Shown: piece by piece, positions 1 to 64,000 of the stretch | Layout: each line of letters starts with the position of its first letter | How positions within the stretch are numbered: position 1 is the stretch's first letter | Source of the DNA: Pyrobaculum sp. 3827-6 | GTDB lineage: Archaea > Thermoproteota > Thermoprotei > Thermoproteales > Thermoproteaceae | DNA length: 64,000 nt | Assembly: GCF_025641885.1 (NCBI RefSeq) | Contig: NZ_JAOTQN010000001.1 | Span: 930,001-994,000 of the forward strand | Direction: 5' to 3' | Position numbers and translations under genes: made by a program | The notes under the pieces: generated by a model | Seen by the model: the letters and a program-made list of their open reading frames with translations, nothing else | Told to the model about the DNA's origin: nothing | The model's database searches: none

Positions 1-885
1 AGGCTGAAGCTGAGGCAGGCGGTGGAGAGGCGCGACCTCTTTATTGCCCAGGCGATCAGCACGCTGGACGACGTGGATAAAATACTAAACTTAATAGCGT
101 CAAGGATTAGGGAGTGGTATGGGCTGCATTTTCCAGAGCTTGAGGAGTTAATTAGAGACAATAAGGAGTACGTCACAATTGTGTACCACATAGGACACAG
201 ATCTAGGATAGCGGAGGACGCCTTGAAGAAGATTCTCCCGGAGATGCCTGAGGAAAGGGCAAAGAGAATTGTGGAGTCGGCCAAGAAGAGCATCGGAGCC
301 GAGATGTCTGATTGGGATTTAGAGCAGTTGAAGATATACGCCGACATATATCTAAACCTAGACGCGTATAGGGAGAAGCTAGCCACGTACATCGACGAGG
401 CGATGAAGGAGGTGGCTCCCAACGTAAGAGAGCTGGTTGGCCCACTCCTCGGGGCTAGGTTGATAAAACTGGCCGGCGGCCTCACAAGAATGGCGTTTCT
501 ACCCGCCTCGACGATCCAGGTGCTGGGCGCCGAGAAGGCGCTGTTCAGGGCGTTGAGGACCGGGGGCAAGCCGCCGAAACACGGCGTCATCTTCCAGTAC
601 CCGGAGATTTTCCGCTCCCCGCGTTGGCAGAGGGGGAAGATAGCCAGGGCCCTGGCGGCTAAGCTGGCCATAGCGGCTAAGGCCGACGCCTTCACCGGCA
701 ACTTCATAGCGCCGCGGCTCAAGGAGGAGTTGTTAAAGAGGATACAGGAGGTTAAGACTCTATACGCCAAGCCGCCCCCCAAGGCCCCCACGCAGCCAGC
801 CGCCAAGACGCCGCCCCCACCTCCACCGCCTAAGAAAGGCGGCGAGAAGAGGCCTCCTCCAAGAAGGGAGAGGGGGAGGCGCTAG
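1..885 (+). CDS. nop5: Nop5/Nop56-like C/D-box RNP scaffold (5' partial)
   Basis: Scaffold of the archaeal box C/D sRNP: it bridges L7Ae bound to guide RNA and fibrillarin, which 2'-O-methylates rRNA and tRNA. The frame is open from base 1, so the N-terminal fibrillarin-binding domain lies outside the window. What remains shows the family coiled-coil region followed by the Nop signature, a stretch around GPLLGARLIKLAGG and STIQVLGAEKALFRAL at roughly residues 140-180. The C-terminus is a proline- and lysine/arginine-rich tail of about 40 residues, typical of hyperthermophile Nop5 and probably flexible. The GTG at base 22 is internal, not the start. Fibrillarin follows 40 bp downstream, the classical archaeal pairing. 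Confidence 0.93.
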   Translation, partial: RLKLRQAVERRDLFIAQAISTLDDVDKILNLIASRIREWYGLHFPELEELIRDNKEYVTIVYHIGHRSRIAEDALKKILPEMPEERAKRIVESAKKSIGAEMSDWDLEQLKIYADIYLNLDAYREKLATYIDEAMKEVAPNVRELVGPLLGARLIKLAGGLTRMAFLPASTIQVLGAEKALFRALRTGGKPPKHGVIFQYPEIFRSPRWQRGKIARALAAKLAIAAKADAFTGNFIAPRLKEELLKRIQEVKTLYAKPPPKAPTQPAAKTPPPPPPPKKGGEKRPPPRRERGRR

Positions 886-894
886 CCCGCGTTA

Positions 895-905
895 AGTATA
901 TAAAC
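895..905 (+). promoter_or_regulatory. TATA box of flpA
   Basis: The AT-rich element agtatataaac is centred about 26 bp before the ATG of fibrillarin at 926. Fibrillarin can therefore be made from its own leaderless transcript in addition to any readthrough from nop5. Confidence 0.6.
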
Positions 906-925
906 AACGGGGTTGCCCAGCTCCT

Positions 926-1636
926 ATGTCTATTGAAGTGGTAGACGTGAGACCTCACGAGCGTCATTACGGCGTGTATATCGTCAAGTTTGAAGACGGC
1001 ACAGAGAGGATCGCCACTGTGAACCTAACTCCGGGGAAGAGGGTCTACGGGGAGAGGCTTATTAAGTGGGGTGGCTTGGAGTACAGGGAGTGGAATCCCT
1101 ACCGCTCAAAGCTAGCCGCGGCTATTCTAAACGGTCTGAAGTTCGTCCCCATCGCCGAGGGCACCCACATCCTCTACCTAGGCGCGGCGTCGGGCACCAC
1201 CCCCAGCCACATGAGCGACATTGTGGGGGAGAGGGGCTTGATATACTCGGTGGAGTTCTCCCCCCGCGTCTTTAGGGAGTTTATGGAGAAGCTTGTGGAT
1301 CAGGGGAGGAGAAACGTAATCCCCATACTTGGCGACGCCAGATTCCCCTACCAGTACGCCCACTACGTCAAGGGGGTGGACGTGGTGTATATAGACGTGG
1401 CCCAGCCGGCCCAGGCTAAGATATTGGCGGACAACGCCGACTACTTCCTAAAGCCGGGCGGCCACGTCATGCTGGTGATCAAGGCCATGAGCATCGACGT
1501 CACGGCGCCCGCCACAGAGACCTTTAAGCAGGAGATAAACACGCTGAAGGAGAGGGGATTTGACATAATTGAGACGGTCCACCTAGAGCCGTACGACACG
1601 GCCCACGCGATGGTTATCGCGAAAAAGAAGTCTTAG
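926..1636 (+). CDS. flpA: Fibrillarin-like rRNA/tRNA 2'-O-methyltransferase
   Basis: Catalytic subunit of the box C/D sRNP; it transfers methyl from S-adenosylmethionine to the ribose 2'-OH chosen by the guide RNA. The 236-residue product has the normal archaeal length. SAM motif I ([13 protein letters not shown]) lies at about residues 83-95, and the later strands VVYIDVAQP and [14 protein letters not shown] follow as expected for a Rossmann methyltransferase. It lies 40 bp after nop5, its obligate partner. A TATA box about 26 bp upstream suggests a leaderless ATG start. The stop codon overlaps by four bases the stop of the convergent oxidoreductase gene. Confidence 0.96.
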
Positions 1637-2679
1637 GATTTTAGAAACTCGTCTACGTACTGAGCCGCCCTCATCCCGGAGCCAAGCGCCTTGCCGATGA
1701 GGGAGGGCCCCGTGGCCACGTCCCCAGCTGCGAAAACCCCGCGCCGCGTCGTCATCATTTTCTCGTCCACCTTTATAGTGCCGTCTGGGTTGAACTCGAT
1801 CCCTAGGCAGCTACCAGGTGGGGTGGGCTCCTCGCCGGCGGCGATCAGCGCCGTGTCGAATTCCTCCTCAAACTCGCTACCGGGGACGGGCTCCGGCCTA
1901 GGCCTGCCCGACTTGTCAGGCGGCCCAAGCCGCATCCGTATAAACCTCACCTTTTCAAGCCTCCCGGTGCCTAGGAAAGCCACGGGGTTGACCAGCTCCC
2001 TAAACTCAATGCCCTTGGCTATCAGCTCTGTCTCGACGGTCTTCCTCCCCGCGGGCGCCTCGTTTATAGTGCGCCGGTAGGCCACGACGACCTTCTCGGC
2101 GCCTTGGAGCTTAGCCTCGAGAGCCGCGTCTACGGCCGTGAGCCCGGCGCCTACCACCAAGACCCTCCTCCCCGCTGGGTGCACCTTCTCTCTCGGCAGG
2201 TATCCAAGCTGGCTAGAATATATCCTAAACAAGTAGTCAAGCGCCTTGTATACGCCGGGTAGCCCCTCGCCAGGTGCGCCTAGTGATCTACTTCTCCAGG
2301 TGCCTGTGGTTATCACCACTGCGTCGTACCTATTGACCAGCTCCTCAAGGTTTACGAATTCTCTTGCTAGTAGTAGGGCTTCGTGTTCCCGCGGCTTTTC
2401 TCCGCAGTAGACAAAGGTGGAGGTGTAGAACTTGGCCCCCGCGTCTACCAGCTCCTTTACCCCCTCCCTGACGCCCTCCCGCGGGACTCTGAAGGGCGGT
2501 ATGCCGAATATGAGGAGGCCCCCGGGCTCCGGCAGGGCGTCGTATATATGCACCTCGTGGCCGCTGCACAGAAGCCCCCCGGCGGCTCCGAGCCCCGCAG
2601 GCCCCGCGCCTATTATAGCCACCTTCTTGCCGGTGGGCGGCTTCTTGGTGTTTGGCCTGCACCTCAGTAGAAACCGCAT
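1633..2679 (-). CDS. GltD-like FAD/NAD(P)-dependent oxidoreductase
   Basis: Flavoprotein of the glutamate synthase small-subunit/NfnB/dihydropyrimidine dehydrogenase family, moving electrons between NAD(P)H and FAD. Two nucleotide-binding glycine motifs are visible: [12 protein letters not shown] near residue 22 (FAD) and [13 protein letters not shown] near residue 175 (NAD(P)). The conserved C-terminal FAD motif [19 protein letters not shown] is also present. At 348 residues it lacks most of the N-terminal 4Fe-4S ferredoxin-like domain found in GltD, so the electron partner is unclear. No glutamate synthase large subunit is nearby. A TATA-like ctattaata about 25 bp before the ATG supports the chosen start. 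Substrate not inferable from sequence. Confidence 0.8.
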
Positions 2680-2731
2680 GTCTCTGCGTAAAAGCTCGGG
2701 TATTAATAGAAGTTTACAACTCTAGCCTATA

Positions 2732-3286
2732 TCAACAAATTCTCCGGGAGTATTTTATATTGAGAGAGGTACAGGTAAAATCTAAGCTAATCCTCACCGC
2801 ATCGTTTATAGAGAGGTGGGAGGTGTCCAGCACCAAGTCGAAAATTGAAAGGTCTCTTATATCTATGCCATAGATGGAGAGGTACCTCTTTCTATTCAGC
2901 TCTTCCCTCTCAGTCACCTCTCTCAGCGCCTCTTCAAAACTCTTCTTGTCTCTAAGAGACACGCGCCTGGCCCGCGTCTCTAGAGAAGCTTTTAGATATA
3001 TACACACATCGGCGTAGGGCCTCACGACCCACGCCGTGAGGTGCCCCTCCAGCACCACGTCCCCCGCCTTGGCCCTCTCCACTGCTAGGGAGTCGACTTT
3101 CTTATCGATTTCGGGGTTCGCCTCTGCGTATTTATGAAACTCTATTAAGTCCATCCCCATCTTTGTAGCCATCTCTCTGAAGAGGGTACCTGACGATACG
3201 AGGGGGACGCCCAGGATCCTCGCTATTTCCCTCGCTATGGTGGTCTTTCCGCTACCAGGTTGTCCAGAAACTGCAACTACAACCAT
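2732..3286 (-). CDS. cmk: Cytidylate kinase (archaeal type)
   Basis: Phosphorylates CMP or dCMP with ATP in pyrimidine nucleotide salvage. The 184-residue protein starts with the Walker A loop GQPGSGKTT at residues 8-16, followed by the family segment VSSGTLFREMA and the EGHLTAW motif that lines the CMP site. The lid-like segment ARRVSLRDKKSFEEA contains the expected arginines. The length matches archaeal Cmk proteins, which lack the bacterial insert. The start lies two bases after the stop of rpl34e, so the two genes form an operon; ribosomal genes next to cmk are common in archaea. Confidence 0.93.
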   Translation of the reverse strand: MVVVAVSGQPGSGKTTIAREIARILGVPLVSSGTLFREMATKMGMDLIEFHKYAEANPEIDKKVDSLAVERAKAGDVVLEGHLTAWVVRPYADVCIYLKASLETRARRVSLRDKKSFEEALREVTEREELNRKRYLSIYGIDIRDLSIFDLVLDTSHLSINDAVRISLDFTCTSLNIKYSRRIC

Positions 3287-3288
3287 TA

Positions 3289-3546
3289 CTACAGCCCCCT
3301 CGCCGCCAGCCTCAGCCCCCTCGCCAAGACCTTATGTGAAAAAACACCACCGTAGGGCCTACTGGGCGCCCTCACCCTTACGCCAAATCGGTAGATCTTT
3401 TTGTCCATCCCGCCGATGGCCAAGCCAGTGACGGGGCACCTAGGCACGCCCTTGGCTTTTTTCTCGTAGCGTACAGCTGTGCGGCCGCCGGGCGTCTTCC
3501 TCTTTATTCGCCTAACGCTTCGAGAGCGGTGAGCCGGCCTCGGCAT
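3289..3546 (-). CDS. rpl34e: Ribosomal protein L34e
   Basis: Small basic protein of the large ribosomal subunit, found in archaea and eukaryotes. The sequence starts [13 protein letters not shown] and carries the family segments [13 protein letters not shown] and [10 protein letters not shown], ending in the conserved [15 protein letters not shown] region. A GTG three codons further upstream is in frame, but a TATA-like tttttaaag about 25 bp before the ATG places transcription start on the ATG, so 85 residues is preferred. Cytidylate kinase follows after two bases. One of the usual zinc-ribbon cysteine pairs of L34e is missing: only one Cys is visible. Confidence 0.93.
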
Positions 3547-3598
3547 AACCCCCACGAACTACGTACTTTAAAAAATTTCCCCACTGGGGCCATCAATT

Positions 3599-3659
3599 CA
3601 GCAGATACGGCAACTCTACAGCCGCACCTAAGGCGATTCGGCGAATGGCGGCTCTGCTG
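3599..3659 (+). ncRNA. Possible structured RNA between rpl34e and EF-1alpha
   Basis: The 250 bp between two divergent housekeeping genes hold a GC-rich inverted repeat. The bases cagcag (3599-3604) pair with ctgctg (3654-3659), and agccgc (3620-3625) pairs with gcggct (3648-3653). A second small repeat, attcg/cgaat, sits inside. On the 3' side the two pairing strands are contiguous, while on the 5' side 15 unpaired bases lie between them. A further TATA-like element (cttttaaaaaac, about 3699-3710) lies downstream. This may be a small RNA or just promoter DNA; no known family was recognised, and no C or D boxes are present. Confidence 0.22.
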
Positions 3660-3768
3660 GGCGGGGTGTAAACGCGGCGCCTGGGGCGATCCTGATCGGC
3701 TTTTAAAAAACAGTGGCTTTGCGGGGTGAGGCTGGCTGGGCAACGTGCGGCGGGGTTGGGTTTCGAAA

Positions 3769-3778
3769 AGTTTATAAG
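3769..3778 (+). promoter_or_regulatory. TATA box of EF-1alpha
   Basis: The element gtttataaga is centred about 25 bp before the EF-1alpha ATG at 3799. The preceding gaaaa run could be a BRE. The spacing implies a leaderless mRNA. Confidence 0.65.
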
Positions 3779-3798
3779 AGTGTGGATAACCACGGCTT

Positions 3799-5133
3799 AT
3801 GCCGGCTATAGTACTGCCACCTAAACCAACAGCTCTACAGAAGCCGCACCTAAACCTGGCGGTGGTAGGGCACGTAGATAATGGAAAGTCGACGCTCGTA
3901 GGGCGCCTGCTTTACGAGACTGGCTATGTAGATGAGAAGGCGTTTAAGGAGATTGAGGAGATGGCTAAGAAGATGGGTAAGGAGGACTTCGCCTTCGCCT
4001 GGATACTTGACAGATTTAAGGAGGAGCGCGAGCGCGGCGTGACTATCGAGGCGACGCACGTCGGCTTCGAGACGAACAAGCTATTTATTACAATTATAGA
4101 CCTGCCGGGGCACCGAGACTTTGTTAAAAATATGATTGTGGGCGCCAGCCAGGCGGACGCCGCGCTTTTCGTAATATCGGCGAGGCCTGGCGAGTTCGAG
4201 GCGGCGATCGGCCCCCAGGGCCAGGGTAGGGAGCATCTGTTCCTTATCAGGACGTTGGGTATCCAGCAGATTGTGGTGGCTGTGAATAAGATGGACGTGG
4301 TGAATTACGACCAGAAGAGGTATGAGCAGGTCAAGGGCGAGGTGAGCAAGTTGATGAAGCTTCTGGGGTACGACCCCAGTAAGATTAACTTCGTTCCGGT
4401 GAGCGCCGCTAAGGGGGACAATATCAAGTCTAAGTCGCCTAACACGCCTTGGTACAACGGCCCCGTTCTTCTCGAGGTTCTCGACACGTTCCAGCCGCCT
4501 CCGAGGCCGACGGACAAGCCGCTTAGGATGCCGGTGCAAGACGTCTTTTCCATAACTGGCGCAGGTACCGTGGTGGTGGGTAGGGTTGAGACTGGGGTGT
4601 TGAAGGTGGGTGATAGGGTTGTCGTGGTTCCGCCCGCCAAGGTTGGCGATGTGCGCTCTATCGAGACTCACCACATGAAGCTGGAGCAGGCTCAGCCTGG
4701 TGACAACGTCGGTGTCAACGTGAGGGGTATTGCGAAGGAAGATGTGAAGCGTGGAGATGTGTTGGGTAAGCCTGACAACATCCCGACGGTCGCCGATGAG
4801 ATTGTTGCCCGTGTTGTTATTCTGTGGCACCCCACGGCCATCGGGCCGGGCTACGCGCCGGTTATGCACATCCACACGGCGACTGTGCCTGTGCAGATCA
4901 CCGAGCTGGTGTCTAAGCTCGACCCGCGTACGGGACAGGCTGTGGAGCAGAAGCCGCAGTTTATTAAGCAGGGCGACGTGGCTATTGTGAAGATTAAGCC
5001 TCTGAAGCCTGTGGTGGCGGAGAAGTTTGGCGACTTCCCGCCGCTGGGCCGCTTCGCCCTCCGCGACATGGGTAGGACCATCGCCGCTGGGCAGATAATC
5101 GAGGTCAAGCCGGCGCAGGTACAGATTAAGTAA
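3799..5133 (+). CDS. tuf: Translation elongation factor EF-1 alpha
   Basis: GTPase that delivers aminoacyl-tRNA to the ribosome. The 444-residue product has the standard archaeal length. G1 is GHVDNGKST at about residues 24-32, G3 is DLPGHRDF, and G4 is NKMD, followed by domain II (VQDVFSITGAGTVVVGRV) and the C-terminal domain III ending in GRTIAAGQIIEVKP. A TATA box about 25 bp upstream points to a leaderless ATG. A pyrimidine-rich stretch follows the stop. The gene is monocistronic here, facing herA convergently. The long antisense reading frame inside it is a codon-bias shadow. Confidence 0.98.
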   Translation: MPAIVLPPKPTALQKPHLNLAVVGHVDNGKSTLVGRLLYETGYVDEKAFKEIEEMAKKMGKEDFAFAWILDRFKEERERGVTIEATHVGFETNKLFITIIDLPGHRDFVKNMIVGASQADAALFVISARPGEFEAAIGPQGQGREHLFLIRTLGIQQIVVAVNKMDVVNYDQKRYEQVKGEVSKLMKLLGYDPSKINFVPVSAAKGDNIKSKSPNTPWYNGPVLLEVLDTFQPPPRPTDKPLRMPVQDVFSITGAGTVVVGRVETGVLKVGDRVVVVPPAKVGDVRSIETHHMKLEQAQPGDNVGVNVRGIAKEDVKRGDVLGKPDNIPTVADEIVARVVILWHPTAIGPGYAPVMHIHTATVPVQITELVSKLDPRTGQAVEQKPQFIKQGDVAIVKIKPLKPVVAEKFGDFPPLGRFALRDMGRTIAAGQIIEVKPAQVQIK

Positions 5134-5153
5134 TTTCTTTTGTTACCTTTTTA
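5134..5153 (+). terminator. T-rich terminator after EF-1alpha
   Basis: Directly after the stop codon the coding strand reads tttcttttg then cttttta. U-rich runs without a hairpin act as intrinsic terminators in archaea. The site also overlaps the 3' end of convergent herA. Confidence 0.4.
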
Positions 5154-6708
5154 GGGCTGGGGTTGTCCCTCCGTGGTTTGTCCACCTCTTGTCTACTGTG
5201 ATTAGTAGGGGTGCTGGTACCGAGAGTCCGGTTACTACCGCCTCTGTTTCGTCTAGTGTGCGTAGCGGCCTTGGGTCGTCGAGGTGCTCTGCGACTGTGG
5301 CTACGTATTTGAGGTCGTGTGGGTTTATCATGCGTTTAAAGATCTGCGTCATTGCTTGGGAGGCGACGTCTTGGTCTAGTCTCGCAGGTCTCTGTGTTAT
5401 TAGGCAGAGGCCTAGGCCGAATTTTCTACCCTCCCTAGCTATCTTAGCGATGTGGGTCTTGGCGAGGGCTGTGGAGGCGGCTGGGGCGTAGTTATGCGCC
5501 TCTTCTATGACTATTAGGGTGGCCAGGTTGCGCCTCTTGGTGGCCGTCCTGTAGAGCTGGTCGAGGAGGACTGTGAGAAAGATTTGCTGGTCCAAGCCCT
5601 CTAGGCCGGATATGTCGAATATGTGCACCGCCGGGGTGGTTAGGTAGGCGGCTGGGTCTATGAGTTTTATCGGCTCTCCCTGGTAGGCGTCTCCATATTT
5701 CGTGAGGAATATTGGGCTACTGTAGAAGAGAGATCTGAGCCTGCCTTCGAGGCCTCGTAGGGCCATTTCCCCGGCGTATCCGGGCGGCGCCGCGTGCCTC
5801 CCCCCATCCAGAATTTCACGAATCAGCTCCTCTACGGTGGTGAGCGGCTGTTTCTCTCCGTAGCTTGTGGCGACTTGCCAGCCCTCCTCCAGTATCCTCT
5901 TCTGGGCGTCTGTCAGCGTGTAGAGCATGTCTAGCAACTTCTCGAGGGTGCGCAGGGGTATGCTCCGCGGGTTTACGCCGACTCGCGTGTAGGTTCTCTG
6001 TCTGCCGTACCGCCTGGCGAAGGCCTCGTCTTGGGGGGATACGTCCACCTTCCCGGCGACGTATATTCTGACTCTTTCGGCGACCGCCCTCCCCTCCTCT
6101 GTGGCAGGCACCGACATGGCGGAGTATTCGCCGTGTGGATCCACCACAATTATGGGCACGTCGAGGAGGGCGAGGCGCTCGATTATGACGCCTGCCAGCC
6201 AGCTCTTGCCGGCGCCCGTGCTTGCCAGTATCGCGCAGTGGTGAGTAACCAGCCTCTCGGCGTTTATGTAGGCGGGTATGTCTGTGCCCTTTATGTGGCC
6301 TACGGTGATGTAGGTCCCCTCTTGGGGTGGGGCGAAGAACTGTTTTAGCTCCTCGGTGGTTGTCTTGTATACATAGGTGAAGGGCTTGACGGGCTTTTGC
6401 GGCCGGTATATTCTGCCGCCCAGCCTCGCGCCGAGGATGGCGGCCTTGGCTTCTGTATAGAAGAGGGCCTCCTCTATGCCCAGGGTTTCTTTTACCTCTC
6501 GGACTGTTGCCTCTTCGTCGAGTTGGGCTATGAGGCGTGGGTCTGCCGTGGCGTTTCTATGTCTAATGGCGGTGACGCGGGATACTACGCGTATCCCGTC
6601 TATCTCCGTCGCGACGAAGCTACCGACGTCTAGATCCACCCCCCTAAACGGCTTAAATATGTAGTGGTATATAGATGTGGATTTTATAACTACGCCTATT
6701 TTATCCAC
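5143..6708 (-). CDS. herA: HerA-type hexameric DNA translocase/helicase
   Basis: ATPase of the HerA/FtsK group that with the nuclease NurA and Mre11-Rad50 processes DNA ends for homologous recombination. It has an N-terminal HAS-barrel-like region, the Walker A ASTGAGKSW near residue 165, VVDPHGEYS, a Walker B with IVIEEAHNYAP, and the sensor region LCLITQRPARLDQDVASQ. The length, about 521 residues, matches archaeal HerA. The GTG at 6708 is preferred to the GTG at 6717 because a gctatataaac box lies about 25 bp before it. NurA, usually a neighbour, is not next to it here; the next upstream gene is a small zinc protein. Confidence 0.9.
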   Translation of the reverse strand: MDKIGVVIKSTSIYHYIFKPFRGVDLDVGSFVATEIDGIRVVSRVTAIRHRNATADPRLIAQLDEEATVREVKETLGIEEALFYTEAKAAILGARLGGRIYRPQKPVKPFTYVYKTTTEELKQFFAPPQEGTYITVGHIKGTDIPAYINAERLVTHHCAILASTGAGKSWLAGVIIERLALLDVPIIVVDPHGEYSAMSVPATEEGRAVAERVRIYVAGKVDVSPQDEAFARRYGRQRTYTRVGVNPRSIPLRTLEKLLDMLYTLTDAQKRILEEGWQVATSYGEKQPLTTVEELIREILDGGRHAAPPGYAGEMALRGLEGRLRSLFYSSPIFLTKYGDAYQGEPIKLIDPAAYLTTPAVHIFDISGLEGLDQQIFLTVLLDQLYRTATKRRNLATLIVIEEAHNYAPAASTALAKTHIAKIAREGRKFGLGLCLITQRPARLDQDVASQAMTQIFKRMINPHDLKYVATVAEHLDDPRPLRTLDETEAVVTGLSVPAPLLITVDKRWTNHGGTTPALKR

Positions 6709-6752
6709 GGTGTGCACAAGGCGTGGGTTTATATAGCCCTGGTCACATTACT

Positions 6753-7061
6753 CTAGTACTCGGTGACTTTTTTTATCGCCTCCAGCAGGGGGGCGGGGTC
6801 TGTGATGTATATATGGCCTTTACTATCAACTATCTCGGCCTTGTCTTCGTATATTCTTAAGGTGTAGAGAGGTGGCTCGGCCACGTAGAAGTGCTCCACT
6901 GGGAAGGCCCTCCTTACAAATCCCTCAAGGTCTACATACGCCTTGATGAAGTGATCCATATGTTGTATAAATACCTCGTACAGCCCCCCGGCGGGTTTTT
7001 TACTGGAGTCTATGTTGATTTCTATCTCTCGGTGGCAGACCGGGCATTTAAACCTAGGCAC
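6753..7061 (-). CDS. Small protein with N-terminal zinc ribbon half
   Basis: A 102-residue protein that I do not recognise as a named family. It begins with CPVCHREIEI (residues 6-15), a CxxCH knuckle resembling a zinc-ribbon half-site, and has later histidines that could complete metal binding. The rest is predicted mixed alpha/beta without membrane segments. The GTG start is supported by a TATA-like actttaaaac about 25 bp upstream. It lies between dph2 and herA on the same strand, only 44 bp upstream of the herA start, so it may be co-transcribed with herA. Confidence 0.7.
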   Translation of the reverse strand: MPRFKCPVCHREIEINIDSSKKPAGGLYEVFIQHMDHFIKAYVDLEGFVRRAFPVEHFYVAEPPLYTLRIYEDKAEIVDSKGHIYITDPAPLLEAIKKVTEY

Positions 7062-7082
7062 GTTTTTGGGTAGAGGTTTGTT

Positions 7083-7991
7083 TTAAAGTAGTCTCGCCGC
7101 GAGCCTTGGGTCCAGCTTTCCGTGTATATACTCGTAGTAGTTTAGAACTGGGGTTTTGATTCTGTCGAGGTCGTCTATGCCTATGCGCGGACAGGCGGTG
7201 TTTACAACGAGGTCGAACTGTAAGTCGTCTATGTACTCAGGCGCGGCCTCGTCTAGAACTACCACAGTTAGCCCCCTGGCGGCGAGCTCCCGGGCCTTGT
7301 CGTCTTGCCTCTGGCCGGGTTTAGTTGAGACTAATGCGGCGGCTCTGCGGGGCTCGGCGAGGTGGGCCCTGGCCTTGAGCTTCATAACTCTCGCGAAGTC
7401 GGGCTCCACGTCCCTCACCTCGCCTCTAAAGGGATCTATCTGGTAGACGCGGGCCTCTGGGAAGAATAGCTTTAGTGTGAGGGGGTAGAAGAGGCCTGTG
7501 GCCACTACGTACGCCACCTCGCCCGGGGGCTCCCCCACCCAGCAACCTGTAATGGGGTCGCGGGCCGTGGGTAGCTCCGTTTCTCTGTGAATGGCCTCCG
7601 CAATCCTCCGGTAGGGAACTGGATAGTAGAGCTTGCCAGAAGCGCCGGGCTTGGGCAGGGCGGGGGGTGGACGGTAGTAGACAGGTATAAAGTATACCTC
7701 GGCGTCCCCGGCCTCGAGGCGGTATAGATCTTCTCCCAGCTTTTCCACGCGTGCTCCCAGGTTTTTCTGGAGTAGGTGGGCTATGTTGGGGGGGACGCCG
7801 TGTCCTAGGTGGAATATCCTCTTGTAGCGGGGATCTATCCTCACGTCACAACTGCCCCAGACAGGTCTCCCAGAGACGGCGGCGCCGGTCCTGGCGGCTA
7901 TCTCGGCGGCGAGCCACTTGAAGCCGGGAGGCGCCTCTATTAACGTATCTCTGTCGGCGGTCCAGGCTATTGGGTGTACCTCCACGTCCAC
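7083..7991 (-). CDS. dph2: Diphthamide biosynthesis protein Dph2
   Basis: Radical enzyme that transfers the 3-amino-3-carboxypropyl group of SAM to a histidine of elongation factor EF-2, the first step of diphthamide synthesis. Three widely spaced cysteines that would bind the 4Fe-4S cluster are visible: C48 in GSCDV, C150 in GCWVG and C267 in NTACPRIGIDD. The 302-residue length is slightly short for the archaeal family. The start GTG is at 7991, three bases after the topA stop, so the genes are probably one transcript; an alternative in-frame GTG lies two codons later. Confidence 0.92.
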   Translation of the reverse strand: MDVEVHPIAWTADRDTLIEAPPGFKWLAAEIAARTGAAVSGRPVWGSCDVRIDPRYKRIFHLGHGVPPNIAHLLQKNLGARVEKLGEDLYRLEAGDAEVYFIPVYYRPPPALPKPGASGKLYYPVPYRRIAEAIHRETELPTARDPITGCWVGEPPGEVAYVVATGLFYPLTLKLFFPEARVYQIDPFRGEVRDVEPDFARVMKLKARAHLAEPRRAAALVSTKPGQRQDDKARELAARGLTVVVLDEAAPEYIDDLQFDLVVNTACPRIGIDDLDRIKTPVLNYYEYIHGKLDPRLAARLL

Positions 7992-7994
7992 GTC

Positions 7995-9791
7995 TTACTG
8001 GCGATGTGCGTTTAAAGCATTTAGTAGCGCCTTCTTTATCTCCTCCCGCTTCGCCTTTAGGTTTTCATAATAGGTTCTAAACTCCGCCTTCACTTCTGCG
8101 ATGAGTTTAGAGGGCGGCGTGCCGTTTCTGACTATTGAGTTTAGAGCCGCCTCTATCTTCGCCCTGACTGTGGGCTCTATGAGCTCCGGGGCGTGTTGAA
8201 ACAGAGCGGTGGCTAGGGCTATGCCGAGGTCGGTCGGCACGCACCTGCCCTTGGCCAGCTTCATGTAGCCCCTCTTGACGTTGGTGTGGATGTGGTCTTG
8301 CATCGTGGCGTCCGTGCCTATGCCGTACTTCTTCATTAGAGCCAGTAGCTCGGACTCGGTCATCTGAGGCGGAGGCTCCGTCTCCCTCTCCACCACCTCG
8401 ACTTTGATGGCGCGGGCGGGGGCGCCGGGGGAGACGCGGGGCAGAGGCTTGTCGCGCTGCCTCTCCCATGGGTATATCCTCCAGTAGCCCTCGCTCATCA
8501 CCCTCTGGCCCTCTGCGTACATCTCGACTCCGCCGAAGGCCGCAACTATTTTCTGCTTCTCCACCAGAGCCGGAGGGCTCAGCGTGGCGAGGAAATGCCT
8601 CACGACGAAGTCGTAGATGGCCCAGGCCTGGGCCCCCGCCTTGCCGAAGATCTTCATGATCTCCGCCTTTGTGGCGCCTTTTGTGGGATAAATGGGTGGA
8701 TGGGCGCCGTCATCGGAGTCTCCACGCGTCGGCTTGAAGCCTCTTCTCAAAAGCTCCTCGGCGTAGGGGCCGTGCTCCGTCTCCGCCAGGTCGCGGAGGA
8801 TTTCACGGAGGTCCAGTGTTTGTGGGTATATGGTGGTCTCAGTCCTGGGGTAGGAGATGTAGCCCGCTCTATACAGCTCCTCGGCGATGTCCAGCGTCTT
8901 CTTGGCGTTTATCCCAAGCCACCGGCTAGCCCTCCTCTCGAGCTCGACGGTCTCCAGAGGCTCCGGGGGCTCCACCTCGTGGGGTTTGTAGAGGGCGATT
9001 TTCACAACGCCGTGTCTCACCGAGGCGGCCGCCCTCTCCGCCTCTTCTCTGCTCTTGTAGCGAACGTCTGCAGACATCTCTATCCTGTGTCCCTCCACCT
9101 CCACCAGGGCCTTCAATACGTAGTACTTCTCGGGCTTGAAGTTCCTCCTCTGTAGCTCCCTAGTCACCACCATCCCCAATACCGGCGTCTGGCAGGGGCC
9201 GTAGCTGAGGAACTGGCCCTTCTCAAGGTGTTCCCTCACGGCGAGGGTTAGGAACCGGGTGAAGGCGGCGCCGAGGGTTAGGTCTATCTGCATCCTTGTG
9301 AATACCTTCTCCACCTTCTTGAGGTCCAGCTTCGTAGGCCTCTGGAAGGCCGCCGTTATTTCCCGCGGCGTCACGGCGTTGAAGAGGACTCGGCGTATCG
9401 GCGCGCGTTTATTTACCGACCTCACCACAAGGGTTGCCTCGTATGCTATGGCCTCCCCCTCCACGTCGGCGTCGAGAGCTAGGTAGACCTCGTCGGCCTT
9501 GGCCGCCAGCGCCCTAAGCGCCTTTACGTAGTCAAGAGCCTCCCTCCGCACGACGAGGAGCGGGGTGGCGTTGAAGAGCTCCTCGGGGGGTAGCCACGTC
9601 CATACGTTTTGCCTCGCGGCGAAGTCGAAGTCCATTATGTGTCCGCTGAGGCCAAGCGCCGCGGCCTCCCTCCCCCCGTAGCTAAAGCTGTAGACGGGTA
9701 CGCCGTGTATCCTCTGGACTCTGTAGCTCCTGCCTAGGTACTTCGCAACGGCTTGAGCCACCGAGCGCTTCTCAGCCACTATCAGAATCAC
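7995..9791 (-). CDS. topA: Type IA DNA topoisomerase (topoisomerase III-like)
   Basis: Relaxes negatively supercoiled DNA and decatenates single strands through a covalent tyrosine link. The TOPRIM domain is N-terminal, with the acidic triad LDADVEGEA at about residues 106-114, and the catalytic tyrosine is Y314 in GYISYPRTET. The family segment TPRE(I)TAAF and the gate-domain motif YGIGTDATMQDHI are present. At 598 residues it has no C-terminal zinc fingers and no reverse-gyrase helicase domain. A cttatatagc box about 25 bp upstream supports the GTG start. It leads a likely operon with dph2. Confidence 0.95.
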   Translation of the reverse strand: MILIVAEKRSVAQAVAKYLGRSYRVQRIHGVPVYSFSYGGREAAALGLSGHIMDFDFAARQNVWTWLPPEELFNATPLLVVRREALDYVKALRALAAKADEVYLALDADVEGEAIAYEATLVVRSVNKRAPIRRVLFNAVTPREITAAFQRPTKLDLKKVEKVFTRMQIDLTLGAAFTRFLTLAVREHLEKGQFLSYGPCQTPVLGMVVTRELQRRNFKPEKYYVLKALVEVEGHRIEMSADVRYKSREEAERAAASVRHGVVKIALYKPHEVEPPEPLETVELERRASRWLGINAKKTLDIAEELYRAGYISYPRTETTIYPQTLDLREILRDLAETEHGPYAEELLRRGFKPTRGDSDDGAHPPIYPTKGATKAEIMKIFGKAGAQAWAIYDFVVRHFLATLSPPALVEKQKIVAAFGGVEMYAEGQRVMSEGYWRIYPWERQRDKPLPRVSPGAPARAIKVEVVERETEPPPQMTESELLALMKKYGIGTDATMQDHIHTNVKRGYMKLAKGRCVPTDLGIALATALFQHAPELIEPTVRAKIEAALNSIVRNGTPPSKLIAEVKAEFRTYYENLKAKREEIKKALLNALNAHRQ

Positions 9792-9860
9792 ATTATGTAC
9801 AGGACCGGGCTATATAAGATCTTGTGGGAAACCTTTATATAACGGGGCGTGGGGGTGCCT

Positions 9861-10343
9861 ATGGCTATTGACGATAAGGATCAGGAGAAGCCTTTGAGAA
9901 GGCCTCCGCCGCGGCAACCTCCTCCGCAACCTCTACCTACACAGCCGCCTCTCCCGCCCCCGCCCGTGCAGTACCAGCAACCGGCGCCTCCTCCGCCTCC
10001 GCCGCCCGGGCCCTACCCGATCCCCCCGCCGACGGTTAGGACGCAGAGGACTTTGCCCCCTCCCCCGCCCGTGCCACAGCCCGCACCGCAGCCGCAGCCT
10101 CAGCAGGAGGGACAAGCTGTAAAGAGGCCCGCGAAGGGTATGGGGATGGAGAAGACCCAGCCCCTCCCTCTGGCTGGTGTCGTGGTTGCGTTGATCGCGG
10201 CGTTGATGGGCATAATCACCTCTGTGATTTCTGTGTTTAACGAGGCGTTGAGCATACCGCTCCTGGCGGTGGCTATAGCGGGGACTAACGCGGCTTTGAT
10301 TGTGGTTGCGGTTGCTATCTGGCGGTTGCTGTCGAGGCGTTGA
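9861..10343 (+). CDS. Proline-rich protein with C-terminal membrane hairpin
   Basis: Unrecognised protein of about 160 residues. Roughly the first 85 residues are dominated by proline and glutamine, with several runs of five or more prolines. After a short basic stretch (VKRPAKGMGMEK) come two hydrophobic segments, LAGVVVALIAALMGIITSVI and IPLLAVAIAGTNAALIVVAV, ending in a basic RLLSRR. The likely topology is a C-terminal hairpin with a long flexible domain on one side. The ATG at 9861 is preferred over the upstream GTG because of a TATA element (tttatat) at 9834-9840. Its last 29 bases overlap the convergent helicase gene. Confidence 0.7.
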   Translation: MAIDDKDQEKPLRRPPPRQPPPQPLPTQPPLPPPPVQYQQPAPPPPPPPGPYPIPPPTVRTQRTLPPPPPVPQPAPQPQPQQEGQAVKRPAKGMGMEKTQPLPLAGVVVALIAALMGIITSVISVFNEALSIPLLAVAIAGTNAALIVVAVAIWRLLSRR

Positions 10344-12054
10344 ACTTCTCAACAGCCCATATGGCCTCCTCCACGTCTTGAACAACCAGAGAACCTGTGA
10401 GCAGGTCGGCTAGGTTTGTCCAGAGCTCGGGCTCGGCGTAGCGTCTGTCAAGGAAGACAAGCACCCCCCTGTCCTCCGGCTTTCTGAATAGTCTACCCAC
10501 CGCCTGTCTTATGCTAACCACTGCTTGGTACATGTAGACAGCTTCCCACGCCCTGGCTCCAAGTCTAGGCTTGAGGAGCTCCACCCTCCTCTCTAGGTAG
10601 GGGCTGGGCTCGGGATATGGGACGCCCACTATTACCACTGTGGAGAGTAGATTGGCCCCGTCTCTGGTGTACTCAACCCCCTCTGTGTACCTGCCCCTGG
10701 CCACGGCACCTATGAAGAACTTCTCTGGGATGTCCGCCAAGGAGACCTCTCCGCCGTCTTCGTACCAGTGGGGTATCGAGATTTTGAGATACTTCTTCAC
10801 CCCCTTCATTACTTCGTATGAGGGGAATACCGCCAGCACGCCGCGGGGAGACGCGTTTATACAGGTGGCCAGCCTCTTGGCTATTTTTAGGTACATCTCC
10901 TCGCCTCTTTCGGCGTATTTCGTAGTGACTCCCACATCTACTATTGAGAGGTAGTTCTCTCTGGGGATGTACTTATTGAAGGGGACGTCCAGCTCCTCGT
11001 AATTAGATAGGGCGAGCGCCTCGGCGAAGAGCCCTATAGGCAACGTGCCGCTTATGTAGACAACGCTGTGCGCGCCGCGTAGCTTCTCTCTCACAATCGA
11101 GGTTGGGTCGAGCGGGTAGAGGGCGAGTGTCTTCAAGCCCTCTACATACTCCACCTGGGCGTGGTGGCGCCACCTGTTCTTGAGGGCGTCTCTAAGCTCC
11201 TTCACGAGGAGGAGCGGAGTGTAGGGGTTAAGCAAACCCTCCATCTTCTTTTTCGTAATTTCTCTAATAGCGTCGTCAAGTTGTAAATCGGCCACCAGAC
11301 CCGCAAGATCGCCGAGGTCGACGTTGCCCTCGGCCTTTTTTACGTAGGTATATATGGCGTATATCTTCGCGGCCTCTTCCACGTAGCCGTATTTACGCGC
11401 CTCTCTGTAGGCCTGCCTCAGCTCGCCTTCGCCTATCTTTATGCTGTGGAGGTGGACAACGGCGTCGAATAAGGCGTGTGCCTCATCTATGATAACCACC
11501 TTGCCCTTTGTTTGGGCCTCCTCTCTACCGAGTATGTAGTAGTATGTAGAAATCACGACCTCTGCCTCGTCGAGCCTCCTCTTGGCGTATTCATAGGGAC
11601 ATGTCTTAGAGGCGCAGAGAAGTTTTACATATGTAGCGACGTTTTTCAAAGGCGCGTCCACATCCCCCGGTGGGTAATAGGCGCACCTCCCGAGGCTCTT
11701 AAGAAGGCTACACTCGGCGAGAAACTCCAAGTAGCTGAGTTTTCGGAGCTGTGGGTAGCAACACATGTCTTGTCTACTCTTGATGACGATGTAGCTAAAG
11801 TCGGCCCCCAGTTGACGTATCTTGGCCAGCTCCCTCACCGGCGGCTCTAGCTCAGCCCGCGTCCGCACGGCGTAGTGCACGCGGACTCCTGTCTCCAGCA
11901 TGTACTTCACGGCGGCGGCGAGCACCGCCGAAGTCTTGCCGAGGCCCGTCGGCGCGTTGATCAGCGCCGCCGCGCCGCGGCGAAGCGCGTCGTATACCTT
12001 TTCATAAATCTCGCGTTGAAACTGCCGGGCCTCTGCGTAGGGGAAGAAATCCAC
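10315..12054 (-). CDS. XPD/Rad3-like Fe-S DNA helicase
   Basis: 5'-3' superfamily 2 helicase of the XPD/DinG group, involved in repair or unwinding. Walker A NAPTGLGKTS is at residues 33-42 and the DEAH box at about 190-193. Cysteines at 98, 99, 115, 124, 147 and 152 lie in the segment where XPD binds its 4Fe-4S cluster. Helicase motif VI appears as QAVGRLFRKPEDRG. The length of 579 residues fits archaeal XPD. The GTG start lies 36 bp from the divergent pncB start. No other nucleotide-excision genes adjoin it. Assignment to XPD itself rather than a paralogue is inferred. Confidence 0.9.
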   Translation of the reverse strand: MDFFPYAEARQFQREIYEKVYDALRRGAAALINAPTGLGKTSAVLAAAVKYMLETGVRVHYAVRTRAELEPPVRELAKIRQLGADFSYIVIKSRQDMCCYPQLRKLSYLEFLAECSLLKSLGRCAYYPPGDVDAPLKNVATYVKLLCASKTCPYEYAKRRLDEAEVVISTYYYILGREEAQTKGKVVIIDEAHALFDAVVHLHSIKIGEGELRQAYREARKYGYVEEAAKIYAIYTYVKKAEGNVDLGDLAGLVADLQLDDAIREITKKKMEGLLNPYTPLLLVKELRDALKNRWRHHAQVEYVEGLKTLALYPLDPTSIVREKLRGAHSVVYISGTLPIGLFAEALALSNYEELDVPFNKYIPRENYLSIVDVGVTTKYAERGEEMYLKIAKRLATCINASPRGVLAVFPSYEVMKGVKKYLKISIPHWYEDGGEVSLADIPEKFFIGAVARGRYTEGVEYTRDGANLLSTVVIVGVPYPEPSPYLERRVELLKPRLGARAWEAVYMYQAVVSIRQAVGRLFRKPEDRGVLVFLDRRYAEPELWTNLADLLTGSLVVQDVEEAIWAVEKFNASTATAR

Positions 12055-12057
12055 GAT

Positions 12058-12082
12058 TTTATTTAAATCCCTATAAATTCCC
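12058..12082. promoter_or_regulatory. Interleaved divergent TATA boxes (helicase/pncB)
   Basis: The 36 bp between the GTG of the helicase (12054, minus) and the ATG of pncB (12091, plus) contain two overlapping AT-rich boxes. tttatttaaatc on the plus strand lies about 26 bp before pncB, and aatttatagg on the minus strand lies about 25 bp before the helicase. Both genes would be leaderless and the two pre-initiation complexes could not assemble together. Confidence 0.5.
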
Positions 12083-12090
12083 TTTCCCCA

Positions 12091-13251
12091 ATGTTACACA
12101 CCGCTTCCCCCTCAGATATTTTGTCAGGTAGAACCACCGACGTATACTTCGCCAGGACGGTGGAGGTTTTGAAAAACGCGGGGCTTGCAGATGTGAGGGT
12201 GAGGGCCGAGTTCCACGTGGCCTCCCTCCCCAGGGGCTTTAAGTGGGCGGTGTTCACCGGGCTTAAGGAAGTGGTTGAAATTCTACGGGGCAGGAGGATA
12301 ACGCTGTACGCCCTGCCCGAGGGCACTCTGTTTTACGAAAACGACCCCATTATGGTTATCGAGGGTCCCTATCTGGAATTTGCTGTGTTGGAGACAGCGA
12401 TTCTGGGCGTGGTTAGACACTATTCCAGCATTTCCACCAAGGCGGCCCGCGTGAAGAAGATAGCAGGTGAAAAGACTTGTCTCTTTTTCGGAGCGCGGGC
12501 GCTTCACCCCGCTATTCAGCCTATGGCGGACCGCGCGGCGTATATCGGAGGTTGCGACGGGGTGGCCACAGTCATGGGGGCGGAGTTAATCGGGGTAAAG
12601 CCGTCGGGCACCATGCCGCATGCCTTGATGATTATATTCAGAGCCGTGGCGGGCGACCACACCTTGGCGTGGGTCTGGTTCGACAAAACAGTCCCCTCGG
12701 AGGTGCCCCGCATAGTACTCGCTGACACGTTCCTCGACGAGAGGGAGGAGGCCCTTCTGGCGGCTAAGTTGCTGGGGGAGAGGCTCCACGGGGTGAGGCT
12801 GGACACGCCGGGTAGCAGGCGGGGGAATATTAGGAGAATCGTCGAGGAGGTGAGGTGGGCTCTTGACCTCAACGGCTATAGAAACGTGAAGATTTTCGTC
12901 AGCGGGGGGCTGGACGAGCCGCAGGTGGAGGCTCTAAGAGACGTGGTTGACGGCTTTGGCGTGGGGACCTCCATCGCCTTTCCGCCCTCCGTAGATGTGT
13001 CTATGGATATCGTGGAGGTGGAGGTGGGGGGTAGGTGGATTCCCATCACTAAGAGGGGGAAGTTGCCGGGGTTTAAGCAACTGTATAGGTGCGGCAGTAG
13101 GCACGTTGCCGTCCCCTGGGGTAGCCCTCCGCCGTGTGGAGAGCCCCTCTTGGTTAAGTGGATTGAGGACGGCAGGGTCGTTAGAGAGATCCCGGGGGAG
13201 GCTGAGATTAGGAAGTACGTACTAGAGCAGCTCTCTGAAGTCGAGCTATGA
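12091..13251 (+). CDS. pncB: Nicotinate phosphoribosyltransferase
   Basis: Joins nicotinate to PRPP to make nicotinate mononucleotide in NAD salvage. The 386-residue protein shows the family order: FHVASLPRGFKWAVFTGLKE, the phosphate-binding FGARALHPAIQPMADRAAY region, VKPSGTMPHALM, and the C-terminal barrel strand IFVSGGLDE followed by GVGTSIAFPP. A C-terminal cysteine-containing extension (YRCGSR, PPCGEP) is present as in archaeal members. PRPP synthase is encoded a few kilobases away. Convergent overlap of six bases with the following flavoprotein gene. Confidence 0.92.
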   Translation: MLHTASPSDILSGRTTDVYFARTVEVLKNAGLADVRVRAEFHVASLPRGFKWAVFTGLKEVVEILRGRRITLYALPEGTLFYENDPIMVIEGPYLEFAVLETAILGVVRHYSSISTKAARVKKIAGEKTCLFFGARALHPAIQPMADRAAYIGGCDGVATVMGAELIGVKPSGTMPHALMIIFRAVAGDHTLAWVWFDKTVPSEVPRIVLADTFLDEREEALLAAKLLGERLHGVRLDTPGSRRGNIRRIVEEVRWALDLNGYRNVKIFVSGGLDEPQVEALRDVVDGFGVGTSIAFPPSVDVSMDIVEVEVGGRWIPITKRGKLPGFKQLYRCGSRHVAVPWGSPPPCGEPLLVKWIEDGRVVREIPGEAEIRKYVLEQLSEVEL

Positions 13252-14322
13252 CTTATCTATGGGCTTTAGCTGGAGGCTGTAGGTGGCCTCTCCGGTGTAG
13301 ACTCTGGTGTAGAGATTGAGAAGTCTCCTGCCGAGGAGTTTAATTACGGTTTTCCTCTTGCCGATGATCTTAGCGATGCGTGAAATAGCTCTGGTCTTCT
13401 TCACCTCCTCCACATAGGGCTCTACAAGCCTTTGGTAGATCTCAGCGGCGTGTTTTTCGCTTCCCCAGATCTTCAACGCGGTGTAAGCCGCGAGGGCCGC
13501 GGCGGCTCCGCTGGCCACTGCGTAGTAAATCCCCTCCCCCGTGGTGGCGTCGACAAGCCCCGCGGCTTCGCCGGCGAGCAACACATTTCTTGTGCCGAGG
13601 CTCTTGACGTAGCCTAGGGAGAGTGGGTGCCCCAGCACTGGCCCGGGTTTGTAGCCGGCTTTCTCTGCGTACTCCACCACGAGCCTTCTTAGGTCTATCC
13701 ATCTCCCCCAGCCCACGCCGGCGCCTATATTCGCCCCTTCGTCCACGGGAAATATCCAGCTGTAGCCTAGCTGGCCTGTGGTGTTTATAACCGCGTCGAA
13801 GTCAACTACGCACCGCTCGCTGGCGGGCCCCCTTGCTATAGTCATGTAGGCAATGGCGTGGGTTTTGTGGCCTTGGTAGTTCCCCGCCCCGATGGACCTC
13901 GCCACGGCGCTCGTGGCGCCGTCGGCTCCTATCACAACCCTCGCCTGGTACTCCCCGCCTCTTCCAACCACAGTGTTGTTTTTCACATTAATTACCTCGT
14001 CTCTTATGAAGTCGACTCCGCTTTGCTTTAGCAGGGCGTGGTCGAACTGGGGCCTCCTCGTCACGAGAATGGGCTCTTTTCTCAACACGTAGCTGTAGCC
14101 CGCGGCGCGGGTTTCAATCTCCCTACAGGCGCCGTAGATGGGGTACTCCACGCCCAGCGCGTTTAGAAGCTTCCAGCTACGGGGGGTGAGGCCGCCGCCG
14201 CAGGGCTTTTCCCGTGGCGGCTCTCTCCTGTCGATGACAACTGCCTTGAGCCCCAGCCTCCTGGCCATGATGGCCGCGGCCGAGCCGGCGGGGCCGGCGC
14301 CCACAATAACGACGTCGTACAC
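13246..14322 (-). CDS. Geranylgeranyl reductase-family flavoprotein
   Basis: FAD-dependent reductase that in archaea saturates the isoprenoid chains of membrane lipids, or related prenyl groups. The N-terminal dinucleotide motif VIVGAGPAGSAAA occupies residues 5-17, followed by the family motif REKPCGGGLTPRSW near residue 40. The FAD-binding GD-like motif is LLAGEAAGLVDATTGEGIYYA. At 358 residues it has normal length for the family. The GTG start lies about 26 bp from an AT-rich box shared with the divergent gene at 14379. The exact substrate cannot be told from sequence; archaea usually have several paralogues. Confidence 0.85.
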   Translation of the reverse strand: MYDVVIVGAGPAGSAAAIMARRLGLKAVVIDRREPPREKPCGGGLTPRSWKLLNALGVEYPIYGACREIETRAAGYSYVLRKEPILVTRRPQFDHALLKQSGVDFIRDEVINVKNNTVVGRGGEYQARVVIGADGATSAVARSIGAGNYQGHKTHAIAYMTIARGPASERCVVDFDAVINTTGQLGYSWIFPVDEGANIGAGVGWGRWIDLRRLVVEYAEKAGYKPGPVLGHPLSLGYVKSLGTRNVLLAGEAAGLVDATTGEGIYYAVASGAAAALAAYTALKIWGSEKHAAEIYQRLVEPYVEEVKKTRAISRIAKIIGKRKTVIKLLGRRLLNLYTRVYTGEATYSLQLKPIDKS

Positions 14323-14342
14323 CTTAGCAGGTGCGTCTGCTC

Positions 14343-14360
14343 AATAAAAATATTTTATTT
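14343..14360. promoter_or_regulatory. Shared AT-rich TATA region for two divergent genes
   Basis: A single AT-only block, aataaaaatattttattt, sits midway between the GTG of the flavoprotein at 14322 (minus) and the GTG at 14379 (plus), about 27 bp from each. Read on either strand it gives a TATA-like sequence, so one element may direct leaderless transcription both ways. Confidence 0.55.
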
Positions 14361-14378
14361 CATGTCCCTGCCGCCTAT

Positions 14379-14792
14379 GTGTGGCGGGATCTCAAGTGGT
14401 TTGAGGTGAGTTTTAGATGTATAAAGTGTGGCATCTGCTGTGTAGGCACGGAAATGGAGCTGTTGGCGGAGGATATTGAGCGTATAACATCGGCTGGGTA
14501 TAGGCTGGAGGACTTCGCCGTGGAGAAAGACGGAGTATACCGCTTGAGAAATGTAGATGGCCATTGTTATTTCTACGACCCAGCTTCGAGAAGTTGTAAA
14601 ATTTACGACATTAGGCCAATTGGTTGCCGCATCTACCCGCTTATCTTCGACGGCGAAAAGGTGGATGTGGATCGAACATGTCCTACATGGCATACGGTGC
14701 CGAGGAGGGAGGTGGAGCGCCTGGCGCCTTACGTAGTGAAGTTTCTCAACGATGCAAAGATCGCCAAGATTAAGATTAAATTAAGGCTTTGA
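14379..14792 (+). CDS. YkgJ-type cysteine-cluster protein
   Basis: Member of the widespread YkgJ/UPF0153 family, thought to bind zinc or an iron-sulfur cluster; function unknown. The signature CIKCGICC begins about residue 14 when the GTG at 14379 is used. Further cysteines follow in [21 protein letters not shown] and RTCPTWH, the normal family arrangement. An in-frame ATG at 14331 exists, but it lies upstream of the TATA block, so the shorter 137-residue form is favoured. Its 3' end overlaps ribB by 17 bases on the opposite strand. Confidence 0.85.
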
Positions 14793-15444
14793 TGTCTTCA
14801 GTCGTTATCAACGGGATGTCCAGTGACTTAGCTAGTTCTCTTGCCTCGTCAACAGGCATCGCCTCGGTGTGGCGTCCCAAGATCTCTATGATGACCACTG
14901 CCGGCGGCAGGCCGGCGGCTTTTGCGAGTATTAAAGAGAGCTCTGTATGGCCCCACCTCTCTCCTATACGCCCTCCCAACACAGGCACGTGGCCTGGGAG
15001 GTAAAATTGCCTCCGGAAGGCCTCCCTCGCCTCCTCTGGATCTTTAAGGGCCAGTTCCACAACCTTTGCAAGTTCCCTAATGGTGAGGGCCTTATCTGAG
15101 TCCCTTATGCCCGTCTTAGTTTTTATGTGGTTGACATATCCCATGAAGGCAGGCTCGTCGCCGTACGGGGCTGTGGAGTGGAAGCCTCTTCTTTTGTAGT
15201 ACTCGCTTAAAAATTCCAGCCCGAGGATTTTTCCAATCTCCCGGGTCGTGGCGAAGCACAGCAAACCCCCTGCGTTTTCTCTTAGCCACCGCACAGTGAC
15301 TGGGTTAACCACATCGGCACGTATAACAAAGTCAACTTCCGCCTCTCTGTCATCACCGTCGTATATCATGACCGGCTTCCCGGCCTTTAGGGCACTGATC
15401 GCCCTTTCAATATTTTGCATAGTAAACTCATTTTTCCGAATCAT
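14776..15444 (-). CDS. ribB: 3,4-dihydroxy-2-butanone 4-phosphate synthase
   Basis: Converts ribulose 5-phosphate into the four-carbon unit used to build the riboflavin ring. The acidic metal-binding motif [12 protein letters not shown] lies near residues 29-40, the substrate loop [11 protein letters not shown] is present, and the late [14 protein letters not shown] segment completes the family pattern. It has 222 residues and no GTP cyclohydrolase II fusion, as usual in archaea. It is the last gene of arfA-arfC-ribB, and its ATG overlaps the arfC stop by four bases, implying translational coupling. Confidence 0.95.
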
Positions 15445-16112
15445 ATATTTTGTGTAAACTTATTTTTACATCTCAGTCGGTAGGTGAGCACAATCTCTCT
15501 TCCGCATTCACACAGCTTCACGCTAACAAGCTCGAGAACGAAGGGCGTCTCCTCGGTGTTTGGGTAGCCCTCCCCCTCTATTAGCGAGACGCCGTTGCCA
15601 AATACATAGGGGGTTATGGTGACTATCAACTCATCTACTAGGCATCTGTTGAGAAACTCCCAGTTAGTCCTGCCGCCGCCCTCCAGAAGCACCTTTTTCA
15701 TATTTCGCCTGTACAAGTCTCTTAGCACGTCTCCCGGGTCTATCTTCTCCTCGCCTATGATGACGACTTCAACGCCCCTCCCTCTCAGCTCCTCTATTTT
15801 TTCAAGGGGGGCGCGTCTAGAGGTGTAAATAATAGTTGGCGCCGAGTTGTCAAGAATTCTAAGCGTCGTAGGGACGCGGAGCGCCCCGTCTATCAATACG
15901 CGCACAGGATTTCTCCCCTCTACATACCGCACGGTGAGTCTGGGGTTGTCTACAATTGCCGTGTTGGCGCCTATAATTACTGCGTCTACATTTGCCCTCA
16001 TGGCGTGTAGTCTCTTTAAGTCGTGGGGACACGACAGCCGTGAGTACCCAGTTCTGCTGGCTATTCTCCCATCCACCGTAACGGCGGCCATTAGATATAC
16101 GTAGGGCCTCAT
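15441..16112 (-). CDS. arfC: Diaminohydroxyphosphoribosyl-pyrimidinone reductase (archaeal RibD C-like)
   Basis: NADPH-dependent reductase that reduces the ribose of 2,5-diamino-6-ribosylamino-pyrimidinone 5'-phosphate in archaeal riboflavin and F420 synthesis. The 223-residue protein has the DHFR-like RibD C-terminal fold: MAAVTVDGRIA at the start, VDAVIIGANTAIVDNPRLTVR in the middle, and VLLEGGGRTNWEFL later. No deaminase domain is fused. Both ends overlap neighbours by ATGA (arfA upstream, ribB downstream). The name arfC follows Methanocaldococcus usage. Confidence 0.92.
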   Translation of the reverse strand: MRPYVYLMAAVTVDGRIASRTGYSRLSCPHDLKRLHAMRANVDAVIIGANTAIVDNPRLTVRYVEGRNPVRVLIDGALRVPTTLRILDNSAPTIIYTSRRAPLEKIEELRGRGVEVVIIGEEKIDPGDVLRDLYRRNMKKVLLEGGGRTNWEFLNRCLVDELIVTITPYVFGNGVSLIEGEGYPNTEETPFVLELVSVKLCECGREIVLTYRLRCKNKFTQNI

Positions 16113-16774
16113 TTCACTAACTTGACGCCAGTCGCGCCTCTGTGCCTCAAGGCGTCGAGCCCCCGGGTGGCCTTAACGAAGGCGTTGTAGGGCCTCTTCG
16201 CTATACCTATGCCAATCCGTAAATCGGCATTTAGGTAGCCGTACAGTTCGTAGGCGGCTTTGGGGGTGGGGAGGAATAACATAATGTTATCTCCGCCGAG
16301 GTAGAACACCATACAGCCCACGTCTCTACAGAAGTCTGTTGCTTGTTTGAGGAGGTCTTGTACCTGGCGGTATACGTACAGCGGCCCGTTGACCTTAGTC
16401 GTGTCGGTGCTGTTTACCACATCCATGTGCCCCACCACGGCTACTTCACCGCCTAGGCCGCTTGCACGTCCGCAGTTTTTATACGCCTCCATAGGCGTCT
16501 CGCCGGTGCCCTCGCAGAACTCGACCTCCACAGGCGATACACGTCTAATCTTGTCGACTGCCTTGCGGATAAACTCAGCGCTGACATTGTTAGTCAGCGC
16601 TATGAGGTAGTCGTATCTAAAGTGGTGGGGGAGCGCGCCTATCGAGGTGAAGCTTCTCCACAGCGTCTCGTGTAGGCGCGCCTGTGTTTTCTGTATGATG
16701 TGCTCGCGCCGGGGGCCGAGGGATTCTGTCCACTCTCGGTAGCCTTTCAACGCCATCAGTGCTACCTTATGCAC
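16109..16774 (-). CDS. arfA: GTP cyclohydrolase IIa (type III)
   Basis: First step of archaeal riboflavin and F420 synthesis: it opens GTP to a formylamino-pyrimidinone phosphate. The archaeal-only fold resembles nucleotide cyclases. Visible motifs are YDYLIALTNNVS, GHMDVVNST with metal-binding Asp, and the GGDN motif in FYLGGDNIMLFLP. Longer reading is possible up to 16831, but a tttatatac box sits about 25 bp before the in-frame GTG at 16774, and family members start just before the equivalent of MALKGYREW (ATG at 16756). It heads the arfA-arfC-ribB operon. Confidence 0.9.
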   Translation of the reverse strand: MHKVALMALKGYREWTESLGPRREHIIQKTQARLHETLWRSFTSIGALPHHFRYDYLIALTNNVSAEFIRKAVDKIRRVSPVEVEFCEGTGETPMEAYKNCGRASGLGGEVAVVGHMDVVNSTDTTKVNGPLYVYRQVQDLLKQATDFCRDVGCMVFYLGGDNIMLFLPTPKAAYELYGYLNADLRIGIGIAKRPYNAFVKATRGLDALRHRGATGVKLVK

Positions 16775-16862
16775 ATGGCGGTCAACTAAAGTGTGTATAT
16801 AAACTTGGCGCGTGTAAACTAGAGTTGCCAATTAAATAAAAATCTTGGGATGTGGGGGCCCC

Positions 16863-17495
16863 GTGGTCTGTTTACTGCCAGTTGGTTCCTACGAACAACA
16901 CGGCCCCCACCTGCCGCCTACAGTAGATGCCGAGGTGGCGAGATATGTGGCTGATAAAGTAGCCGAGAGGATAGGCGCCAGATCTCTCCCGCCTATTTAC
17001 TACAGCTGTAGCGAAGAGCACAGAGACTTCCCCCAGACAATTTCGGTAAAGTGCCGCAGTTTCCTGCCATATTTTGAAGATGTGGTGAGGTCGGCTGTGG
17101 AGAAGTGCGGAGTTGTGGTTGTGGTTGTGGGTCACGGCGGTGTATGGGACGCTGTGAAGCTAATCTCGGAGCAGTTGAACTACGAACTGGGGCCGCGGGT
17201 ACTGCCTGTAAACATATGGGCCGTTGCGTCCCCCAGAGACCACGCGGGAAGCGACGAGACGAGTATATACCTAGCAACCGGCGGATCGCTGGTTGGGGAG
17301 CTCGTGGAGATTTGCGAAGGCGACATCTCCCTCTTTGGAAAAAAACGGGTGGCGGAGTTCTCCAAGACGGGGATAGTGGGCTGTTTAAAGCCAGGTGAGG
17401 TATCTGCGGAGAGGGGGAGGTCAATGCTTGAATTGGTGATCGAAAAAATAGTTGAGAGATTTAGGCAATTTACGTCTCTTCGTTACATTTCTTAA
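16863..17495 (+). CDS. arfB: Formylaminopyrimidine deformylase (creatininase family)
   Basis: Removes the formyl group left by ArfA, the step that archaea split off from the bacterial RibA reaction. It belongs to the creatininase fold: metal ligands appear in PVGSYEQHGPHLPPTVDAE, VVVVGHGGVWDA and SPRDHAGSDETS. The protein has about 210 residues. A TTG start at 16845 is possible, but the AT-rich aattaaataaa lies about 26 bp before the in-frame GTG at 16863, which is preferred. The gene is divergent from arfA, so the whole early pathway is collected in 2.7 kb with two promoters. Confidence 0.9.
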   Translation: MVCLLPVGSYEQHGPHLPPTVDAEVARYVADKVAERIGARSLPPIYYSCSEEHRDFPQTISVKCRSFLPYFEDVVRSAVEKCGVVVVVVGHGGVWDAVKLISEQLNYELGPRVLPVNIWAVASPRDHAGSDETSIYLATGGSLVGELVEICEGDISLFGKKRVAEFSKTGIVGCLKPGEVSAERGRSMLELVIEKIVERFRQFTSLRYIS

Positions 17496-17667
17496 CCGCT
17501 TCCGTCAGCTTCTCAATAGCCCTGACCAGTTCTCTCAACCCGGCTATTTGTATAGAGACTACCGCGGCGTCCCTCGCCTCAGCCTCTTCATCTTTCTTAA
17601 GTTCTGATAGTAGTTTCTCCAGCTCGTCTTCGTCTTTCTTCTCCTGCCTCTTCTTAAGTATCGACAC
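17470..17667 (-). CDS. Small charged coiled-coil protein
   Basis: Unrecognised short protein, about 65 residues if started at the GTG at 17667. It is rich in lysine and glutamate with heptad-like hydrophobics (ELEKLLSELKKDEEAE, then IAGLRELVRAIEKLTEAV), so a coiled coil is likely. The reading frame is open to 17781, but that extension would cross the promoter of the divergent HDAC-like gene and looks like non-coding sequence. Its 3' end overlaps arfB by 26 bases. Function unknown. Confidence 0.5.
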   Translation of the reverse strand: MSILKKRQEKKDEDELEKLLSELKKDEEAEARDAAVVSIQIAGLRELVRAIEKLTEAVKKCNEET

Positions 17668-17727
17668 GTTATATCTAGATAGCTTTAAGCAACTGAAAGA
17701 TTTAACTAGCGGCATGTCGAAAACCAC

Positions 17728-18738
17728 ATGCTTGTATACTACTCCGACGTGTTTAAGAAACACGTCCCGCCCTTTAGACACCCCGAGGCCCCTGACAGAC
17801 TAGATTATTTAGTGGAGGGCGTCTTGGAGGCGGGCGCCGTTGTGAAAGAGCCCGAGATGCGGCCCGACGCCTGGGATCTGATATATGCAGTCCACGACAA
17901 GAGCTATGTAGATTATGTGAAAAGGATGTGCGAAAGAGGCGGCGCTGAGATAGACGGCGACACCTACATCTCTCCCGGCACCTGCAACGCGGCGGCTCTC
18001 TCAGTCTCGGCGGTGGCCAACGCCATCGATAAGAGAGAGGTGGCTCTGGTGGCTTCGAGGCCTCCGGGCCACCACGCCGGGTTCGTTGGGAGAGCCCTAA
18101 CCGCGCCCACCCAGGGGTTCTGTATATTCAACACGGCGGCGATCGGCGCCCTATACCTCGGGGAAGGCGCGGCCGTCGTGGATATAGACGTCCACCACGG
18201 AAACGGCACCCAGGAGATACTCTACGCAAAAGACCTCCTCTACATATCAACACATCAACACCCAGCTACCCTGTACCCCGGAACTGGGTATCCAGAGGAG
18301 GTGGGCGAGGGCAGAGGCGAGGGCTACAACATAAACATCCCACTGCCCCCAGGAGCCGGAGACGACATCTACGTCAAGGTAGTGGACGAATTCATAATCC
18401 CCATCCTGAGACAGTACAACCCCAGGCTGGTGATAGTCTCGCTGGGGTGGGATGCACACAGAGACGACCCTCTTGCAGATCTCAACCTCTCCCTCAAGGG
18501 CTACCTCTACGCCATCGACGCCATATTGAAGTTGCAGAAGCCCACTGTATTTCTACTCGAGGGGGGCTACAACCGGTCTGTTATTAAGAGAGGCACCAAA
18601 GCCCTAATACGCCTCGCCACGGCGGGGGAGTTCGCCCCCAGCGAGGCCCAGACAGAAAGCGCGCCCAGCGCCTACAAGCGGTTTGAGGAATTAGCTGTAG
18701 AGGTGAGGCGCTACGCTGGGCGGTACTGGCGGCTATAG
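17728..18738 (+). CDS. Histone deacetylase/AcuC-family enzyme
   Basis: Zinc-dependent deacetylase of the arginase/HDAC superfamily. Family motifs are clear: RPPGHHAGF with the paired catalytic histidines, [14 protein letters not shown] with the zinc Asp and His, the second zinc Asp in [12 protein letters not shown], and [10 protein letters not shown] near the end. Length 336 is normal. Archaeal members may act on acetylated proteins or polyamines; the substrate here is unknown. The ATG at 17728 has a gatttaacta box 25 bp upstream, consistent with a leaderless message. It overlaps prs convergently by six bases. Confidence 0.9.
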
Positions 18739-19590
18739 TAGTGCCTCCACCTCCCTCCTCAGAACTGGTCCGATTTTTACCTCGGCAAACTCGTTAAGAA
18801 TAGAGTCTGTACACACAAGCCTATCTACGCAACTCCTCACTCTCTCCCTGGCGTCTTTTAGAAGCTGGCAGTGAGTCACCGCCGCGTAAACCGCAGAGGC
18901 GCCCAAAGTTCTAGCAGACCTGCAAGCCTCAACAAGCGTCCCCCCAGTGGAGAGGATGTCGTCAACAAGGACCACGCTTTTATTTCTCAAATCTAGCTCT
19001 TGTCTGGGAATGAGAGTTATAGCCCCCGTATTCCTATCCCGATACTTCTCGAAATAGGTATAGGGAACGCGCAGGGCCTTCGCCAGGGACTCCGCTCTGC
19101 GGATAGAGCCGAAGTCTGGGCTTATAACCACGTCGACGTTGGGAAGGGCCTTGGCAAACTCTTCCGCTGGGTAGATATTTCTCACCAAAACCCTCGGCGC
19201 ATATTCCGCCACGTATTCCTTATGCAGATCCACCGTGACGATGGCAGAGACGCCGAGCTGGCTAAGTAACTTAAACACAGTCTTCGAGCTAATAGGCTCG
19301 CCCGGCCTAAAACGCCTATCTTGCCTTGCGTACGGCATGTAGGGGATTGCGAGGACTATCTTCCGCACCCCCATGTCGTTTAACGCATCTAGCGTAATGA
19401 GTAGCTTAACCAAGTTATCGTTAACACTTGGATAGAGCCTAGCCACCAACACAACCACCTCATCCGCCTCTGGAACCCTGACCAGCACCTCCCCATCTGG
19501 GAAACCCCTCTCCTCCACCTGAGAAAAGGGGCCAAGCCCCCCAAGCTCATACGCGATGTCGAGGGCATTGGGAAAAGACAAGACACGCAT
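18733..19590 (-). CDS. prs: Ribose-phosphate pyrophosphokinase
   Basis: Makes PRPP from ribose 5-phosphate and ATP for nucleotide, histidine, tryptophan and NAD synthesis. The 285-residue archaeal form shows the ATP-region [32 protein letters not shown], the flexible region around [13 protein letters not shown], and the PRPP-binding loop [16 protein letters not shown]. An agataaatcc box about 25 bp upstream supports the ATG. It is close to pncB and the arf genes, which use PRPP or nucleotides, but not in the same operon. Confidence 0.95.
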
Positions 19591-19638
19591 ATACCCAGCG
19601 ACGGGGAGCGGATTTATCTTTTACCCCCGATTGGCGCC

Positions 19639-20412
19639 TTACTCAACCCACTCCACCGCCTGCCTCAAGCCTCTGGACACGCCCCCCACTTTGACGGCGA
19701 CCACTATCAGCCGGTCGGAATTTTTTGAATAAGCCTCGCCGCTGAAGTCTCCATAGAGATTCTCTATGACAAAGCCCACGTTTGTTAAAAGCAGGCGCAA
19801 CTCGCCAAGGCTGTACAGCCTAAGCTCTAGAGTTTTCTCGCCAATGTACTTCCCGTTTTTGTAAATAAGCCTCGTCTCCCTGATTTTAGACGTGATGGGG
19901 TTGTAGTACGCCGTGCTGAGTACTCTGTAGGGCCCCGCCGTCAGCCAGAAATTCCACATCTCGCCCAGCGAGGCGTATATTCCCTCCACCTTATCTTTAT
20001 TCGCTACGTCTATCAAGAGGCGCCCGCCCATCTTAACAACGCCGGAAAGCCACGTCAACATCTCCATGTCTATCTCGTCCCCAAACATGCCGAAGGTAGA
20101 GTGCATGATGTAGGCCCCGTGGAAGGCCCCTTTTCGAAAAGGCATCAGCCTAACGTCGGCCTGCACCACATCCCCAAACCTCTTGGCATGTCTCAGATAC
20201 TCAAGCTTTATATCAATGCCCACCACCGAGTCCCGGGGCATATGCGCCATATGCCTCCCATGGCCGCAAGCCACGTCCAGAAACCGCGCCCCCGCCCTCA
20301 CGCCCAGACTCCGTTGTACAAAGGCGGCCTCTACTTTAGAAACCTCCTCGTTCCGGTAGTACTGCATAAAATCGAGATATACATCGTCAAAGAACTCCTC
20401 AACCCAGCTCAT
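19639..20412 (-). CDS. SAM-dependent methyltransferase (class I), substrate unknown
   Basis: A 257-residue Rossmann methyltransferase. Motif I is FLDVACGHGRHMAHM at about residues 44-58, followed by VVGIDIKLEYL (motif II acidic residue), and VVQADVRLMPFRKGAFHGAY (motifs III-IV). Similar proteins methylate small molecules, lipids or RNA; nothing visible fixes the substrate. The ATG overlaps the stop of the upstream sua5 gene by four bases, so the two are translationally coupled and may act together, for example on tRNA, but that is inference. Confidence 0.8.
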   Translation of the reverse strand: MSWVEEFFDDVYLDFMQYYRNEEVSKVEAAFVQRSLGVRAGARFLDVACGHGRHMAHMPRDSVVGIDIKLEYLRHAKRFGDVVQADVRLMPFRKGAFHGAYIMHSTFGMFGDEIDMEMLTWLSGVVKMGGRLLIDVANKDKVEGIYASLGEMWNFWLTAGPYRVLSTAYYNPITSKIRETRLIYKNGKYIGEKTLELRLYSLGELRLLLTNVGFVIENLYGDFSGEAYSKNSDRLIVVAVKVGGVSRGLRQAVEWVE

Positions 20413-21440
20413 ACCACCGACAGTAGCTGTCCTGTATTAAAAACCTCCCTATGCCCCGCAGCCTTACGCAACCTGTTCATAATAGCCAGACCTATGCCCC
20501 GCTCCTCCAAGGCCGGCGCCAAACCCACGTCCACTCCAAGCCTGTCGAGGTCTCTCAGCGACTTGTATAAATTTCTCGCCACCTCGTATAAATCAGAACC
20601 CATATCAATGACGTAGTCGGCCTCTGCGCATTTACCAACTGCACACAGCACGGCCACCTTAAGCCCCCTAGACTTCAAAGCCCTGACGGCGTCGCCTAGA
20701 TCGAAATGCACCACTACAAGCGCCGTCTCCGGGGCGTAGTGGCGGTACTTCATACCCGGCGCAAGAGCCACCTCCGCCTCCGCCACCCCCCGCGCCACCG
20801 GCGGAATTTCCACAGCGCCGAAAAACCTCTCCAACTCCTCCACAGTGAAGGGACCGGGCCGGAGCAACGCAGGTGGCCTCCTCGTGACGTTTATAATGGT
20901 GGACTCCACGCCGAAGAAGGTAGGCCCCCCGTCTATTATGAGATCCACCTCGCCGTCTAGATCCTCAACTACGTGTAAAGCAGTGGTGGGGCTCGGCCTA
21001 CCTGCCTTGTTGGCGCTGGGCCCCGCAATAGGGGCCCCCAGCTCTCTAATTATGGCAAGAGCCACTGGGTGGGCCGGCGCCCTCACGGCTAGAGTGTCCA
21101 GCCCCGCGGTCACGCATCTAGAAACAACTCCACGCGACTTAGCCACCACCGTGATGGGGCCTGGCCATACCCGCCTTAGCACCTCGGCGATGTCTCTCGG
21201 TATCTCCGCGACCTCCTCAGCCATTTCGAGAGAGTCGACGTGGACTATCAAGGGGTTGTCCATGGGGCGGCCCTTTGCTTTAAACACCTTTATACAGCCG
21301 TCTTCTCTATAGGCGTGTGCAAATAGGCCATATACCGTCTCCGTGGGGGCCGCCACTATGCCGCCTCTGTCCAACACCTCGGCCGCGGACTTGATGACGT
21401 GGGGATCCGGCCTCGTGGGGTCTGTCCGCAACAGCCTCAC
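20409..21440 (-). CDS. sua5: Threonylcarbamoyl-AMP synthase (Sua5/YrdC)
   Basis: Makes threonylcarbamoyl-AMP from threonine, bicarbonate and ATP for the t6A37 modification of ANN-decoding tRNAs. The YrdC domain contains PTETVYGLFAHA, KAKGRPMDNPLIVHV and GPSANKAGRPSPT; the C-terminal Sua5 domain begins around APGMKYRHYAPE. The long two-domain form (343 residues) is typical for crenarchaea. A GTG at 21440 is preferred to the ATG at 21470, since the TATA box at 21459-21470 lies about 25 bp before it and the extra residues are not family-like. A t6A methylthiotransferase candidate is encoded at 42.6 kb. Confidence 0.92.
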   Translation of the reverse strand: MRLLRTDPTRPDPHVIKSAAEVLDRGGIVAAPTETVYGLFAHAYREDGCIKVFKAKGRPMDNPLIVHVDSLEMAEEVAEIPRDIAEVLRRVWPGPITVVAKSRGVVSRCVTAGLDTLAVRAPAHPVALAIIRELGAPIAGPSANKAGRPSPTTALHVVEDLDGEVDLIIDGGPTFFGVESTIINVTRRPPALLRPGPFTVEELERFFGAVEIPPVARGVAEAEVALAPGMKYRHYAPETALVVVHFDLGDAVRALKSRGLKVAVLCAVGKCAEADYVIDMGSDLYEVARNLYKSLRDLDRLGVDVGLAPALEERGIGLAIMNRLRKAAGHREVFNTGQLLSVV

Positions 21441-21458
21441 GCAACAGATTGAGCACAG

Positions 21459-21470
21459 AGATATAAACAC
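21459..21470. promoter_or_regulatory. Single bidirectional TATA box (sua5 and dehydrogenase)
   Basis: The element gagatataaaca reads as a TATA box on the plus strand and as gtttatatctc on the minus strand. It is centred about 24 bp from both the sua5 GTG (21440, minus) and the dehydrogenase ATG (21488, plus). No second AT-rich element exists in the 47 bp between the two starts, so one box must serve both leaderless genes. Confidence 0.65.
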
Positions 21471-21487
21471 CTACGTGTTGAAGAGCC

Positions 21488-22303
21488 ATGGAAATCACCA
21501 TAGTCGGCATGGGCAACATGGGGAAGGCCTTCGCAAAGCGGGCCGCGGCGCAAGGATTTGAGGTGTTGTGGTGGAACCGCACCAGGGAAAAGGTCAAGGA
21601 GGCGCCGGGGCGCCCCATCGCCAAGCTGGAGGAAGCCAAGGGCCTCGCCGTGGTGTTCGTCGCCGACGACCAAGCTCTTCACAGCGTGGTGCCGCACCTA
21701 GGCGGCGACTACATAGCGCTGGCCGGCACCTACTCAGTCGACGGCGCCAGGAGGGCGCTGGAGCTTCTAAAAGCCCGGGGGAAGAAAGCCTTTGCAATGC
21801 CCGTGGTGGGGAGCCCCCGTAACGTAGAAAACGGCGACGCCATATATATAGTAGGGGCCCCAGACGACGTATACATAAAGGTCAGACCAGTCCTAGAGAA
21901 GTTCGGCACCATTCTACACGTTGGTAATGACATCAACGCCGTTGTGCTGAAGCTGGCGTACAACGCCTTCCTAATCTCCACGGTGGCGGTGCTTGGGGAG
22001 TCCTTAGCCCTCGTGGGCAAATACGGCATAAACCCAGACGTATTTAAGGAGTTGCTCTCCCTCACTGTGTTTAAAGACGTGGCGGCGCGCTACATCGACA
22101 GGATGCTGGGCCACGCGCCGCCCACCTTTACAGTGAAAAACGCCGCAAAGGATATGCGTTACGCCTCGCTAGCCGCCGGCGAGGCCGAGATGGGCAACGT
22201 GGCCATAAGCGGGGTTAAGGCGCTGTATGAGATACTCACCGCCATGGGCCGGGGGGAGGAGGACTACGCCAAGGCCGGCGTCTTAGAGTCACGACATGAC
22301 TAG
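21488..22303 (+). CDS. Beta-hydroxyacid dehydrogenase-family NAD(P) oxidoreductase
   Basis: Member of the 3-hydroxyisobutyrate/6-phosphogluconate dehydrogenase superfamily. The N-terminal dinucleotide motif is IVGMGNMGKAFA at residues 4-15, and WWNRT after the second strand suggests NADP preference. PVVGSPRNVENGD matches the substrate-binding loop and KLAYNAFLIS carries the catalytic-lysine helix. At 271 residues it is slightly short. The true hydroxyacid substrate is not evident. The stop overlaps the following small gene by eight bases, forming a three- or four-gene operon with asnS. Confidence 0.82.
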   Translation: MEITIVGMGNMGKAFAKRAAAQGFEVLWWNRTREKVKEAPGRPIAKLEEAKGLAVVFVADDQALHSVVPHLGGDYIALAGTYSVDGARRALELLKARGKKAFAMPVVGSPRNVENGDAIYIVGAPDDVYIKVRPVLEKFGTILHVGNDINAVVLKLAYNAFLISTVAVLGESLALVGKYGINPDVFKELLSLTVFKDVAARYIDRMLGHAPPTFTVKNAAKDMRYASLAAGEAEMGNVAISGVKALYEILTAMGRGEEDYAKAGVLESRHD

Positions 22304-22547
22304 CTGGGACGTAGTTATTCTAACCGGCATTGCGTTAATAATGCTGGCCTTCTTTACGTATATGTTTTGGAGAGAGACGGCGGTAAGGGGCAGGGAAAAA
22401 CCCGCAGAGATCTACACAGTTATCCGTTGCGGCGATGGGACTGGGCGCCGGAGGAAATACCAAGAGGGTGACTACGTGGGTAAGCAAGCCGGCGAGTGCG
22501 CCGGCGGCTTGGTGGTGGGTATATATAAAGAGGTTCGGCAGGATTAG
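22296..22547 (+). CDS. Small single-span membrane protein
   Basis: Unrecognised 83-residue protein. Residues 6-26 (VVILTGIALIMLAFFTYMF) form one hydrophobic helix, followed by a basic cytoplasmic-type border (WRETAVRGREK) and a soluble C-terminal half with two cysteines in IRCGDG and GECAGG. It overlaps the dehydrogenase upstream by eight bases and is two bases from asnS, so it is probably translated from the same message. The arrangement suggests an Nin-Cout or Nout-Cin anchor; function unknown. Confidence 0.65.
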   Translation: MTSWDVVILTGIALIMLAFFTYMFWRETAVRGREKPAEIYTVIRCGDGTGRRRKYQEGDYVGKQAGECAGGLVVGIYKEVRQD

Positions 22548-22549
22548 CG

Positions 22550-23845
22550 ATGGAGCCTTATAAAAAGGCGGAGCCTATAGCCGAGGTTTTGAAGAGAGGC
22601 GAGGGTAGGGCCACGGTACGGGGCTGGGTGCACCGTAAGAGGGTATTGAAGGAGAAGATATTCATCTTGCTTCGCGACTCCACCGGCGTAGTTCAATTAG
22701 TGCTTCCCAGAGACAGGTTTAGAGAGGCCGAGGATCTGAATCTAGAATCTTCGCTAGTTGTCACCGGGTCGTTGGTGAGGGAGCCCAGGGCGCCCGGCGG
22801 CGTGGAGCTTCACGTCGAGAGTATAGACTGGGCCTACAGTGGCGAGCCCTATCCCATAAATGAAGACGCCGTCGCCGCCGACAGCGAGTACCTCCTAGAC
22901 GTGAGGCACCTCTGGGTGAGGAGTAGGAAAATGCAGGCTGTGTTGAAGATTAGACACACGGTGTTCGGCGCGATACATGAATACTTTAGGAGGAGCGGCT
23001 TCTACGAGGTGCACACGCCAATGTTCATAACGGCGGCTGTGGAGGGCGGCGCCACCCTATTCAAAGTGGACTACTTCGGCCAGCCGGTTTACCTAACCCA
23101 GAGCTCGCAGTTCTACCTCGAGGTGTTGATATACAGCCTCGAGAAGGTGTACGTAGTCGCGCCCAGCTTCAGGGCGGAGCCCTCTAGAACGAGGCGCCAC
23201 CTCACCGAGTTCTGGCACGCCGAGATGGAGATGGCGTGGGCCGGCATGGAGGACGCGGCGCGCGTCGGCGAGGAGGTGATCAGCCACGTAGTTGAGAAGG
23301 TGCTTGAGGAGAGGCAGGACGAGTTGAAATTACTGGGGAGGAAGACTGAATACCTAGAGAGGGCGAAGCCGCCGTTTTACCGGGTGAGCTACGACGAGGC
23401 CGTGGAGATTCTGAGAAGGAGGGGCGTTTCTATCAACTGGGGTGACGACATCGGCGCCGATGAGGAGAGGGCCTTAACGCTGGAGTTCGACAAGCCTCTG
23501 GTGCTCTACGGCTTCCCCGAGAAGCTGAAGGCGTTTTACCACAGGAATGACCCCAGGAGGCCGGAGGTGACGCTGAGCTTCGACGTCCTCCTGCCGGAGG
23601 GCTACGGCGAGGTGATCGGGGGCGGCGAGAGGATATACGACGAGAGAGAACTCGTGGACAAGATAAAGAGGTTTGGACTAGACCCGAGGGACTATTGGTG
23701 GTATATAGATCTTAGGAGGTACGGCTCGGTGCCGCATTCCGGCTTCGGGCTGGGGGTGGATAGACTCACGATGTGGATAACCGGCGCCGACCACATCAGA
23801 GACGTTGTGCCGTTTCCACGTGACGTGCGCCGCACCACGCCCTAA
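22550..23845 (+). CDS. asnS: Asparaginyl-tRNA synthetase
   Basis: Class IIb aminoacyl-tRNA synthetase. The N-terminal OB fold (ATVRGWVHRKRVLKEKIFILLRDSTG) binds the anticodon. Catalytic motif 2 is visible around SFRAEPSRTRRHLTEFWHAEMEM and motif 3 around GFGLGVDRLTMW near the C-terminus, which ends HIRDVVPFPRD. The length of 431 residues fits. The closely related AspRS is the alternative; the HLTEFWHAE motif and C-terminal ending look more like AsnRS. The adenylate kinase gene begins inside its 3' end. Confidence 0.85.
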   Translation: MEPYKKAEPIAEVLKRGEGRATVRGWVHRKRVLKEKIFILLRDSTGVVQLVLPRDRFREAEDLNLESSLVVTGSLVREPRAPGGVELHVESIDWAYSGEPYPINEDAVAADSEYLLDVRHLWVRSRKMQAVLKIRHTVFGAIHEYFRRSGFYEVHTPMFITAAVEGGATLFKVDYFGQPVYLTQSSQFYLEVLIYSLEKVYVVAPSFRAEPSRTRRHLTEFWHAEMEMAWAGMEDAARVGEEVISHVVEKVLEERQDELKLLGRKTEYLERAKPPFYRVSYDEAVEILRRRGVSINWGDDIGADEERALTLEFDKPLVLYGFPEKLKAFYHRNDPRRPEVTLSFDVLLPEGYGEVIGGGERIYDERELVDKIKRFGLDPRDYWWYIDLRRYGSVPHSGFGLGVDRLTMWITGADHIRDVVPFPRDVRRTTP

Positions 23846-24410
23846 GGCCCTCATAACAGGCACGCCGGGCGTAGGCAAGACAACCCACTGCAGAAAACTC
23901 GCCGAGGTTCTCAGCACAAGGTGCGTCACAGTTGGCGAGGTACTGGCCAACACCCCCTACGTTGTGTACATACCTGAGCTCGCGACTTACGAAATTAGCG
24001 ACTTGGCACGCGCCGCCGAGGTTGTGTGTAGAGCCGTCGCCCCCGGCGATGTGGTGGACACGCACGTGGTGGAGCTGTCTCCCGATCCGGAGGCCGTCGT
24101 GGTGTTGAGAAAGGCGCCAGACGTCTTGTTTAGAGAGCTGGTGGATAGGGGGTGGCCTCTGAAGAAGGTGCTTGACAACGTCTGGGCAGAGATGCTGGAC
24201 GTTGTCTACGTCAAGGCTAGGGAGAGGTGGCCCTGGGCCGTGCAGATAGACGTCACCAAGCGGAGCCGAGACGAGACTTTTGAAGCGATAAGGCGGTGTG
24301 TGGTGGGGGGCGGCTGTCTAGACGAGGCCGTGGACTGGCTGAGCTACGCCGAGAGGAGCGGGTTTCTGGAATTTATTGAACGTCTGTCTCGCTGGGGGCG
24401 CTCCTCTTGA
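23820..24410 (+). CDS. Adenylate kinase (Fap7/AK6-like)
   Basis: P-loop nucleotide kinase. Walker A is ITGTPGVGKTTHCRKLAE, close to the N-terminus; the motif DTHVVEL is characteristic of the AK6/Fap7 group, and RGWPLKKVLDNVWAEMLDVV carries the RxY-like and WAE segments of that family. In archaea and eukaryotes such proteins assist 40S/30S ribosome maturation as well as showing AMP kinase activity. The frame is open from a TTG at 23805; a GTG at 23820 is preferred because family members start a few residues before the P-loop. It overlaps asnS by 26 bases and the convergent gene by 38. Confidence 0.82.
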   Translation: MTCAAPRPKALITGTPGVGKTTHCRKLAEVLSTRCVTVGEVLANTPYVVYIPELATYEISDLARAAEVVCRAVAPGDVVDTHVVELSPDPEAVVVLRKAPDVLFRELVDRGWPLKKVLDNVWAEMLDVVYVKARERWPWAVQIDVTKRSRDETFEAIRRCVVGGGCLDEAVDWLSYAERSGFLEFIERLSRWGRSS

Positions 24411-24765
24411 CGCCCTTTTTCTCTATCAAAACGAGCATCTTCCAGCCCTGTGCCGAGAGCCTCTTGGCCAAGCTCCTCACCGTGTTCTTAGGCGAAATCA
24501 GCACCACGTAGTGAATCACGCCGCCGTGGGCGTAGAGCCTCGCCGCGTATCTCCTACCCGCGGCGTCCTCCATCGCCACGTCAAGAGCATACATCTCCTC
24601 CAGCCTAGGCACGACGCCCACGAGCTCGCGCTCGATAGACTCCAACTCGCCACTTAGCCTCCCCGCCTTCTCGCCGGCTTCTTTCAACCCGGCGAGCTTC
24701 AGATCTAGAAAAGTCACGCCGTAGTCACGGCCCACTTTAAACAGGGCCACAGACCTGATGCCCAT
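24373..24765 (-). CDS. Conserved-looking hypothetical protein, soluble
   Basis: Not recognised. About 130 residues with an N-terminal beta-alpha segment (MGIRSVALFKVGRDYGVTFLD), a central helix rich in Glu and Leu (SGELESIERELVGVVPRLEEMY) likely to be a coiled coil, and a C-terminal alpha/beta part ending in a basic tail. No cysteines or membrane segments. The ATG at 24765 lies about 25 bp from an AT-rich cttttttaatc and is favoured over a GTG two or three codons upstream. It is a single gene with convergent overlap of 38 bases with the adenylate kinase gene. Confidence 0.6.
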   Translation of the reverse strand: MGIRSVALFKVGRDYGVTFLDLKLAGLKEAGEKAGRLSGELESIERELVGVVPRLEEMYALDVAMEDAAGRRYAARLYAHGGVIHYVVLISPKNTVRSLAKRLSAQGWKMLVLIEKKGVKRSAPSETDVQ

Positions 24766-24794
24766 GTTCACCACTAAAGCAGTGATTAAAAAAG

Positions 24795-25787
24795 TTATCT
24801 TGAAACAACGCCGGACACCACTTCGAAAATTACCCTTGAGGGATCCTCCAGCTTAAGCGGACCCGCCCTACCCACTCTCAACATCTCACGCAGCGCCCCT
24901 CGACAAGTTTCCAAGTCTCTACACCTATACAAGGGGGCCCCCCTCTTCGCCAGGTAGTCATCTAGGTAGTAGCCCTCCGGGAAGTAGGAGAGGGCGGGCA
25001 CCCCCAGCAACGCGGCCTCAGTGGCCATAGAGGCCCCGCCTGTCACAACACCTGCGGAGAAGTAGGCAAGCTGAAGATGGTCCACGGCCTTTGTGAGATT
25101 AACCACGCCATCCATTATCTGGTCGGGGTACCGGGGTATGTTCACCACTACGTAGCCGAGACGCCTCGCCTCCTCCACAAGCCTCCTGCGGAGGTCTGCG
25201 TAGTCCCAGCGGTAGTAAGCCGCGTGCGCCTCCTCAGGTCTAAAAACCACGTAGCCCCCGGGGCTAAGCCCCAGGCTCTTCACCACGTCGGGGTTTGGGG
25301 CAAACCTAGAAGTCCACATATATTCAAACACTCCGTCGAACGTCACCACCCTACGGGGGCAGTACCTCCTCCAAGCCTCCTCCGGCGTCGCGGCTGGCGC
25401 CACCAACACATCGGAGAGGGGGATAACAAGCCTATTGACGTGATGCGCGTGGGGGGTATCGTTAAGGACCACTAGCGGCTTGCCCAGCCCAAACACCACA
25501 CGGGCGGCGTCGGGCGACGGGAAGCCCACCATGGCGTCGACCTCCACCGCCACGTCTGCCAAAGCTCTCTGCCGCTCCAGACCGTATACGAGCTTCTCGT
25601 AAAGCGACACGCCGTACCTACCGACACAACGGTGGGGCACGCCGTATAGCTCAAGCATATCGGCCACGTGCATATAGTCCCTACATGTAACCACCACCTC
25701 GACCCCCCGCTGGGCGCCCTCTATATGGAGAACTGCGGCTATTCTCGCCTGCTTAGGCGTCAACGCGTCGAAGAGGACCCTAGTCAT
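24795..25787 (-). CDS. DUF354 family protein (GT-B glycosyltransferase-like)
   Basis: Member of DUF354 (COG1817), archaeal and bacterial proteins that resemble UDP-GlcNAc 2-epimerase/GT-B glycosyltransferases. The start [21 protein letters not shown] matches the family, as do [40 protein letters not shown] (nucleotide-sugar site) and [13 protein letters not shown]. The length of about 330 residues is normal. It follows gltX with overlap and belongs to an operon with a sugar-nucleotidyltransferase, suggesting cell-surface glycan or glycoprotein synthesis. ATG at 25787 is preferred to 25799. Confidence 0.8.
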
Positions 25788-27492
25788 GTACGTAGACAAA
25801 TTCCCTACCCCCCACCTTCTTCAAGTAGCCGTACCGCATGAACTGGACATACCGACCCACCTCCACGGCGTCGAGATAGCTCTCGCCGAGGCCCACCTCC
25901 ACCTCCTTTTTACCCACCGCCGCCGGCCTCACCACCCTCACCTCGATGGGCTGAGAAACCCACTGAACTATCGGCGCGCCGACGCGCCTCGCCTCCTCCA
26001 ACCCGAGGCTGTGGAGACGGCCATACGCCACGTCTCCCTCCACCCTCTCGACCTCTACGTTGGCCAGCTCCATAAGCCTCACGACCTTCCCAGCCTCGAC
26101 GTCGCGCCGCTGGACATACACCTCCACACGCCCCGGGCCCAGCCTATACACCCTCTCCCCCTTCTCCCTATAGCTGGGGTGAAACGGCACGCGCGCCGCC
26201 AGCTCCCGGTCCACCTCAAAAACGAGCTTGACGGGATCCGCCACGTACATGTACCTATCGGCAATGGGCTCCACGTACTTCCTATTGTAGGCGTAGAGAT
26301 TGGCGAGAGCCACTGTGGAGTCGGAAGGCTTTATCCCCACGGAGAGTATCAAATCCCAGATAGCCTCCGGCAGTATCCCCCTGTTCCTCAGCCCCGCGAG
26401 GGTGGGGAGGGTCAAGTCGTCGTACCTAATCTTAAGCGCCTTGAGCTTCGACTTGCTGAGGGTAGCCCCCTCTATCCTAAGCCTGCCGAAGTGGATGGTT
26501 ACCGGCTGCTCCCAGCCGAGGTGCTTAAACACGTAAGACTGCTTAACCGTATTTACGCTGTGTTCCTGAGCCCTAAGCACGTGGGTGACGCCCATTAAAT
26601 GGTCGTCTATAGACACGGCGAAGTTATACGTAGGCCACACCACGTATCTATCCCCAACTAGGGGATGCGGCGTCTTGGAGGTGTCTATAATTCTAAAGGC
26701 AACCCAGTCTCTCACGCTGGGGTCGGGATGAGCCAGATCTGTCTTGATTCTGACCACAGCCTCCCCCTCCCCGAAACTCCCCCCAAGCATCTTATCCCAA
26801 AGCTCCAGGTTGACCTCCGGCGGTTGCTCCCGGTGGGGGCACGCCCTCCCCGCGTTTCTAAGCCTCCTCCACTCCTCCGGCTTGCACAAATCCACATAGG
26901 CACCCCCGATCTCTAGCAACTTCCTCGCGTGTTCGTAGTAGATCTCCATCCGGCGGGACTGGATGTACTCCTCATCCCACTTAACCCCAAGCCACTTCAA
27001 ATCCTCTCTAATAGCCTGGTACGCGTCCACCTCCTCGGTCACGAGGGGCCTCTTAGTCCTCGGGTCTGTGTCTTCAAACCTGAGTATAAACCGGCCGCCG
27101 TACTTAAGCCTGTAGGCGTAGTTGAGGACGGCGGGGCGGGCGCTCCCCAGATGTAGCACGAAGTCGGGATTCGGCGCAAAGCGCACAACCACCCCACCCC
27201 TCACCTTCGGCAACTCGGGCAGCCCCTCCAAGCCGGCCCGCCTCTGCTCCTGCCTCCTCTCCTCAAGCACCTCGGGCCACCTCTCCCTCAAAATCTTCAA
27301 CTGCTCCTCGAGAGGCATAGAGTTTACCCGCGCCACCACCTGGTCCACCACCTGCCTAACCTCCCGAGCCCTAGTCCTCAGCTCAGGAATCTCCGCCATT
27401 ATCTTCGCCATCACAGCCTTGACGTCCGCCTTCCCCCCGTACCTAACGGCGTTAGCAAGCGCGTGTTTTAGAACTACCTCCTCAATTTCCAT
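25780..27492 (-). CDS. gltX: Glutamyl-tRNA synthetase (archaeal type)
   Basis: Class I synthetase charging tRNA-Glu, the archaeal GluRS/GlnRS subtype with a beta-barrel anticodon domain. The HIGH equivalent is [16 protein letters not shown] near residue 110, followed by [11 protein letters not shown], and the KMSKS equivalent is [11 protein letters not shown]. The length of about 570 residues fits. The C-terminal region ends in the expected barrel. An ATG four codons upstream of 27492 also exists. It overlaps the nucleotidyltransferase gene upstream by 11 bases and DUF354 downstream by 8, so three genes are tightly linked. Confidence 0.95.
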
Positions 27493-28171
27493 TATTACCA
27501 GCAAAGAACCTATCTACCTCCTCTAGATCCTTTAGGCTGTCTACCGAGCGCCAAAACACATCTCTAAACACCACCGCCCTCAGCCGCCTCTGCTGGGCGA
27601 GCCTCGGGAAGAGAGTCTCCTCAATATTCCCCCGGTCGGGCAACTCCTGCAACACCCTCCGCCTAAGTACGTAAACCCCGGCGTTTATAAAGAAGCCATC
27701 TAGAAGCGGCTTCTCCCGGAACCTAGTGATAAAGCCCCCGCTGTCGAACTCCACAATGCCATAGGGGCTCCTCAACGGGACAAGCGCTATGGCCCCGTCG
27801 GCGTCGCCCAGCGCCTCCACCATCTTATCCACTGGGATGTTAGTCAGCACATCGCCATTCACCACAACTATCGGGTCCTCTGTGATGAATGGCAAGGCGT
27901 TTTTCACGGCACCCCCCGTCCCGAGGGGCTCCTCCTCTACGCTGTAGAATATCCTCACGCCGAATTTTCTCCCGTCGCCCAACGCCTCAAATACCTTCTG
28001 CCTCAAGTAGCCAACTGCAAGAATTATGTCAGTTACGCCGTATCCCCTAAGCCACTCGATCTGCCTCACCAAAATAGGCTTGCCGCCCACCGGCAACAGC
28101 GGCTTAGGCACCTCCGAGGTCAGAGGCGCCAGCCTCTTCCCAAAGCCCCCGGCTAGGATAATGCCCTGCAT
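27482..28171 (-). CDS. Sugar-1-phosphate nucleotidyltransferase
   Basis: Activates a sugar 1-phosphate with NTP to form an NDP-sugar. The N-terminal pyrophosphorylase signature [20 protein letters not shown] is at residues 7-26, followed by VNGDVLTN (metal Asp) and [18 protein letters not shown]. At 229 residues it has only the Rossmann-like catalytic domain, lacking the left-handed beta-helix acyltransferase domain of GlmU. Mannose-1-P guanylyltransferase or glucose-1-P type cannot be distinguished. It is first in an operon with gltX and a GT-B-like gene. Confidence 0.88.
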
Positions 28172-28247
28172 CGCCTATCCTGATGCAAGCGTATATATAG
28201 TTTACCCCCCAAAGCAAAATATATAAAAGAGACGTGGTGTAGTGGCA

Positions 28248-28457
28248 ATGATTTTGTACACCTCGCAACTACAGATAATCGAAGACGTCGAGTCCCTACT
28301 ACAGAGATACAAAGCAAAGCCCGTGGCTATAAAAGGCACAAAGGTGAACTTCTACTGGCCCCCACGCCCAACAGGTGTGCCCATAAACCTACTTAGAAAC
28401 TTCCCACCTGATATGTATGTGGTTTTCAAGGGGAGGAATTTGATAGTGGTGCCATGA
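28248..28457 (+). CDS. Small unknown protein, first of a four-gene chain
   Basis: Unrecognised protein of 69 residues starting MILYTSQLQIIEDVESLLQR. Short alpha/beta composition without membrane segments. A strong TATA box (aaatatataaaa, centred near 28223) is 25 bp before the ATG at 28248, so the GTG two codons upstream is unlikely and the mRNA is leaderless. Its TGA overlaps the ATG of the next, 47-codon gene (ATGA), beginning a series of three such overlaps to 29345. Confidence 0.65.
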   Translation: MILYTSQLQIIEDVESLLQRYKAKPVAIKGTKVNFYWPPRPTGVPINLLRNFPPDMYVVFKGRNLIVVP

Positions 28458-28597
28458 GCGAGAGAAGGCTCTACAAGGTGAGAGTAGCCGAGCTACAGGT
28501 TCCACCTGCGATTAAAGAAGTCCTTCTAAAAGTTCTTGGGCCAGACGACGTTGTGTATCTAGAAAAGCTAGGCGATAGAATTAGGATAACGCTATGA
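28454..28597 (+). CDS. Very small protein, second of the four-gene chain
   Basis: A 47-residue reading frame beginning MSERRLYKVRVAELQVPPAI and ending DRIRITL. It is basic at the N-terminus and looks like a compact beta-alpha-beta element. Evidence that it is real: it starts in an ATGA overlap with the gene before and ends in another ATGA overlap with the gene after, with no non-coding base between; chance would not place both. It resembles no family that I recognise, though the size and composition recall small SpoVT/AbrB-like or SH3-like domains. Confidence 0.6.
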   Translation: MSERRLYKVRVAELQVPPAIKEVLLKVLGPDDVVYLEKLGDRIRITL

Positions 28598-29019
28598 TTG
28601 TAGTCAACTCTAAAAACCTAGACAAGGTAATTTGGCATGTCAGAAACCTTCTCCCTCAAATCGAGGCCACGCCGATTCTGCTGGCTAGTAGAGAGGTGGG
28701 TAACTACGTAATTGGGTTGGGAACACTGGGGTATATATACGAGGCCTTGTCCTCCGTCTTGGAGGTGCTAGTGGAGGCGGGCAAGATGGCCGGCGACCTG
28801 GGGCTAAAGGAGTATTCCCTTGTCATAGGCCCCTCCGAAAGCTATATCACCACCGCCCAGTTGCCCGAAGTTATGCCGCCTCTGCCGCCGCCAAAACCAA
28901 TAACGCCCCTGCCGAGGGAGGAGGTCAGGCTCAACTCCTTCAACTGCCGCGACCTCGCGCCGGGTATGGTGAGGTTCTGCGTAGATAACGTGGAAATCGC
29001 CTACTACCTGGCACGATGA
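28594..29019 (+). CDS. Unknown protein, third of the four-gene chain
   Basis: Unrecognised 141-residue protein. The first 95 residues look alpha/beta and soluble (MIVVNSKNLDKVIWHVRNLL, then GLGTLGYIYEALSSVLEVLVEAGK); a proline-rich linker follows (MPPLPPPKPITPLPREE), and the C-terminal 30 residues contain two cysteines (NCRDLAPGMVRFC). ATGA overlaps join it to both neighbours. The linker suggests two modules, perhaps a tethered partner-binding tail. Confidence 0.65.
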   Translation: MIVVNSKNLDKVIWHVRNLLPQIEATPILLASREVGNYVIGLGTLGYIYEALSSVLEVLVEAGKMAGDLGLKEYSLVIGPSESYITTAQLPEVMPPLPPPKPITPLPREEVRLNSFNCRDLAPGMVRFCVDNVEIAYYLAR

Positions 29020-29345
29020 TCTACCTATCACTCTCCGAGCTGGAGAACATCCTATCCGCCATTAGAGAGTACGCCGAGAAGTACAGAGTCAACCGCCCGG
29101 CGCTGGAGGCCGTGGAAGAGAGGTGGCTTAAGTTCCAGGAGCTAGCCTTCGCCTTCGGCATAGATCTCAAGCCTGCCGAAGGCGTGGAGTTCTACGCAGG
29201 TGGCCCCCTTCAAGACAACCTAGACTTCCTGAGGAAAATCGACAGGATGCTGGCCACCGTGAGGAAACTCAAAGAAATTTATGGAGATGTCAAAGTAATA
29301 GTCGACTTAGACCTCACCATTAAGAAAACTGTAATCAAAATATAA
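29016..29345 (+). CDS. Unknown helical protein, fourth of the chain
   Basis: Unrecognised 109-residue protein, mostly helical and acidic, starting MIYLSLSELENILSAIREYA. Two amphipathic helices (around residues 5-25 and 70-92) may form a coiled coil. The final 20 residues are a beta-like, basic segment. Its ATG overlaps the previous stop by four bases. A strong promoter for the CBS-domain gene begins immediately after its stop, so the operon probably ends here. Confidence 0.65.
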   Translation: MIYLSLSELENILSAIREYAEKYRVNRPALEAVEERWLKFQELAFAFGIDLKPAEGVEFYAGGPLQDNLDFLRKIDRMLATVRKLKEIYGDVKVIVDLDLTIKKTVIKI

Positions 29346-29349
29346 ATAT
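29337..29349 (+). promoter_or_regulatory. TATA box of the CBS-domain gene
   Basis: The AT-rich aaaatataaatat overlaps the stop of the preceding gene and is centred about 25 bp before the ATG at 29368, indicating a separate, leaderless transcript for the CBS-domain and DUF309 genes. Confidence 0.55.
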
Positions 29350-29367
29350 CTGCACAATAGCAAATAT

Positions 29368-29787
29368 ATGCCACTGATAAAAAGGAGGGAGTTGCCTCTA
29401 CGAGTCTCTGATATAATGGTAAAAAATGTGGTTACAGCCAAGGAAAACGACAAGGTAAGAGATATAGCAATTAAAATGTACGAAAACAAGATCGGTAGCG
29501 TCGTCATTGTCGACGACGAGGGTAAACCCATTGGAATAGTCACCGAGAGAGACATAGTATACGTCTTGGCCAGGGCGCTGTCCCCCGACACGCCGGCGTG
29601 GATGATAATGACGGAGAACCCAATAGTGATAAAAGAAGACGCCCTGGTAGTAGAGGCCATGGAAAAAATGAGAGAGCTAAACATTAGACACCTCCCAGTG
29701 GTTGACCACTCAGGTAAGCTAGTGGGGATGGTTTCATTTAGAGATATTGTGGATTTCACAGCTACGTTGCTGTCGATTCTTAAATGA
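29368..29787 (+). CDS. CBS-domain protein (two repeats)
   Basis: A 139-residue protein made almost only of a pair of CBS motifs, which bind adenosyl ligands such as AMP, ATP or SAM and regulate partner proteins. Repeat 1 runs from VSDIMVKNVVTAKENDKV to GIVTERDIVYVL, repeat 2 from MTENPIVIKEDALVVEAM to LVGMVSFRDIVDF. The short N-terminus is basic. The stop overlaps the ATG of a DUF309 gene (ATGA), so the two products may work together; the regulated target is unknown. Confidence 0.9.
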   Translation: MPLIKRRELPLRVSDIMVKNVVTAKENDKVRDIAIKMYENKIGSVVIVDDEGKPIGIVTERDIVYVLARALSPDTPAWMIMTENPIVIKEDALVVEAMEKMRELNIRHLPVVDHSGKLVGMVSFRDIVDFTATLLSILK

Positions 29788-30308
29788 GGAAGCTACTCAT
29801 AGTTGAAAACCCGGGATACACACCTGCGCATAGAGAGGAACTAATCAAAAAAGTGAGGGCCGTCGCTCCGGTAATCACGGTGCGGATCGCCACGAGACAT
29901 TTAGAGGTAGATGTGAAGACCGAGGAGGACGTAGATGTCGTAATAAACAAGGTGGAGAAAATACTTGGCGGCAGGTTGCTGGACGTCGTAGACATCACTT
30001 TCGAGAGAGTCGAGGGCGGCGTGAGGCGGTTTGTTGAGTTATTCAACGCCGAGAGGTTTTGGGAGGCGCACAACGCGCTGGAGGACATCTGGAGAGAGAC
30101 TAGAAACCCCACTCTCCAAGGCTTAATCATGCTTGCAGCGGCGTATGTAAAGCTACAGGAGGGTTCTCTAGACAAATTTGAAAAACTTCTACAAGAGGCC
30201 CTAGGCCTAATACAAGAGGATGTTGAGTGTATAAAAGCGCAGGAAGTGAAGAGAAAGGCAGAGGCGGCTTTGCTAAATAGGAGTCTGTTTAAAATAACAT
30301 GCTCTTGA
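29784..30308 (+). CDS. DUF309-domain protein with N-terminal extension
   Basis: The C-terminal half matches the DUF309 helical family: ELFNAERFWEAHNALEDIWR and LQGLIMLAAAYVKLQEG are its two signature helices with conserved Glu, His and Trp. The first 75 residues form an additional alpha/beta module (LIVENPGYTPAHREELIKKV and HLEVDVKTEEDVDVVINKV) not common to all members. Biochemical function is unknown. Coupled by ATGA to the CBS gene upstream; 20-base convergent overlap with sir2. Confidence 0.82.
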   Translation: MRKLLIVENPGYTPAHREELIKKVRAVAPVITVRIATRHLEVDVKTEEDVDVVINKVEKILGGRLLDVVDITFERVEGGVRRFVELFNAERFWEAHNALEDIWRETRNPTLQGLIMLAAAYVKLQEGSLDKFEKLLQEALGLIQEDVECIKAQEVKRKAEAALLNRSLFKITCS

Positions 30309-31053
30309 CCCTGTCCACTAGTCTTGGTAATACCTCCTCGACGCGGCCCCTCAATATGTAGTCGGCGTAGAAATCGTAAAAGGTCTCATCTGCGTTGATA
30401 ATTACGAGTTTGGCGCCCCGCTTCTTAGCCACCACTGGCAACTGATTGGCCGGGTAAACAGCGAGGGACGTCCCCACAGCCATGAAGACATCCGCCATCT
30501 CCGCCAGCATAAAGGCCTCCCTAACAGCGTCCCGGGGTAGGGGCTCTCCAAAGAAAACAACATCGGGCTTCAAAACTCCGCCGCATTTCGGGCATCTGGG
30601 CGCCCCCGAGACGCGGCGCTTTACGGCCTCGGAGAGGGGGTACCTCGCCCCGCACTGGGTGCACACCGCTTCTCTCAAAGCCCCGTGTAACTCCACCACG
30701 TTTCTACTACCGGCGGCTTGGTGAAGCATGTCCACGTTCTGCGTAATCACCGCGCACAGCTTCCCCATTTTTTCAAGCTCGGCAAGGGCGTAGTGCGCCG
30801 GGTTCGGCTTCACGCTGAAGGCGGGGAGGAAGAGATTTACAAACAAGTCCCACACCTCGTCGGGGTTTTTGTAGAAGTATTCAATATCGAACTTCTCTGG
30901 GTCAACCACCCGCCATATGCCTTGTGGGCCTCTGAAGTCGGGTATTCCGCTGGCCGTGGAAACCCCCGCGCCTGTAAGCGCTACGTTGCAACTAGATCTT
31001 GCGACGGCGGAGGCGACTTCGTCAAGCTCATCAGTTGTGAAATCCACCTCCAT
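30289..31053 (-). CDS. sir2: Sir2-family NAD-dependent protein deacylase
   Basis: Removes acyl groups from lysine using NAD; in Sulfolobus the homologue acts on the chromatin protein Alba. Motifs are GAGVSTASGIPDFRG (residues 28-42), TQNVDMLHQAAG, catalytic His in ELHGALREAVC, the zinc-binding pairs CTQCG and CPKCGG, and VVFFGEPLP, AVGTSLAVYPANQLP. At 254 residues the length is standard. The start overlaps the preceding membrane gene by 73 bases in another frame, which is unusually long; a later start would remove the helix before the NAD motif and is less likely. Confidence 0.94.
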   Translation of the reverse strand: MEVDFTTDELDEVASAVARSSCNVALTGAGVSTASGIPDFRGPQGIWRVVDPEKFDIEYFYKNPDEVWDLFVNLFLPAFSVKPNPAHYALAELEKMGKLCAVITQNVDMLHQAAGSRNVVELHGALREAVCTQCGARYPLSEAVKRRVSGAPRCPKCGGVLKPDVVFFGEPLPRDAVREAFMLAEMADVFMAVGTSLAVYPANQLPVVAKKRGAKLVIINADETFYDFYADYILRGRVEEVLPRLVDRVKSMLF

Positions 31054-31619
31054 ACCGAGTATAGCCAGTAGAAGTATAAAAATCCTAGGGTGACGATGCT
31101 TAGAATTATGTAAAAAGTTGCGCTATATGGCTTGAAAGTGCCGACGCCGGCCATCGCTCTAATCAAGTAGAGATCTCGGGTAAATAGCTCGATTAGGTAT
31201 GCCCACGAGGCGAGCCAGACAAGCGCCAGCCCAACCACGCCGAGGCCAAGCGCCGCTACGCCCAGCAGTTTGCCAAAAGCCTCTTGATCAACTGCGGCGT
31301 TGGGCACGGTGCCTATGGGGAGAGTAGACGCCAGAGTCTCCAACTGGCCCGCCAGCAGTACAGAGAGTATCTGAGCCCCTACTCCCGACAGCACGTAGAG
31401 CCAAATAGCGGCGGCGTACTCACCACCGAGCCACACGGCGGCGAGCCTATCCCACAGCTTTTCTCTCAGATTAACCAGCAGAGAGTGGGCCTTGGTTAAA
31501 TACGTGGCCACCGCCACGGTGGAGCCTATGCCGAAAACTGCGGAGAGGAGCGCCTGGCCTGCGATGCCCGCGGCTATGGAAGCCGCGTAGAGCACCAGCG
31601 CCGCAGTTATGTACCACAC
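30981..31619 (-). CDS. Multi-span membrane protein of unknown function
   Basis: Unrecognised 212-residue protein with about five hydrophobic segments: MWYITAALVLYAASIAAGIA, SAVFGIGSTVAVATYL, YAAAIWLYVLSGVGAQILSV, LLGVAALGLGVVGLALVWLA, and FYIILSIVTLGFLYFYWLY. The C-terminal segment resembles small DUF4234/DUF805-like membrane proteins, but no assignment is made. GTG start supported by actttaaaaatag about 25 bp upstream. It precedes sir2 with a 73-base overlap, so both are probably on one mRNA. Confidence 0.7.
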   Translation of the reverse strand: MWYITAALVLYAASIAAGIAGQALLSAVFGIGSTVAVATYLTKAHSLLVNLREKLWDRLAAVWLGGEYAAAIWLYVLSGVGAQILSVLLAGQLETLASTLPIGTVPNAAVDQEAFGKLLGVAALGLGVVGLALVWLASWAYLIELFTRDLYLIRAMAGVGTFKPYSATFYIILSIVTLGFLYFYWLYSVWRWISQLMSLTKSPPPSQDLVAT

Positions 31620-31670
31620 GTTTTTAAAAAGGGGCTATTTTTAAAGTGTGACGAAGATGAACCCCACTGA

Positions 31671-32078
31671 TTAGTGAAGACGTCGTTGCTCGCCGATCTC
31701 CACCCGCATAGGCGTGGGGAAGTCCGACCTGAGCTCCAGGACCTTGTCGCCAAAGCCGCAGACGGGGGTGGCATCCAGCGGCCTCCCGTATGACCACGTG
31801 GTGGGGGAGGTGCCCCTCACCCACACGATTTTTAGAGGGATTTTGGTGTTCTTCATCCAGAAGCAGTACGTCGAGTTGGTGGGGAAGAGGAAGATCATGC
31901 CCACCGCCCCCACCCCTCTGGGGTCGTATGTCGATACGTTCATGTAGCCTATGCTCCACTTCACCACGTTGTCGGCTACATACACGACGGCGGGCGTCCC
32001 GTCTATCGTCGCCGAGGTGTAGGAGGCGAAGGGCGAGATGAAGCTCAGCAAGGTATACAGCGTTATGAGTAGAGCCAT
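31671..32078 (-). CDS. Secreted DUF192-family protein
   Basis: A 135-residue protein with an N-terminal hydrophobic signal (MALLITLYTLLSFISPFASY) and the DUF192 core: VGMIFLFP, the family motif FWMKNTKIPLKIVWV, and DKVLELRSD near the end. DUF192 proteins are small beta-barrels, often exported; their function is unknown. It lies directly after a periplasmic-type solute-binding protein gene and overlaps it by 16 bases, so the pair is probably co-transcribed and both act outside the cytoplasmic membrane. Confidence 0.82.
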   Translation of the reverse strand: MALLITLYTLLSFISPFASYTSATIDGTPAVVYVADNVVKWSIGYMNVSTYDPRGVGAVGMIFLFPTNSTYCFWMKNTKIPLKIVWVRGTSPTTWSYGRPLDATPVCGFGDKVLELRSDFPTPMRVEIGEQRRLH

Positions 32079-32869
32079 TTCTCAACCCAGCTAGATATCA
32101 GACGCTCCATTTCGCCGGACTGCAACATGCCGTAGATCACCTTGTCGACCTCCAGCTTTAGGTCTTGTGCGCAGAGGGGCATCGCCACCGCGCTATACCT
32201 AACGCCGGTGGACATGACAATCTCAAACTCGGGGTACCTCTTCACCACAGCCCTGCCCACCACGCCGCCCACTACTATCGCATCTAGGTCACCTTTCCGC
32301 AGGGCTTCCACCATGTAGGGATACACCTTGTCGTACCTCACAATTTTGGAGAAGTTGCCAAGAGTCTTGACAGCCCAATCCTCCTGCACAGTACCCACCT
32401 GGATCCCCACCGCCTTGCCCCTCAAGTCCTCGACGGAGCGTATCGGCGCGCCTCGCCTCGCTATGACCACAGAGGAGTCCACCTGGTAAGGTATTGAGAA
32501 GAGCACCTGCCTCTCGCGGTCGGGCGTTATGGCCATGTCGGCGAGCACCACGTCCACTTCCCCCCTCTTCACGGCCTCGATCAAGGCGGAGAACTTCATA
32601 TCCCTCACCTCAAGCCCCACGCCGAGGCTCTGCGCGATGCGCCTCGCGATGTCCACATCTATTCCGACGACGGCGCCCCCCTCTACATACTCGTATGGAG
32701 GCCAGTCGGCGGAGGTACCCATGACGAGCTTCCCCCTCTGCTTAATGAGATCTACCGAAGTTGGGCACTGGGGCTTCTGCGCCGCGGGCTGGCTCGGAAG
32801 GATAGACATCGCCAGTAGAAGGCCTATGACAACCCCCAGCACTACTCCACCGACAACTTTAAAATCCAT
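32063..32869 (-). CDS. Membrane-anchored amino-acid-type solute-binding protein
   Basis: ABC-type substrate-binding protein of family 3. An N-terminal transmembrane anchor (VGGVVLGVVIGLLLAMSI) is followed by the family start RGKLVMGTSADWPPYEYV, then GIDVDIARRIAQSLGV, VDVVLADMAITPDRERQVLFS and the hinge region VGIQVGTVQEDWAVK. No permease or ATPase gene is adjacent, so it is either an orphan using a transporter elsewhere or a sensor. The ATG is supported by a TATA-like catttaagt 25 bp upstream. Ligand type is inferred only from family membership. Confidence 0.88.
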   Translation of the reverse strand: MDFKVVGGVVLGVVIGLLLAMSILPSQPAAQKPQCPTSVDLIKQRGKLVMGTSADWPPYEYVEGGAVVGIDVDIARRIAQSLGVGLEVRDMKFSALIEAVKRGEVDVVLADMAITPDRERQVLFSIPYQVDSSVVIARRGAPIRSVEDLRGKAVGIQVGTVQEDWAVKTLGNFSKIVRYDKVYPYMVEALRKGDLDAIVVGGVVGRAVVKRYPEFEIVMSTGVRYSAVAMPLCAQDLKLEVDKVIYGMLQSGEMERLISSWVEKWLYS

Positions 32870-33011
32870 AGCGTTAGTGGCTAGGGTACTTAAATGTTGA
32901 AGCTCGGTCGGCTTGAGAGGTGAAGAAGCTAGACGACTCTGAAACTTCTACCCCAGTAATAGGCGCCAATTTTACGCATAGCAAATATAGATACGTATAG
33001 TGGAAGTATGC

Positions 33012-33206
33012 GTGAGGGCGTATCTAGTAACGCGGGACTCCACCACTCTCCACACACCTGGACTCAAGGTTATACACATCCCCTTCGCAGACGAGGACAC
33101 CCTATACGTATTTGACGAGAGGGTGGGTTACCTTGAGATAAGAGGGCGTGAGAAGATCCAGGAGTTTATCAACCGGCTGAGAAGCGAGAGGCAAACTTCT
33201 CAATAG
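33012..33206 (+). CDS. Small hypothetical protein
   Basis: Not recognised. 64 residues starting at GTG 33012 (MRAYLVTRDSTTL), with mixed charge and beta-rich pattern ending in a helix (KIQEFINRLRSERQTSQ). GTG 33012 is chosen over GTG 33000 because a caaatatagata box lies about 25 bp before it. The 3' end overlaps the convergent 378-residue gene by 38 bases. No partner genes on this strand. Confidence 0.55.
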   Translation: MRAYLVTRDSTTLHTPGLKVIHIPFADEDTLYVFDERVGYLEIRGREKIQEFINRLRSERQTSQ

Positions 33207-34305
33207 CTGCGAGGAACTTCTCAAAATCCTCTTCTACCGCGCCGGCACCTGCGCCGAAGGGGGAGTCCATGCCGGCCAGCCCATCCTCGGGGGGCATGTA
33301 TATGAACAGCCTCTTGTGGGCCGTGTTTGTGGCGTACATAACCTCGCTGAAGACGCCTCTGTGAAACATCTGCCTCATAAATGGTCTGTACACCGCCACT
33401 GCGTCCGACTGGAGAATGTAGCGGAAGTCCTTGAACCTAATCAAGTTGTCGATGTCTAGCAAAACCTCCTCCACCTGGTCAGCCGGTATCTCCATTGGGT
33501 AGAGCTCAGGCTCGTCCTCCACCGCCGGCTTGACGCCGGGAGGCAGAAGCCAACGCTCCTCCGCCTCCACCACAGCCACGTGGCCCCTCCTCTTAGCCAG
33601 TCTAAGAACCCGCTCGTCCATGGTAAGCGGGTCAAAGGCCACGAATTTACTAAGCATCAGCGACCGGTACCTATCGATCTCCCTCCTCGCCTCTGGGTCG
33701 CCCCTCACGTATGTGATGGGGAAAGAGAGGTAAAACCTCGGCCTCGCGCCCTCCACGGCAATCCGGTATATAACGTGGGCGGGGTGTTTCACCGCGATCA
33801 CGATGTTAGAGACGCCGAGGGCCTTGGCTATGGTGTCCCCCAGCAGTATAGAAGCCGTGCGCCACGCAAATACGTCCTTAAGCCTCAAGAAGGCGCCGGT
33901 CTTCTCCCGCTCTTCCCGTATCTGAATCCTCCGCCAGATGACGTGCGCCTCCTCTATCAGCGTAACCACCACATCCGACCTGTAGGCTCTCAAAACAGAG
34001 ATGTCCACCGCTGGGAAAAACCGGCTCTTCCGGAAGTAGGGCAGATTCATGAAAAGGACGGCGTGTTCGGCCCCGTCCTCCTCCACCTTCGCTATGGCCC
34101 TCGTCGCGGCCTCTCTCCACGCCCTTTCCTGCCAGTAGTAGTCGTCGCTGTCGAGGAAGATCACCCAGTCCACCTCTTTTTTCAGCTCCTCCTCCACGAA
34201 ATACAACCCCAGCCTCCCCCTCCCCATCTCTTTGTGGCACTTCTCCAGCTGTGCCGAGAGGGGCTTCATGTTGACGCCGGTGGTGCCGATAGCCAGCACG
34301 CGCAC
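33169..34305 (-). CDS. Putative P-loop plus deoxyribosyltransferase-like fusion protein
   Basis: Not assigned to a named family. The N-terminus MRVLAIGTTGVNMKPLSAQL resembles a nucleotide-kinase-like glycine loop without the standard GKT. From about residue 195 a second module starts FYLSFPITYVRGDPEARREI, continues FVAFDPLTMDER, and includes LQSDAVAVYRPFM followed by GVFSEVMYA; this order (FPI, SDxVV, SxGxxSExxYA) resembles nucleoside 2-deoxyribosyltransferase-type proteins. The 378-residue protein may thus sense or modify nucleotides. This reading is pattern-based inference. Start GTG 34305 lies near the shared TATA palindrome. Confidence 0.6.
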   Translation of the reverse strand: MRVLAIGTTGVNMKPLSAQLEKCHKEMGRGRLGLYFVEEELKKEVDWVIFLDSDDYYWQERAWREAATRAIAKVEEDGAEHAVLFMNLPYFRKSRFFPAVDISVLRAYRSDVVVTLIEEAHVIWRRIQIREEREKTGAFLRLKDVFAWRTASILLGDTIAKALGVSNIVIAVKHPAHVIYRIAVEGARPRFYLSFPITYVRGDPEARREIDRYRSLMLSKFVAFDPLTMDERVLRLAKRRGHVAVVEAEERWLLPPGVKPAVEDEPELYPMEIPADQVEEVLLDIDNLIRFKDFRYILQSDAVAVYRPFMRQMFHRGVFSEVMYATNTAHKRLFIYMPPEDGLAGMDSPFGAGAGAVEEDFEKFLAAIEKFASRFSAG

Positions 34306-34321
34306 GGCCGTGGCGGTAAAG

Positions 34322-34333
34322 GTATATATATAC
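34322..34333. promoter_or_regulatory. Perfect palindromic TATA box for divergent genes
   Basis: gtatatatatac is a perfect 12-bp palindrome between GTG 34305 (minus) and ATG 34353 (plus). Its centre is about 22 and 25 bp from the two start codons, and there is no other AT-rich element. Being symmetrical, TBP could bind in either orientation and serve both leaderless genes. Confidence 0.65.
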
Positions 34334-34352
34334 GATACGCGGGTTATTTCCG

Positions 34353-34667
34353 ATGAAGATGTGCGAAATCTTGGCTAGATACCTCGTGGAGGTGGTGGCG
34401 GGGGCCCGGGGCAACGTAGTCAGCTTCGTAGTGGGCGACGTGGCTAGGTGGGCCGAGGCGAAGATGAGGCCAAACAGATCGGTGGTGTTTAAAGTGTCCA
34501 GCATGGCCGAGGCTCTGCTGGCGTCGGGCCACCTGGAGAAGATCGGCAAGAAGTACATCTTAAAGAAAGACACCCCTCTGTGGGTAAGGGCGAAGGCGGG
34601 GGACGTGGAGGGCTTGTGCGATATTATTGAAAGCGCGTTGTTAAGCTACAGCAGGGTGGTTAGATAA
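34353..34667 (+). CDS. Small helical protein, possible winged-helix
   Basis: Unrecognised 104-residue protein. The middle part (VVFKVSSMAEALLASGHLEKIGKKYILKK) has the helix-helix-wing pattern of a winged-helix DNA-binding domain, with a basic hairpin GKKYILKK; this is an inference from composition only. Cysteines at residue 4 and near 89. Leaderless ATG start 25 bp from a palindromic TATA box. It is 39 bp before a small membrane gene and parA, but that pair has its own TATA element. Confidence 0.55.
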   Translation: MKMCEILARYLVEVVAGARGNVVSFVVGDVARWAEAKMRPNRSVVFKVSSMAEALLASGHLEKIGKKYILKKDTPLWVRAKAGDVEGLCDIIESALLSYSRVVR

Positions 34668-34706
34668 TCCACGTTACAAATATAAGAGCGTTATCAACAC
34701 CGCCTC

Positions 34707-34916
34707 GTGAGGCTTGTCGTGGGGCTGTTGGTGAACCTGGCGGCGTTTATACTAGCTCTACTGGGGGTCACGTGGATAGCCGCGGCGCTGTACGCCGTCA
34801 GCGTCGTCCTTCTCGTCTGGCGTAGAGAAGAGAAGAAAGTCGAGACGCGGGTAGAGGCCAGGGAGCCTACGCCAGAGGAGATTAAGAAACGCCCCGTGAC
34901 GGCGCCGGAGATATGA
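34707..34916 (+). CDS. Small membrane protein preceding ParA-like ATPase
   Basis: A 69-residue protein with two hydrophobic segments (VVGLLVNLAAFILALLGVTW and AAALYAVSVVLLVW) followed by a charged soluble tail of about 30 residues (RREEKKVETRVEAREPTPEE). GTG start with TATA-like aaatataagag 25 bp upstream. It overlaps the ATPase gene by ATGA. By position it could be the membrane anchor for that ATPase, with the tail as contact site; not a recognised family. Confidence 0.65.
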   Translation: MRLVVGLLVNLAAFILALLGVTWIAAALYAVSVVLLVWRREEKKVETRVEAREPTPEEIKKRPVTAPEI

Positions 34917-35677
34917 AAAAAATAATTTTCCTCTCCGGCACCAAGGGGGGCACCGGCAAGACTACACTCGCCCTCAACACATCGGTTCTGCTCTCCTACC
35001 TCTGGAGAGAGGCCACTCACTACCCCGTGGTCTACGTTGACCTAACGCCCAACGTTGGCACGGCCGCCCTGATCCTCCTAGGCGACGTCCTCGCCTCTTG
35101 GGGGAGGCCGTCTCTCTCCGACTATGTAGCTGGGAGACTGGCTGAGCCGCTAAGAGCTTTCTACATTAGGCGCTGGAATACTGAAAAAGGCGCTTTTCAG
35201 ATAGTCTTCACATTCATGACGCAGGATGTGCCGCTGTCTAGAAGGCAACTAGAATACGTGTTTAGCGTGGTTGAGAGCAGATTGAGGCCTAGGCTACTTG
35301 TAGTAGACACGCCCCCCCTCGCCTCCGACAGCCCAGTAGCGGGCTTGGTAGATTACGTGGTGCCTGTCGTCACGCCGGACGTCACAGCAATAGAGGCCAC
35401 TAGGCGCTACCAAGACGCTGTGGGAGGCGCCAGGCTGAAGCCGGTTTTAAACATGTACATACCCAGCTACCCCATAAGCGTCCTCCACTCGGCGCCTTGG
35501 GAGAAGGTGGTGGAGAACGCCTTCGGCGAGCCGCCACACGTAGTTCCCTACGACAAGCTGGTGCAGGCGGTGCGGCAGGCGCTTGAGGTAGAGGTGTTGA
35601 AGCTCAAGCCTGCGGAGTCCCCCGCCGTCAAGGCAATAGTAGAGTACGCGAGATACCTCTCCACTAGGGTGGGGTAG
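34913..35677 (+). CDS. ParA/MinD-superfamily ATPase
   Basis: P-loop ATPase with the deviant Walker A KGGTGKTTLA (residues 11-20), including the signature lysine of ParA/MinD/Soj dimers. VVYVDLTPNVGTA is the A' motif and LLVVDTPPLAS the Walker B. The protein has 254 residues and no N-terminal DNA-binding domain. Such ATPases position chromosomes, plasmids or membrane complexes. It is translationally coupled to a two-helix membrane protein, not to a ParB, so a membrane-associated role is more likely. The C-terminus overlaps a HAD gene convergently by 14 bases. Confidence 0.85.
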   Translation: MKKIIFLSGTKGGTGKTTLALNTSVLLSYLWREATHYPVVYVDLTPNVGTAALILLGDVLASWGRPSLSDYVAGRLAEPLRAFYIRRWNTEKGAFQIVFTFMTQDVPLSRRQLEYVFSVVESRLRPRLLVVDTPPLASDSPVAGLVDYVVPVVTPDVTAIEATRRYQDAVGGARLKPVLNMYIPSYPISVLHSAPWEKVVENAFGEPPHVVPYDKLVQAVRQALEVEVLKLKPAESPAVKAIVEYARYLSTRVG

Positions 35678-36419
35678 AGGCGCAGGCCTCTACCTCGTGG
35701 AGGACTAGGGGCAGAGTCTTCAAGCTCCTCACTATGTAGGCGCGGCACGGCACGGATTCGATAACCTCTTTTTTCGCGTAGTCGCCTCTCCTATCCACCA
35801 AGACGGCTCCGTAGCTGGCGGTCAACGCGCCGAGGAAGTCCTCGTAGAAGTCGTCGCCTACGTGTAGGTAGACGTCTGGAACGACGTCGCCGAGGAGCAG
35901 AGTCCTGGCGGCTTCGAATATCTGAACTGCAGGCTTGACGTAGCCAATGTCGTCGGCATATATCTGCAGATCCAGGAGGTTGGAGATGCCCAGCCCCTCT
36001 AGCAACTTTCTAGTGGCTCTCGAGCGCCACATCAAGACGTTGGAGATGACTCCGACGCGGTAGCCCTCCCCCCTGGCCACCTTTATTGCCTCGACGGCGT
36101 CTTCATAAGGCGCCACCTCGAGGCGCGAGACGGCCTCATCCACGGCGTCTTGCACCTGGTAGACGTCAAAAGAGGCGTTTATCCCCCTGCTACGCAGCTG
36201 CTTCTGGATGTTGAGCATGACGGAGATGGGCGGCACAACCTCGTGCTTCTCCCTCCTCGCTAGCTTCATCTTTCTCCTCTCCTCGCTAACAAGCGCGTGG
36301 ACGGTCTGGAAGGGCACCCTCCCGCCGAGGCTCTTGTGGAGGACCTCTACAACAGTTTTTATAGCTAGCTCAATAGGTAGAAGCGTGCCCCAGACGTCGA
36401 AAGTAATCATCTTACTCAC
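35664..36419 (-). CDS. HAD-superfamily hydrolase
   Basis: Phosphatase-like enzyme. Motif I is ITFDVWGTLLP with the nucleophile Asp near residue 8 and Thr instead of the usual second Asp pattern (DxWGT), motif II VGVISNVL, motif III lysine in IGYVKPAVQIF and motif IV VGDDFYEDFLGA. About 250 residues. A GTG at 36419 fits a tttttaaagg box about 25 bp upstream; an ATG at 36410 is an alternative. The 5' end overlaps the divergent glycoprotein gene, and each promoter lies inside the other gene. Substrate unknown. Confidence 0.85.
   Translation of the reverse strand: MSKMITFDVWGTLLPIELAIKTVVEVLHKSLGGRVPFQTVHALVSEERRKMKLARREKHEVVPPISVMLNIQKQLRSRGINASFDVYQVQDAVDEAVSRLEVAPYEDAVEAIKVARGEGYRVGVISNVLMWRSRATRKLLEGLGISNLLDLQIYADDIGYVKPAVQIFEAARTLLLGDVVPDVYLHVGDDFYEDFLGALTASYGAVLVDRRGDYAKKEVIESVPCRAYIVRSLKTLPLVLHEVEACASTPP
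36352..36364 (+). promoter_or_regulatory. TATA box of the surface glycoprotein, inside HAD gene
   Basis: agtttttatagct lies in the HAD coding region, centred about 26 bp before the GTG at 36385. It sets the start of the divergent glycoprotein gene and makes its promoter overlap coding sequence of the opposite gene. Confidence 0.5.
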
Positions 36420-38829
36420 GGCGTTATTACTCCTCGCCTTTAAAAACATACACGGCGTCTCTATAGAACCAAATTACGTAAACGCGTATACCTACACAAA
36501 CCTCACAATAAGCGGCGCCTCCAACGTGTCTTCGATAGAGGGCGCCTACGTGGATTATATAAAGCCCATAAAAAACGGAGTCGCCGTCGGCCTAAGGCCG
36601 ACGAAGGCGAACGGCACCGTGGCTCTGCGCATTGACAACAGAACATATCGGCTCCCTATTGTAGACTTGTGCCGCTTTAGCATAAACGCGGCGAACAAGA
36701 CGTCCCGCATATCGGTGAGCGTCGAGGTAAGTCAAGACTTGACGGGTAGCTGTAGTGGGCTCTCGCTTTATGTAAACGAGAGTAGGTTGCCCAGCTTGAG
36801 CGTAGACTACACGCCGAACTACTCAGGTGTTTATCAAGTATTGGCGAGCAACGGGGTTTTCTACCAAAAGGCGCTTATCGTAGTCGTCCCTAACGTCACA
36901 GTTACAGGCAACGTCTTCGGCGAGGTTATGAGGATAGTCTTCACGCCGCCGCCCAGATACGGCGTGCTCAACATCGGCCCCCTCTCCGTAGCGGCGCGCA
37001 ACGTCGTGGAGATAGACACGTGGAGCCTGGGCGGGGGCAACTACACCATGGCGCTGGCGTACAGCGGCGGCGTAGCTAGGTACAACATCACGATCTACAG
37101 AGCCACGCCCCAGGTTGTCCTCCTGCACAAGCCCGAATACACCTACGGAGAGCCCATAGACATCACGGTTAGAACCTACGTCGGCCAGAGAGAATACAAG
37201 TCAAAACTCAGAATTGCTGTAAACGGCTCGATGACCACGGCGCAGTCCCCCCTGGCGTTGAGAGTGCCCCTACTCGACGCGGGCACCTACCAAATCTATG
37301 TAGAGGCCATTGGCGATAGGAATATCACATCTGCCTCTGCGTCGTCTACTTTCCGCATAGTACCCGCGCCGGTGAACCTCGACGTCTCAATAAACGGGAC
37401 CTTCAGCAACCCCCTCATAGTGGAGTATGGGAAGGTGCTCATACTCTCGGCAAATGTCAAGTCGACTATACAGCCGGCTGGCGAATTAGTTGTGTTGTTT
37501 GACGGCGCCAGAAAGGGTGCAGTAATCGACACGCTGGGGCTAACCCCGGGGACTCACAACCTCACTGTAATCTTCTTACCAGCTAATAGAAACTTTAGAC
37601 AAGCCGCGGCCTCCACAGCTATATACATAATCCCAGCGAGACCCGAGGTTAAGGTCAATAAGACGTTTTCAATAACATACGGGCAAGGGCTGTCTATCCC
37701 ATTCCAAGTCACGCTATTCGGCCGCCCAATCAACGCGACGCTTACTGTAGAGCTTGCAAGTAGGCAACACACATACAGCTACGTTGTCCCGGTGGTGAGC
37801 GGCTACGGAGTCCTATCTATCAAAAACCTGCCAGCTGGAACATACCTAGCCACAGCCACGCTGAAAGAGGCGCCGGGTCTAATAAGCGTAAGCACCACAT
37901 TTAACATATTTGTCGGCAGCGCCTACGTCGAAATTAGGCTCAACGTCCAGAAGAGGGGTGTATACGGCGAGTTTGTACCCATAGAGGTATCTATACAGCC
38001 GCAGGTGCCGGGGAGGCTGACTGTGTCAATAAACACGACGACGCTCTTCTCAGGAAACGCGTCGTCGTATAGAGGTCTGTGGTCGCCGCCCCGAGGGGGG
38101 GTTTTCCAGGTGGTGGCTAGGTTCGTCAGCTACGACTCCAATTACTCAGATGCGGAGAGCTCCACCTACATATACATAGACAGGGCGAGGTGCGCCGTAC
38201 ATTTCGACGTAGTAGGCGACGCCGCGGGCAACGGCTCTCTCTACGTCCTCAGAAGATACCAGGTGAGAGTCGACACGGCTCTCCCGGTGAATGTGTACGT
38301 AAACGGGAGCGGCGCCGGGAGGTGGCTGGTCTTCAACACCACCGGCTTGTACAACGTGACTGCGTATTTCCCAGGCGACGCCAGCTACTACCCGTGCGGC
38401 GAGTCTCGGCTCTACGCAGTGGTTAGAAATCCCTCGGAGGTGACTTTAAGGAGCCCCAGGAAGACGGCGCTAATCGACGTGGGGTATCCCGTAGCTATAG
38501 CTGTTGCAAGCCCGGTAGGCGCCGGCGAGGGGCTTGTTAGGATATACAAGATAAACAAGACGTATAACACCACTGAGGTTGAGGAGGTAAACATAAACGG
38601 TAACGCCACGATACCGCTAAGGTTTCAAAAAACAGGCGTCTACCAGATATATGCCGAATTTCTAGGCAACAGCTACCTAATGCCCAACAGATCCAACGTC
38701 GTCACGGTCACGGTGGAGAGTAGCGTTTTCGGAATTCCCCTATTTCTACTCTCTGCGTACCTCATCTCCATGGGGGTGGGGCTGGGCGTCGCTGTAGCAA
38801 CGAAAAAAATATTTAAGAGGGGGTTGTGA
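36385..38829 (+). CDS. Large Ig-like repeat surface glycoprotein
   Basis: An 814-residue exported protein. The start GTG at 36385 is chosen because it is 26 bp after a TATA box and is followed by a signal peptide (VIILLTALLLLAFKNIHG). The body is a chain of beta-rich, Ig-like modules with many N-glycosylation sequons (NLTIS, NVSS, NGTV, NYTM, NITI). The C-terminus has a single membrane helix (FLLSAYLISMGVGLGVAVA) and a basic stop KKIFKRG. It is probably a cell-surface or S-layer-associated protein with unknown ligand. A 134-residue gene is coupled downstream by GTGA. Confidence 0.78.
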   Translation: MPQTSKVIILLTALLLLAFKNIHGVSIEPNYVNAYTYTNLTISGASNVSSIEGAYVDYIKPIKNGVAVGLRPTKANGTVALRIDNRTYRLPIVDLCRFSINAANKTSRISVSVEVSQDLTGSCSGLSLYVNESRLPSLSVDYTPNYSGVYQVLASNGVFYQKALIVVVPNVTVTGNVFGEVMRIVFTPPPRYGVLNIGPLSVAARNVVEIDTWSLGGGNYTMALAYSGGVARYNITIYRATPQVVLLHKPEYTYGEPIDITVRTYVGQREYKSKLRIAVNGSMTTAQSPLALRVPLLDAGTYQIYVEAIGDRNITSASASSTFRIVPAPVNLDVSINGTFSNPLIVEYGKVLILSANVKSTIQPAGELVVLFDGARKGAVIDTLGLTPGTHNLTVIFLPANRNFRQAAASTAIYIIPARPEVKVNKTFSITYGQGLSIPFQVTLFGRPINATLTVELASRQHTYSYVVPVVSGYGVLSIKNLPAGTYLATATLKEAPGLISVSTTFNIFVGSAYVEIRLNVQKRGVYGEFVPIEVSIQPQVPGRLTVSINTTTLFSGNASSYRGLWSPPRGGVFQVVARFVSYDSNYSDAESSTYIYIDRARCAVHFDVVGDAAGNGSLYVLRRYQVRVDTALPVNVYVNGSGAGRWLVFNTTGLYNVTAYFPGDASYYPCGESRLYAVVRNPSEVTLRSPRKTALIDVGYPVAIAVASPVGAGEGLVRIYKINKTYNTTEVEEVNINGNATIPLRFQKTGVYQIYAEFLGNSYLMPNRSNVVTVTVESSVFGIPLFLLSAYLISMGVGLGVAVATKKIFKRGL

Positions 38830-39230
38830 GCTACGTGATCGCGGCGCCGCCAGCCATTATACTAGTACCGCTGGCATCTAAAGAGCAGATACAGCATACG
38901 GTGAACTACGTCTTGTCAAGAGTTAAGCAGATAGCAAAGGTGCGCCACATCCACGCCGAGGGGCCCGTATATATAGAGTCCCGAAGCACGAGAGACGGCT
39001 TGATGGAGCGCGTCGACGTCTATGTGGCATCCTCCAGCGGAGACTTCGCCAACGTGTTGCCGGTAAGGGAGGAGATAAGAGAGGGGTTTATAGAAAGGGT
39101 GGGCTACGTCCACTTGATTCAGGGAGTGGCCGTTGTCTTTAGATATAGGGTGGCCGGGGAGCTGAGGCTAGAGGAGGTTATGGTATATACGGTAGGCGCT
39201 CTCTACAAGGAGTTTAAGTTAAACCTTTAA
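38826..39230 (+). CDS. Hypothetical protein coupled to the surface glycoprotein
   Basis: Unrecognised 134-residue protein, soluble and beta-rich, starting MSYVIAAPPAIILVPLASKE, with a central segment VRHIHAEGPVYIESRSTRDG and a C-terminal VAVVFRYRVAGELRLEEVMV. GTG start overlaps the glycoprotein stop (GTGA), so it is co-translated. It has no signal peptide, suggesting a cytoplasmic role in production or regulation of the surface protein; that link is only positional. Confidence 0.6.
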   Translation: MSYVIAAPPAIILVPLASKEQIQHTVNYVLSRVKQIAKVRHIHAEGPVYIESRSTRDGLMERVDVYVASSSGDFANVLPVREEIREGFIERVGYVHLIQGVAVVFRYRVAGELRLEEVMVYTVGALYKEFKLNL

Positions 39231-39253
39231 ATATGTGTGGAGAGGGGGGACAG

Positions 39254-39580
39254 ATGTCGTTAGTTTCCATAGAGGACTTTAAGCGGATTGATCTACGTAT
39301 AGGCAAAGTAGTTGAGGCCGCGAGGGTCGAGGGATCTAAGAAGCTTATAAGACTTGTGGTTGACCTCGGCGCCGAGAAGAGGCAGATAGTAGCCGGGTTA
39401 GCCGAGCACTACAGGCCAGAGGAGCTCGTAGGGAGGTACGTCGTGGTGGTGGCTAACCTCCAGCCTAAGAAGTTGATGGGGCTGGAGAGCCAAGGCATGT
39501 TGCTAGCCACATGCGACAAGCCCGTCCTCCTCACCATCGAGAAGGGAGGCGACGAACATGTTGGGGAGCGCGTCTGTTAA
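39254..39580 (+). CDS. Stand-alone tRNA-binding (EMAP-II/MetRS-beta) domain
   Basis: A 108-residue OB-fold tRNA-binding protein of the CsaA/MetRS C-terminal domain type. The family signature runs from IDLRIGKVVEAARVEGSKKL through VDLGAEKRQIVAGLAEHY to KLMGLESQGMLLA. The methionyl-tRNA synthetase encoded 1.4 kb downstream lacks this domain, so the protein probably acts as its beta subunit. The ATG at 39254 is chosen over 39233 because a ctttaaatat box lies 25 bp upstream. The 3' end overlaps uppS by 23 bases. Confidence 0.88.
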   Translation: MSLVSIEDFKRIDLRIGKVVEAARVEGSKKLIRLVVDLGAEKRQIVAGLAEHYRPEELVGRYVVVVANLQPKKLMGLESQGMLLATCDKPVLLTIEKGGDEHVGERVC

Positions 39581-40274
39581 GATACCGACGCACATAGCCG
39601 TCATACCAGACGGCAATAGGCGATACGCCAGGAAAGCCGGCCTCGACTTCTACCACGCATATAAGCGGGGGGTTGAGAAGGTGAGGAGCTTCCTAACATG
39701 GGCGCTGGAGTTTAGAGAAATTAGAAACGTAACCTTCTACGCCCTCTCCACGGAGAACCTACAGAGAAGCAGGCTGGAGCTGGAGATACTATTCCGCATA
39801 TTCGAGGAAGAGTTAAGAAAAACGTTGGAGGACCCCCTAATCCATGAAAACAGGGTGAGAATCCGCTTCATAGGCGACCGGACCCTCCTGCCGGGGAGGG
39901 TGGTGAAGTTTATGGAGGAGCTGGAGTCAGCTACAAAGAACTACTCCAACTACCACGTCACCCTAGCCTTGGGCTACGGCGGACGCGCCGAGATTGTCCG
40001 TTGCGTCAAGAGGATACTCGCCGGCGAGGTGAAGCTGGCGGAGATAACAGAAGACGCGCTTTTCCACTGCCTCGACACTAGGGACTTGCCGAACCCTGAG
40101 CCCGACGTCGTGTTGAGAACCGGCGGCGAGAAGAGGCTGAGCAACTTCCTCCTCTACCAAGCTGCCTACTCGGAGCTCATATTCCTCGACAAGCTCTGGC
40201 CCGAGGTGGAGAGGGAGGACCTGGCATACGTGGTGGAGGAGTACTCCCGCAGGCAGAGGAGATTTGGGAGGTGA
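39558..40274 (+). CDS. uppS: cis-Prenyltransferase (undecaprenyl diphosphate synthase family)
   Basis: Extends farnesyl or geranylgeranyl diphosphate with isopentenyl units to the long polyprenyl carrier used in protein glycosylation. IAVIPDGNRRYARKAG holds the catalytic Asp, YALSTENLQRS the substrate region, and DVVLRTGGEKRLSNFLLYQ with YSELIFLDKLWPE the C-terminal IPP/Mg motifs. The length of 238 residues fits the archaeal enzyme. Neighbours include glycoprotein and membrane genes. Starts inside the preceding tRNA-binding gene and is probably co-transcribed. Confidence 0.94.
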   Translation: MLGSASVKIPTHIAVIPDGNRRYARKAGLDFYHAYKRGVEKVRSFLTWALEFREIRNVTFYALSTENLQRSRLELEILFRIFEEELRKTLEDPLIHENRVRIRFIGDRTLLPGRVVKFMEELESATKNYSNYHVTLALGYGGRAEIVRCVKRILAGEVKLAEITEDALFHCLDTRDLPNPEPDVVLRTGGEKRLSNFLLYQAAYSELIFLDKLWPEVEREDLAYVVEEYSRRQRRFGR

Positions 40275-40287
40275 GCAACGCGGGAGC

Positions 40288-40908
40288 GTGGACGCCCTGG
40301 GTCCGCTGGGTGTATTTCTAGCCGTATTTATATCCCACGTAATTCCCTTTGCCCCGTTGCCGGGCTACGCCGCCACCATATACTACGTCGCAAGCCATAG
40401 CGATCCCGCCAGCCAGCTACTGGCGGCTGTGGCGACTGCGCTGGGCGCGGCGCTGGGGAAGCTGGTGGTGTTCCTATACGGCTACGGCATTGGGAAGCTA
40501 GTGGCCCGGGACGAGCTTTTGTACGCTAGGAAGCTTTTTGAGAGGATTTCGAAGCTTGGGATTGACGTGGCCGTCTTTATCTTCGCAATGTCGCCTCTGC
40601 CAGACGACGTGTTGTACGTTCCACTAGGCGCGGCGGGTTACCACCTAGGCCGTTTTTTCATAGCCTTATTCGCAGGCAAGATGGTCCTAGCAACGTTGCT
40701 AGTCTTCTGGGCTGACCTGATGGCCGGGGTGTTTGGGGGGTTGTTCGGAAACGGCATACTGGCGACTCTGGCCCTGGTGGCGCTGACGGCGGCGCTGACG
40801 GTCATGGTGTTGAGAATTAAATGGTCTGCTGTGTTAGAGGCGTATGAAAAAGGCGGCGTCCGGCCCGCCGTCAAGACAGCTCTGAGATCCGTGGTTGGGA
40901 GAGCTTAA
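40288..40908 (+). CDS. SNARE-associated/DedA (VTT)-like membrane protein
   Basis: Protein of about 206 residues with four to five membrane helices: [79 protein letters not shown] and [18 protein letters not shown]. The pattern of glycine-rich helix then [10 protein letters not shown] resembles the VTT domain of DedA and TMEM41 proteins, which scramble phospholipids or polyprenyl carriers. Next to uppS this is suggestive. The frame is open from a TTG at 40264; GTG 40288 is preferred since it clears the uppS stop. Confidence 0.72.
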
Positions 40909-40930
40909 AAACACCGTCGTTTTACACAAC

Positions 40931-42643
40931 GTGGCTAGATACGTGATCGGGTCGGCGTGGCCCTACGTCCAGACAGTGCCCCACCTCGGCAACATGATAG
41001 GCTCCGTGCTGTCGGCCGACGTCTACGCCAGATATCTAAGGCTCAGAGGACACGAGGTGGTGTTCGTCTCGGGTAGCGACGTCCACGGCACCCCGGTGGA
41101 GGTGGAGGCAATACAGCTGGGGGTGGACCCCCAGGAATACGCCATGAAGATGCACGCCATAGTGGCCGAGCTCTTCAAGAGGTGGAACATATCTTTCGAC
41201 CTCTACACTCACACCCATTCAGAAAACCACATCAAATACGTCCAGGAGTTCTATATGAAGGTGTACCAAAACGGCTACATCTTCACCAGGGAAGACGAGG
41301 TGCCTTACTGCCCTCGGGACAAGATATACCTCCCAGACAGGTTCATAATTGGGAAGTGTCCATACTGCGGCTATGAAAGGGCGAGGGGCGACCAGTGCGA
41401 AAACTGCGGCCGCCTGCTAGACCCCAAACAGTTGATAGAGCCTAGGTGCGCCATATGCGGGTCGAAGCCGGAGTGGAGAGCCACGAGGCACTGGTACCTC
41501 GACCTCCGGAAGCTGGAGGACAGAGTGAGGAAATACGTCGAGGAGAACCCCCACCTGCCGCCCAACGCCAAGGAAATGTCCCTAGCCATGCTGAAGGAGG
41601 GCCTAAGGCCGAGGGCAGTCACCAGAGACAACAAGTGGGGCATACCCGCCCCCTTCCCCGGCGCCGAGGGGAAGACGATATACGTCTGGTTCGAGGCTGT
41701 TCTGGGCTATATATCTGCGGTGATTGAGCACTTCAGAAACGCGGGGAGTGAGGAGGGGTGGAAAAAGTTCTGGCTGGATCCAGAGACCAAGGTGGTTTTC
41801 TTCGTGGGGAAGGACAACGTCCCCTTCCACGTAATCATACTCCCCGCCCTCCTGATGGCTAGCGGGGAGAGCTACGTCATGCCCACCACAACCGCCTCCA
41901 CCGAATACCTCCTCTACGAGGGAGACAAGTTCTCGAAGAGTAGGAGGTGGGGTATATGGATAGACGAAGCCCTCCAGCTACTCCCAGTGGACTACTGGCG
42001 CTTCGTGCTGGTCTACATAAGGCCGGAGAATAGAGACACCAACTACTCCTGGTCCACCGCCCTGGAGGTGATCAACAAAGTCCTCAACGACGACGTGGGT
42101 AACTACGTAAACAGAGTGCTTAGCTTCATAAAAAGCAGGATGGGCGGCGTCGTGCCGCCCCCCGGCAAGCCGGCGTATGAAGACGAGGAGTTCATCGACA
42201 AGGCCACCCGCCTCTTTAGACAAGCGGAGGCCCACTATGACGCCATTGAGCTCAAAAACGCCCTCCACACAGTGGTGGAGATAGCCAGAGAGGGCAACAA
42301 ATACCTAAACTCCCGAGCGCCGTGGGACCTCGTCAAGAGGGATCCGGAGGCGGCAAACGCGGTGATGCACCGGGCCTACTGGTCGCTGAAGCACCTAGCC
42401 CTAGGCCTCGCCCCGGTCGTACCGGACAGCGCGGAGCAGATGTGGCGGATGATGGGCCTAGCCACCCCCATGACGTGGGACGAGGCCTACAGACCCCCCA
42501 CGCCGGGGACTCCCCTGGGCGACGTGAAGCCGCTGTTCAGGAAAATTGCGGAGGGCGATGTGAAGGCGCTACTCGCCAGGCTTGAGGAGTTGAGGAACCA
42601 GAAGTACTCCAAGAGGTACCCCTGGGAGCAGGTTATTCTATAA
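40931..42643 (+). CDS. metG: Methionyl-tRNA synthetase
   Basis: Class I synthetase. HIGH equivalent is [11 protein letters not shown] near residue 10; zinc knuckles CPYCG, CENCG and CAICG in the connective peptide; KMSKS equivalent KFSKSRRWG around residue 345. It lacks the C-terminal tRNA-binding domain, which is encoded separately at 39254. A cttaaaaac box about 25 bp before the in-frame GTG at 40931 makes that start more likely than 40895, and residues before it are not family-like. About 570 residues. Confidence 0.94.
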
Positions 42644-43883
42644 CCTCGCCGTATAGGTATATAGGACCTGCGCCGACTATACGCACCTTTACAAACCGGC
42701 CTAGGAGTCCGTCGGCCGAGTTGCCCCTCCTAACCACCACCTGTCTATAGTCGCCGGCCCTCCCCACCACGAGGCCGTGGTCGACCTCGTCTATCAGAAC
42801 CTCGTCGCCGGTCCCCACCCTAAGGCCGTTTCTGAGATGCGCCACTCTCAGCGACAGCTCCGACAGCATCTTACTACGCCTCTTCTTCTCGGCGTCCGGC
42901 ACCTGTCTAGGCATCACAGCCGCCTCCGTGAATGGCCTGGGGCTGAACCTCGCCACGTGCACCTTGTCAAACTGGAGCTCCTCCACCAGCTTCACAGTAG
43001 CCCAGAAATCCTCCTCCCCCTCGCCGGGGAACCCCACAATGACGTCAGTCGCGATGAACGTAGCCTCACCCAGGACACGCCTTATCTTCCTCACAAGCCC
43101 CCGGTACTCTTCCGCGGTGTACCTCCGGCCCATCGCCCTCAGAACCCGGTCGCTACCCGACTGGACGGGCAGGTGGAAGTAGCGGTAAACCCTCCAGTCG
43201 CTCTTTACCACATCCAGGAGGCGGTCTGCAAACTTCTCAAATACCCACGGCTCCGACATCCCAATGCGCACCCGGTACTCCCCCTCCACCTCCCTTAGAA
43301 TACGCTCTAGGATGTCCGGGAGAGTCCAGCCCGGCCTCCACCTCATGTCGAAGCCGTAGGTAATGACGTCCTGCCCCGTGAGGTAGATCTCCCTAGCCCC
43401 CCGCCCCACCGCCTCCTTCACGTGCCTCACCACGTCGTCGGGATCGGCGCTCTTGACGTAGCCGGCGCCACCCCTAGTGAACTTCGTGGCGCAGAAGGCG
43501 CAGTTGCCCAGACAACCCACCTGGAGCGGCACTGTGTACACCACCCCCCCGCCGTACCTAGGCAGAATCCTCATCTCACGGCGCTTGCCTCCCTCCACCT
43601 CCTCGGGGTAGATCAACTCGGCATGCGGCGCCACGGACTTTATGGTGTACGGCCTAAGCCTAGCCAAACACCCAGCAACGATCAGCCTCCCCCCAGCCGC
43701 CGCCAGCTCCCTTATCCTCGCCAGTTGCCTCACCTCGCCGTCCTCCCTGACGGCGCAGGTGTAGATAAGCACAACGTCGGCCTCCCGCAAGCTGTCCACC
43801 GGCGTTAAGCCGAGGCGCTGTCTAATAATCTCCGCATCCGCCTTAGCCAGCCAACATCCATACGTCTCCACATAAGCCCTCGC
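42633..43883 (-). CDS. tRNA t6A37 methylthiotransferase (archaeal/eukaryotic MiaB-like)
   Basis: Radical-SAM enzyme of the MtaB/CDKAL1 group that converts t6A37 to ms2t6A. The N-terminal UPF0004 domain has cysteines in [17 protein letters not shown] and VAGCLA; the radical-SAM motif is [11 protein letters not shown]; a C-terminal TRAM domain follows ([15 protein letters not shown]). The GTG at 43883 is favoured: a TATA-like cttaaattct lies about 25 bp upstream, while the longer reading from 43931 overlaps the promoter. It complements Sua5 in the t6A pathway. Ends in a 11-base convergent overlap with metG. Confidence 0.9.
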
Positions 43884-43909
43884 CACGGAGATGGAGCCGA
43901 CTCCAGAAT

Positions 43910-44212
43910 TTAAGCCTGGTGCTCCTGGCAAAGCCTCAGCTTATGAAGCGAATAGAAGACCCTCCCCTCCTCGAAGTTACGCGTCTCGTCAAGCTCTAGA
44001 AGACAGCCGCACGAGGGGCTTATGTAGATGCGCCTAACCACAGCGCTCGGGCTCTCAGACACCTTTCGAATCTTTATCTCGCCGCTGTCAATTGAGAAGA
44101 TGACGACCTCGCCGCTCCTCTTCACGGTGCCCCACTTCTCAAGTAACGTAACAACATCTCCAGCCAATTCGCCTTCGAACACATAACTCCGGCCGCGTAC
44201 AACTTTTTGCAT
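43910..44212 (-). CDS. Hypothetical small protein
   Basis: Unrecognised 100-residue beta-rich protein, starting MQKVVRGRSYVFEGELAGDV, with cysteines in SCGCLLELDE and LRLCQEH. The CGC and later Cys/His could bind metal. ATG start supported by an AT-rich ttaatttttaattt about 25 bp upstream. It precedes the methylthiotransferase gene by 26 bp on the same strand. Confidence 0.55.
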   Translation of the reverse strand: MQKVVRGRSYVFEGELAGDVVTLLEKWGTVKRSGEVVIFSIDSGEIKIRKVSESPSAVVRRIYISPSCGCLLELDETRNFEEGRVFYSLHKLRLCQEHQA

Positions 44213-44296
44213 AAATTATAATACACAAGAAATTAAAAATTAACGGCCACGGCCATATAGACACAACACCTTATAACCTGTACATATCTCAAAGAT

Positions 44297-45199
44297 ATGA
44301 AAACCAGGGCGGTGCTGGGAGGCGTGGCGGTCGGCGACGGCGAGCCCATCCGCATAATGGCCGTGCTGAACCTCTCGCCCGAGTCTTTCTACAAGGGCTC
44401 CGTAGCCCTCGCGGATCCGGTGGAGAGGGCCGCCGAGCTGGAGAAACACTCAGACATCCTAGACGTGGGGGCCATGTCCACAGCCCCCTACCTAGAGACT
44501 TGGATACCCCCGGAGAAGGAGCTAGAGCGGCTCAGGGCCGTGCTACCCGACCTCGTCGCCGCCGTCAAGATACCAATAAGCGTAGACACATTCCGCCCCA
44601 AGGTGGCCGAGTACGCCCTCAAGACCGGGGCCGCCATAGTCAACGACGTGACGGGAGGCAAGCTCTACCCCGAGATGTGCAGAGTCGTGGCGGACTACGG
44701 CGCATCGGTCGTACTCGTGGCCAGGGAGACGCAACCCAGAGCTGGCCTCGACCCCGTCAAAAGAGTGGTGGAGGCCTTGAGGAAGTCTGTGGAGCGTTTC
44801 GAGAAATGCGGCGTGGAAAGCGAGAGGATAGTGGTGGACCCCGGGATCGGCTTCCCCCTACTGCCCCCCAGAGACGAGCCCCACGTGGTGAGGGGGGAGT
44901 ACAGACACGGCGATCCCGAGTGGCCGTGGTGGAAGTGGGATCTCCACATCATCGCCAACCTCCACGCGCTAAGGGAGCTGGGCAGACCCATACTGGTGGG
45001 TGTCTCCAGGAAATCCTTCCTAAGGAGGATAACCGGCGTCGAGAGGGCTGAAGAGGTGCTCCCAGCATCCCTCGCCGCCGAGACGGTGGCCGCGCTCAAC
45101 GGCGCGCATGTAATCAGGACCCACAACCCGCTGGAGACTAGACAAGCCGTGAAGGTGGCCGAGGCGCTTAGGTCAATAAACCCCCCTAAGGAAGTCTAA
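44297..45199 (+). CDS. Dihydropteroate synthase-family protein
   Basis: TIM-barrel pterin-binding enzyme. IMAVLNLSPESFYKGSVAL matches the first DHPS signature, ILDVGAMSTAPY the second, ISVDTFRPKVAEYALKTGA and INDVTGG-like VNDVTGGKLYPEM the third, and GVSRKSFLRRITG the late phosphate-binding motif. At 300 residues it is normal length. Archaeal members may serve in methanopterin-type rather than folate cofactor synthesis. ATG supported by accttataacc about 25 bp upstream. Convergent overlap of 27 bases with the hydrolase gene. Confidence 0.85.
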   Translation: MKTRAVLGGVAVGDGEPIRIMAVLNLSPESFYKGSVALADPVERAAELEKHSDILDVGAMSTAPYLETWIPPEKELERLRAVLPDLVAAVKIPISVDTFRPKVAEYALKTGAAIVNDVTGGKLYPEMCRVVADYGASVVLVARETQPRAGLDPVKRVVEALRKSVERFEKCGVESERIVVDPGIGFPLLPPRDEPHVVRGEYRHGDPEWPWWKWDLHIIANLHALRELGRPILVGVSRKSFLRRITGVERAEEVLPASLAAETVAALNGAHVIRTHNPLETRQAVKVAEALRSINPPKEV

Positions 45200-45757
45200 G
45201 ACAACCTCTACGAACTCCCCCGGCTTGTCTAAATAGGCGGCGTGCCCCGCGTCCCTCAGAATCATCACCTTGGCCAAGTCTCTCAGCAGAGAGGCTTTCG
45301 ACGGTGGAGACACATCATCCCTCTCCCCCCAGACGGCGAGAATAGGCACGCCGGCGCCCCTAAGCTCCTCAAGCAACTCCCCCGCCAGCCCCACAGGCCC
45401 CACAACCACAGCAGCCTTGGTGGGCAACCTCTTCGCCACGTACCACAACACCACCTCGCCAGAGGCGCTAGGCCCCACCAGAGGAGGATCCGCAAGACCC
45501 AAGGCGTCTAACACCTTTCGAAGGAAGACGGCGTATTCACGACGCGGCGCCTGGAACCTCTCGCTCTTCGTCTTTATGCCGTATGGCATGTCGACGGCGT
45601 ACACGGCGAAGTGGCTGGCCAGCGAGTTAAACACGCCGCTCTCCACCCAGGTGTCTGCGTTGAATGACCAGCCGTGGAGGAGGACCAGCGGCCTCCCCGA
45701 GCCGCCCACGAGGTAGCGGACTCTCCTGCCCTCCACCGTGATGTAGTTCTCACTCAT
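45173..45757 (-). CDS. Alpha/beta-fold hydrolase
   Basis: A 194-residue serine hydrolase. The oxyanion segment is LVLLHGWSFNADTW, the nucleophile elbow is GPSASGEVV (Ser in GxSxS/G context), the acid is in VWGERDDVSPP and the catalytic His in RDAGHAAYLDKPGEF. It is shorter than typical esterases, lacking most of the cap. Substrate unknown. The ATG overlaps the THUMP gene stop, so they share a transcript. Confidence 0.82.
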   Translation of the reverse strand: MSENYITVEGRRVRYLVGGSGRPLVLLHGWSFNADTWVESGVFNSLASHFAVYAVDMPYGIKTKSERFQAPRREYAVFLRKVLDALGLADPPLVGPSASGEVVLWYVAKRLPTKAAVVVGPVGLAGELLEELRGAGVPILAVWGERDDVSPPSKASLLRDLAKVMILRDAGHAAYLDKPGEFVEVVLDFLRGVY

Positions 45758-46274
45758 GAGCCCTAGCCCTCATGAGCGAGAAGTTCTCCTCCTCTCTAAT
45801 CACCGAGAGGCCCGTCCTGCTGGGAAACATCTCGATCCAGAGTATCTTATCTGGCCGCGTCAAGTCCACCCGTCTGTTCACCGCCTTAGCCACATACTCA
45901 ATGACCGCCATCCTGTCGAACTTAACGCCTCTCTTCTTCAGCTCAATTTTAAAACTCTCCTGAGGCGCTATGTAGCGCTCCGCCAGCTCCCCCGCCGCCC
46001 TCTGCACCTCATCCAGGTCAGTCTTCACCACCACCATGATCGGCGTCGCCCTCAAGACGTACCTCGGGATGTAGTAGTTGCTGTTCACCATATCGTTCAG
46101 CAACTTTACAAACTCCAGCGGGTCCCCCTCCACCTTCGCCGTCAGCAAGCCGTCAAAACCCGTGAACCAGACCTCCTCAACCCTCCTCCCCACCACGTCC
46201 CCAATTCTATAAAGCTCCTCCATACAAAGCCTCTCAAGCCTCCACCCAGTCGCCACAACCAAGTTCCAACTCAC
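45750..46274 (-). CDS. THUMP-domain RNA-binding protein
   Basis: A protein of 174 residues covering the THUMP domain used in tRNA modification (as in Tan1, which supports tRNA-Ser/Leu acetylation). NLVVATGWRLERLCMEELYRIG is the N-terminal ferredoxin-like part, and PQESFKIELKKRGVKFDRMAVIEYVAKAVNRRVDLTRPDKILWIEMF is the THUMP core. No catalytic domain is fused, so it is probably an adaptor. GTG 46274 is favoured over ATG 46319 because a tttattaaagag box is about 25 bp before it. Confidence 0.85.
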   Translation of the reverse strand: MSWNLVVATGWRLERLCMEELYRIGDVVGRRVEEVWFTGFDGLLTAKVEGDPLEFVKLLNDMVNSNYYIPRYVLRATPIMVVVKTDLDEVQRAAGELAERYIAPQESFKIELKKRGVKFDRMAVIEYVAKAVNRRVDLTRPDKILWIEMFPSRTGLSVIREEENFSLMRARAHE

Positions 46275-46330
46275 GACAGGCGTATACCCCCTCTTTAATA
46301 AAGTTTTTATATACAGCATACCTAACCCCC

Positions 46331-47092
46331 GTGGATTTAACCACCGTAATGATCGCCATCCTATCTGCCTCCGTCGTAGCCCTAGGCCTCATCACCTATA
46401 GACTCATCAAATCCCTAGAGCTCTACCTCATCCCCCTATACGCCGAGGTTATTAGAAAGAGGGAGAGAGACTACGTACTCGTCGAATTCCTAACCTCCCT
46501 ACTCGCCTCAAAAGGCCTGGTGACCCCCGCAGAGGCCGCCGCTTTGAAAAACATAGCCTCCACAGGCCCGCTAACCATCGAGGACCTGGACAGGATAGAC
46601 GAGATACTAGACAAAGACCCCACACAGCTGAGCTTTGAGGAAATTATCGACCTAAAGAAAATCGCATACAAGCTACTGGCGAGGCTAGACAAGAAGTCCC
46701 TAAGGCTGGGGTTTAAGATACTGAGATTCGTCACAAGAGTCGAGGAGGCGCTGGCAGGCGGCGCCAAGCCGGGGCTCGGCTCGGCGGCGGAGAGGATGGA
46801 GATGTCCTACGACAACGAGACGTGCACCGTCCACCTAGTCACATATAAAAGCGACGGCACTGTGGAAAGGAGCCAGGGGCCAGACACCGAGTGCGTAGCC
46901 CAGACACTCGCAGTCCTCAAAGCCCTGGCCAGGAGGAAAGAAGGAATAAACGAGCAACTAGCCCAGAAAGCCCTGGCGAAGTACGAGAAATGTAAAAACA
47001 GCGACGCCGCGGGTTGCCGCGCCTTAAACGAAGCCCTCGGCGCCCTAGAAAAAAAGTCGCTAGACATGCTCCTAGAGAGGAGAAATACATAA
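46331..47092 (+). CDS. Membrane-anchored hypothetical protein
   Basis: Unrecognised 253-residue protein. One N-terminal membrane helix (VMIAILSASVVALGLITY) is followed by a helical soluble region with two acidic segments (IEDLDRIDEILDKDPTQLSFEEIIDLKKIAYKLL) and a C-terminal part with four cysteines (ETCTVHL, TECVAQ, KCKNSDAAGCRA). GTG start with tttttatatac about 25 bp upstream, overlapping the promoter of the divergent THUMP gene. No family recognised; Pyrobaculum-type genomes have many such proteins. Confidence 0.6.
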   Translation: MDLTTVMIAILSASVVALGLITYRLIKSLELYLIPLYAEVIRKRERDYVLVEFLTSLLASKGLVTPAEAAALKNIASTGPLTIEDLDRIDEILDKDPTQLSFEEIIDLKKIAYKLLARLDKKSLRLGFKILRFVTRVEEALAGGAKPGLGSAAERMEMSYDNETCTVHLVTYKSDGTVERSQGPDTECVAQTLAVLKALARRKEGINEQLAQKALAKYEKCKNSDAAGCRALNEALGALEKKSLDMLLERRNT

Positions 47093-47224
47093 ACCAGCAC
47101 AACGACTAAAACACCCTCTTATTGTCACGTAGTAAAAAGGGTGGTATAACATGCGGCAAAAATTAGACGTGCAATGGAACCCTTCTAGGCGATGACTTAA
47201 AATACTAGACCCCCACTAAAATAC

Positions 47225-47641
47225 ATGCCAAAATTCCCGAGCAGGGAATGGGCAGAGGCTTTCTGTAAAGCTCTAAATGAATCCGCAGAGTATAAGAGCG
47301 CCGCGGCGAGGTGGGAAGGCGACATAATATTTCTCGCGACAAACCTCCCACATGAACTAGGCGTGGGGGATAGAGCTGCGATGAAATTTCTACTAAAACA
47401 CGGACAGTGCCACGGGTCCGAGTTCTACCAAGGCGACGCAATGTCGCGGGCAGACGCCCCATACATACTTGAGGCGGATTACAAGACGTGGCTTGACGTA
47501 ATAGCTGGGAGGCTCCAGCCCATACCAGCCATGGTGTTAGGCAAAATTAAGGTGAAGAAAGGTAGCTTCTCCGTCCTGGCCCAGTACGTCACGGCATCTC
47601 TGGCGATGATCAAAGCCGCGCAGAAAGTAGGCGTCCAATGA
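47225..47641 (+). CDS. SCP-2 sterol-carrier-like protein
   Basis: A 138-residue protein resembling the SCP-2 fold: EWAEAFCKALNESAEYKSAA, GDIIFLATNLP, and a C-terminal VLGKIKVKKGSFSVLAQYV region with a hydrophobic channel pattern. In archaea such proteins may bind lipids or acyl-CoA-like ligands. TATA-like acttaaaata about 25 bp before the ATG. It is joined by ATGA overlap to an alcohol dehydrogenase gene, hinting that it supplies or holds the hydrophobic substrate of that enzyme. Confidence 0.75.
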   Translation: MPKFPSREWAEAFCKALNESAEYKSAAARWEGDIIFLATNLPHELGVGDRAAMKFLLKHGQCHGSEFYQGDAMSRADAPYILEADYKTWLDVIAGRLQPIPAMVLGKIKVKKGSFSVLAQYVTASLAMIKAAQKVGVQ

Positions 47642-48702
47642 AGATACCACTTAGGATAAGAGCGGCGCTCTACAAGGGGCCGGGGCACCCACTGGAAATT
47701 TCAGAAATATCAAGCCCCACGCCGGGGGAGGGGGAGGTCTTGGTAAAAGTCGCGGCCACGGGGATCTGCCACTCAGATCTCCACATACTAGACGGGGAAA
47801 TAATTCCACCGCCCGAGGGGTTTATACTCGGCCACGAAGTCTCCGGCTGGCTAGTCGAATTTGGCCCGAGGTGTGAAAATCCACACGGCCTCTCGCCCGG
47901 CGATCCCGTCGTGGTGTCGTGGATAATTCCATGCGGCAAGTGCTACTGGTGCGTACGGGGACAGGAGAATTACTGCCCATACGCCGCGGCGAGGATGCCC
48001 GGGCTGGTGGGGCTAAACGGGGGACACGCCGAGTACATGGCAGTGCCCGAGACGGCGGTATATCCAATCCCCAAGGGCTTGGACATTCACTCGGCGGCTG
48101 TGATATCATGCGCTTACGGCACAGCGTATAGGGCTTTAAAAGAGGCCGGCGTGGGCCCCGGCACGGGTCTGGTAATAGTTGGAGTCGGCGGGGTGGGACT
48201 CGCCGCTGTGGAGCTTGCCAACGCCCTAGGCGCCCGTCCAATAGTGGCGGTCGACATGAGGAAAACAGCTCTTGAAAAAGCCAAGGAACTTGGAGCCACG
48301 CATGTAATAGGTACGACAGACGGCGACCCCATAAGTGCGATAAGAGACGTGTTGCCCCAAGGAGCCGACGTGGTTTACGAAACTAAACCCAACCCAGACC
48401 TCAAAATAGCTCTAGAGTCTGTAAGAAGAGGAGGGACAATTATCGTAACGGGCCTAGGCACATCCACAGTTGAAATACCAGCCAGCCACCTAGTAATGAA
48501 CGGCATAAAGATAGTGGGAAGCCTAGGCTACAGACCAAGGGTAGACATACCAGAACTCCTCTCCCTAGCCGCCGCCGGGAAAATAAACCCACAAAGATTA
48601 ATCTCACACATATACAAACCAGAAGAGATAAACACAGCCTACGAAGGCCTCCGCCAAGGGAGACACACCAGGGCGTTGGTTATCTGGAACACAACACCAT
48701 GA
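47638..48702 (+). CDS. Zinc-dependent medium-chain alcohol dehydrogenase
   Basis: NAD(P)-dependent MDR enzyme of 354 residues. Catalytic zinc ligands are in GICHSDLH (Cys, Asp/His) and GHEVSGWLVE; the structural zinc loop is CGKCYWCVRGQENYC with four cysteines. The Rossmann motif is VIVGVGGVGLAAVE, and the acidic residue in VDMRK suggests NAD. Substrate unknown, but its translational coupling to an SCP-2-like protein suggests a hydrophobic alcohol or acyl derivative. It ends four bases before a tRNA-Gly-like fragment on the other strand. Confidence 0.93.
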   Translation: MKIPLRIRAALYKGPGHPLEISEISSPTPGEGEVLVKVAATGICHSDLHILDGEIIPPPEGFILGHEVSGWLVEFGPRCENPHGLSPGDPVVVSWIIPCGKCYWCVRGQENYCPYAAARMPGLVGLNGGHAEYMAVPETAVYPIPKGLDIHSAAVISCAYGTAYRALKEAGVGPGTGLVIVGVGGVGLAAVELANALGARPIVAVDMRKTALEKAKELGATHVIGTTDGDPISAIRDVLPQGADVVYETKPNPDLKIALESVRRGGTIIVTGLGTSTVEIPASHLVMNGIKIVGSLGYRPRVDIPELLSLAAAGKINPQRLISHIYKPEEINTAYEGLRQGRHTRALVIWNTTP

Positions 48703-48705
48703 CTA

Positions 48706-48740
48706 TGCGGCGGCCGGGATTCGAACCCGGAATCAACGGG
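48706..48740 (-). tRNA. tRNA-Gly 3' fragment (A), truncated
   Basis: Read on the minus strand this holds the 3' strand of an anticodon stem (cccgt), variable region tgatt, a perfect T arm (ccggg-ttcgaat-cccgg) and the acceptor strand ccgccgc plus discriminator a; no CCA. It matches the 3' end of the complete tRNA-Gly at 51913-52034 but lacks the T-stem intron. No 5' half with gcggcgg is found upstream within a normal or intron-extended distance, so it is a tRNA fragment rather than a gene. It lies four bases after the adh stop. Confidence 0.65.
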
Positions 48741-48977
48741 TTGCTCGGGCCGTAGCGCGACTCTGCCTCCCGGCGTACCTGCATGAGGCGGGGCAGGTAG
48801 CGGCTATGTCTTCATAGAAGTTGAATAACCCCTTTTTCCAAGTTAAACTTATTGGTGAGGCGGCCTTGACCAAGCTGGATGGGCCGGCCATAGACGGACG
48901 TCCGCGCCTTAACAAAGCTCGGGGTCCAGCCAGTTGACCCGCGTGGGCGGCCTCGACGCGGGGGCCGACCTGCGGGG
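48741..48977. other. Low-coding region after tRNA fragment
   Basis: About 240 bp without a convincing gene. On the minus strand a stretch around 48790-48850 could encode TWKKGLFNFYEDIAATCPASC before changing frame, so it may be the debris of a gene whose 3' end ran into the tRNA fragment. Nothing else is seen. Confidence 0.3.
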
Positions 48978-49323
48978 CTAGATGTAGAGTATATAGTATT
49001 CCGTTTTCTCGAACTTGCCCGTGATCGGATCTACGCAGAGCCTCAGCGTCTTGAGGGTGTCCACGGCTATGGAGGGGGTCGCCCCCTCGAACGCGGCAAC
49101 CCTCACGGAGCCCCGCCTCCCTCTATCTCGGCCTCAGCCACATACACCTTCGCGGTCACCTTACCGCCGTCCAGCCTCAGCTCGACCGTAAACGGCGTCT
49201 TTATGAGCTCCTCGGCCGCGTCGATGGAGAGCACCGTGAAGGTGGACCAGTCTCTATCAATATCTCGTCGTACTCCACCTCACCCCTCCCCCTAAACTTT
49301 GCCCTAGTGGATACATGTCTCAT
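48978..49323 (-). pseudogene. Retropepsin-like (clan AA) aspartic protease, two frameshifts
   Basis: Joining three frames gives about 115 residues of a clan AA aspartic-protease-like protein: MRHVSTRAKFRGRGEVEYDEILIETG, then STFTVLSIDAAEELIKTP through YVAEAEIEG, then GSVRVAAFEGATPS to a stop at 48978. The first frameshift falls right after the active-site loop (near 49248) and the second near 49115. The catalytic DTG appears as ETG. Two frameshifts plus loss of the catalytic Asp indicate a dead gene. It lies downstream of atpI on the same strand, in the tRNA-fragment region. Confidence 0.6.
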
Positions 49324-49394
49324 GCCAAGAGGTGCATGCTGGTTAAATGCTTCGCCACCTACGCCGATGCCGGCGCTCGGAGGCCTTGTATATG

Positions 49395-51374
49395 TCAAGT
49401 CCCCTCGGGCTCCCGCTGGCCTAGCTTGAAGGGCTCGAAGAGCCTTCCAGAGCCTCTGTAGAACTTTGAGAGGGTCTCGTAGTATATCAGCCTAAGCGAC
49501 TGTATGGCCGTCAAGAAGCCTTCGAACCCGGCTATTAGAAACTGCGACAGAGCGTACAGCGCGAAACCTGCCGGCAGATCCAGCAGGCTACGCGCGGCCG
49601 AGGTAAATGTGCTGTGGGCTATGTAGACTATGGCGAGCCGCGCGAAGCTGAGGACGTTGGCGGTCGCCGCTATGAAGGCCTCTATGGTCGAGAAGACCAG
49701 CTCGCCCCCTATCTCGCGCAGGTAGACGGCGCCGTATCTCAAGGCGAGGGCAACGATGCCCGAGGCGAGCCACGAGACGCCGGCCAGCAAGACGCAGAGA
49801 TCGGCGAGGGCGTTGCAGGCCTTGGCCGCGACATCTATGAAAGGCCTTCCGTAGAGCAACCGCGGCAGGTCTATGTACCTCAGAAGAGATGCGCCGATCG
49901 ATAGATAAATGACTGTTATGGGGGCGTGGAGGGCGGCAGCCAGGACGGCGTCGCCAGACAGCACAGACTGGGCCGTCTTGAGGACGAACGCCAGCGCCAT
50001 GAGATAGTAGCCGAACAACATGGCAGCCGCCATGCCCGTCATGTAGTCCAGCTCCTGCCCCACGCCCCATAGCTTCAGGCCGAAGAAGTCGCCGTAGTAG
50101 AGCCCGAAGGCTAAGGTCGCAGCCGACGTGGTCAGCCAGATGACGCCCCAGTCCCTCCTGCCTATCCTCAACAAGACCAGCGCCAGCATGAGGAGAAGTA
50201 GGCCGTAGCCCACGTCGCCGAACATCCAGCCGTAGAAGAAGGGAAAGAGGAAAGCCACCAGCGGAAGCGGCGATATCTCGCCCGGGGCGGGAGGCCCGTA
50301 CATGTAGAGTATCCTGGAGAACGCCTTTATCGGGTAGGGCCACCTCTCACTCGTCGGCGGCGTCTTTATCAGCTTGTAGGCGGCGCCCATCTTGTAGGCG
50401 ACTAGCCGCCGGGGCACGTAGATCCCGCCCAGGGCGCCCGCGAGTATCTCGTCCAGCTCGGCCGCGTCCCTCTCCATTACATAGAAAGACACTGCGGCGG
50501 TCCCGGCGTGGTCCTCCCACCTCGCGTCGCCAAACGCCGAATAGGTTCGGTATATCTCATACATCTCAGCCAGGGACCTCCTCAGCCTCCCCAGCGCCTC
50601 GTCTACTCTCGCGATGGTCTGTCTCAGCAACTCCCTCGCCGTATGTATATCCAATAGGTACTCCCGCGGCACCTCGACCCCTCCGTACCTCTCCACGCCG
50701 CCTGCGACTATGGCCACCTTAAAGCCGCCGAACTCGAACAGCTGGTGGGGCTCCGGTATGGCCTCGCGGGGCTCCAACACCACGCGGTAGCCCTCTGGCA
50801 CTCTGAGGTGCGAGTAGCCGCTACTCTCCAGCCGCTCGAGGAAGGACACGAGGGCGCCGAGCCTCCTCAGCTCCTCCTCCCTGGCGGCCACCTCAGCGGC
50901 CACGGCCGCGAAGGACCTGCCGGTGTCTGGCCCCTCGGAGTACGCAGACCTCCCGTAGATATCCAGGACGTCCTTCGCAACTCTATACGCACCCACGAGA
51001 TCCTCGGCGGCCGTCCCCCTCTCGGCGAGACAGCCCAGTATCGCCCGCTTGGCGGCCTCTCTCCCCACGACGTCGTCCAGCCTGTAGCCGGCCACGCACG
51101 CCCTTAGCGCGTCTAGGGCCTCCCTCAAGGCTTCGGACAACTTTCCAGCGCGGGGCGGCCTTGCCTCCGCCTCTAAGCCGAGGCGTTCCAAGAGCCGCCC
51201 AAGCGCCTCCACGTCCGCCGCGAGCGGCGGGACAGGCGGTTGCGAGAAGTAGGGCGGCCTCTCCTCGAAAACTGCAATGCCGGCCAGGCCCAGCCTGAAT
51301 ATCACGTCGAGTACTACGTCTGGAGGCGCCGCGAATCTGACAAACAGCAAACGCTCAAAAGGCACATAAGTCAT
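49395..51374 (-). CDS. atpI: A-type ATP synthase subunit I (a subunit)
   Basis: Membrane stator subunit that forms the proton half-channels with the c-ring of the archaeal A1Ao ATP synthase. The N-terminal 340 residues are a cytoplasmic coiled-coil arm (AAEVAAREEELRRLGALVSFLERL, TIARVDEALGRLRRSL). The C-terminal half has seven or eight membrane helices, including FPFFYGWMFGDVGYGLLLLM and FSTIEAFIAATANVLSFARLAIVYIAHS, the region with the essential arginine. Length 659 is normal. No other atp genes adjoin. A GTG three codons later (51365) fits the upstream TATA box better than the ATG. Confidence 0.94.
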   Translation of the reverse strand: MTYVPFERLLFVRFAAPPDVVLDVIFRLGLAGIAVFEERPPYFSQPPVPPLAADVEALGRLLERLGLEAEARPPRAGKLSEALREALDALRACVAGYRLDDVVGREAAKRAILGCLAERGTAAEDLVGAYRVAKDVLDIYGRSAYSEGPDTGRSFAAVAAEVAAREEELRRLGALVSFLERLESSGYSHLRVPEGYRVVLEPREAIPEPHQLFEFGGFKVAIVAGGVERYGGVEVPREYLLDIHTARELLRQTIARVDEALGRLRRSLAEMYEIYRTYSAFGDARWEDHAGTAAVSFYVMERDAAELDEILAGALGGIYVPRRLVAYKMGAAYKLIKTPPTSERWPYPIKAFSRILYMYGPPAPGEISPLPLVAFLFPFFYGWMFGDVGYGLLLLMLALVLLRIGRRDWGVIWLTTSAATLAFGLYYGDFFGLKLWGVGQELDYMTGMAAAMLFGYYLMALAFVLKTAQSVLSGDAVLAAALHAPITVIYLSIGASLLRYIDLPRLLYGRPFIDVAAKACNALADLCVLLAGVSWLASGIVALALRYGAVYLREIGGELVFSTIEAFIAATANVLSFARLAIVYIAHSTFTSAARSLLDLPAGFALYALSQFLIAGFEGFLTAIQSLRLIYYETLSKFYRGSGRLFEPFKLGQREPEGT

Positions 51375-51674
51375 GGAGCCTGCCTAATATAAGCTTAGTG
51401 ACCACCGTCAAGATCTTGCTGAGCAACTTATATACGGCGACCTTTGACCAGAAGCTTGCGCGCTATCGACAATATGGAGCCGCCCTAGGCCAACGCCGGA
51501 TGAAGCAGAGTATAGAAAAAAGATGCCTAAAAGGCTCGTGAACCTCGACGATGCGGCTCCAGAAGCCGAGGGAAGCGGGCCCTACGTGCCGGTGGAGAAG
51601 TAGCTAGTAGAGGCAACAAGTAGCTACGCTAAGGCGCCGTCGCGGAGAGTAAAACTTACTGCATCCATTTGGCA
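51375..51674. other. Intergenic with one small ORF remnant
   Basis: About 300 bp before the tRNA-Leu-like element. A TATA-like cttatatac lies near 51428-51436 on the plus strand. After it an open frame to 51603 could encode SRPRPTPDEAEYRKKMPKRL and ends GPYVPVEK, but no start codon fits the promoter, so it is probably the end of a lost gene. Nothing else is seen. Confidence 0.3.
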
Positions 51675-51760
51675 GTGGGGGGTGCCCGAGCCAGGCCAAA
51701 GGGGCAGGGTTCAGGCACCTGTGGCGTAGGTCTGTGCGGTTTCAAATTCCCCGCACCTCT
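51675..51760 (+). tRNA. tRNA-Leu(CAG)-like, degenerate
   Basis: The core looks like a class II tRNA-Leu: T8-G9, a D arm tgcccgagccaggccaaaggggc, anticodon loop ttcaggc (CAG), a long variable arm, and ttcaaat in the T loop. However, the T stem reads gcggt/tcccc with a T-T mismatch next to the loop, and the 5' gggggg strand does not pair with the 3' gcacctc strand. A typical acceptor/T-stem has therefore been lost. A gtaaaactta box lies about 22 bp upstream. Probably a pseudo-tRNA. Confidence 0.45.
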
Positions 51761-51912
51761 ACGTCAATGCTGTTGATAACTCAAGGGGGGCCGGCTCGTG
51801 GTTTAATGACGGGATGATGAAAAATACAGTAGACACGTCCCCACTACGCGACTACGTCCGTCAAGACCTCACATGGCGATAAAGCATAAAAACACCCACT
51901 TCCCGGGGAGTG
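51761..51912. other. Spacer with tRNA-Gly promoter
   Basis: No gene seen. The element gcataaaaac at 51884-51893 is 25 bp before the tRNA-Gly 5' end and is the likely TATA box. A gatgatga motif near 51814 looks like a C box but has no D box partner. Confidence 0.45.
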
Positions 51913-52034
51913 GCGGCGGTAGTCTAGCCTGGTTTAGGATGGCGGCCTTCCACGCCTCTGCGAGGAAAGCCGTTGATCCCGTCAAGCCCCCGCGGGGGGC
52001 TTGGGATAAGGTTCGAATCCCGGCCGCCGCACCA
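51913..52034 (+). tRNA. tRNA-Gly(TCC) with two introns, CCA encoded
   Basis: Acceptor gcggcgg (51913-51919) pairs perfectly with ccgccgc (52024-52030), followed by discriminator a and an encoded CCA. D arm has A14, G18G19 and A21. Anticodon stem gcggc/gccgt holds loop c-t-TCC-a-n. A 15-base intron lies at the usual 37/38 position (about 51953-51967). The T stem is broken after position 51 by a 28-base intron (51982-52009) which itself can form an aagcccc/ggggctt hairpin; removal restores ccggg-ttcgaat-cccgg. Non-canonical introns are known in Pyrobaculum tRNAs. TATA box 25 bp upstream. Confidence 0.88.
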
Positions 52035-52165
52035 GTAGGTTTACTCTCTAACTTTTGGAGCTTTTGTAGACTTAATTCCTCTGCCACCATCTCTGTCGAC
52101 TACGTGGCGGCCGGGTTGGCCGTCGGGGGTTGGTAATGTTAAAAATGGGTGTCTGACGGCTTGCT

Positions 52166-53119
52166 ATGGATAGGGTAAGGCTTGGGAGGACGGATATGAG
52201 GGTTTCCAGGGTTGGTGTGGGGGCTTGGCAGTTCTCCGGCGACGCTTGGGGGGCCTTTTCCTACGAACAGGCGAGGGCTGTGGTGGCTAAGGCGCTTGAG
52301 GTGGGTATTAACTTTTTCGACACGGCCGCGGTGTACGGCAGGGGGCGTAGCGAGGAGTTTCTGGGGAGGGCTTTGAGGGAGCTGGGGGCGCGGGGGGAGG
52401 TGTACATAGCCACGAAGATACATGGCGACTGGCTGAGGCGCGTCGACATACTGGCGGCGGTGGAGAACCAGAGGAGGAGGCTGGGGGTGGAGGCCATAGA
52501 TCTCTACCAGATACACTGGCCGGCGTGTTGGCACAACACGCCGATTTGTGAAACTATGAAGACTCTGGAGGAGCTGGTGGACAGGGGCCTCGTCCGCTAC
52601 ATAGGAGTCAGCAACTTTCCCCTGCCACTTCTGGAGTACGCCAGGACCTGCCTCTCCCGCACCGACGTGGTGACGTCTCAGAACCGGTACAACCTAGTGG
52701 AGCGCGAGGCCGACAAGGAGCTCCTGCCCTACCTCAGGCGGGAGGGCATCGTGTTGATTGCCTGGAGCCCCCTGGCCAAGGGGGTGCTCACCGGGAAGTA
52801 CACGCCGGACGGCGTCCCCGCGTTTGAAGACGTGCGGCGCAACGATCCGCTGTACACGCCGCAGAACCTCCGCGTCGTCTGGCCTGTGGTGGAGGAGATC
52901 AGACGCGTGGCGAAGGCATATGGGAGGACCCCGGCCCAGGTGGCGCTGAACTGACTGATTAGGGACCCCTGGGTGTACCCGATCCCCGGCGCCAAGATCC
53001 CGGAGCAAGTCGTGGAAAACGCCGGCGCCGTGGGCTGGTCGCTGTCGGACGACGACTGGAGGGCCCTGGACAGGCTGGGGTGGGAGGCGTCGCAGAAGAT
53101 AGTGTACGTCACCTGGTAG
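52166..53119 (+). pseudogene. Aldo/keto reductase interrupted by one TGA codon
   Basis: A 317-codon aldo-keto reductase with NADPH-dependent carbonyl reduction as family role. The catalytic tetrad region is intact: FFDTAAVYGRGRSEE (Asp, Tyr), ATKIHGDW (Lys), IHWPACWH (His), and VTSQNRYNL. At codon 263 (52952-52954) TGA replaces what should be TGG, since both sides read QVALN-[stop]-LIRDPWVYPIPGAK in the same frame, a typical family segment. The frame then continues to TAG at 53119 through the NADP-binding GAKIPEQVVENAG. Clean promoter (tgttaaaaat 25 bp before ATG). A recent nonsense mutation is most likely; no tRNA for recoding is known here. Confidence 0.8.
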
Positions 53120-53215
53120 TCCTCGTGTAGGGCTACTCGTCACAGATCCGCGCCGAACCTTCCAGTCACCGTGTAGACAAGACAACGTATTTAAAGGCAT
53201 AATTAACCTGTATAT

Positions 53216-53797
53216 ATGTCACAAGCCTTGAAAGAGTTTCTAATGAAAAAGGCGAAGCTGGAGAAGGTGTTCAAGTGGGGCGTGAGGTGGAGCCTCTGGC
53301 CGGTGCACCTGGTCACCTCCTGCTGCGGCGTGGAGGTGGCGCACACCTCGGCCCCCGGCTTCGACGCTGAGAGGTGGGGGGTTCTGCCCTTCCACACAAT
53401 GCGCCAGTCCAATGTAATTCTTGTAGAGGGGACAATAACCCGGAAGATGGCCAGGGTACTGAGGCAGGTGTATGAGCAGATGCCCGAGCCTAAGTACGTG
53501 CTGGCCATGGGCGCCTGCGCCGTGCGCGGCGGCCTCTTCTGGAACTCCTACCACATCGTACAGGTGGACACCATTGTGCCTGTGGACGTCTACATCGCCG
53601 GCTGTCCTCCAACGCCGGAGGCCGTCATCAGGGCCTTTATAATGCTCCACAACAAGATTAAGGGGAAGCCTGGTCCCTACATCGAGCCTGCCAAGGTTGA
53701 TCTGACGCCGTATCTCCCGCCGCCGCCTAAGCCCCCAGCCAAGCCGGCCCCCCAGCCACAGCAACAGCAACAACAGCAAGCCCAGGCCGCGGCGTAG
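53216..53797 (+). CDS. nuoB: NADH-quinone oxidoreductase subunit B-like protein
   Basis: Subunit carrying cluster N2 in complex I and related hydrogenases. Cluster ligands are C36 and C37 (TSCCGVE), C101 (MGACAVRGG) and C130 (IAGCPPTPE). After residue 160 the protein has an unusual low-complexity tail rich in proline, then seven consecutive glutamines and alanines, not normal for NuoB. Leaderless ATG with tatttaaagg 25 bp upstream. The stop lies one base before nuoC. Other complex I genes are not in this window. Confidence 0.9.
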   Translation: MSQALKEFLMKKAKLEKVFKWGVRWSLWPVHLVTSCCGVEVAHTSAPGFDAERWGVLPFHTMRQSNVILVEGTITRKMARVLRQVYEQMPEPKYVLAMGACAVRGGLFWNSYHIVQVDTIVPVDVYIAGCPPTPEAVIRAFIMLHNKIKGKPGPYIEPAKVDLTPYLPPPPKPPAKPAPQPQQQQQQQAQAAA

Positions 53798-53798
53798 T

Positions 53799-54332
53799 AT
53801 GTCGGCGCGGGCGCCGCCTAAGTGTCCGCCTCCGGGCGACCACGCGTTGCTCCCAAGGGTGAAGGAGGCGCTTGGGGCCAGCCTGCTGTCTCACGGCGTG
53901 ACGCCGGAGGGGCACCTGTGCGTCATGGTGCCGCCAGACAAGATTAGGGAGGTGGCCCAAGCGGTGAAGAACATGGGGTTTGACCACGTCCTCTCGCTGA
54001 GCGCGGTGGACTACATAGCGGAGAAGAAGTTCCTGCTGGTTTACGTATTCGCCTCCTACCTATCGCCCGAGTTGAAGAACCAGCTTCTACACGTGAGGGC
54101 GGAGATCCCGCGCGACAGCCCGAAGGTCGCCTCCATAGCCGACATCTACCCCTCCGCGGACTACGAGGAGAGGGAGTGCCACGAGATGTTCGGCATATGG
54201 TTCGAAGGCAACCCACACATGGGCAAGCGCTTCCTCCTAGACCCCGACTGCTGTATAGACGAGAAGACGGGCAAGCCCCTCTACCCGTTGCGCAAAGACT
54301 TCAAAGTGCCCGACTGGGGCTTAATGGGATAG
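53799..54332 (+). CDS. nuoC: NADH-quinone oxidoreductase subunit C-like protein
   Basis: 30-kDa hydrophilic subunit contacting NuoB and NuoD at the quinone site. The conserved C-terminal signature runs from VASIADIYPSADYEERECHEMFGIWFEGNP to RFLLD and LRKDFKVPDWG. The N-terminal 70 residues are the usual alpha/beta domain. At 177 residues it is normal for a stand-alone NuoC. It starts one base after nuoB, and then the operon stops: a convergent MFS gene overlaps its end by 12 bases instead of nuoD following. Confidence 0.9.
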   Translation: MSARAPPKCPPPGDHALLPRVKEALGASLLSHGVTPEGHLCVMVPPDKIREVAQAVKNMGFDHVLSLSAVDYIAEKKFLLVYVFASYLSPELKNQLLHVRAEIPRDSPKVASIADIYPSADYEERECHEMFGIWFEGNPHMGKRFLLDPDCCIDEKTGKPLYPLRKDFKVPDWGLMG

Positions 54333-55604
54333 GTGCCGGACAAGCGATAGAAACACCGTAGCCACCGAGATATAGGCCAGGAGGGCGGTGAGGGCGGAGA
54401 CCCCCGCCGCGACGCCCGGCGCGCTCCTCAACACGTAGCTGGCCACCGCGTTGCTGAGAGACTGGCCCAGCACCCTCGCCTCGGCGACCAGCGCCGAGGC
54501 CGTGCCGCGCCTCGAGGGAGGCACGGAGGAGAGGATAATCGTGGTGTTGGGCACTATCAAGAAGGCGAAGCCGGCCCCCAGAGCCAGCAACAGCCACGGC
54601 GCCGCCGTTGGCGAGGGCTCGGCGGAGAGGAGGTAGAGCGCCGCGGCCAGAACACCGGCCCCCAGGGCCGCCACGGCGCTCGGCGACACGCGGTCGCTGA
54701 CTCTGCCGGCCACCGGGGCGAGGAGAGCCATGGCCAGTGCCTGTAGCGACAGCATAAATCCGGCGTCTCTAGGCGCCATTTTGTACACCTCCTGGAAGAG
54801 GAGGCTTAGGGACGGCGACAGCGCCGCGGTGGAGAGGTAGTTGAGAAAAGCCGCCGCCACAGACGCCGAGAACACCACACTCCGGAACAGCCCCACCTCC
54901 AAAACCGGGGCCTCTCGGCGCGACTCCAGCAGAAAGGCCGCCGCCAGCCCCGCCGCGCCCAGGGCCGCCGCAGTCCACAGACCAGCGTCGACGCCTAGCA
55001 CCACCAGCGCTATGGAGCCCCCCAGCACGACGGAGCCAGCCACGTCGAAGCCCCCAGCGGCGCGGCCAGCCGCCGCCACGCGGCCCACAAGCGCGTAGGA
55101 CAGCAAGACCAGGGCCGCCGCCGGGGCGAAGATAAGCCTCCAGCTGAACTGCGCCAGGAGGCCCCCCACGGCGGGCCCCGTCAGCAGGCCTAGGTATACA
55201 GAAGCCGAGTTGAGGCCCACCGCCGTCGCCCTCCTCTCGGGCGGCACTATGTGGAACAGGAGGGCGTTGTTGCTGCCAAAGACCGCGGCGAGGCCCATCC
55301 CCGCCACGAGGAGAGATCCGTACAGCGCCTCAAGACCCGGCGAGAGGGCCGCCGACGCCAGCCCCGCCCCAGCCACGGCGAGCCCGGCTCTAAACATCCT
55401 GCCGTAGCCAGCCACGTCTGCCAGGCGTCCAAAAGGCAGTACAAACACCGCGACGGCCAAGGTCAGCGCGACGAGGAGAGAAACAGTCGCCGTGGAAGGC
55501 ACCCCGAAACTCGAGGCCAGCGCCGGCAGGGCCACCCCCAGCGCGCTGGCGATAAACGGAGTCACAAAAGAACTGGCTAGAATAGAGGCCAATGCCCTAT
55601 CCAT
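54321..55604 (-). CDS. Major facilitator superfamily transporter
   Basis: Secondary transporter of about 427 residues with 12 to 14 predicted membrane helices. The motif between helices 2 and 3 is PFGRLADVAGYGRMFRAG, and VGLNSASVYLGLLTGPAVGG resembles the antiporter motif C of drug exporters. AGRVSDRVSPSAVAALG marks the second half. A multidrug or metabolite exporter is likely but the substrate is unknown. ATG 55604 is favoured over 55616 because of a gtttataatc box about 25 bp before it. Very GC-rich and alanine/leucine-rich. Confidence 0.88.
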   Translation of the reverse strand: MDRALASILASSFVTPFIASALGVALPALASSFGVPSTATVSLLVALTLAVAVFVLPFGRLADVAGYGRMFRAGLAVAGAGLASAALSPGLEALYGSLLVAGMGLAAVFGSNNALLFHIVPPERRATAVGLNSASVYLGLLTGPAVGGLLAQFSWRLIFAPAAALVLLSYALVGRVAAAGRAAGGFDVAGSVVLGGSIALVVLGVDAGLWTAAALGAAGLAAAFLLESRREAPVLEVGLFRSVVFSASVAAAFLNYLSTAALSPSLSLLFQEVYKMAPRDAGFMLSLQALAMALLAPVAGRVSDRVSPSAVAALGAGVLAAALYLLSAEPSPTAAPWLLLALGAGFAFLIVPNTTIILSSVPPSRRGTASALVAEARVLGQSLSNAVASYVLRSAPGVAAGVSALTALLAYISVATVFLSLVRHLSH

Positions 55605-56039
55605 ATGCGAAAACATTTAGGTGATTATAAACGAGCCCCCGCAACCCCATACGCTGCCTCTGGTGTCGCAGTGGCACCGCAGAGGCGATGAAATCCGCAA
55701 AGTAAAACCGAGGGATCGCCGATGCCGCCCTTACCGTTGCGGGGAAGGGAGGCGCTGTGTATGGTGCCGGCGGTAGGCGGCAAACCTTTACGGTTATGCC
55801 GCCGAATGGGCAGACCTCGGCACGGCTATATAGAGGGTTTCTCTGTCGAAAGCGCTCCAGCAGGTTGTTCTATGCCCTCCGTATGAGTGCCGTGCCTTTT
55901 CGGCATCGGTAGTTGCCTACTCGGCGAGTCCGCTTGCATTCGAAAGGCCTTATCAGAGGCGGAATGAGAAGAGGAATTGCCGACTTAGGAGGTTTAGAGA
56001 ACTCGCAGAAAAACTTATAGCAACTCTCTGCATCTCAGC
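55605..56039. other. 435-bp non-coding region with a strong hairpin
   Basis: No gene recognised. A near-perfect stem-loop, ggcggca-aacc-tttac-ggtt-a-tgccgcc, spans 55776-55803 with 11 paired bases and one bulge. A TATA-like ggctatatagag lies at about 55833-55844. The promoter of the following frameshifted gene, aaacttatagc, is near 56008-56018. The hairpin may belong to a small RNA or be a terminator relic. Confidence 0.35.
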
Positions 56040-56688
56040 GTGATAAAGGATTGGGTAGGCCTGGCTATTTCCTACGCCTTGCCTTCTACATTCGGCATAT
56101 TTCTACATGACAAGCCGTACCTTCCCCTATTGGTTTTCTACCTCTTTGCCACGGCTGGGGTGTACAACATTGCGGCCGTAGCCCTAAGACTCCCAGCCAC
56201 CCCGCCTCTGCACGCGGTTATCACATCTCCCGCCCTTTATAAGTCTAGTTTTGAATACTTTTTTGAACGCGGAAGCTGGGTGCACCCTCCCAGCGAGTTG
56301 GAGTTCTTCCTTATGTCAACTCCTATGTTGTTTCCTTACGGGGTTTGTGTCGGCGTACCAAACTCTGCAGGTGGTGGGGGCTGTGGGGTTAGGTCCCCGC
56401 CTCCTAGCCGCCTATGTTGCCGTGGTGGCCGCTGGCGCGGTTGTGCAGATCTTGTTGGCGGGGTTCTCAATACATCTAATCCCCGGGTTAAACATGGCCG
56501 CGGCGTACCTGGGGGCGCTTTACGTCAACGCTCCCAGTCACACGTCCCGGCTATACGCCGCGCCGATAACCTCGCTTATCGCCAGCGGCGTCGCCATGTG
56601 GCTGAAACTCGGCGACTTGGCAACCGCGTTGGTGGCCGTGGCGAAGTACTTCGCCACGGCTATGGCCACTCGCTTAAAAAGGCCATAA
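56040..56688 (+). pseudogene. Multi-span membrane protein with one frameshift
   Basis: Two frames join to about 215 residues with five or six membrane segments. The first part runs MIKDWVGLAISYALPSTFG to STPML; the second, +1 shifted, continues FLTGFVSAYQTLQVVGAVGL to LKRP and stop at 56688. The join is at the ttgttt run near 56331, where one extra T is enough to explain it. GTG start with a TATA box about 25 bp upstream. Family not recognised; it resembles small permease-like proteins. Either inactivated or a sequencing slip in the T run. Confidence 0.6.
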
Positions 56689-57049
56689 AGACGAGAGACA
56701 CACTTGCAATGTGGGGGAGGGGGGGTGGATTAACTTCTACAGAATTGCCGTAGCTACACGACGTCATTCGGCTCGCTGTGGGTAGACACTACTTGGATAT
56801 CGGCAGTGCTGTTAATAGCATATTACACAAACCGCGCCGCAGCTGAGAGATCCCGCCTCGCGCCGTGGGCACTACCTGAGATCTAGTCGCCAGATTATCT
56901 ACCTGAACATTTTTACTAAGGCGCCGTCTCTAACTCACATGACTGCTCCCGCTTTTACGTATACAGTTCTTAAAGAGGAGGTGCGACAACACAGGCCGTG
57001 CCCCAAGCGCGCCGCACGGCAGTCGGCGGCTAAGAAGTCGCCGCGGGGG
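56689..57049. other. Non-coding region with a gene remnant (56734-56886)
   Basis: On the plus strand an open frame of 50 codons ends at 56886 and reads SLWVDTTWISAVLLIAYYTN and LAPWALPEI at its end. It has a membrane helix but no start, so it looks like the 3' end of a lost membrane-protein gene. The rest shows no gene. A tacagttcttaaag stretch near 56960 is AT-rich but is not followed by a convincing start. Confidence 0.35.
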
Positions 57050-58123
57050 TTATTTCAAAGCAACCCTTATGTAGTCCTGGCCGAGCTCGACCTGTTCGCC
57101 GGGTAGTGAAGTGAGCCAGCTAAGGACCTCGCCCTTCGGGCAACTCGCCACGTGTAGCCCCTCGGGGGCCGCGGGCAGTTGAGGCTCTATCTGCTGGAGG
57201 ATTATGACGTACACAGTGCCTCGTCTAGCGTCCTCTGCGATCTTCTCCATAACATCCCCGCGCACCCCCATGTAGATTACATATACTACATCCGCCGTCG
57301 CGGGGTACCGCCCGACCCGTTTGTACGAGCCGTTCACCGCCGCGTAGACGCCGTAGCACCTCTTTAATAAGTCGGCGAAGGTGGGCTTTCTCGCGCCCCT
57401 CCTCAGCTCCTCCACGATTAATCTATACAGCGATTTGTTAAATGGCCCCACCCGCGATGCCTCGGCCTCGTATACAACCCTCGCCGACATCCCGCTCTCC
57501 GCAGTGGCGTTTACCTCCAATCTACTAGTCAAGACGAGGCGCCCAGTCGCGCAGGAGACCTCGGTGAAGTTGCCCCGTCCACTAAACGGCGCCGTAAAGC
57601 CGCCGAGCTTAATAGTGCCGTAGGCCTTAGTCAACACTCCCGTGTAGTTTCGCCATCGGCACGCCTCCCTCTCCAACTTGGTGACGTTTCTAGACGCGGC
57701 GCCCAACGTGAAGAGCTCCGCCCCCTCCTCACTGTAGTGGCACACCCCACCCACGCAAGTCCTCGTCACAACAGACCCGTTGAAATAGGCGCTGTAGATC
57801 TCCACCCACCCTATCGACAAGGGCAACCTCAGCCTCCCGTAGGTGTAGTTCCCCACAGCCCCCTCGCCAACCAGCAACCACCCCTCGATACGCGCCTCAA
57901 CGCCCTGCACCTCCACACGGATAGCAAAGGTGTAGTTCACCTCGTACTCAGCCACGTCAACCGGCCACGAGGCGCTCACAGCCACTCCGCCGGTGGCGCC
58001 GCCTGGCGCCGTCAACGCCGTAGCCGTCGAAGATGGAGTGGGCGCAGATCCACGTAAGAAAACCAGCGCAAGGACTGCCACCACGGCGATCACAGCAACC
58101 ACTACGTAAACCCCCCACCTCAT
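57050..58123 (-). CDS. Exported or membrane-anchored hypothetical protein
   Basis: Unrecognised protein of 357 residues. The N-terminus is a membrane anchor/signal (VYVVVAVIAVVAVLALVFL), followed by a Thr/Ala/Pro linker and a beta-rich domain with several N-glycosylation sequons (NYTF, NYTY, NGSV, NVTK, NYTG) and cysteines in RTCVGGVCHY and REACRW. The last 100 residues are alpha/beta (ADVVYVIYMGVRGDVMEKIAEDARRG, then CPKGEVLSWLTSLPG), a pattern somewhat like a thioredoxin-fold remnant. ATG 58123 lies about 25 bp from a gatataagcc box. Confidence 0.65.
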   Translation of the reverse strand: MRWGVYVVVAVIAVVAVLALVFLRGSAPTPSSTATALTAPGGATGGVAVSASWPVDVAEYEVNYTFAIRVEVQGVEARIEGWLLVGEGAVGNYTYGRLRLPLSIGWVEIYSAYFNGSVVTRTCVGGVCHYSEEGAELFTLGAASRNVTKLEREACRWRNYTGVLTKAYGTIKLGGFTAPFSGRGNFTEVSCATGRLVLTSRLEVNATAESGMSARVVYEAEASRVGPFNKSLYRLIVEELRRGARKPTFADLLKRCYGVYAAVNGSYKRVGRYPATADVVYVIYMGVRGDVMEKIAEDARRGTVYVIILQQIEPQLPAAPEGLHVASCPKGEVLSWLTSLPGEQVELGQDYIRVALK

Positions 58124-58162
58124 GACCAAGGCAGAAACGCGGCTTATATCAATTATGGGAGT

Positions 58163-58550
58163 TTACCAATACCCCCTAGAGCGAACGGAGGTTACGCAAG
58201 CCAACGCAGAAATACGCCACTGCCGACCACCCCGGCGACTGGTCGTAACCAACAACATAGAGATAGCCGCCGTCCTACAGACGCCGAAAGGGCAATCCTC
58301 TCCGTTAGATGGCTCTGAATAAGACATCCGCTTCACAGCAACCGCACTAGCCACAGCCGCCAGAAGTGGCATTAGACGGAACGAGGAAAACGCTACAGGA
58401 GCTAAAGGCAGAGATAAGACTCAACTCAGACCCCATTTTTCCGCCCAACCTTTTCTCTCCCCAGGTCATACATGCCGTTACCAACAACAATACCATGTAT
58501 ATAATCGGCAGTGCTAGGCCCAGAAGCACCCCAGGCTGGGGCTGGATCAC
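58163..58550 (-). pseudogene. Possible degraded membrane-protein frame
   Basis: Two short minus-strand frames overlap in a way that suggests one broken gene: the first gives LLGLALPIIYMVLLLVTACM and ends VFLVPSN, the second starts MPLLAAVASAVAVKRMSYSE. Joined by a frameshift near 58365 they would form a two-helix membrane protein. Neither frame is long, no promoter is clear and the second half looks random, so this is a weak call. Confidence 0.2.
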
Positions 58551-58682
58551 ACATTTGGTAACCCTAAGCCCACCAGCTGGTTCTCAACAAACTCTACCAA
58601 TCGCCACGTCGGCCATCACCCCTGTCTTGCTGTTAGTCATAGCCACCATAAGGCGCAGTAAGAAAGCTACCGATGTAAGAAG

Positions 58683-58757
58683 TGGTGCCACCGCCGGGAT
58701 TTGAACCCGGGACCGCCCGGTCTTCAGCCGGGCGCTCTCCCGCTGAGCTACGGTGGC
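58683..58757 (-). tRNA. tRNA-Phe(GAA), CCA encoded, no intron
   Basis: On the minus strand: acceptor gccaccg pairs with cggtggc, T8-A9, D arm gctcagcgggagagc, anticodon stem cccgg/ccggg with loop ctgaaga (GAA), variable ggtc, T arm cccggg ttcaaat cccgg, discriminator a and encoded CCA (58683-58685). All stems pair. A cttaaaaatc box is about 25 bp upstream (58776-58787). Confidence 0.95.
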
Positions 58758-58951
58758 CGTCTCTATGGAGTTTAGAGATTTTTAAGCTTTTTGTGTTTAT
58801 GCTTGGCTTCGCGCTTCTGGGTTGTGCCGGTTTTGGGACGTGGCTGAATTGGTGCGGGTGGGGTAAGCGTTAATCCCCGATGGCAACGTGACGGCCGCAT
58901 GGCCGACGGTGCGGAGGGGTACTATTACGAAGGCTCTGAGATCTTGGTGGG
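58758..58951. other. Spacer between tRNA-Phe and tRNA fragment B
   Basis: Holds the tRNA-Phe promoter at its left end. The plus-strand frame starting in the tRNA is a shadow. A small inverted repeat, cggccgcatggccg, is near 58890-58903. No gene seen. Confidence 0.4.
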
Positions 58952-59026
58952 TGCGGCGGCCGGGGTTTGAACCTTATCTCAAGCACCCCGCGGGGGGTTG
59001 ACGGGATCTACGGCTCCGAAGGCCGC
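58952..59026 (-). tRNA. tRNA 3' two-thirds fragment (B) with T-stem intron
   Basis: Minus-strand sequence from nucleotide 27 to the discriminator of a tRNA: anticodon stem gcggc/gccgt, loop cttcgga (TCG at 34-36), variable agatc, T stem ccg...gg with ttcaaac loop and cccgg, acceptor ccgccgc, a. A 28-base insert (58974-59001) sits at exactly the same T-stem position as in tRNA-Gly 51913 and matches its intron in 25 of 28 bases. The D arm and 5' acceptor strand are missing. A cataaaaacac box, like that of tRNA-Gly, lies upstream at about 59055-59065. No CCA. Confidence 0.6.
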
Positions 59027-59061
59027 TTTGCTGTGCTGTTTTACTAATGTTTTAGGTGTTT

Positions 59062-59271
59062 TTATGTCTTTTTCTGGCATATTCCCAGGGCGGCGCACAC
59101 CGGCTCAAGGCGCATAAATGCCTCCAGGGCGCCTCCTTTAAGCAGAATCTGCCTCTCTTTTCTGCTCCACCCCTCCACTCCCAGGATCTTCAGTATGGCG
59201 GCGGTTCTTTGGTGGTCCGCCTCGCGCCTAGTTCTAGGCGAATTAGAGTCAGCATAGCGCCGTCTGTATTG
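59062..59271 (-). pseudogene. C-terminal remnant of an unknown gene
   Basis: An open minus-strand frame of 69 codons without a start codon encodes a basic protein end: RTAAILKILGVEGWSRKERQ, then ILLKGGALEAFMRLEPVCAALG and ends GICQKKT. The composition is protein-like and helical, unlike the antisense frames here. The frame is closed upstream by TAA at 59272-59274. Its family was not recognised. The stop overlaps the promoter-like box of tRNA fragment B. Confidence 0.35.
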
Positions 59272-59404
59272 TTACCTTTAGGTCTCTGCCACGTGGATAT
59301 GTGCCGCTTTCTACGCCAGGTTCTTTGTGTTGCCGAGGCGCCTCCGGTCGATGTCGTAGCTTTTTCCCAAAAGTGGAGGAAATTCGGCTGGAGATAATCC
59401 GTGG
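59272..59404. other. Short non-coding region
   Basis: Between the remnant frame and the membrane-protein gene. No gene or clear signal seen; several stops in all frames on the minus strand suggest it once held the upstream part of the remnant gene. Confidence 0.3.
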
Positions 59405-59872
59405 CTAAGACTGGCTCGGCTTGGTTGCGGACTTGTCGATATAGTGGGCTACTGCGAGTACGGCGACGGCCCACGCCGGGACTGCCCACGGAGGTATAAA
59501 ATAGGTTAGGTACAGAGCCAGCCCCGTGTAGGCCAGAAAGCGGCTTGTGCCGTCGCCTTTTAAGAGCGCATGTAGTGCGAGGGGCGAGAGGGCGAGGCCC
59601 ACATACACGGCGAGCTGTGGCCGCTCTACGGAGGCCGTCGCCGGTATTGACAAAACCAGCCCCACGGCGCTGAACGCCTCTCCGCTCCTCCACCTAGGCG
59701 GAACTGCGGAGAGCCCCATGAGGATAATAGATAGCGCAAGTGCCAAAGCCCTAACGCCTTGTAAAACCATCTCCAAGCCGTATAAGAGATAGGCTAATAA
59801 AAACAACAGAACTATGGAAAAGAGGATTAGTACGTGGAAAAAGGGATTTCTCATCACGGGAGGTGTCTGCAT
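59405..59872 (-). CDS. Small multi-span membrane protein
   Basis: Unrecognised 155-residue protein with four to six hydrophobic segments: FHVLILFSIVLLFLLAYLLYG, GVRALALALSIILMGLSAV, AVGLVLSIPATASVERPQLAVYVGLALSPLALHALL, and LALYLTYFIPPWAVPAWAVAVLAVAHY. An ATG six codons in (59854) is an alternative start. No clear TATA box within 40 bp. No neighbours in operon. It could be intact; the surrounding region is decayed, so function is uncertain. Confidence 0.55.
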   Translation of the reverse strand: MQTPPVMRNPFFHVLILFSIVLLFLLAYLLYGLEMVLQGVRALALALSIILMGLSAVPPRWRSGEAFSAVGLVLSIPATASVERPQLAVYVGLALSPLALHALLKGDGTSRFLAYTGLALYLTYFIPPWAVPAWAVAVLAVAHYIDKSATKPSQS

Positions 59873-60366
59873 TCAATTGTCTGGCTGTGTTGCCAACACA
59901 ACCCGCCGCATACCAGCCAAAGCACATTTTTCAGGTTTTTATTACCATTCGTGCCACGCATCGTCAGCGTGTTGAATGTTATCTGCCTAGTTGCGAAGTT
60001 TTAATGACGACTTGGCTGAATTTCTCTACCTTCTAACCCCCTGGCCTCATTCTAAGGACGAACCCCTTTCGCCTGACAACGTAGCGGCTGATGTAATCGC
60101 CGCGTCGCTACATCGGTAGTGTGTGTAGACAGCCGTGGGTGGAGGTGGACTGTCAGAGGCGGAGACGCCCCGCCGTGCAGTTCCTGGCCTGCCCTATGTC
60201 CCCGCGGGGAGGGGGCGGTAGGAACCTGCGGGAGGTGGAGTGCTTCTGTGATCCGCTCCGAGGGGAACACCGAGGGGCAGTTGGGAGGTCAGCCGTGGCT
60301 TTAGTTACCTTGATCGTGTCTCTGCTACATAAGGTGGTGGATATTTTGGGTTTTCTAGATCTTGTT
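59873..60366. other. About 490 bp without a gene; hairpin at 60178-60228
   Basis: No coding sequence recognised. A long stem-loop lies at 60178-60228: cag-ttcct pairs with aggaa-c-ctg, and the tip is tccccgcgggga. The surrounding 180 bp (60120-60300) is GC-rich compared with its flanks. Because hyperthermophile RNA genes are GC-rich, this could be a structured RNA, but none of the conserved motifs of RNase P RNA, SRP RNA or C/D boxes were found. Confidence 0.3.
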
Positions 60367-61650
60367 TTACGTGGTTATGCCTATGTTTTTCACTATGGCG
60401 TGTGGGGAGTGGGCGGGGGTTGGCATGTCCCACCAGTAGATCTGCCTGGCCTCTCTAGAGAGCTGGGCGACGTTATTGACGAGGTTTTCCAGGGTGTCTG
60501 CGATTCTGATGTACTTCACCACGGCCACTGGCTTCCCGTCTCTAACCTCCAGCGCCACGTCTCGGCCCACAGTGGAGAACTGCCCCGTCTTTACGTTTTG
60601 GAAGCGGGTGTACCAGTTGTTGTGTATGTAGTAGCCCCGCCGCAGGTCGCGGAGGAGCTCCTCTAGGTCGGCGGGGCCGTCCCCGGGGGCTATGCGTATG
60701 TGGCCCGGCCAGGGCCTGGCGTAGTGGTGCATGGCGTGGCCCGTGGGCTCCATGCCCAGGGCGTGGGCAGTCCTGCGGGTGTGGAGGAGGCCCGCCAGCT
60801 GGCCGCCTCTGTATATCTCCACGGGGCGCGGGGGGACGCCCTCGAGGTCGAAGGGGGTGTGGCCGTAGGCGCCGGGGTCGTGGGCGGCGTCTGCCACGGT
60901 TAGGAGCTGGGAGGCCACCTCTCTGCCTATGTCTTCCTTTGTGTAGCGGGAGGTGCCCGCCAGGACCTCGGAGCCGCTTGCCCAGTTGCCCGCCGCCTCG
61001 CCTATTAGGTGGGCGAAGACGAGGGGGGAGAGGAGCAGGTCTGCCCTGGCCGGCTCCACTCTGACGTGGGGGAGGCCCCTGGCCAAGTCTAGGAGATGGG
61101 CGTTTTCTCTGCCCAGCCTCGCCGCGTCGATGTCGCCTATCCTCCTCCCGGCGGCGGCGCTTGTGGCGGAGAGGTCGCCTAGGAACGACCTCATCGCCAT
61201 GTATACCCGGTTTACCGAGTAGGCCCCGGAGCGGCCTGCCGTGTCTTCGTAGGAGACGGAGGCGTGGGTGAGGTGGACCACGCCGGCGCTTCTCTCCACT
61301 CCGGAGGCGGCGTCTACCGCGGCTTTCACCAGGTCTGGGAGTTTTTCAAAGTCCTCCAGGCTCTCGTGCCGGGTGGCGGGGCTGGGGCCGCCTATGGGGA
61401 CGTAGAGGGGGTCCTCGGGGGCCGTCGCGAGCCTCTTGACGGCCTCCTCGACCTTCTCTAGGCTGGGGGGCCCGGTGACCGCCACCGCCGCCGTCTTTCT
61501 AGACTTGGCTACGTAGATGAAGGTGCTCTCCGCGGCCCAGTGTTTGAAGGCTGTCACCTCGTCGTTGGCGAATCTGACCATGTAGTGGAGAAGCCTCGTC
61601 TTCACCACGGCGGCCTCGTCCACCCTGCCTGTGAGGATTTTGAGTATCAT
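60367..61650 (-). CDS. tldE: TldD/PmbA-family metalloprotease partner (TldE)
   Basis: The second subunit of the TldD/TldE protease, which lacks the zinc motif and helps form the active heterodimer that trims unfolded peptides. The 427-residue reading starts MILKILTGRVDEAAVVKTRL at ATG 61650 and includes HASVSYEDTAGRSGAYS, SPLVFAHLIGEAAGNWASGS and NVKTGQFSTVGRDVALEVRDG near the end. The frame extends upstream over the tldD gene, but that part is arginine- and proline-rich shadow. The ATG overlaps the tldD TGA by four bases, confirming this start and an operon. Confidence 0.9.
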   Translation of the reverse strand: MILKILTGRVDEAAVVKTRLLHYMVRFANDEVTAFKHWAAESTFIYVAKSRKTAAVAVTGPPSLEKVEEAVKRLATAPEDPLYVPIGGPSPATRHESLEDFEKLPDLVKAAVDAASGVERSAGVVHLTHASVSYEDTAGRSGAYSVNRVYMAMRSFLGDLSATSAAAGRRIGDIDAARLGRENAHLLDLARGLPHVRVEPARADLLLSPLVFAHLIGEAAGNWASGSEVLAGTSRYTKEDIGREVASQLLTVADAAHDPGAYGHTPFDLEGVPPRPVEIYRGGQLAGLLHTRRTAHALGMEPTGHAMHHYARPWPGHIRIAPGDGPADLEELLRDLRRGYYIHNNWYTRFQNVKTGQFSTVGRDVALEVRDGKPVAVVKYIRIADTLENLVNNVAQLSREARQIYWWDMPTPAHSPHAIVKNIGITT

Positions 61651-63023
61651 GTCACCACCCTGAGGCTTCTGCTTCTGAAGGTGGGGCCTCCCATGGTGAC
61701 TGGGATGCCCTGGGAGGGGTTGCCCTTGCCGCATGTCCCTACGAAGAGCTGGAGGTCTCTCCCGACGGCGTCTACGTTGCCCCAGAGCTCTGGGGTGTCT
61801 ACCTCCACGAAGCCTTTTACTGGGTGCTTCAGCTCGCCGTTCTCGATGAGGTAGCCTTCGAGGATGCCGTACCTCCCCGAGTACCTCGTGTCGTTTATAT
61901 TCCACTCGGTGTAGGAGACCATGTAGATGCCCCGCCTCGTGTCGCTGATGATTTCGCCGGGCTTCCAGTCCCCCGGCTCTAGGTAGGTGTTGGACATCCT
62001 GGGTATGGGCTCTCTATCGAAGGCGGAGGCCCGGGCCCCGGCGTTGCTGCGGCCGCCGATGACTGCGGCGTATTGCCTATTGCTTATAAACTCCGTAGCT
62101 TCCCCCCTCCTCACCAACTGCTTCGGCCTCGCCACGACGCCCTCGTCGTCTACCAGGTAGAAGCCGTAGGTGCCGGGGATGGCGGGGTAGTCCGTGATGT
62201 TGACAAGCTCGCTGCCGATCCTGACCTTGAGGTTGCCGGGCTTTATGTAGGACTCCCCCGCCTCCGCGCCCTCCCTGCCGTATATCCTATCGAGCTCGAA
62301 GGGGTGGCCCACGGACTCGTGGACGAGTATCCCCGCCATCTCGGGGGAGAACACGACGTCGTACCTCCCCGGCGCGACAGACCTAGCCCTCTCCAGTAGC
62401 TGGCCCAGCTTCTTGGACTCCTCCTCGAGCACCTTCTCCGCCCCGGCTATGGAGTCCTGGGAGGTGCCGCCGAGGAAGACGTCTCTCTGCAAACTGCCGA
62501 GGGAGGGCTCGTGTTTTATCAACATGGCGAATAGATACACCCTCGGCACCTTGCTGTACACATCCGCCCCGTCGCTCGTCACCACCCGCTTCTCCGTCGT
62601 CCAGACGTGCGCCACCAGCCTCCTCACTGAGAGGCTCTTGTCTACGTATTCATCTAGAGTCTTCAGCAGATCTACGGGGTCTACCTCAATGGGCGGGAGG
62701 CTGTAGCTGAATCTGGCCAGCGCCTCCTCGCTGAGGGCTACCGGGGTCTTCCTCATCCTCCCGGCGGCCTTGGCCAGCTTGACCGCGCGCTCCACCGCCT
62801 CCAGCACCCCCTCCAGCTCTAGGCGGGGCGACGCGGCGAAGCCGAGCCCGCCCCCCGCCACGGCCCTCACGGCCACCCCCTCGCTGTGGTAGGTAGTGGA
62901 GAATTCAAACTGCCCGTTTCTAAAGCCGGCCACCGAGCCGCTGTCTCTCTGCCACCTCACCTCCACGTAGGAGGCCCCCAGAGATAGGCCGTACTCCAGA
63001 GATTTGTAGAGTAGCTCATCCAT
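61647..63023 (-). CDS. tldD: TldD-family zinc metalloprotease
   Basis: Catalytic subunit of the TldD/TldE protease. The zinc site HESVGHPFELD (HExxxH) lies near residue 240 followed by the downstream DDEGVVARP and ATEFISNRQYAAVIGGRSNAGARA regions, and GTCGKGNPSQGIPV at the C-terminus with the third ligand Cys. About 458 residues. The ATG at 63023 is preferred over 63053 because a ctttaaac box at 63058-63066 would start transcription near 63036. Coupled by ATGA to tldE. Confidence 0.93.
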   Translation of the reverse strand: MDELLYKSLEYGLSLGASYVEVRWQRDSGSVAGFRNGQFEFSTTYHSEGVAVRAVAGGGLGFAASPRLELEGVLEAVERAVKLAKAAGRMRKTPVALSEEALARFSYSLPPIEVDPVDLLKTLDEYVDKSLSVRRLVAHVWTTEKRVVTSDGADVYSKVPRVYLFAMLIKHEPSLGSLQRDVFLGGTSQDSIAGAEKVLEEESKKLGQLLERARSVAPGRYDVVFSPEMAGILVHESVGHPFELDRIYGREGAEAGESYIKPGNLKVRIGSELVNITDYPAIPGTYGFYLVDDEGVVARPKQLVRRGEATEFISNRQYAAVIGGRSNAGARASAFDREPIPRMSNTYLEPGDWKPGEIISDTRRGIYMVSYTEWNINDTRYSGRYGILEGYLIENGELKHPVKGFVEVDTPELWGNVDAVGRDLQLFVGTCGKGNPSQGIPVTMGGPTFRSRSLRVVT

Positions 63024-63083
63024 GGGGGAGTGTTGAGTGGGCTTTATCAGCATTAATGTTTAAAGCTGTGGCTTTGTTGAGAC

Positions 63084-63532
63084 GTGTCTGTCTACCTTGT
63101 GCAACACGGCTTGGCATTTAAAGAATCTGAGGATCCCGAGAGGAGGCTTACCCCGAAAGGCGTCGAGGAGACCGAGAGGGTGGCGAGATACCTCGCGGAG
63201 AGGGGCGTGGAGGTTGGGGAGATTATCCACAGCGGCCGCGCCAGGGCCAGGCAGACGGCTGAGATATTCGCCAGGCACCTCAAAGCTCCTGTGAGGGAGG
63301 GAGACGGCCTCGGCCCCAACGACGACCCCTCGATCTGGGCTGGGAGGCTGGCCGGGGTTAGCTACGGCATAATGCTGGTGGGCCACCTGCCGCACCTGTC
63401 GAGGCTAAGCTCCCTCCTCCTCGTCGGCAACCCCGACGTCGAGATAATATTAGATACTCAGGTGTGGCAAAGCTCGAGAGGGATGGCGCGAGGTGGGCGC
63501 TGGCGTGGTACATAACTCCGGAGCTGGTATGA
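63084..63532 (+). pseudogene. SixA-like phosphohistidine phosphatase with frameshift
   Basis: Histidine-phosphatase (phosphoglycerate-mutase fold) protein: VYLVQHGLAFKESEDPERRL holds the catalytic RHG-type motif, here QHG, and HSGRARARQTAEIF and MLVGHLPHLSRL carry the other active-site residues. After codon 121 (near 63450) the frame must shift to continue RYSGVAKLERDGARWALAWY and end PELV-stop at 63532. Without the shift the protein ends in an unrelated tail at 63515. The alternative stop overlaps the ATG of the next gene (ATGA), strongly supporting the shifted reading. GTG start with a gtttaaagc box upstream. Confidence 0.7.
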
Positions 63533-64000
63533 GGCTCTGGTATGTAATAGGCGCCTCCGAGCCGCACACATTCTACAAGTCGACGGTTGTCTTGGTGAAG
63601 TCCACCCAGATAGCGCTCTACCTCTCCGCCGCGTTGCTCGCCTCCGGCGTCGCCGCGGCCGCGGTTAACAGGCACCTCCACGAATTTCTCATGGTAGCAG
63701 GGTTGCTGGCCTTTTACCACGCGGTGATGTACGTCCAGCTACCCGGCTTCATAAACGCAACGCCTCACATCTACGCGACGTTGGCACTCCTCGCCCTCTT
63801 TATAGCGGCTATGGCCGCCTCTTCCTGCTACGGATATGCGGCGTATGCGCCATACGCCGTACTGCACCTCATCCTGTACCTAAGGGGTGTCTGGGGGAAG
63901 CCCACCTACTACCCGAATATAATCACGGCGGCGGGGCTTCTACTGTTGCCCTTCGCGAACAGCCACTTGGAGGCTGTTTTGACTTTTCCACTCGCCTCGG
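63529..64000 (+). CDS. Multi-span membrane protein (3' partial)
   Basis: The frame is open from ATG 63529 to the window end (157 residues visible). It begins MRLWYVIGASEPHTFYKSTV and has at least four hydrophobic segments: IALYLSAALLASGVAAAAV, FLMVAGLLAFYHAVMYVQL, IYATLALLALFIAAMAASSC and NIITAAGLLLLPFANSH. The ATG overlaps the frameshift-corrected stop of the SixA-like gene by four bases, implying one transcript. No family recognised. Confidence 0.7.
   Translation, partial: MRLWYVIGASEPHTFYKSTVVLVKSTQIALYLSAALLASGVAAAAVNRHLHEFLMVAGLLAFYHAVMYVQLPGFINATPHIYATLALLALFIAAMAASSCYGYAAYAPYAVLHLILYLRGVWGKPTYYPNIITAAGLLLLPFANSHLEAVLTFPLAS

What the first reader, a model, noticed from the sequence alone, without database searches (positions are those of the whole stretch)
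58952..59066. Promoter-bearing tRNA 3' fragment that shares the T-stem intron of tRNA-Gly
Seen: a minus-strand tRNA piece from nucleotide 27 to the discriminator, with an intact anticodon arm and a 28-base insert at the same T-stem position as in the tRNA-Gly at 51913 (25 of 28 bases identical). The 5' third is missing, yet a cataaaaacac box almost equal to that of tRNA-Gly lies about 30 bp upstream. Known: split tRNA genes with separately transcribed halves exist in Caldivirga, in the same order. Inference: this is either a pseudogene left by recombination or a separately transcribed 3' piece. The anticodon loop reads TCG, not TCC, so it is not a simple copy of tRNA-Gly.
Basis: partly seen in the sequence, partly recalled or inferred. 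Interest (0 to 1): 0.68.

Follow-up and report, generated by a model that had tools for sequence, protein, structure and literature searches.

The report
Dead chimeric tRNA behind a repeat
The tRNA piece is a decayed hybrid of two different tRNA genes (arginine front, glycine back) left behind by DNA recombination next to a repeated "PaRep2b" gene in a Pyrobaculum archaeon; it is a scar rather than half of a split tRNA, but comparison with a sister species shows such scars sit where tRNA genes have just gained introns.

Summary
In detail: window 58952-59026 (minus) holds a tRNA 3' portion with a 25/28-identical T-stem intron, and a TATA box lies 30 bp upstream. It is a chimera. Promoter and anticodon arm match tRNA-Arg(TCG), which exists intact elsewhere; the 3' half with its intron matches tRNA-Gly(TCC) at 51913. 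The acceptor 5' strand and D-arm are lost, the intron's splicing helix is broken, and no matching 5' piece was found. The TATA box overlaps the stop codon of a truncated PaRep2b gene. Nine of 46 tRNA genes in this genome have a PaRep2b 3' end in the same place. The nearest relative lacks the whole block. Verdict: a pseudogene made by recombination, not a split tRNA.

Comparison with that relative shows more. Five tRNAs differ in T-stem-intron presence; in all five, synteny breaks in or right after the tRNA 3' half. In at least three, the old intronless 3' end remains as a relic. In three of the relative's four gains, the intron-bearing tRNA is followed by a convergent ORF (or its remnant) with a LAGLIDADG-like motif. 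A mobile element that brings both intron and ORF is plausible but unproven.

The parts
58952..59026 (-). chimeric tRNA relic: anticodon arm 59010-59026 (Arg TCG type), variable region/CCG 59002-59009, T-stem intron 58974-59001, T-arm 3' part 58960-58973, acceptor 3' strand and A73 58952-58959 (Gly type)
   Evidence: best match score 52 against noise of at most 17.5
59027..59039 (-). 13-nt stretch (acagcacagcaaa) where tRNA-Arg(TCG) has its acceptor 5' strand and D-arm; deletion scar
   Evidence: alignment; complement not enriched in the genome
59040..59066 (-). tRNA-type promoter; TATA box cataaaaacac at 59056-59066; near-copy of the tRNA-Arg(TCG) promoter
59062..59228 (-). 3'-terminal remnant of a PaRep2b gene (READHQRTAAILKILGVEGWSRKERQILLKGGALEAFMRLEPVCAALGICQKKT*); its TAA stop (59062-59064) lies in the TATA box; starts exactly where synteny with G004 ends
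   Evidence: the remnant alone is below Pfam detection, assigned by similarity to full copies
58683..58757 (-). intact tRNA-Phe, orientation flipped relative to its neighbours compared with G002, G004 and G006
51913..52031 (+). tRNA-Gly(TCC) with canonical and T-stem introns, likely donor of the 3' half; its G004 counterpart lacks the T-stem intron
48706..48756 (-). second chimeric relic: 48706-48735 = intronless 3' end of the original tRNA-Gly(TCC); 48736-48756 = 3' intron/exon stretch of a tRNA-Lys
48757..51912 (.). block absent from G004; carries an extra V-type ATPase subunit I paralogue (49395-51374 -)

Best explanation
The piece is a dead, chimeric tRNA gene. A tRNA-Arg(TCG)-like gene standing behind a PaRep2b gene recombined, somewhere around the variable loop, with the intron-bearing 3' half of a tRNA-Gly(TCC)-like gene. 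The product had an Arg 5' acceptor strand facing a Gly 3' strand, so it could not fold; it lost its acceptor 5' strand and D-arm by deletion and is decaying. It came to its present site as part of a ~0.8-kb block that replaced the ancestral tRNA-Phe locus. Shown here: the chimera, the deletion, the broken intron helix, the intact Arg(TCG) and Gly(TCC) genes elsewhere, and absence from the sister genome. Inferred: the order of events, homologous recombination between tRNA genes and PaRep2b copies as the cause, and lack of function.
For: The promoter matches tRNA-Arg(TCG) (score 27 versus 13.5 for Gly) and the anticodon arm is identical to it; the 3' part is 91% identical to tRNA-Gly(TCC) over 66 nt. 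Intact Arg(TCG), and all five Arg isoacceptors by eye, are present. No 5' partner was found. The intron helix energy falls from -21.2 to -10.4 kcal/mol when the functional fold is imposed, and the functional fold is no longer the minimum. The block is absent in G004, where 96-97% identical synteny resumes exactly at 59229. Two sister relics have a similar make-up: G000:C1:1337530-1337670 (Thr(GGT) promoter and front with a 13-nt D-arm deletion, fused to a Pro(TGG) 3' half with T-stem intron) and window 48706-48756 (Lys/Gly). Recombination inside tRNA 3' halves is frequent between the two genomes.
Against: The promoter is well preserved, so the locus may still be transcribed. The anticodon arm has no mutation. 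Two relics with the same layout (promoter, D-arm deletion, intron-bearing 3' half) could be read as a functional class. No expression data were available.
Confidence: 0.88

Rival explanations
1. It is the 3' half of a split tRNA, transcribed from its own promoter and trans-spliced to a 5' half encoded elsewhere, as in Caldivirga.
For: Own TATA box; anticodon arm and 3' half in order; split tRNAs exist in the same order (PMC4390854).
Against: Intact Arg(TCG) and Gly(TCC) exist; no separate GCGGCGG 5' half with a tRNA D-arm; leader short, AT-rich and without a partner above control; no trans-spliced tRNA in the five Pyrobaculum genomes surveyed in PMC3218864.
Confidence: 0.03
2. It is the attachment-site scar of an integrative element that used a tRNA 3' half as target, the rest of the element being lost.
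For: True 3'-half scars of this type exist: Ser(GCT) fragment at G000:C1:726583, a direct repeat 8 kb from the intact gene; Arg(CCT), Thr(TGT) and Asn loci in G004.
Against: The piece also carries a tRNA promoter and an Arg anticodon arm, which an attachment site would not; tRNA-Gly 7 kb away is an inverted, not a direct, repeat; no integrase or ORF remnant beside it.
Confidence: 0.12
3. It is transcribed as a small non-coding RNA with a new, non-tRNA role.
For: Near-intact tRNA promoter; a second relic with similar layout behind another PaRep2b gene.
Against: Not conserved in the nearest relative; its fold is disrupted; no Rfam match.
Confidence: 0.05

Closest known systems
tRNA gene disruption by a mobile element, Caldiarchaeum tRNA-Thr(GGU) (Sugahara et al. 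2012, PMC3293823)
   Same: tRNA fragment left next to an inserted sequence, with intron gain in the replaced tRNA within a short time
   Different: Here the element is not a recombinase-coding 1.8-kb sequence; PaRep2b genes and a different ORF family flank the tRNAs; several tRNA species are hit; the window fragment is a chimera of two tRNAs
[quoted passage not shown] 2010, as cited in PMC4090602 and PMC4033280)
   Same: Near-identical introns at the same non-canonical position in different tRNAs
   Different: PMC4090602 calls the mechanism unknown; here five recent gains or losses between two sister genomes coincide with breaks in the tRNA 3' half, and intronless relics survive
Split and tri-split tRNAs of Caldivirga maquilingensis (reviewed in PMC4390854)
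   Same: Separate locus with own promoter carrying anticodon arm and 3' half
   Different: No 5' partner, no complementary leader, and the tRNA is redundant here
PaREP2b repeats of Pyrobaculum (called putative transposons in PMC3558965)
   Same: The gene remnant upstream of the fragment belongs to PF07775 relatives
   Different: I found no mention in PMC3558965 of these genes lying at tRNA TATA boxes (passages read)

Membership tests
split tRNA 3' half | own promoter upstream of the 3' half | tested here: met
   TATA box at 59056-59066; activity untested
split tRNA 3' half | a 5' half elsewhere with matching acceptor strand | tested here: not met
   only the three intact Gly genes; looser pattern not above its control, 152 versus 221
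split tRNA 3' half | GC-rich leader complementary to the trailer of the 5' half, forming a BHB motif | tested here: not met
   13-nt AT-rich leader; complement found 3 times elsewhere with 1 mismatch, control 4 in all
split tRNA 3' half | supplies a tRNA otherwise missing | tested here: not met
   intact Arg(TCG) and Gly(TCC)
split tRNA 3' half | trans-spliced mature tRNA in the cell | not testable with these tools
   needs RNA sequencing
tRNA pseudogene | clear tRNA homology with loss of essential parts | tested here: met
   acceptor 5' strand and D-arm missing
tRNA pseudogene | intact functional copies of the parents in the same genome | tested here: met
integrase attachment site in a tRNA gene | 3' fragment as a direct repeat of an intact tRNA with an element between | tested here: not met
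   tRNA-Gly(TCC) is on the opposite strand and in a different syntenic block
PaRep2b (PF07775) | profile match over the curated cut-off | tested here: inconclusive
   remnant alone has no hit; full-length relatives with the same C-terminus pass
LAGLIDADG homing endonuclease (for PaRep2b and the A3 ORF family) | significant LAGLIDADG profile match and motif | tested here: inconclusive
   PF14528 E 3.2e-6 over cut-off for one PaRep2b ORF, others weak; A3 family motif LLTWxLGDG, best profile PF14527 E 0.035; no PDB match

The most novel reading that the evidence does not exclude
In this Pyrobaculum clade, T-stem tRNA introns spread with a partner gene: a ~440-485-aa LAGLIDADG-like protein encoded immediately 3' of, and convergent with, the intron-bearing tRNA. 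It would cut intronless tRNA genes in the T-arm. Repair from an intron-bearing donor would then copy intron, tRNA 3' half and partner gene together, leaving the old 3' half as a relic. PaRep2b genes may be a second tRNA-targeting family that inserts at tRNA TATA boxes. Chimeric relics such as the one at 58952-59026 would be by-products.
Probability: 0.27. Interest if true: 0.82.

Novelty: new variant of a known kind. Interest (0 to 1): 0.5.

Why it matters
The fragment itself is a scar. It points to two sister genomes in which tRNA introns have just been gained and the pre-intron 3' ends still lie beside the new genes. That makes the unknown mechanism of tRNA intron transposition in Thermoproteales directly testable, and it offers two candidate agents: the PaRep2b genes and the ORF family next to the tRNAs.

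Tried and rejected
Split tRNA: rejected (and intact Arg(TCG)). A direct-repeat integrated element between tRNA-Gly and the fragment: rejected, because the copies are inverted. PaRep2b as the general driver of T-stem introns: weakened, since G003 has such introns without PaRep2b, and PaRep2b copies in G006 and G008 are not next to detected tRNAs (tRNA detection in G008 incomplete). tRNA relics behind most other PaRep2b copies: not above noise. Remnants of the A3 ORF family in the window: none. Relatives of that ORF in plasmid, phage and viral collections: none. Fisher tests used assumed denominators and are not relied on. Genome-contig scans found no relative of the flanking 155-aa ORF or of PaRep2b.

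Full report
WHAT WAS CHECKED. On the minus strand the window carries at 59026-58952 a tRNA part that runs from nt 27 to the discriminator. It reads GCGGC-CTTCGGA-GCCGT-AGATC-CCG-[28-nt insert]-GG-TTCAAAC-CCCGG-CCGCCGC-A. The insert is at the same place (after nt 51) as in tRNA-Gly(TCC) at 51913-52031 and 25 of 28 bases agree. A box cataaaaacac (59056-59066) lies 30 bp upstream. The similarity is far above chance: score 52 against a noise ceiling of 17.5.

ORGANISM. The window is G000:C1:930001-994000. A genome of the same genus (G002) has a contig of 2,436,033 bp, the length given for the Pyrobaculum oguniense chromosome in PMC3558965, so the window is taken to be Pyrobaculum. tRNA identities below were read by eye from the anticodon loops.

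THE PIECE IS A CHIMERA. An intact tRNA-Arg(TCG) sits at G000:C5:7888-7962. Its promoter (cataaaaacacccaatacattagtaaa) is nearly that of the fragment (cataaaaacacctaaaacattagtaaa); the local score is 27, against 13.5 for the tRNA-Gly promoter. The anticodon arm GCGGCCTTCGGAGCCGTAG is identical to that of tRNA-Arg(TCG). From the variable loop on, the piece follows tRNA-Gly(TCC) (91% over 66 nt), including the Gly acceptor strand CCGCCGCA. Between promoter and anticodon arm, 13 nt replace the acceptor 5' strand and D-arm of tRNA-Arg. Imposing the fold of the functional intron gives -10.4 kcal/mol for the fragment and -21.2 for tRNA-Gly, and the fragment's minimum-energy fold no longer has the intron helix.

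NO SPLIT TRNA. The only 5' halves with GCGGCGG and a Gly D-arm belong to the three intact Gly genes. A looser 5'-half pattern is less common than its backwards control (152 versus 221). The complement of the leader occurs elsewhere only with one mismatch, at the control's frequency. Chan et al. report no trans-spliced tRNA in five Pyrobaculum genomes (PMC3218864).

THE PROMOTER BELONGS TO A REPEAT. The 170 bp before the fragment (59062-59228) match many places in G000 and G004 at 66-86% identity. They are the 3' ends of PaRep2b genes (PF07775). The PaRep2b stop codon TAA falls in the TATA box. A PaRep2b C-terminus lies within 110 nt upstream of 9 of 46 tRNA genes in G000 (scores 44-125; shuffles at most 35, distant controls at most 26). 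In G000, 9 of 16 PaRep2b copies, and in G004 4 of 17, have a tRNA within 400 nt downstream (binomial 3e-15 and 7e-6). This count is slightly biased because the query included promoter sequence, and the copy lists are not exhaustive. In G002, three of about thirteen copies end beside a tRNA, two of them facing it. Filled and empty sites between G000 and G004 (Arg(CCT), Val(GAC), Thr(CGT)) put the PaRep2b insertion at the TATA box.

LOCAL REARRANGEMENT. G004 is 95-97% identical to G000 on both sides of the locus. Synteny stops at 59229 on one side and 58446 on the other; the block in between, with PaRep2b remnant, fragment and tRNA-Phe, replaces a 200-bp G004 stretch with tRNA-Phe in the other orientation. 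G002 and G006 share the G004 arrangement. Seven kb away, the tRNA-Gly(TCC) locus also differs. G004 has a tRNA-Gly without the T-stem intron. G000 keeps only its 3' end (48706-48735), now fused to a tRNA-Lys stretch; then comes a block with an extra V-ATPase subunit I paralogue (39% to the core copy), then the T-intron-bearing tRNA-Gly in the opposite orientation.

A SECOND CHIMERA OF THE SAME BUILD. G000:C1:1337530-1337670, also behind PaRep2b, has the promoter and front of tRNA-Thr(GGT) with a 13-nt deletion in the D-arm and the 3' half of tRNA-Pro(TGG) with T-stem intron (61 of 63 nt). A run of N lies next to it, so assembly error cannot be excluded there.

WHERE THE EVIDENCE LED. T-stem intron presence differs between G000 and G004 for five tRNAs: Arg(CCT), Thr(TGT), Asn(GTT) and Gln(TTG) have it in G004, Gly(TCC) in G000. 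In all five, synteny breaks in or right after the tRNA 3' half, against 10 of 38 other tRNAs with data (Fisher p about 0.0035, computed with 27 instead of 28 unbroken controls). Old intronless 3' ends remain at Gly (48706), Arg(CCT) (G004 375600) and Thr(TGT) (G004 ~1036415). At Asn a 4.35-kb insert is flanked by a repeated 20-bp tRNA 3' end, which at the far side is fused to a 5'-truncated tRNA-Met.

A CANDIDATE PARTNER GENE. Directly behind and convergent with the intron-bearing Arg(CCT) and Thr(TGT) of G004 and Arg(GCG) of both genomes lies an ORF of 440-444 aa (49-66% identical across tRNA loci) with the motif LLTWxLGDG; a 17-residue remnant of its C-terminus (E 0.01) lies behind Asn. A distant copy faces an initiator-type tRNA-Met without T-stem intron. 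In G015, another genus, the same tRNA-Thr(TGT) with the near-identical intron is followed by a 90%-identical ORF. The shared stretch (2.1 kb at 88% DNA identity plus 0.5 kb at 79%) begins at the tRNA and ends, in G004, at the intronless relic. G000, far closer to G004, lacks it. This fits a transferred insertion, but LAGLIDADG membership is only suggested and PDB profile searches gave nothing.

CONCLUSION. The finding is a recombination scar, an Arg/Gly chimeric tRNA pseudogene behind a PaRep2b remnant. The process behind such scars resembles the Caldiarchaeum model of Sugahara et al. (PMC3293823) and may explain intron transposition in Thermoproteales, whose mechanism PMC4090602 calls unknown.

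Noticed in passing
L186:11960-13291 (-), L176:9987-11306 (-), L206:5350-6678 (-), L215:5154-6485 (+), L184:7705-9159 (+), L238:6070-7401 (-): Family of 440-485-aa ORFs with a LAGLIDADG-like motif, encoded just 3' of and convergent with tRNA genes, mostly those with a T-stem intron; no Pfam family found
   Followed up: partly
9 of 46 tRNA genes in G000; e.g. G000:C5:7701-7884, C1:191165-191335, C1:1313712-1313882: PaRep2b genes end in the TATA box of tRNA genes, the stop codon overlapping the box; filled and empty sites exist between G000 and G004
   Followed up: yes
L164:414-14312 (-) (G004:C1:1203413-1217311) and similar: Open frames of 4,400-4,700 aa ending in PaRep2b; no Pfam domain found in the one scanned
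   Followed up: partly
G000:C1:726583-726602 (-) and 734698-734782 (-): 3' fragment of tRNA-Ser(GCT) as a direct repeat 8 kb from the intact gene, as expected for an integrated element
   Followed up: partly
G000:C1:912718-912810 and 915107-915199: tRNA-Thr(GGT) duplicated around a PaRep2b gene; the second copy has a mismatched acceptor 5' strand
   Followed up: partly
G000:C1:1313732-1332627: Segment inverted relative to G004, with PaRep2b copies in inverted orientation near both ends
   Followed up: no
window 49395-51374: Second V-type ATPase subunit I gene (39% to the core copy), absent as an extra copy in G002, G004 and G006
   Followed up: partly
G004:C1:566121-566226: 5'-truncated tRNA-Met with T-stem intron fused to the tRNA-Asn 3' flank: another 5'-less chimeric tRNA
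   Followed up: partly
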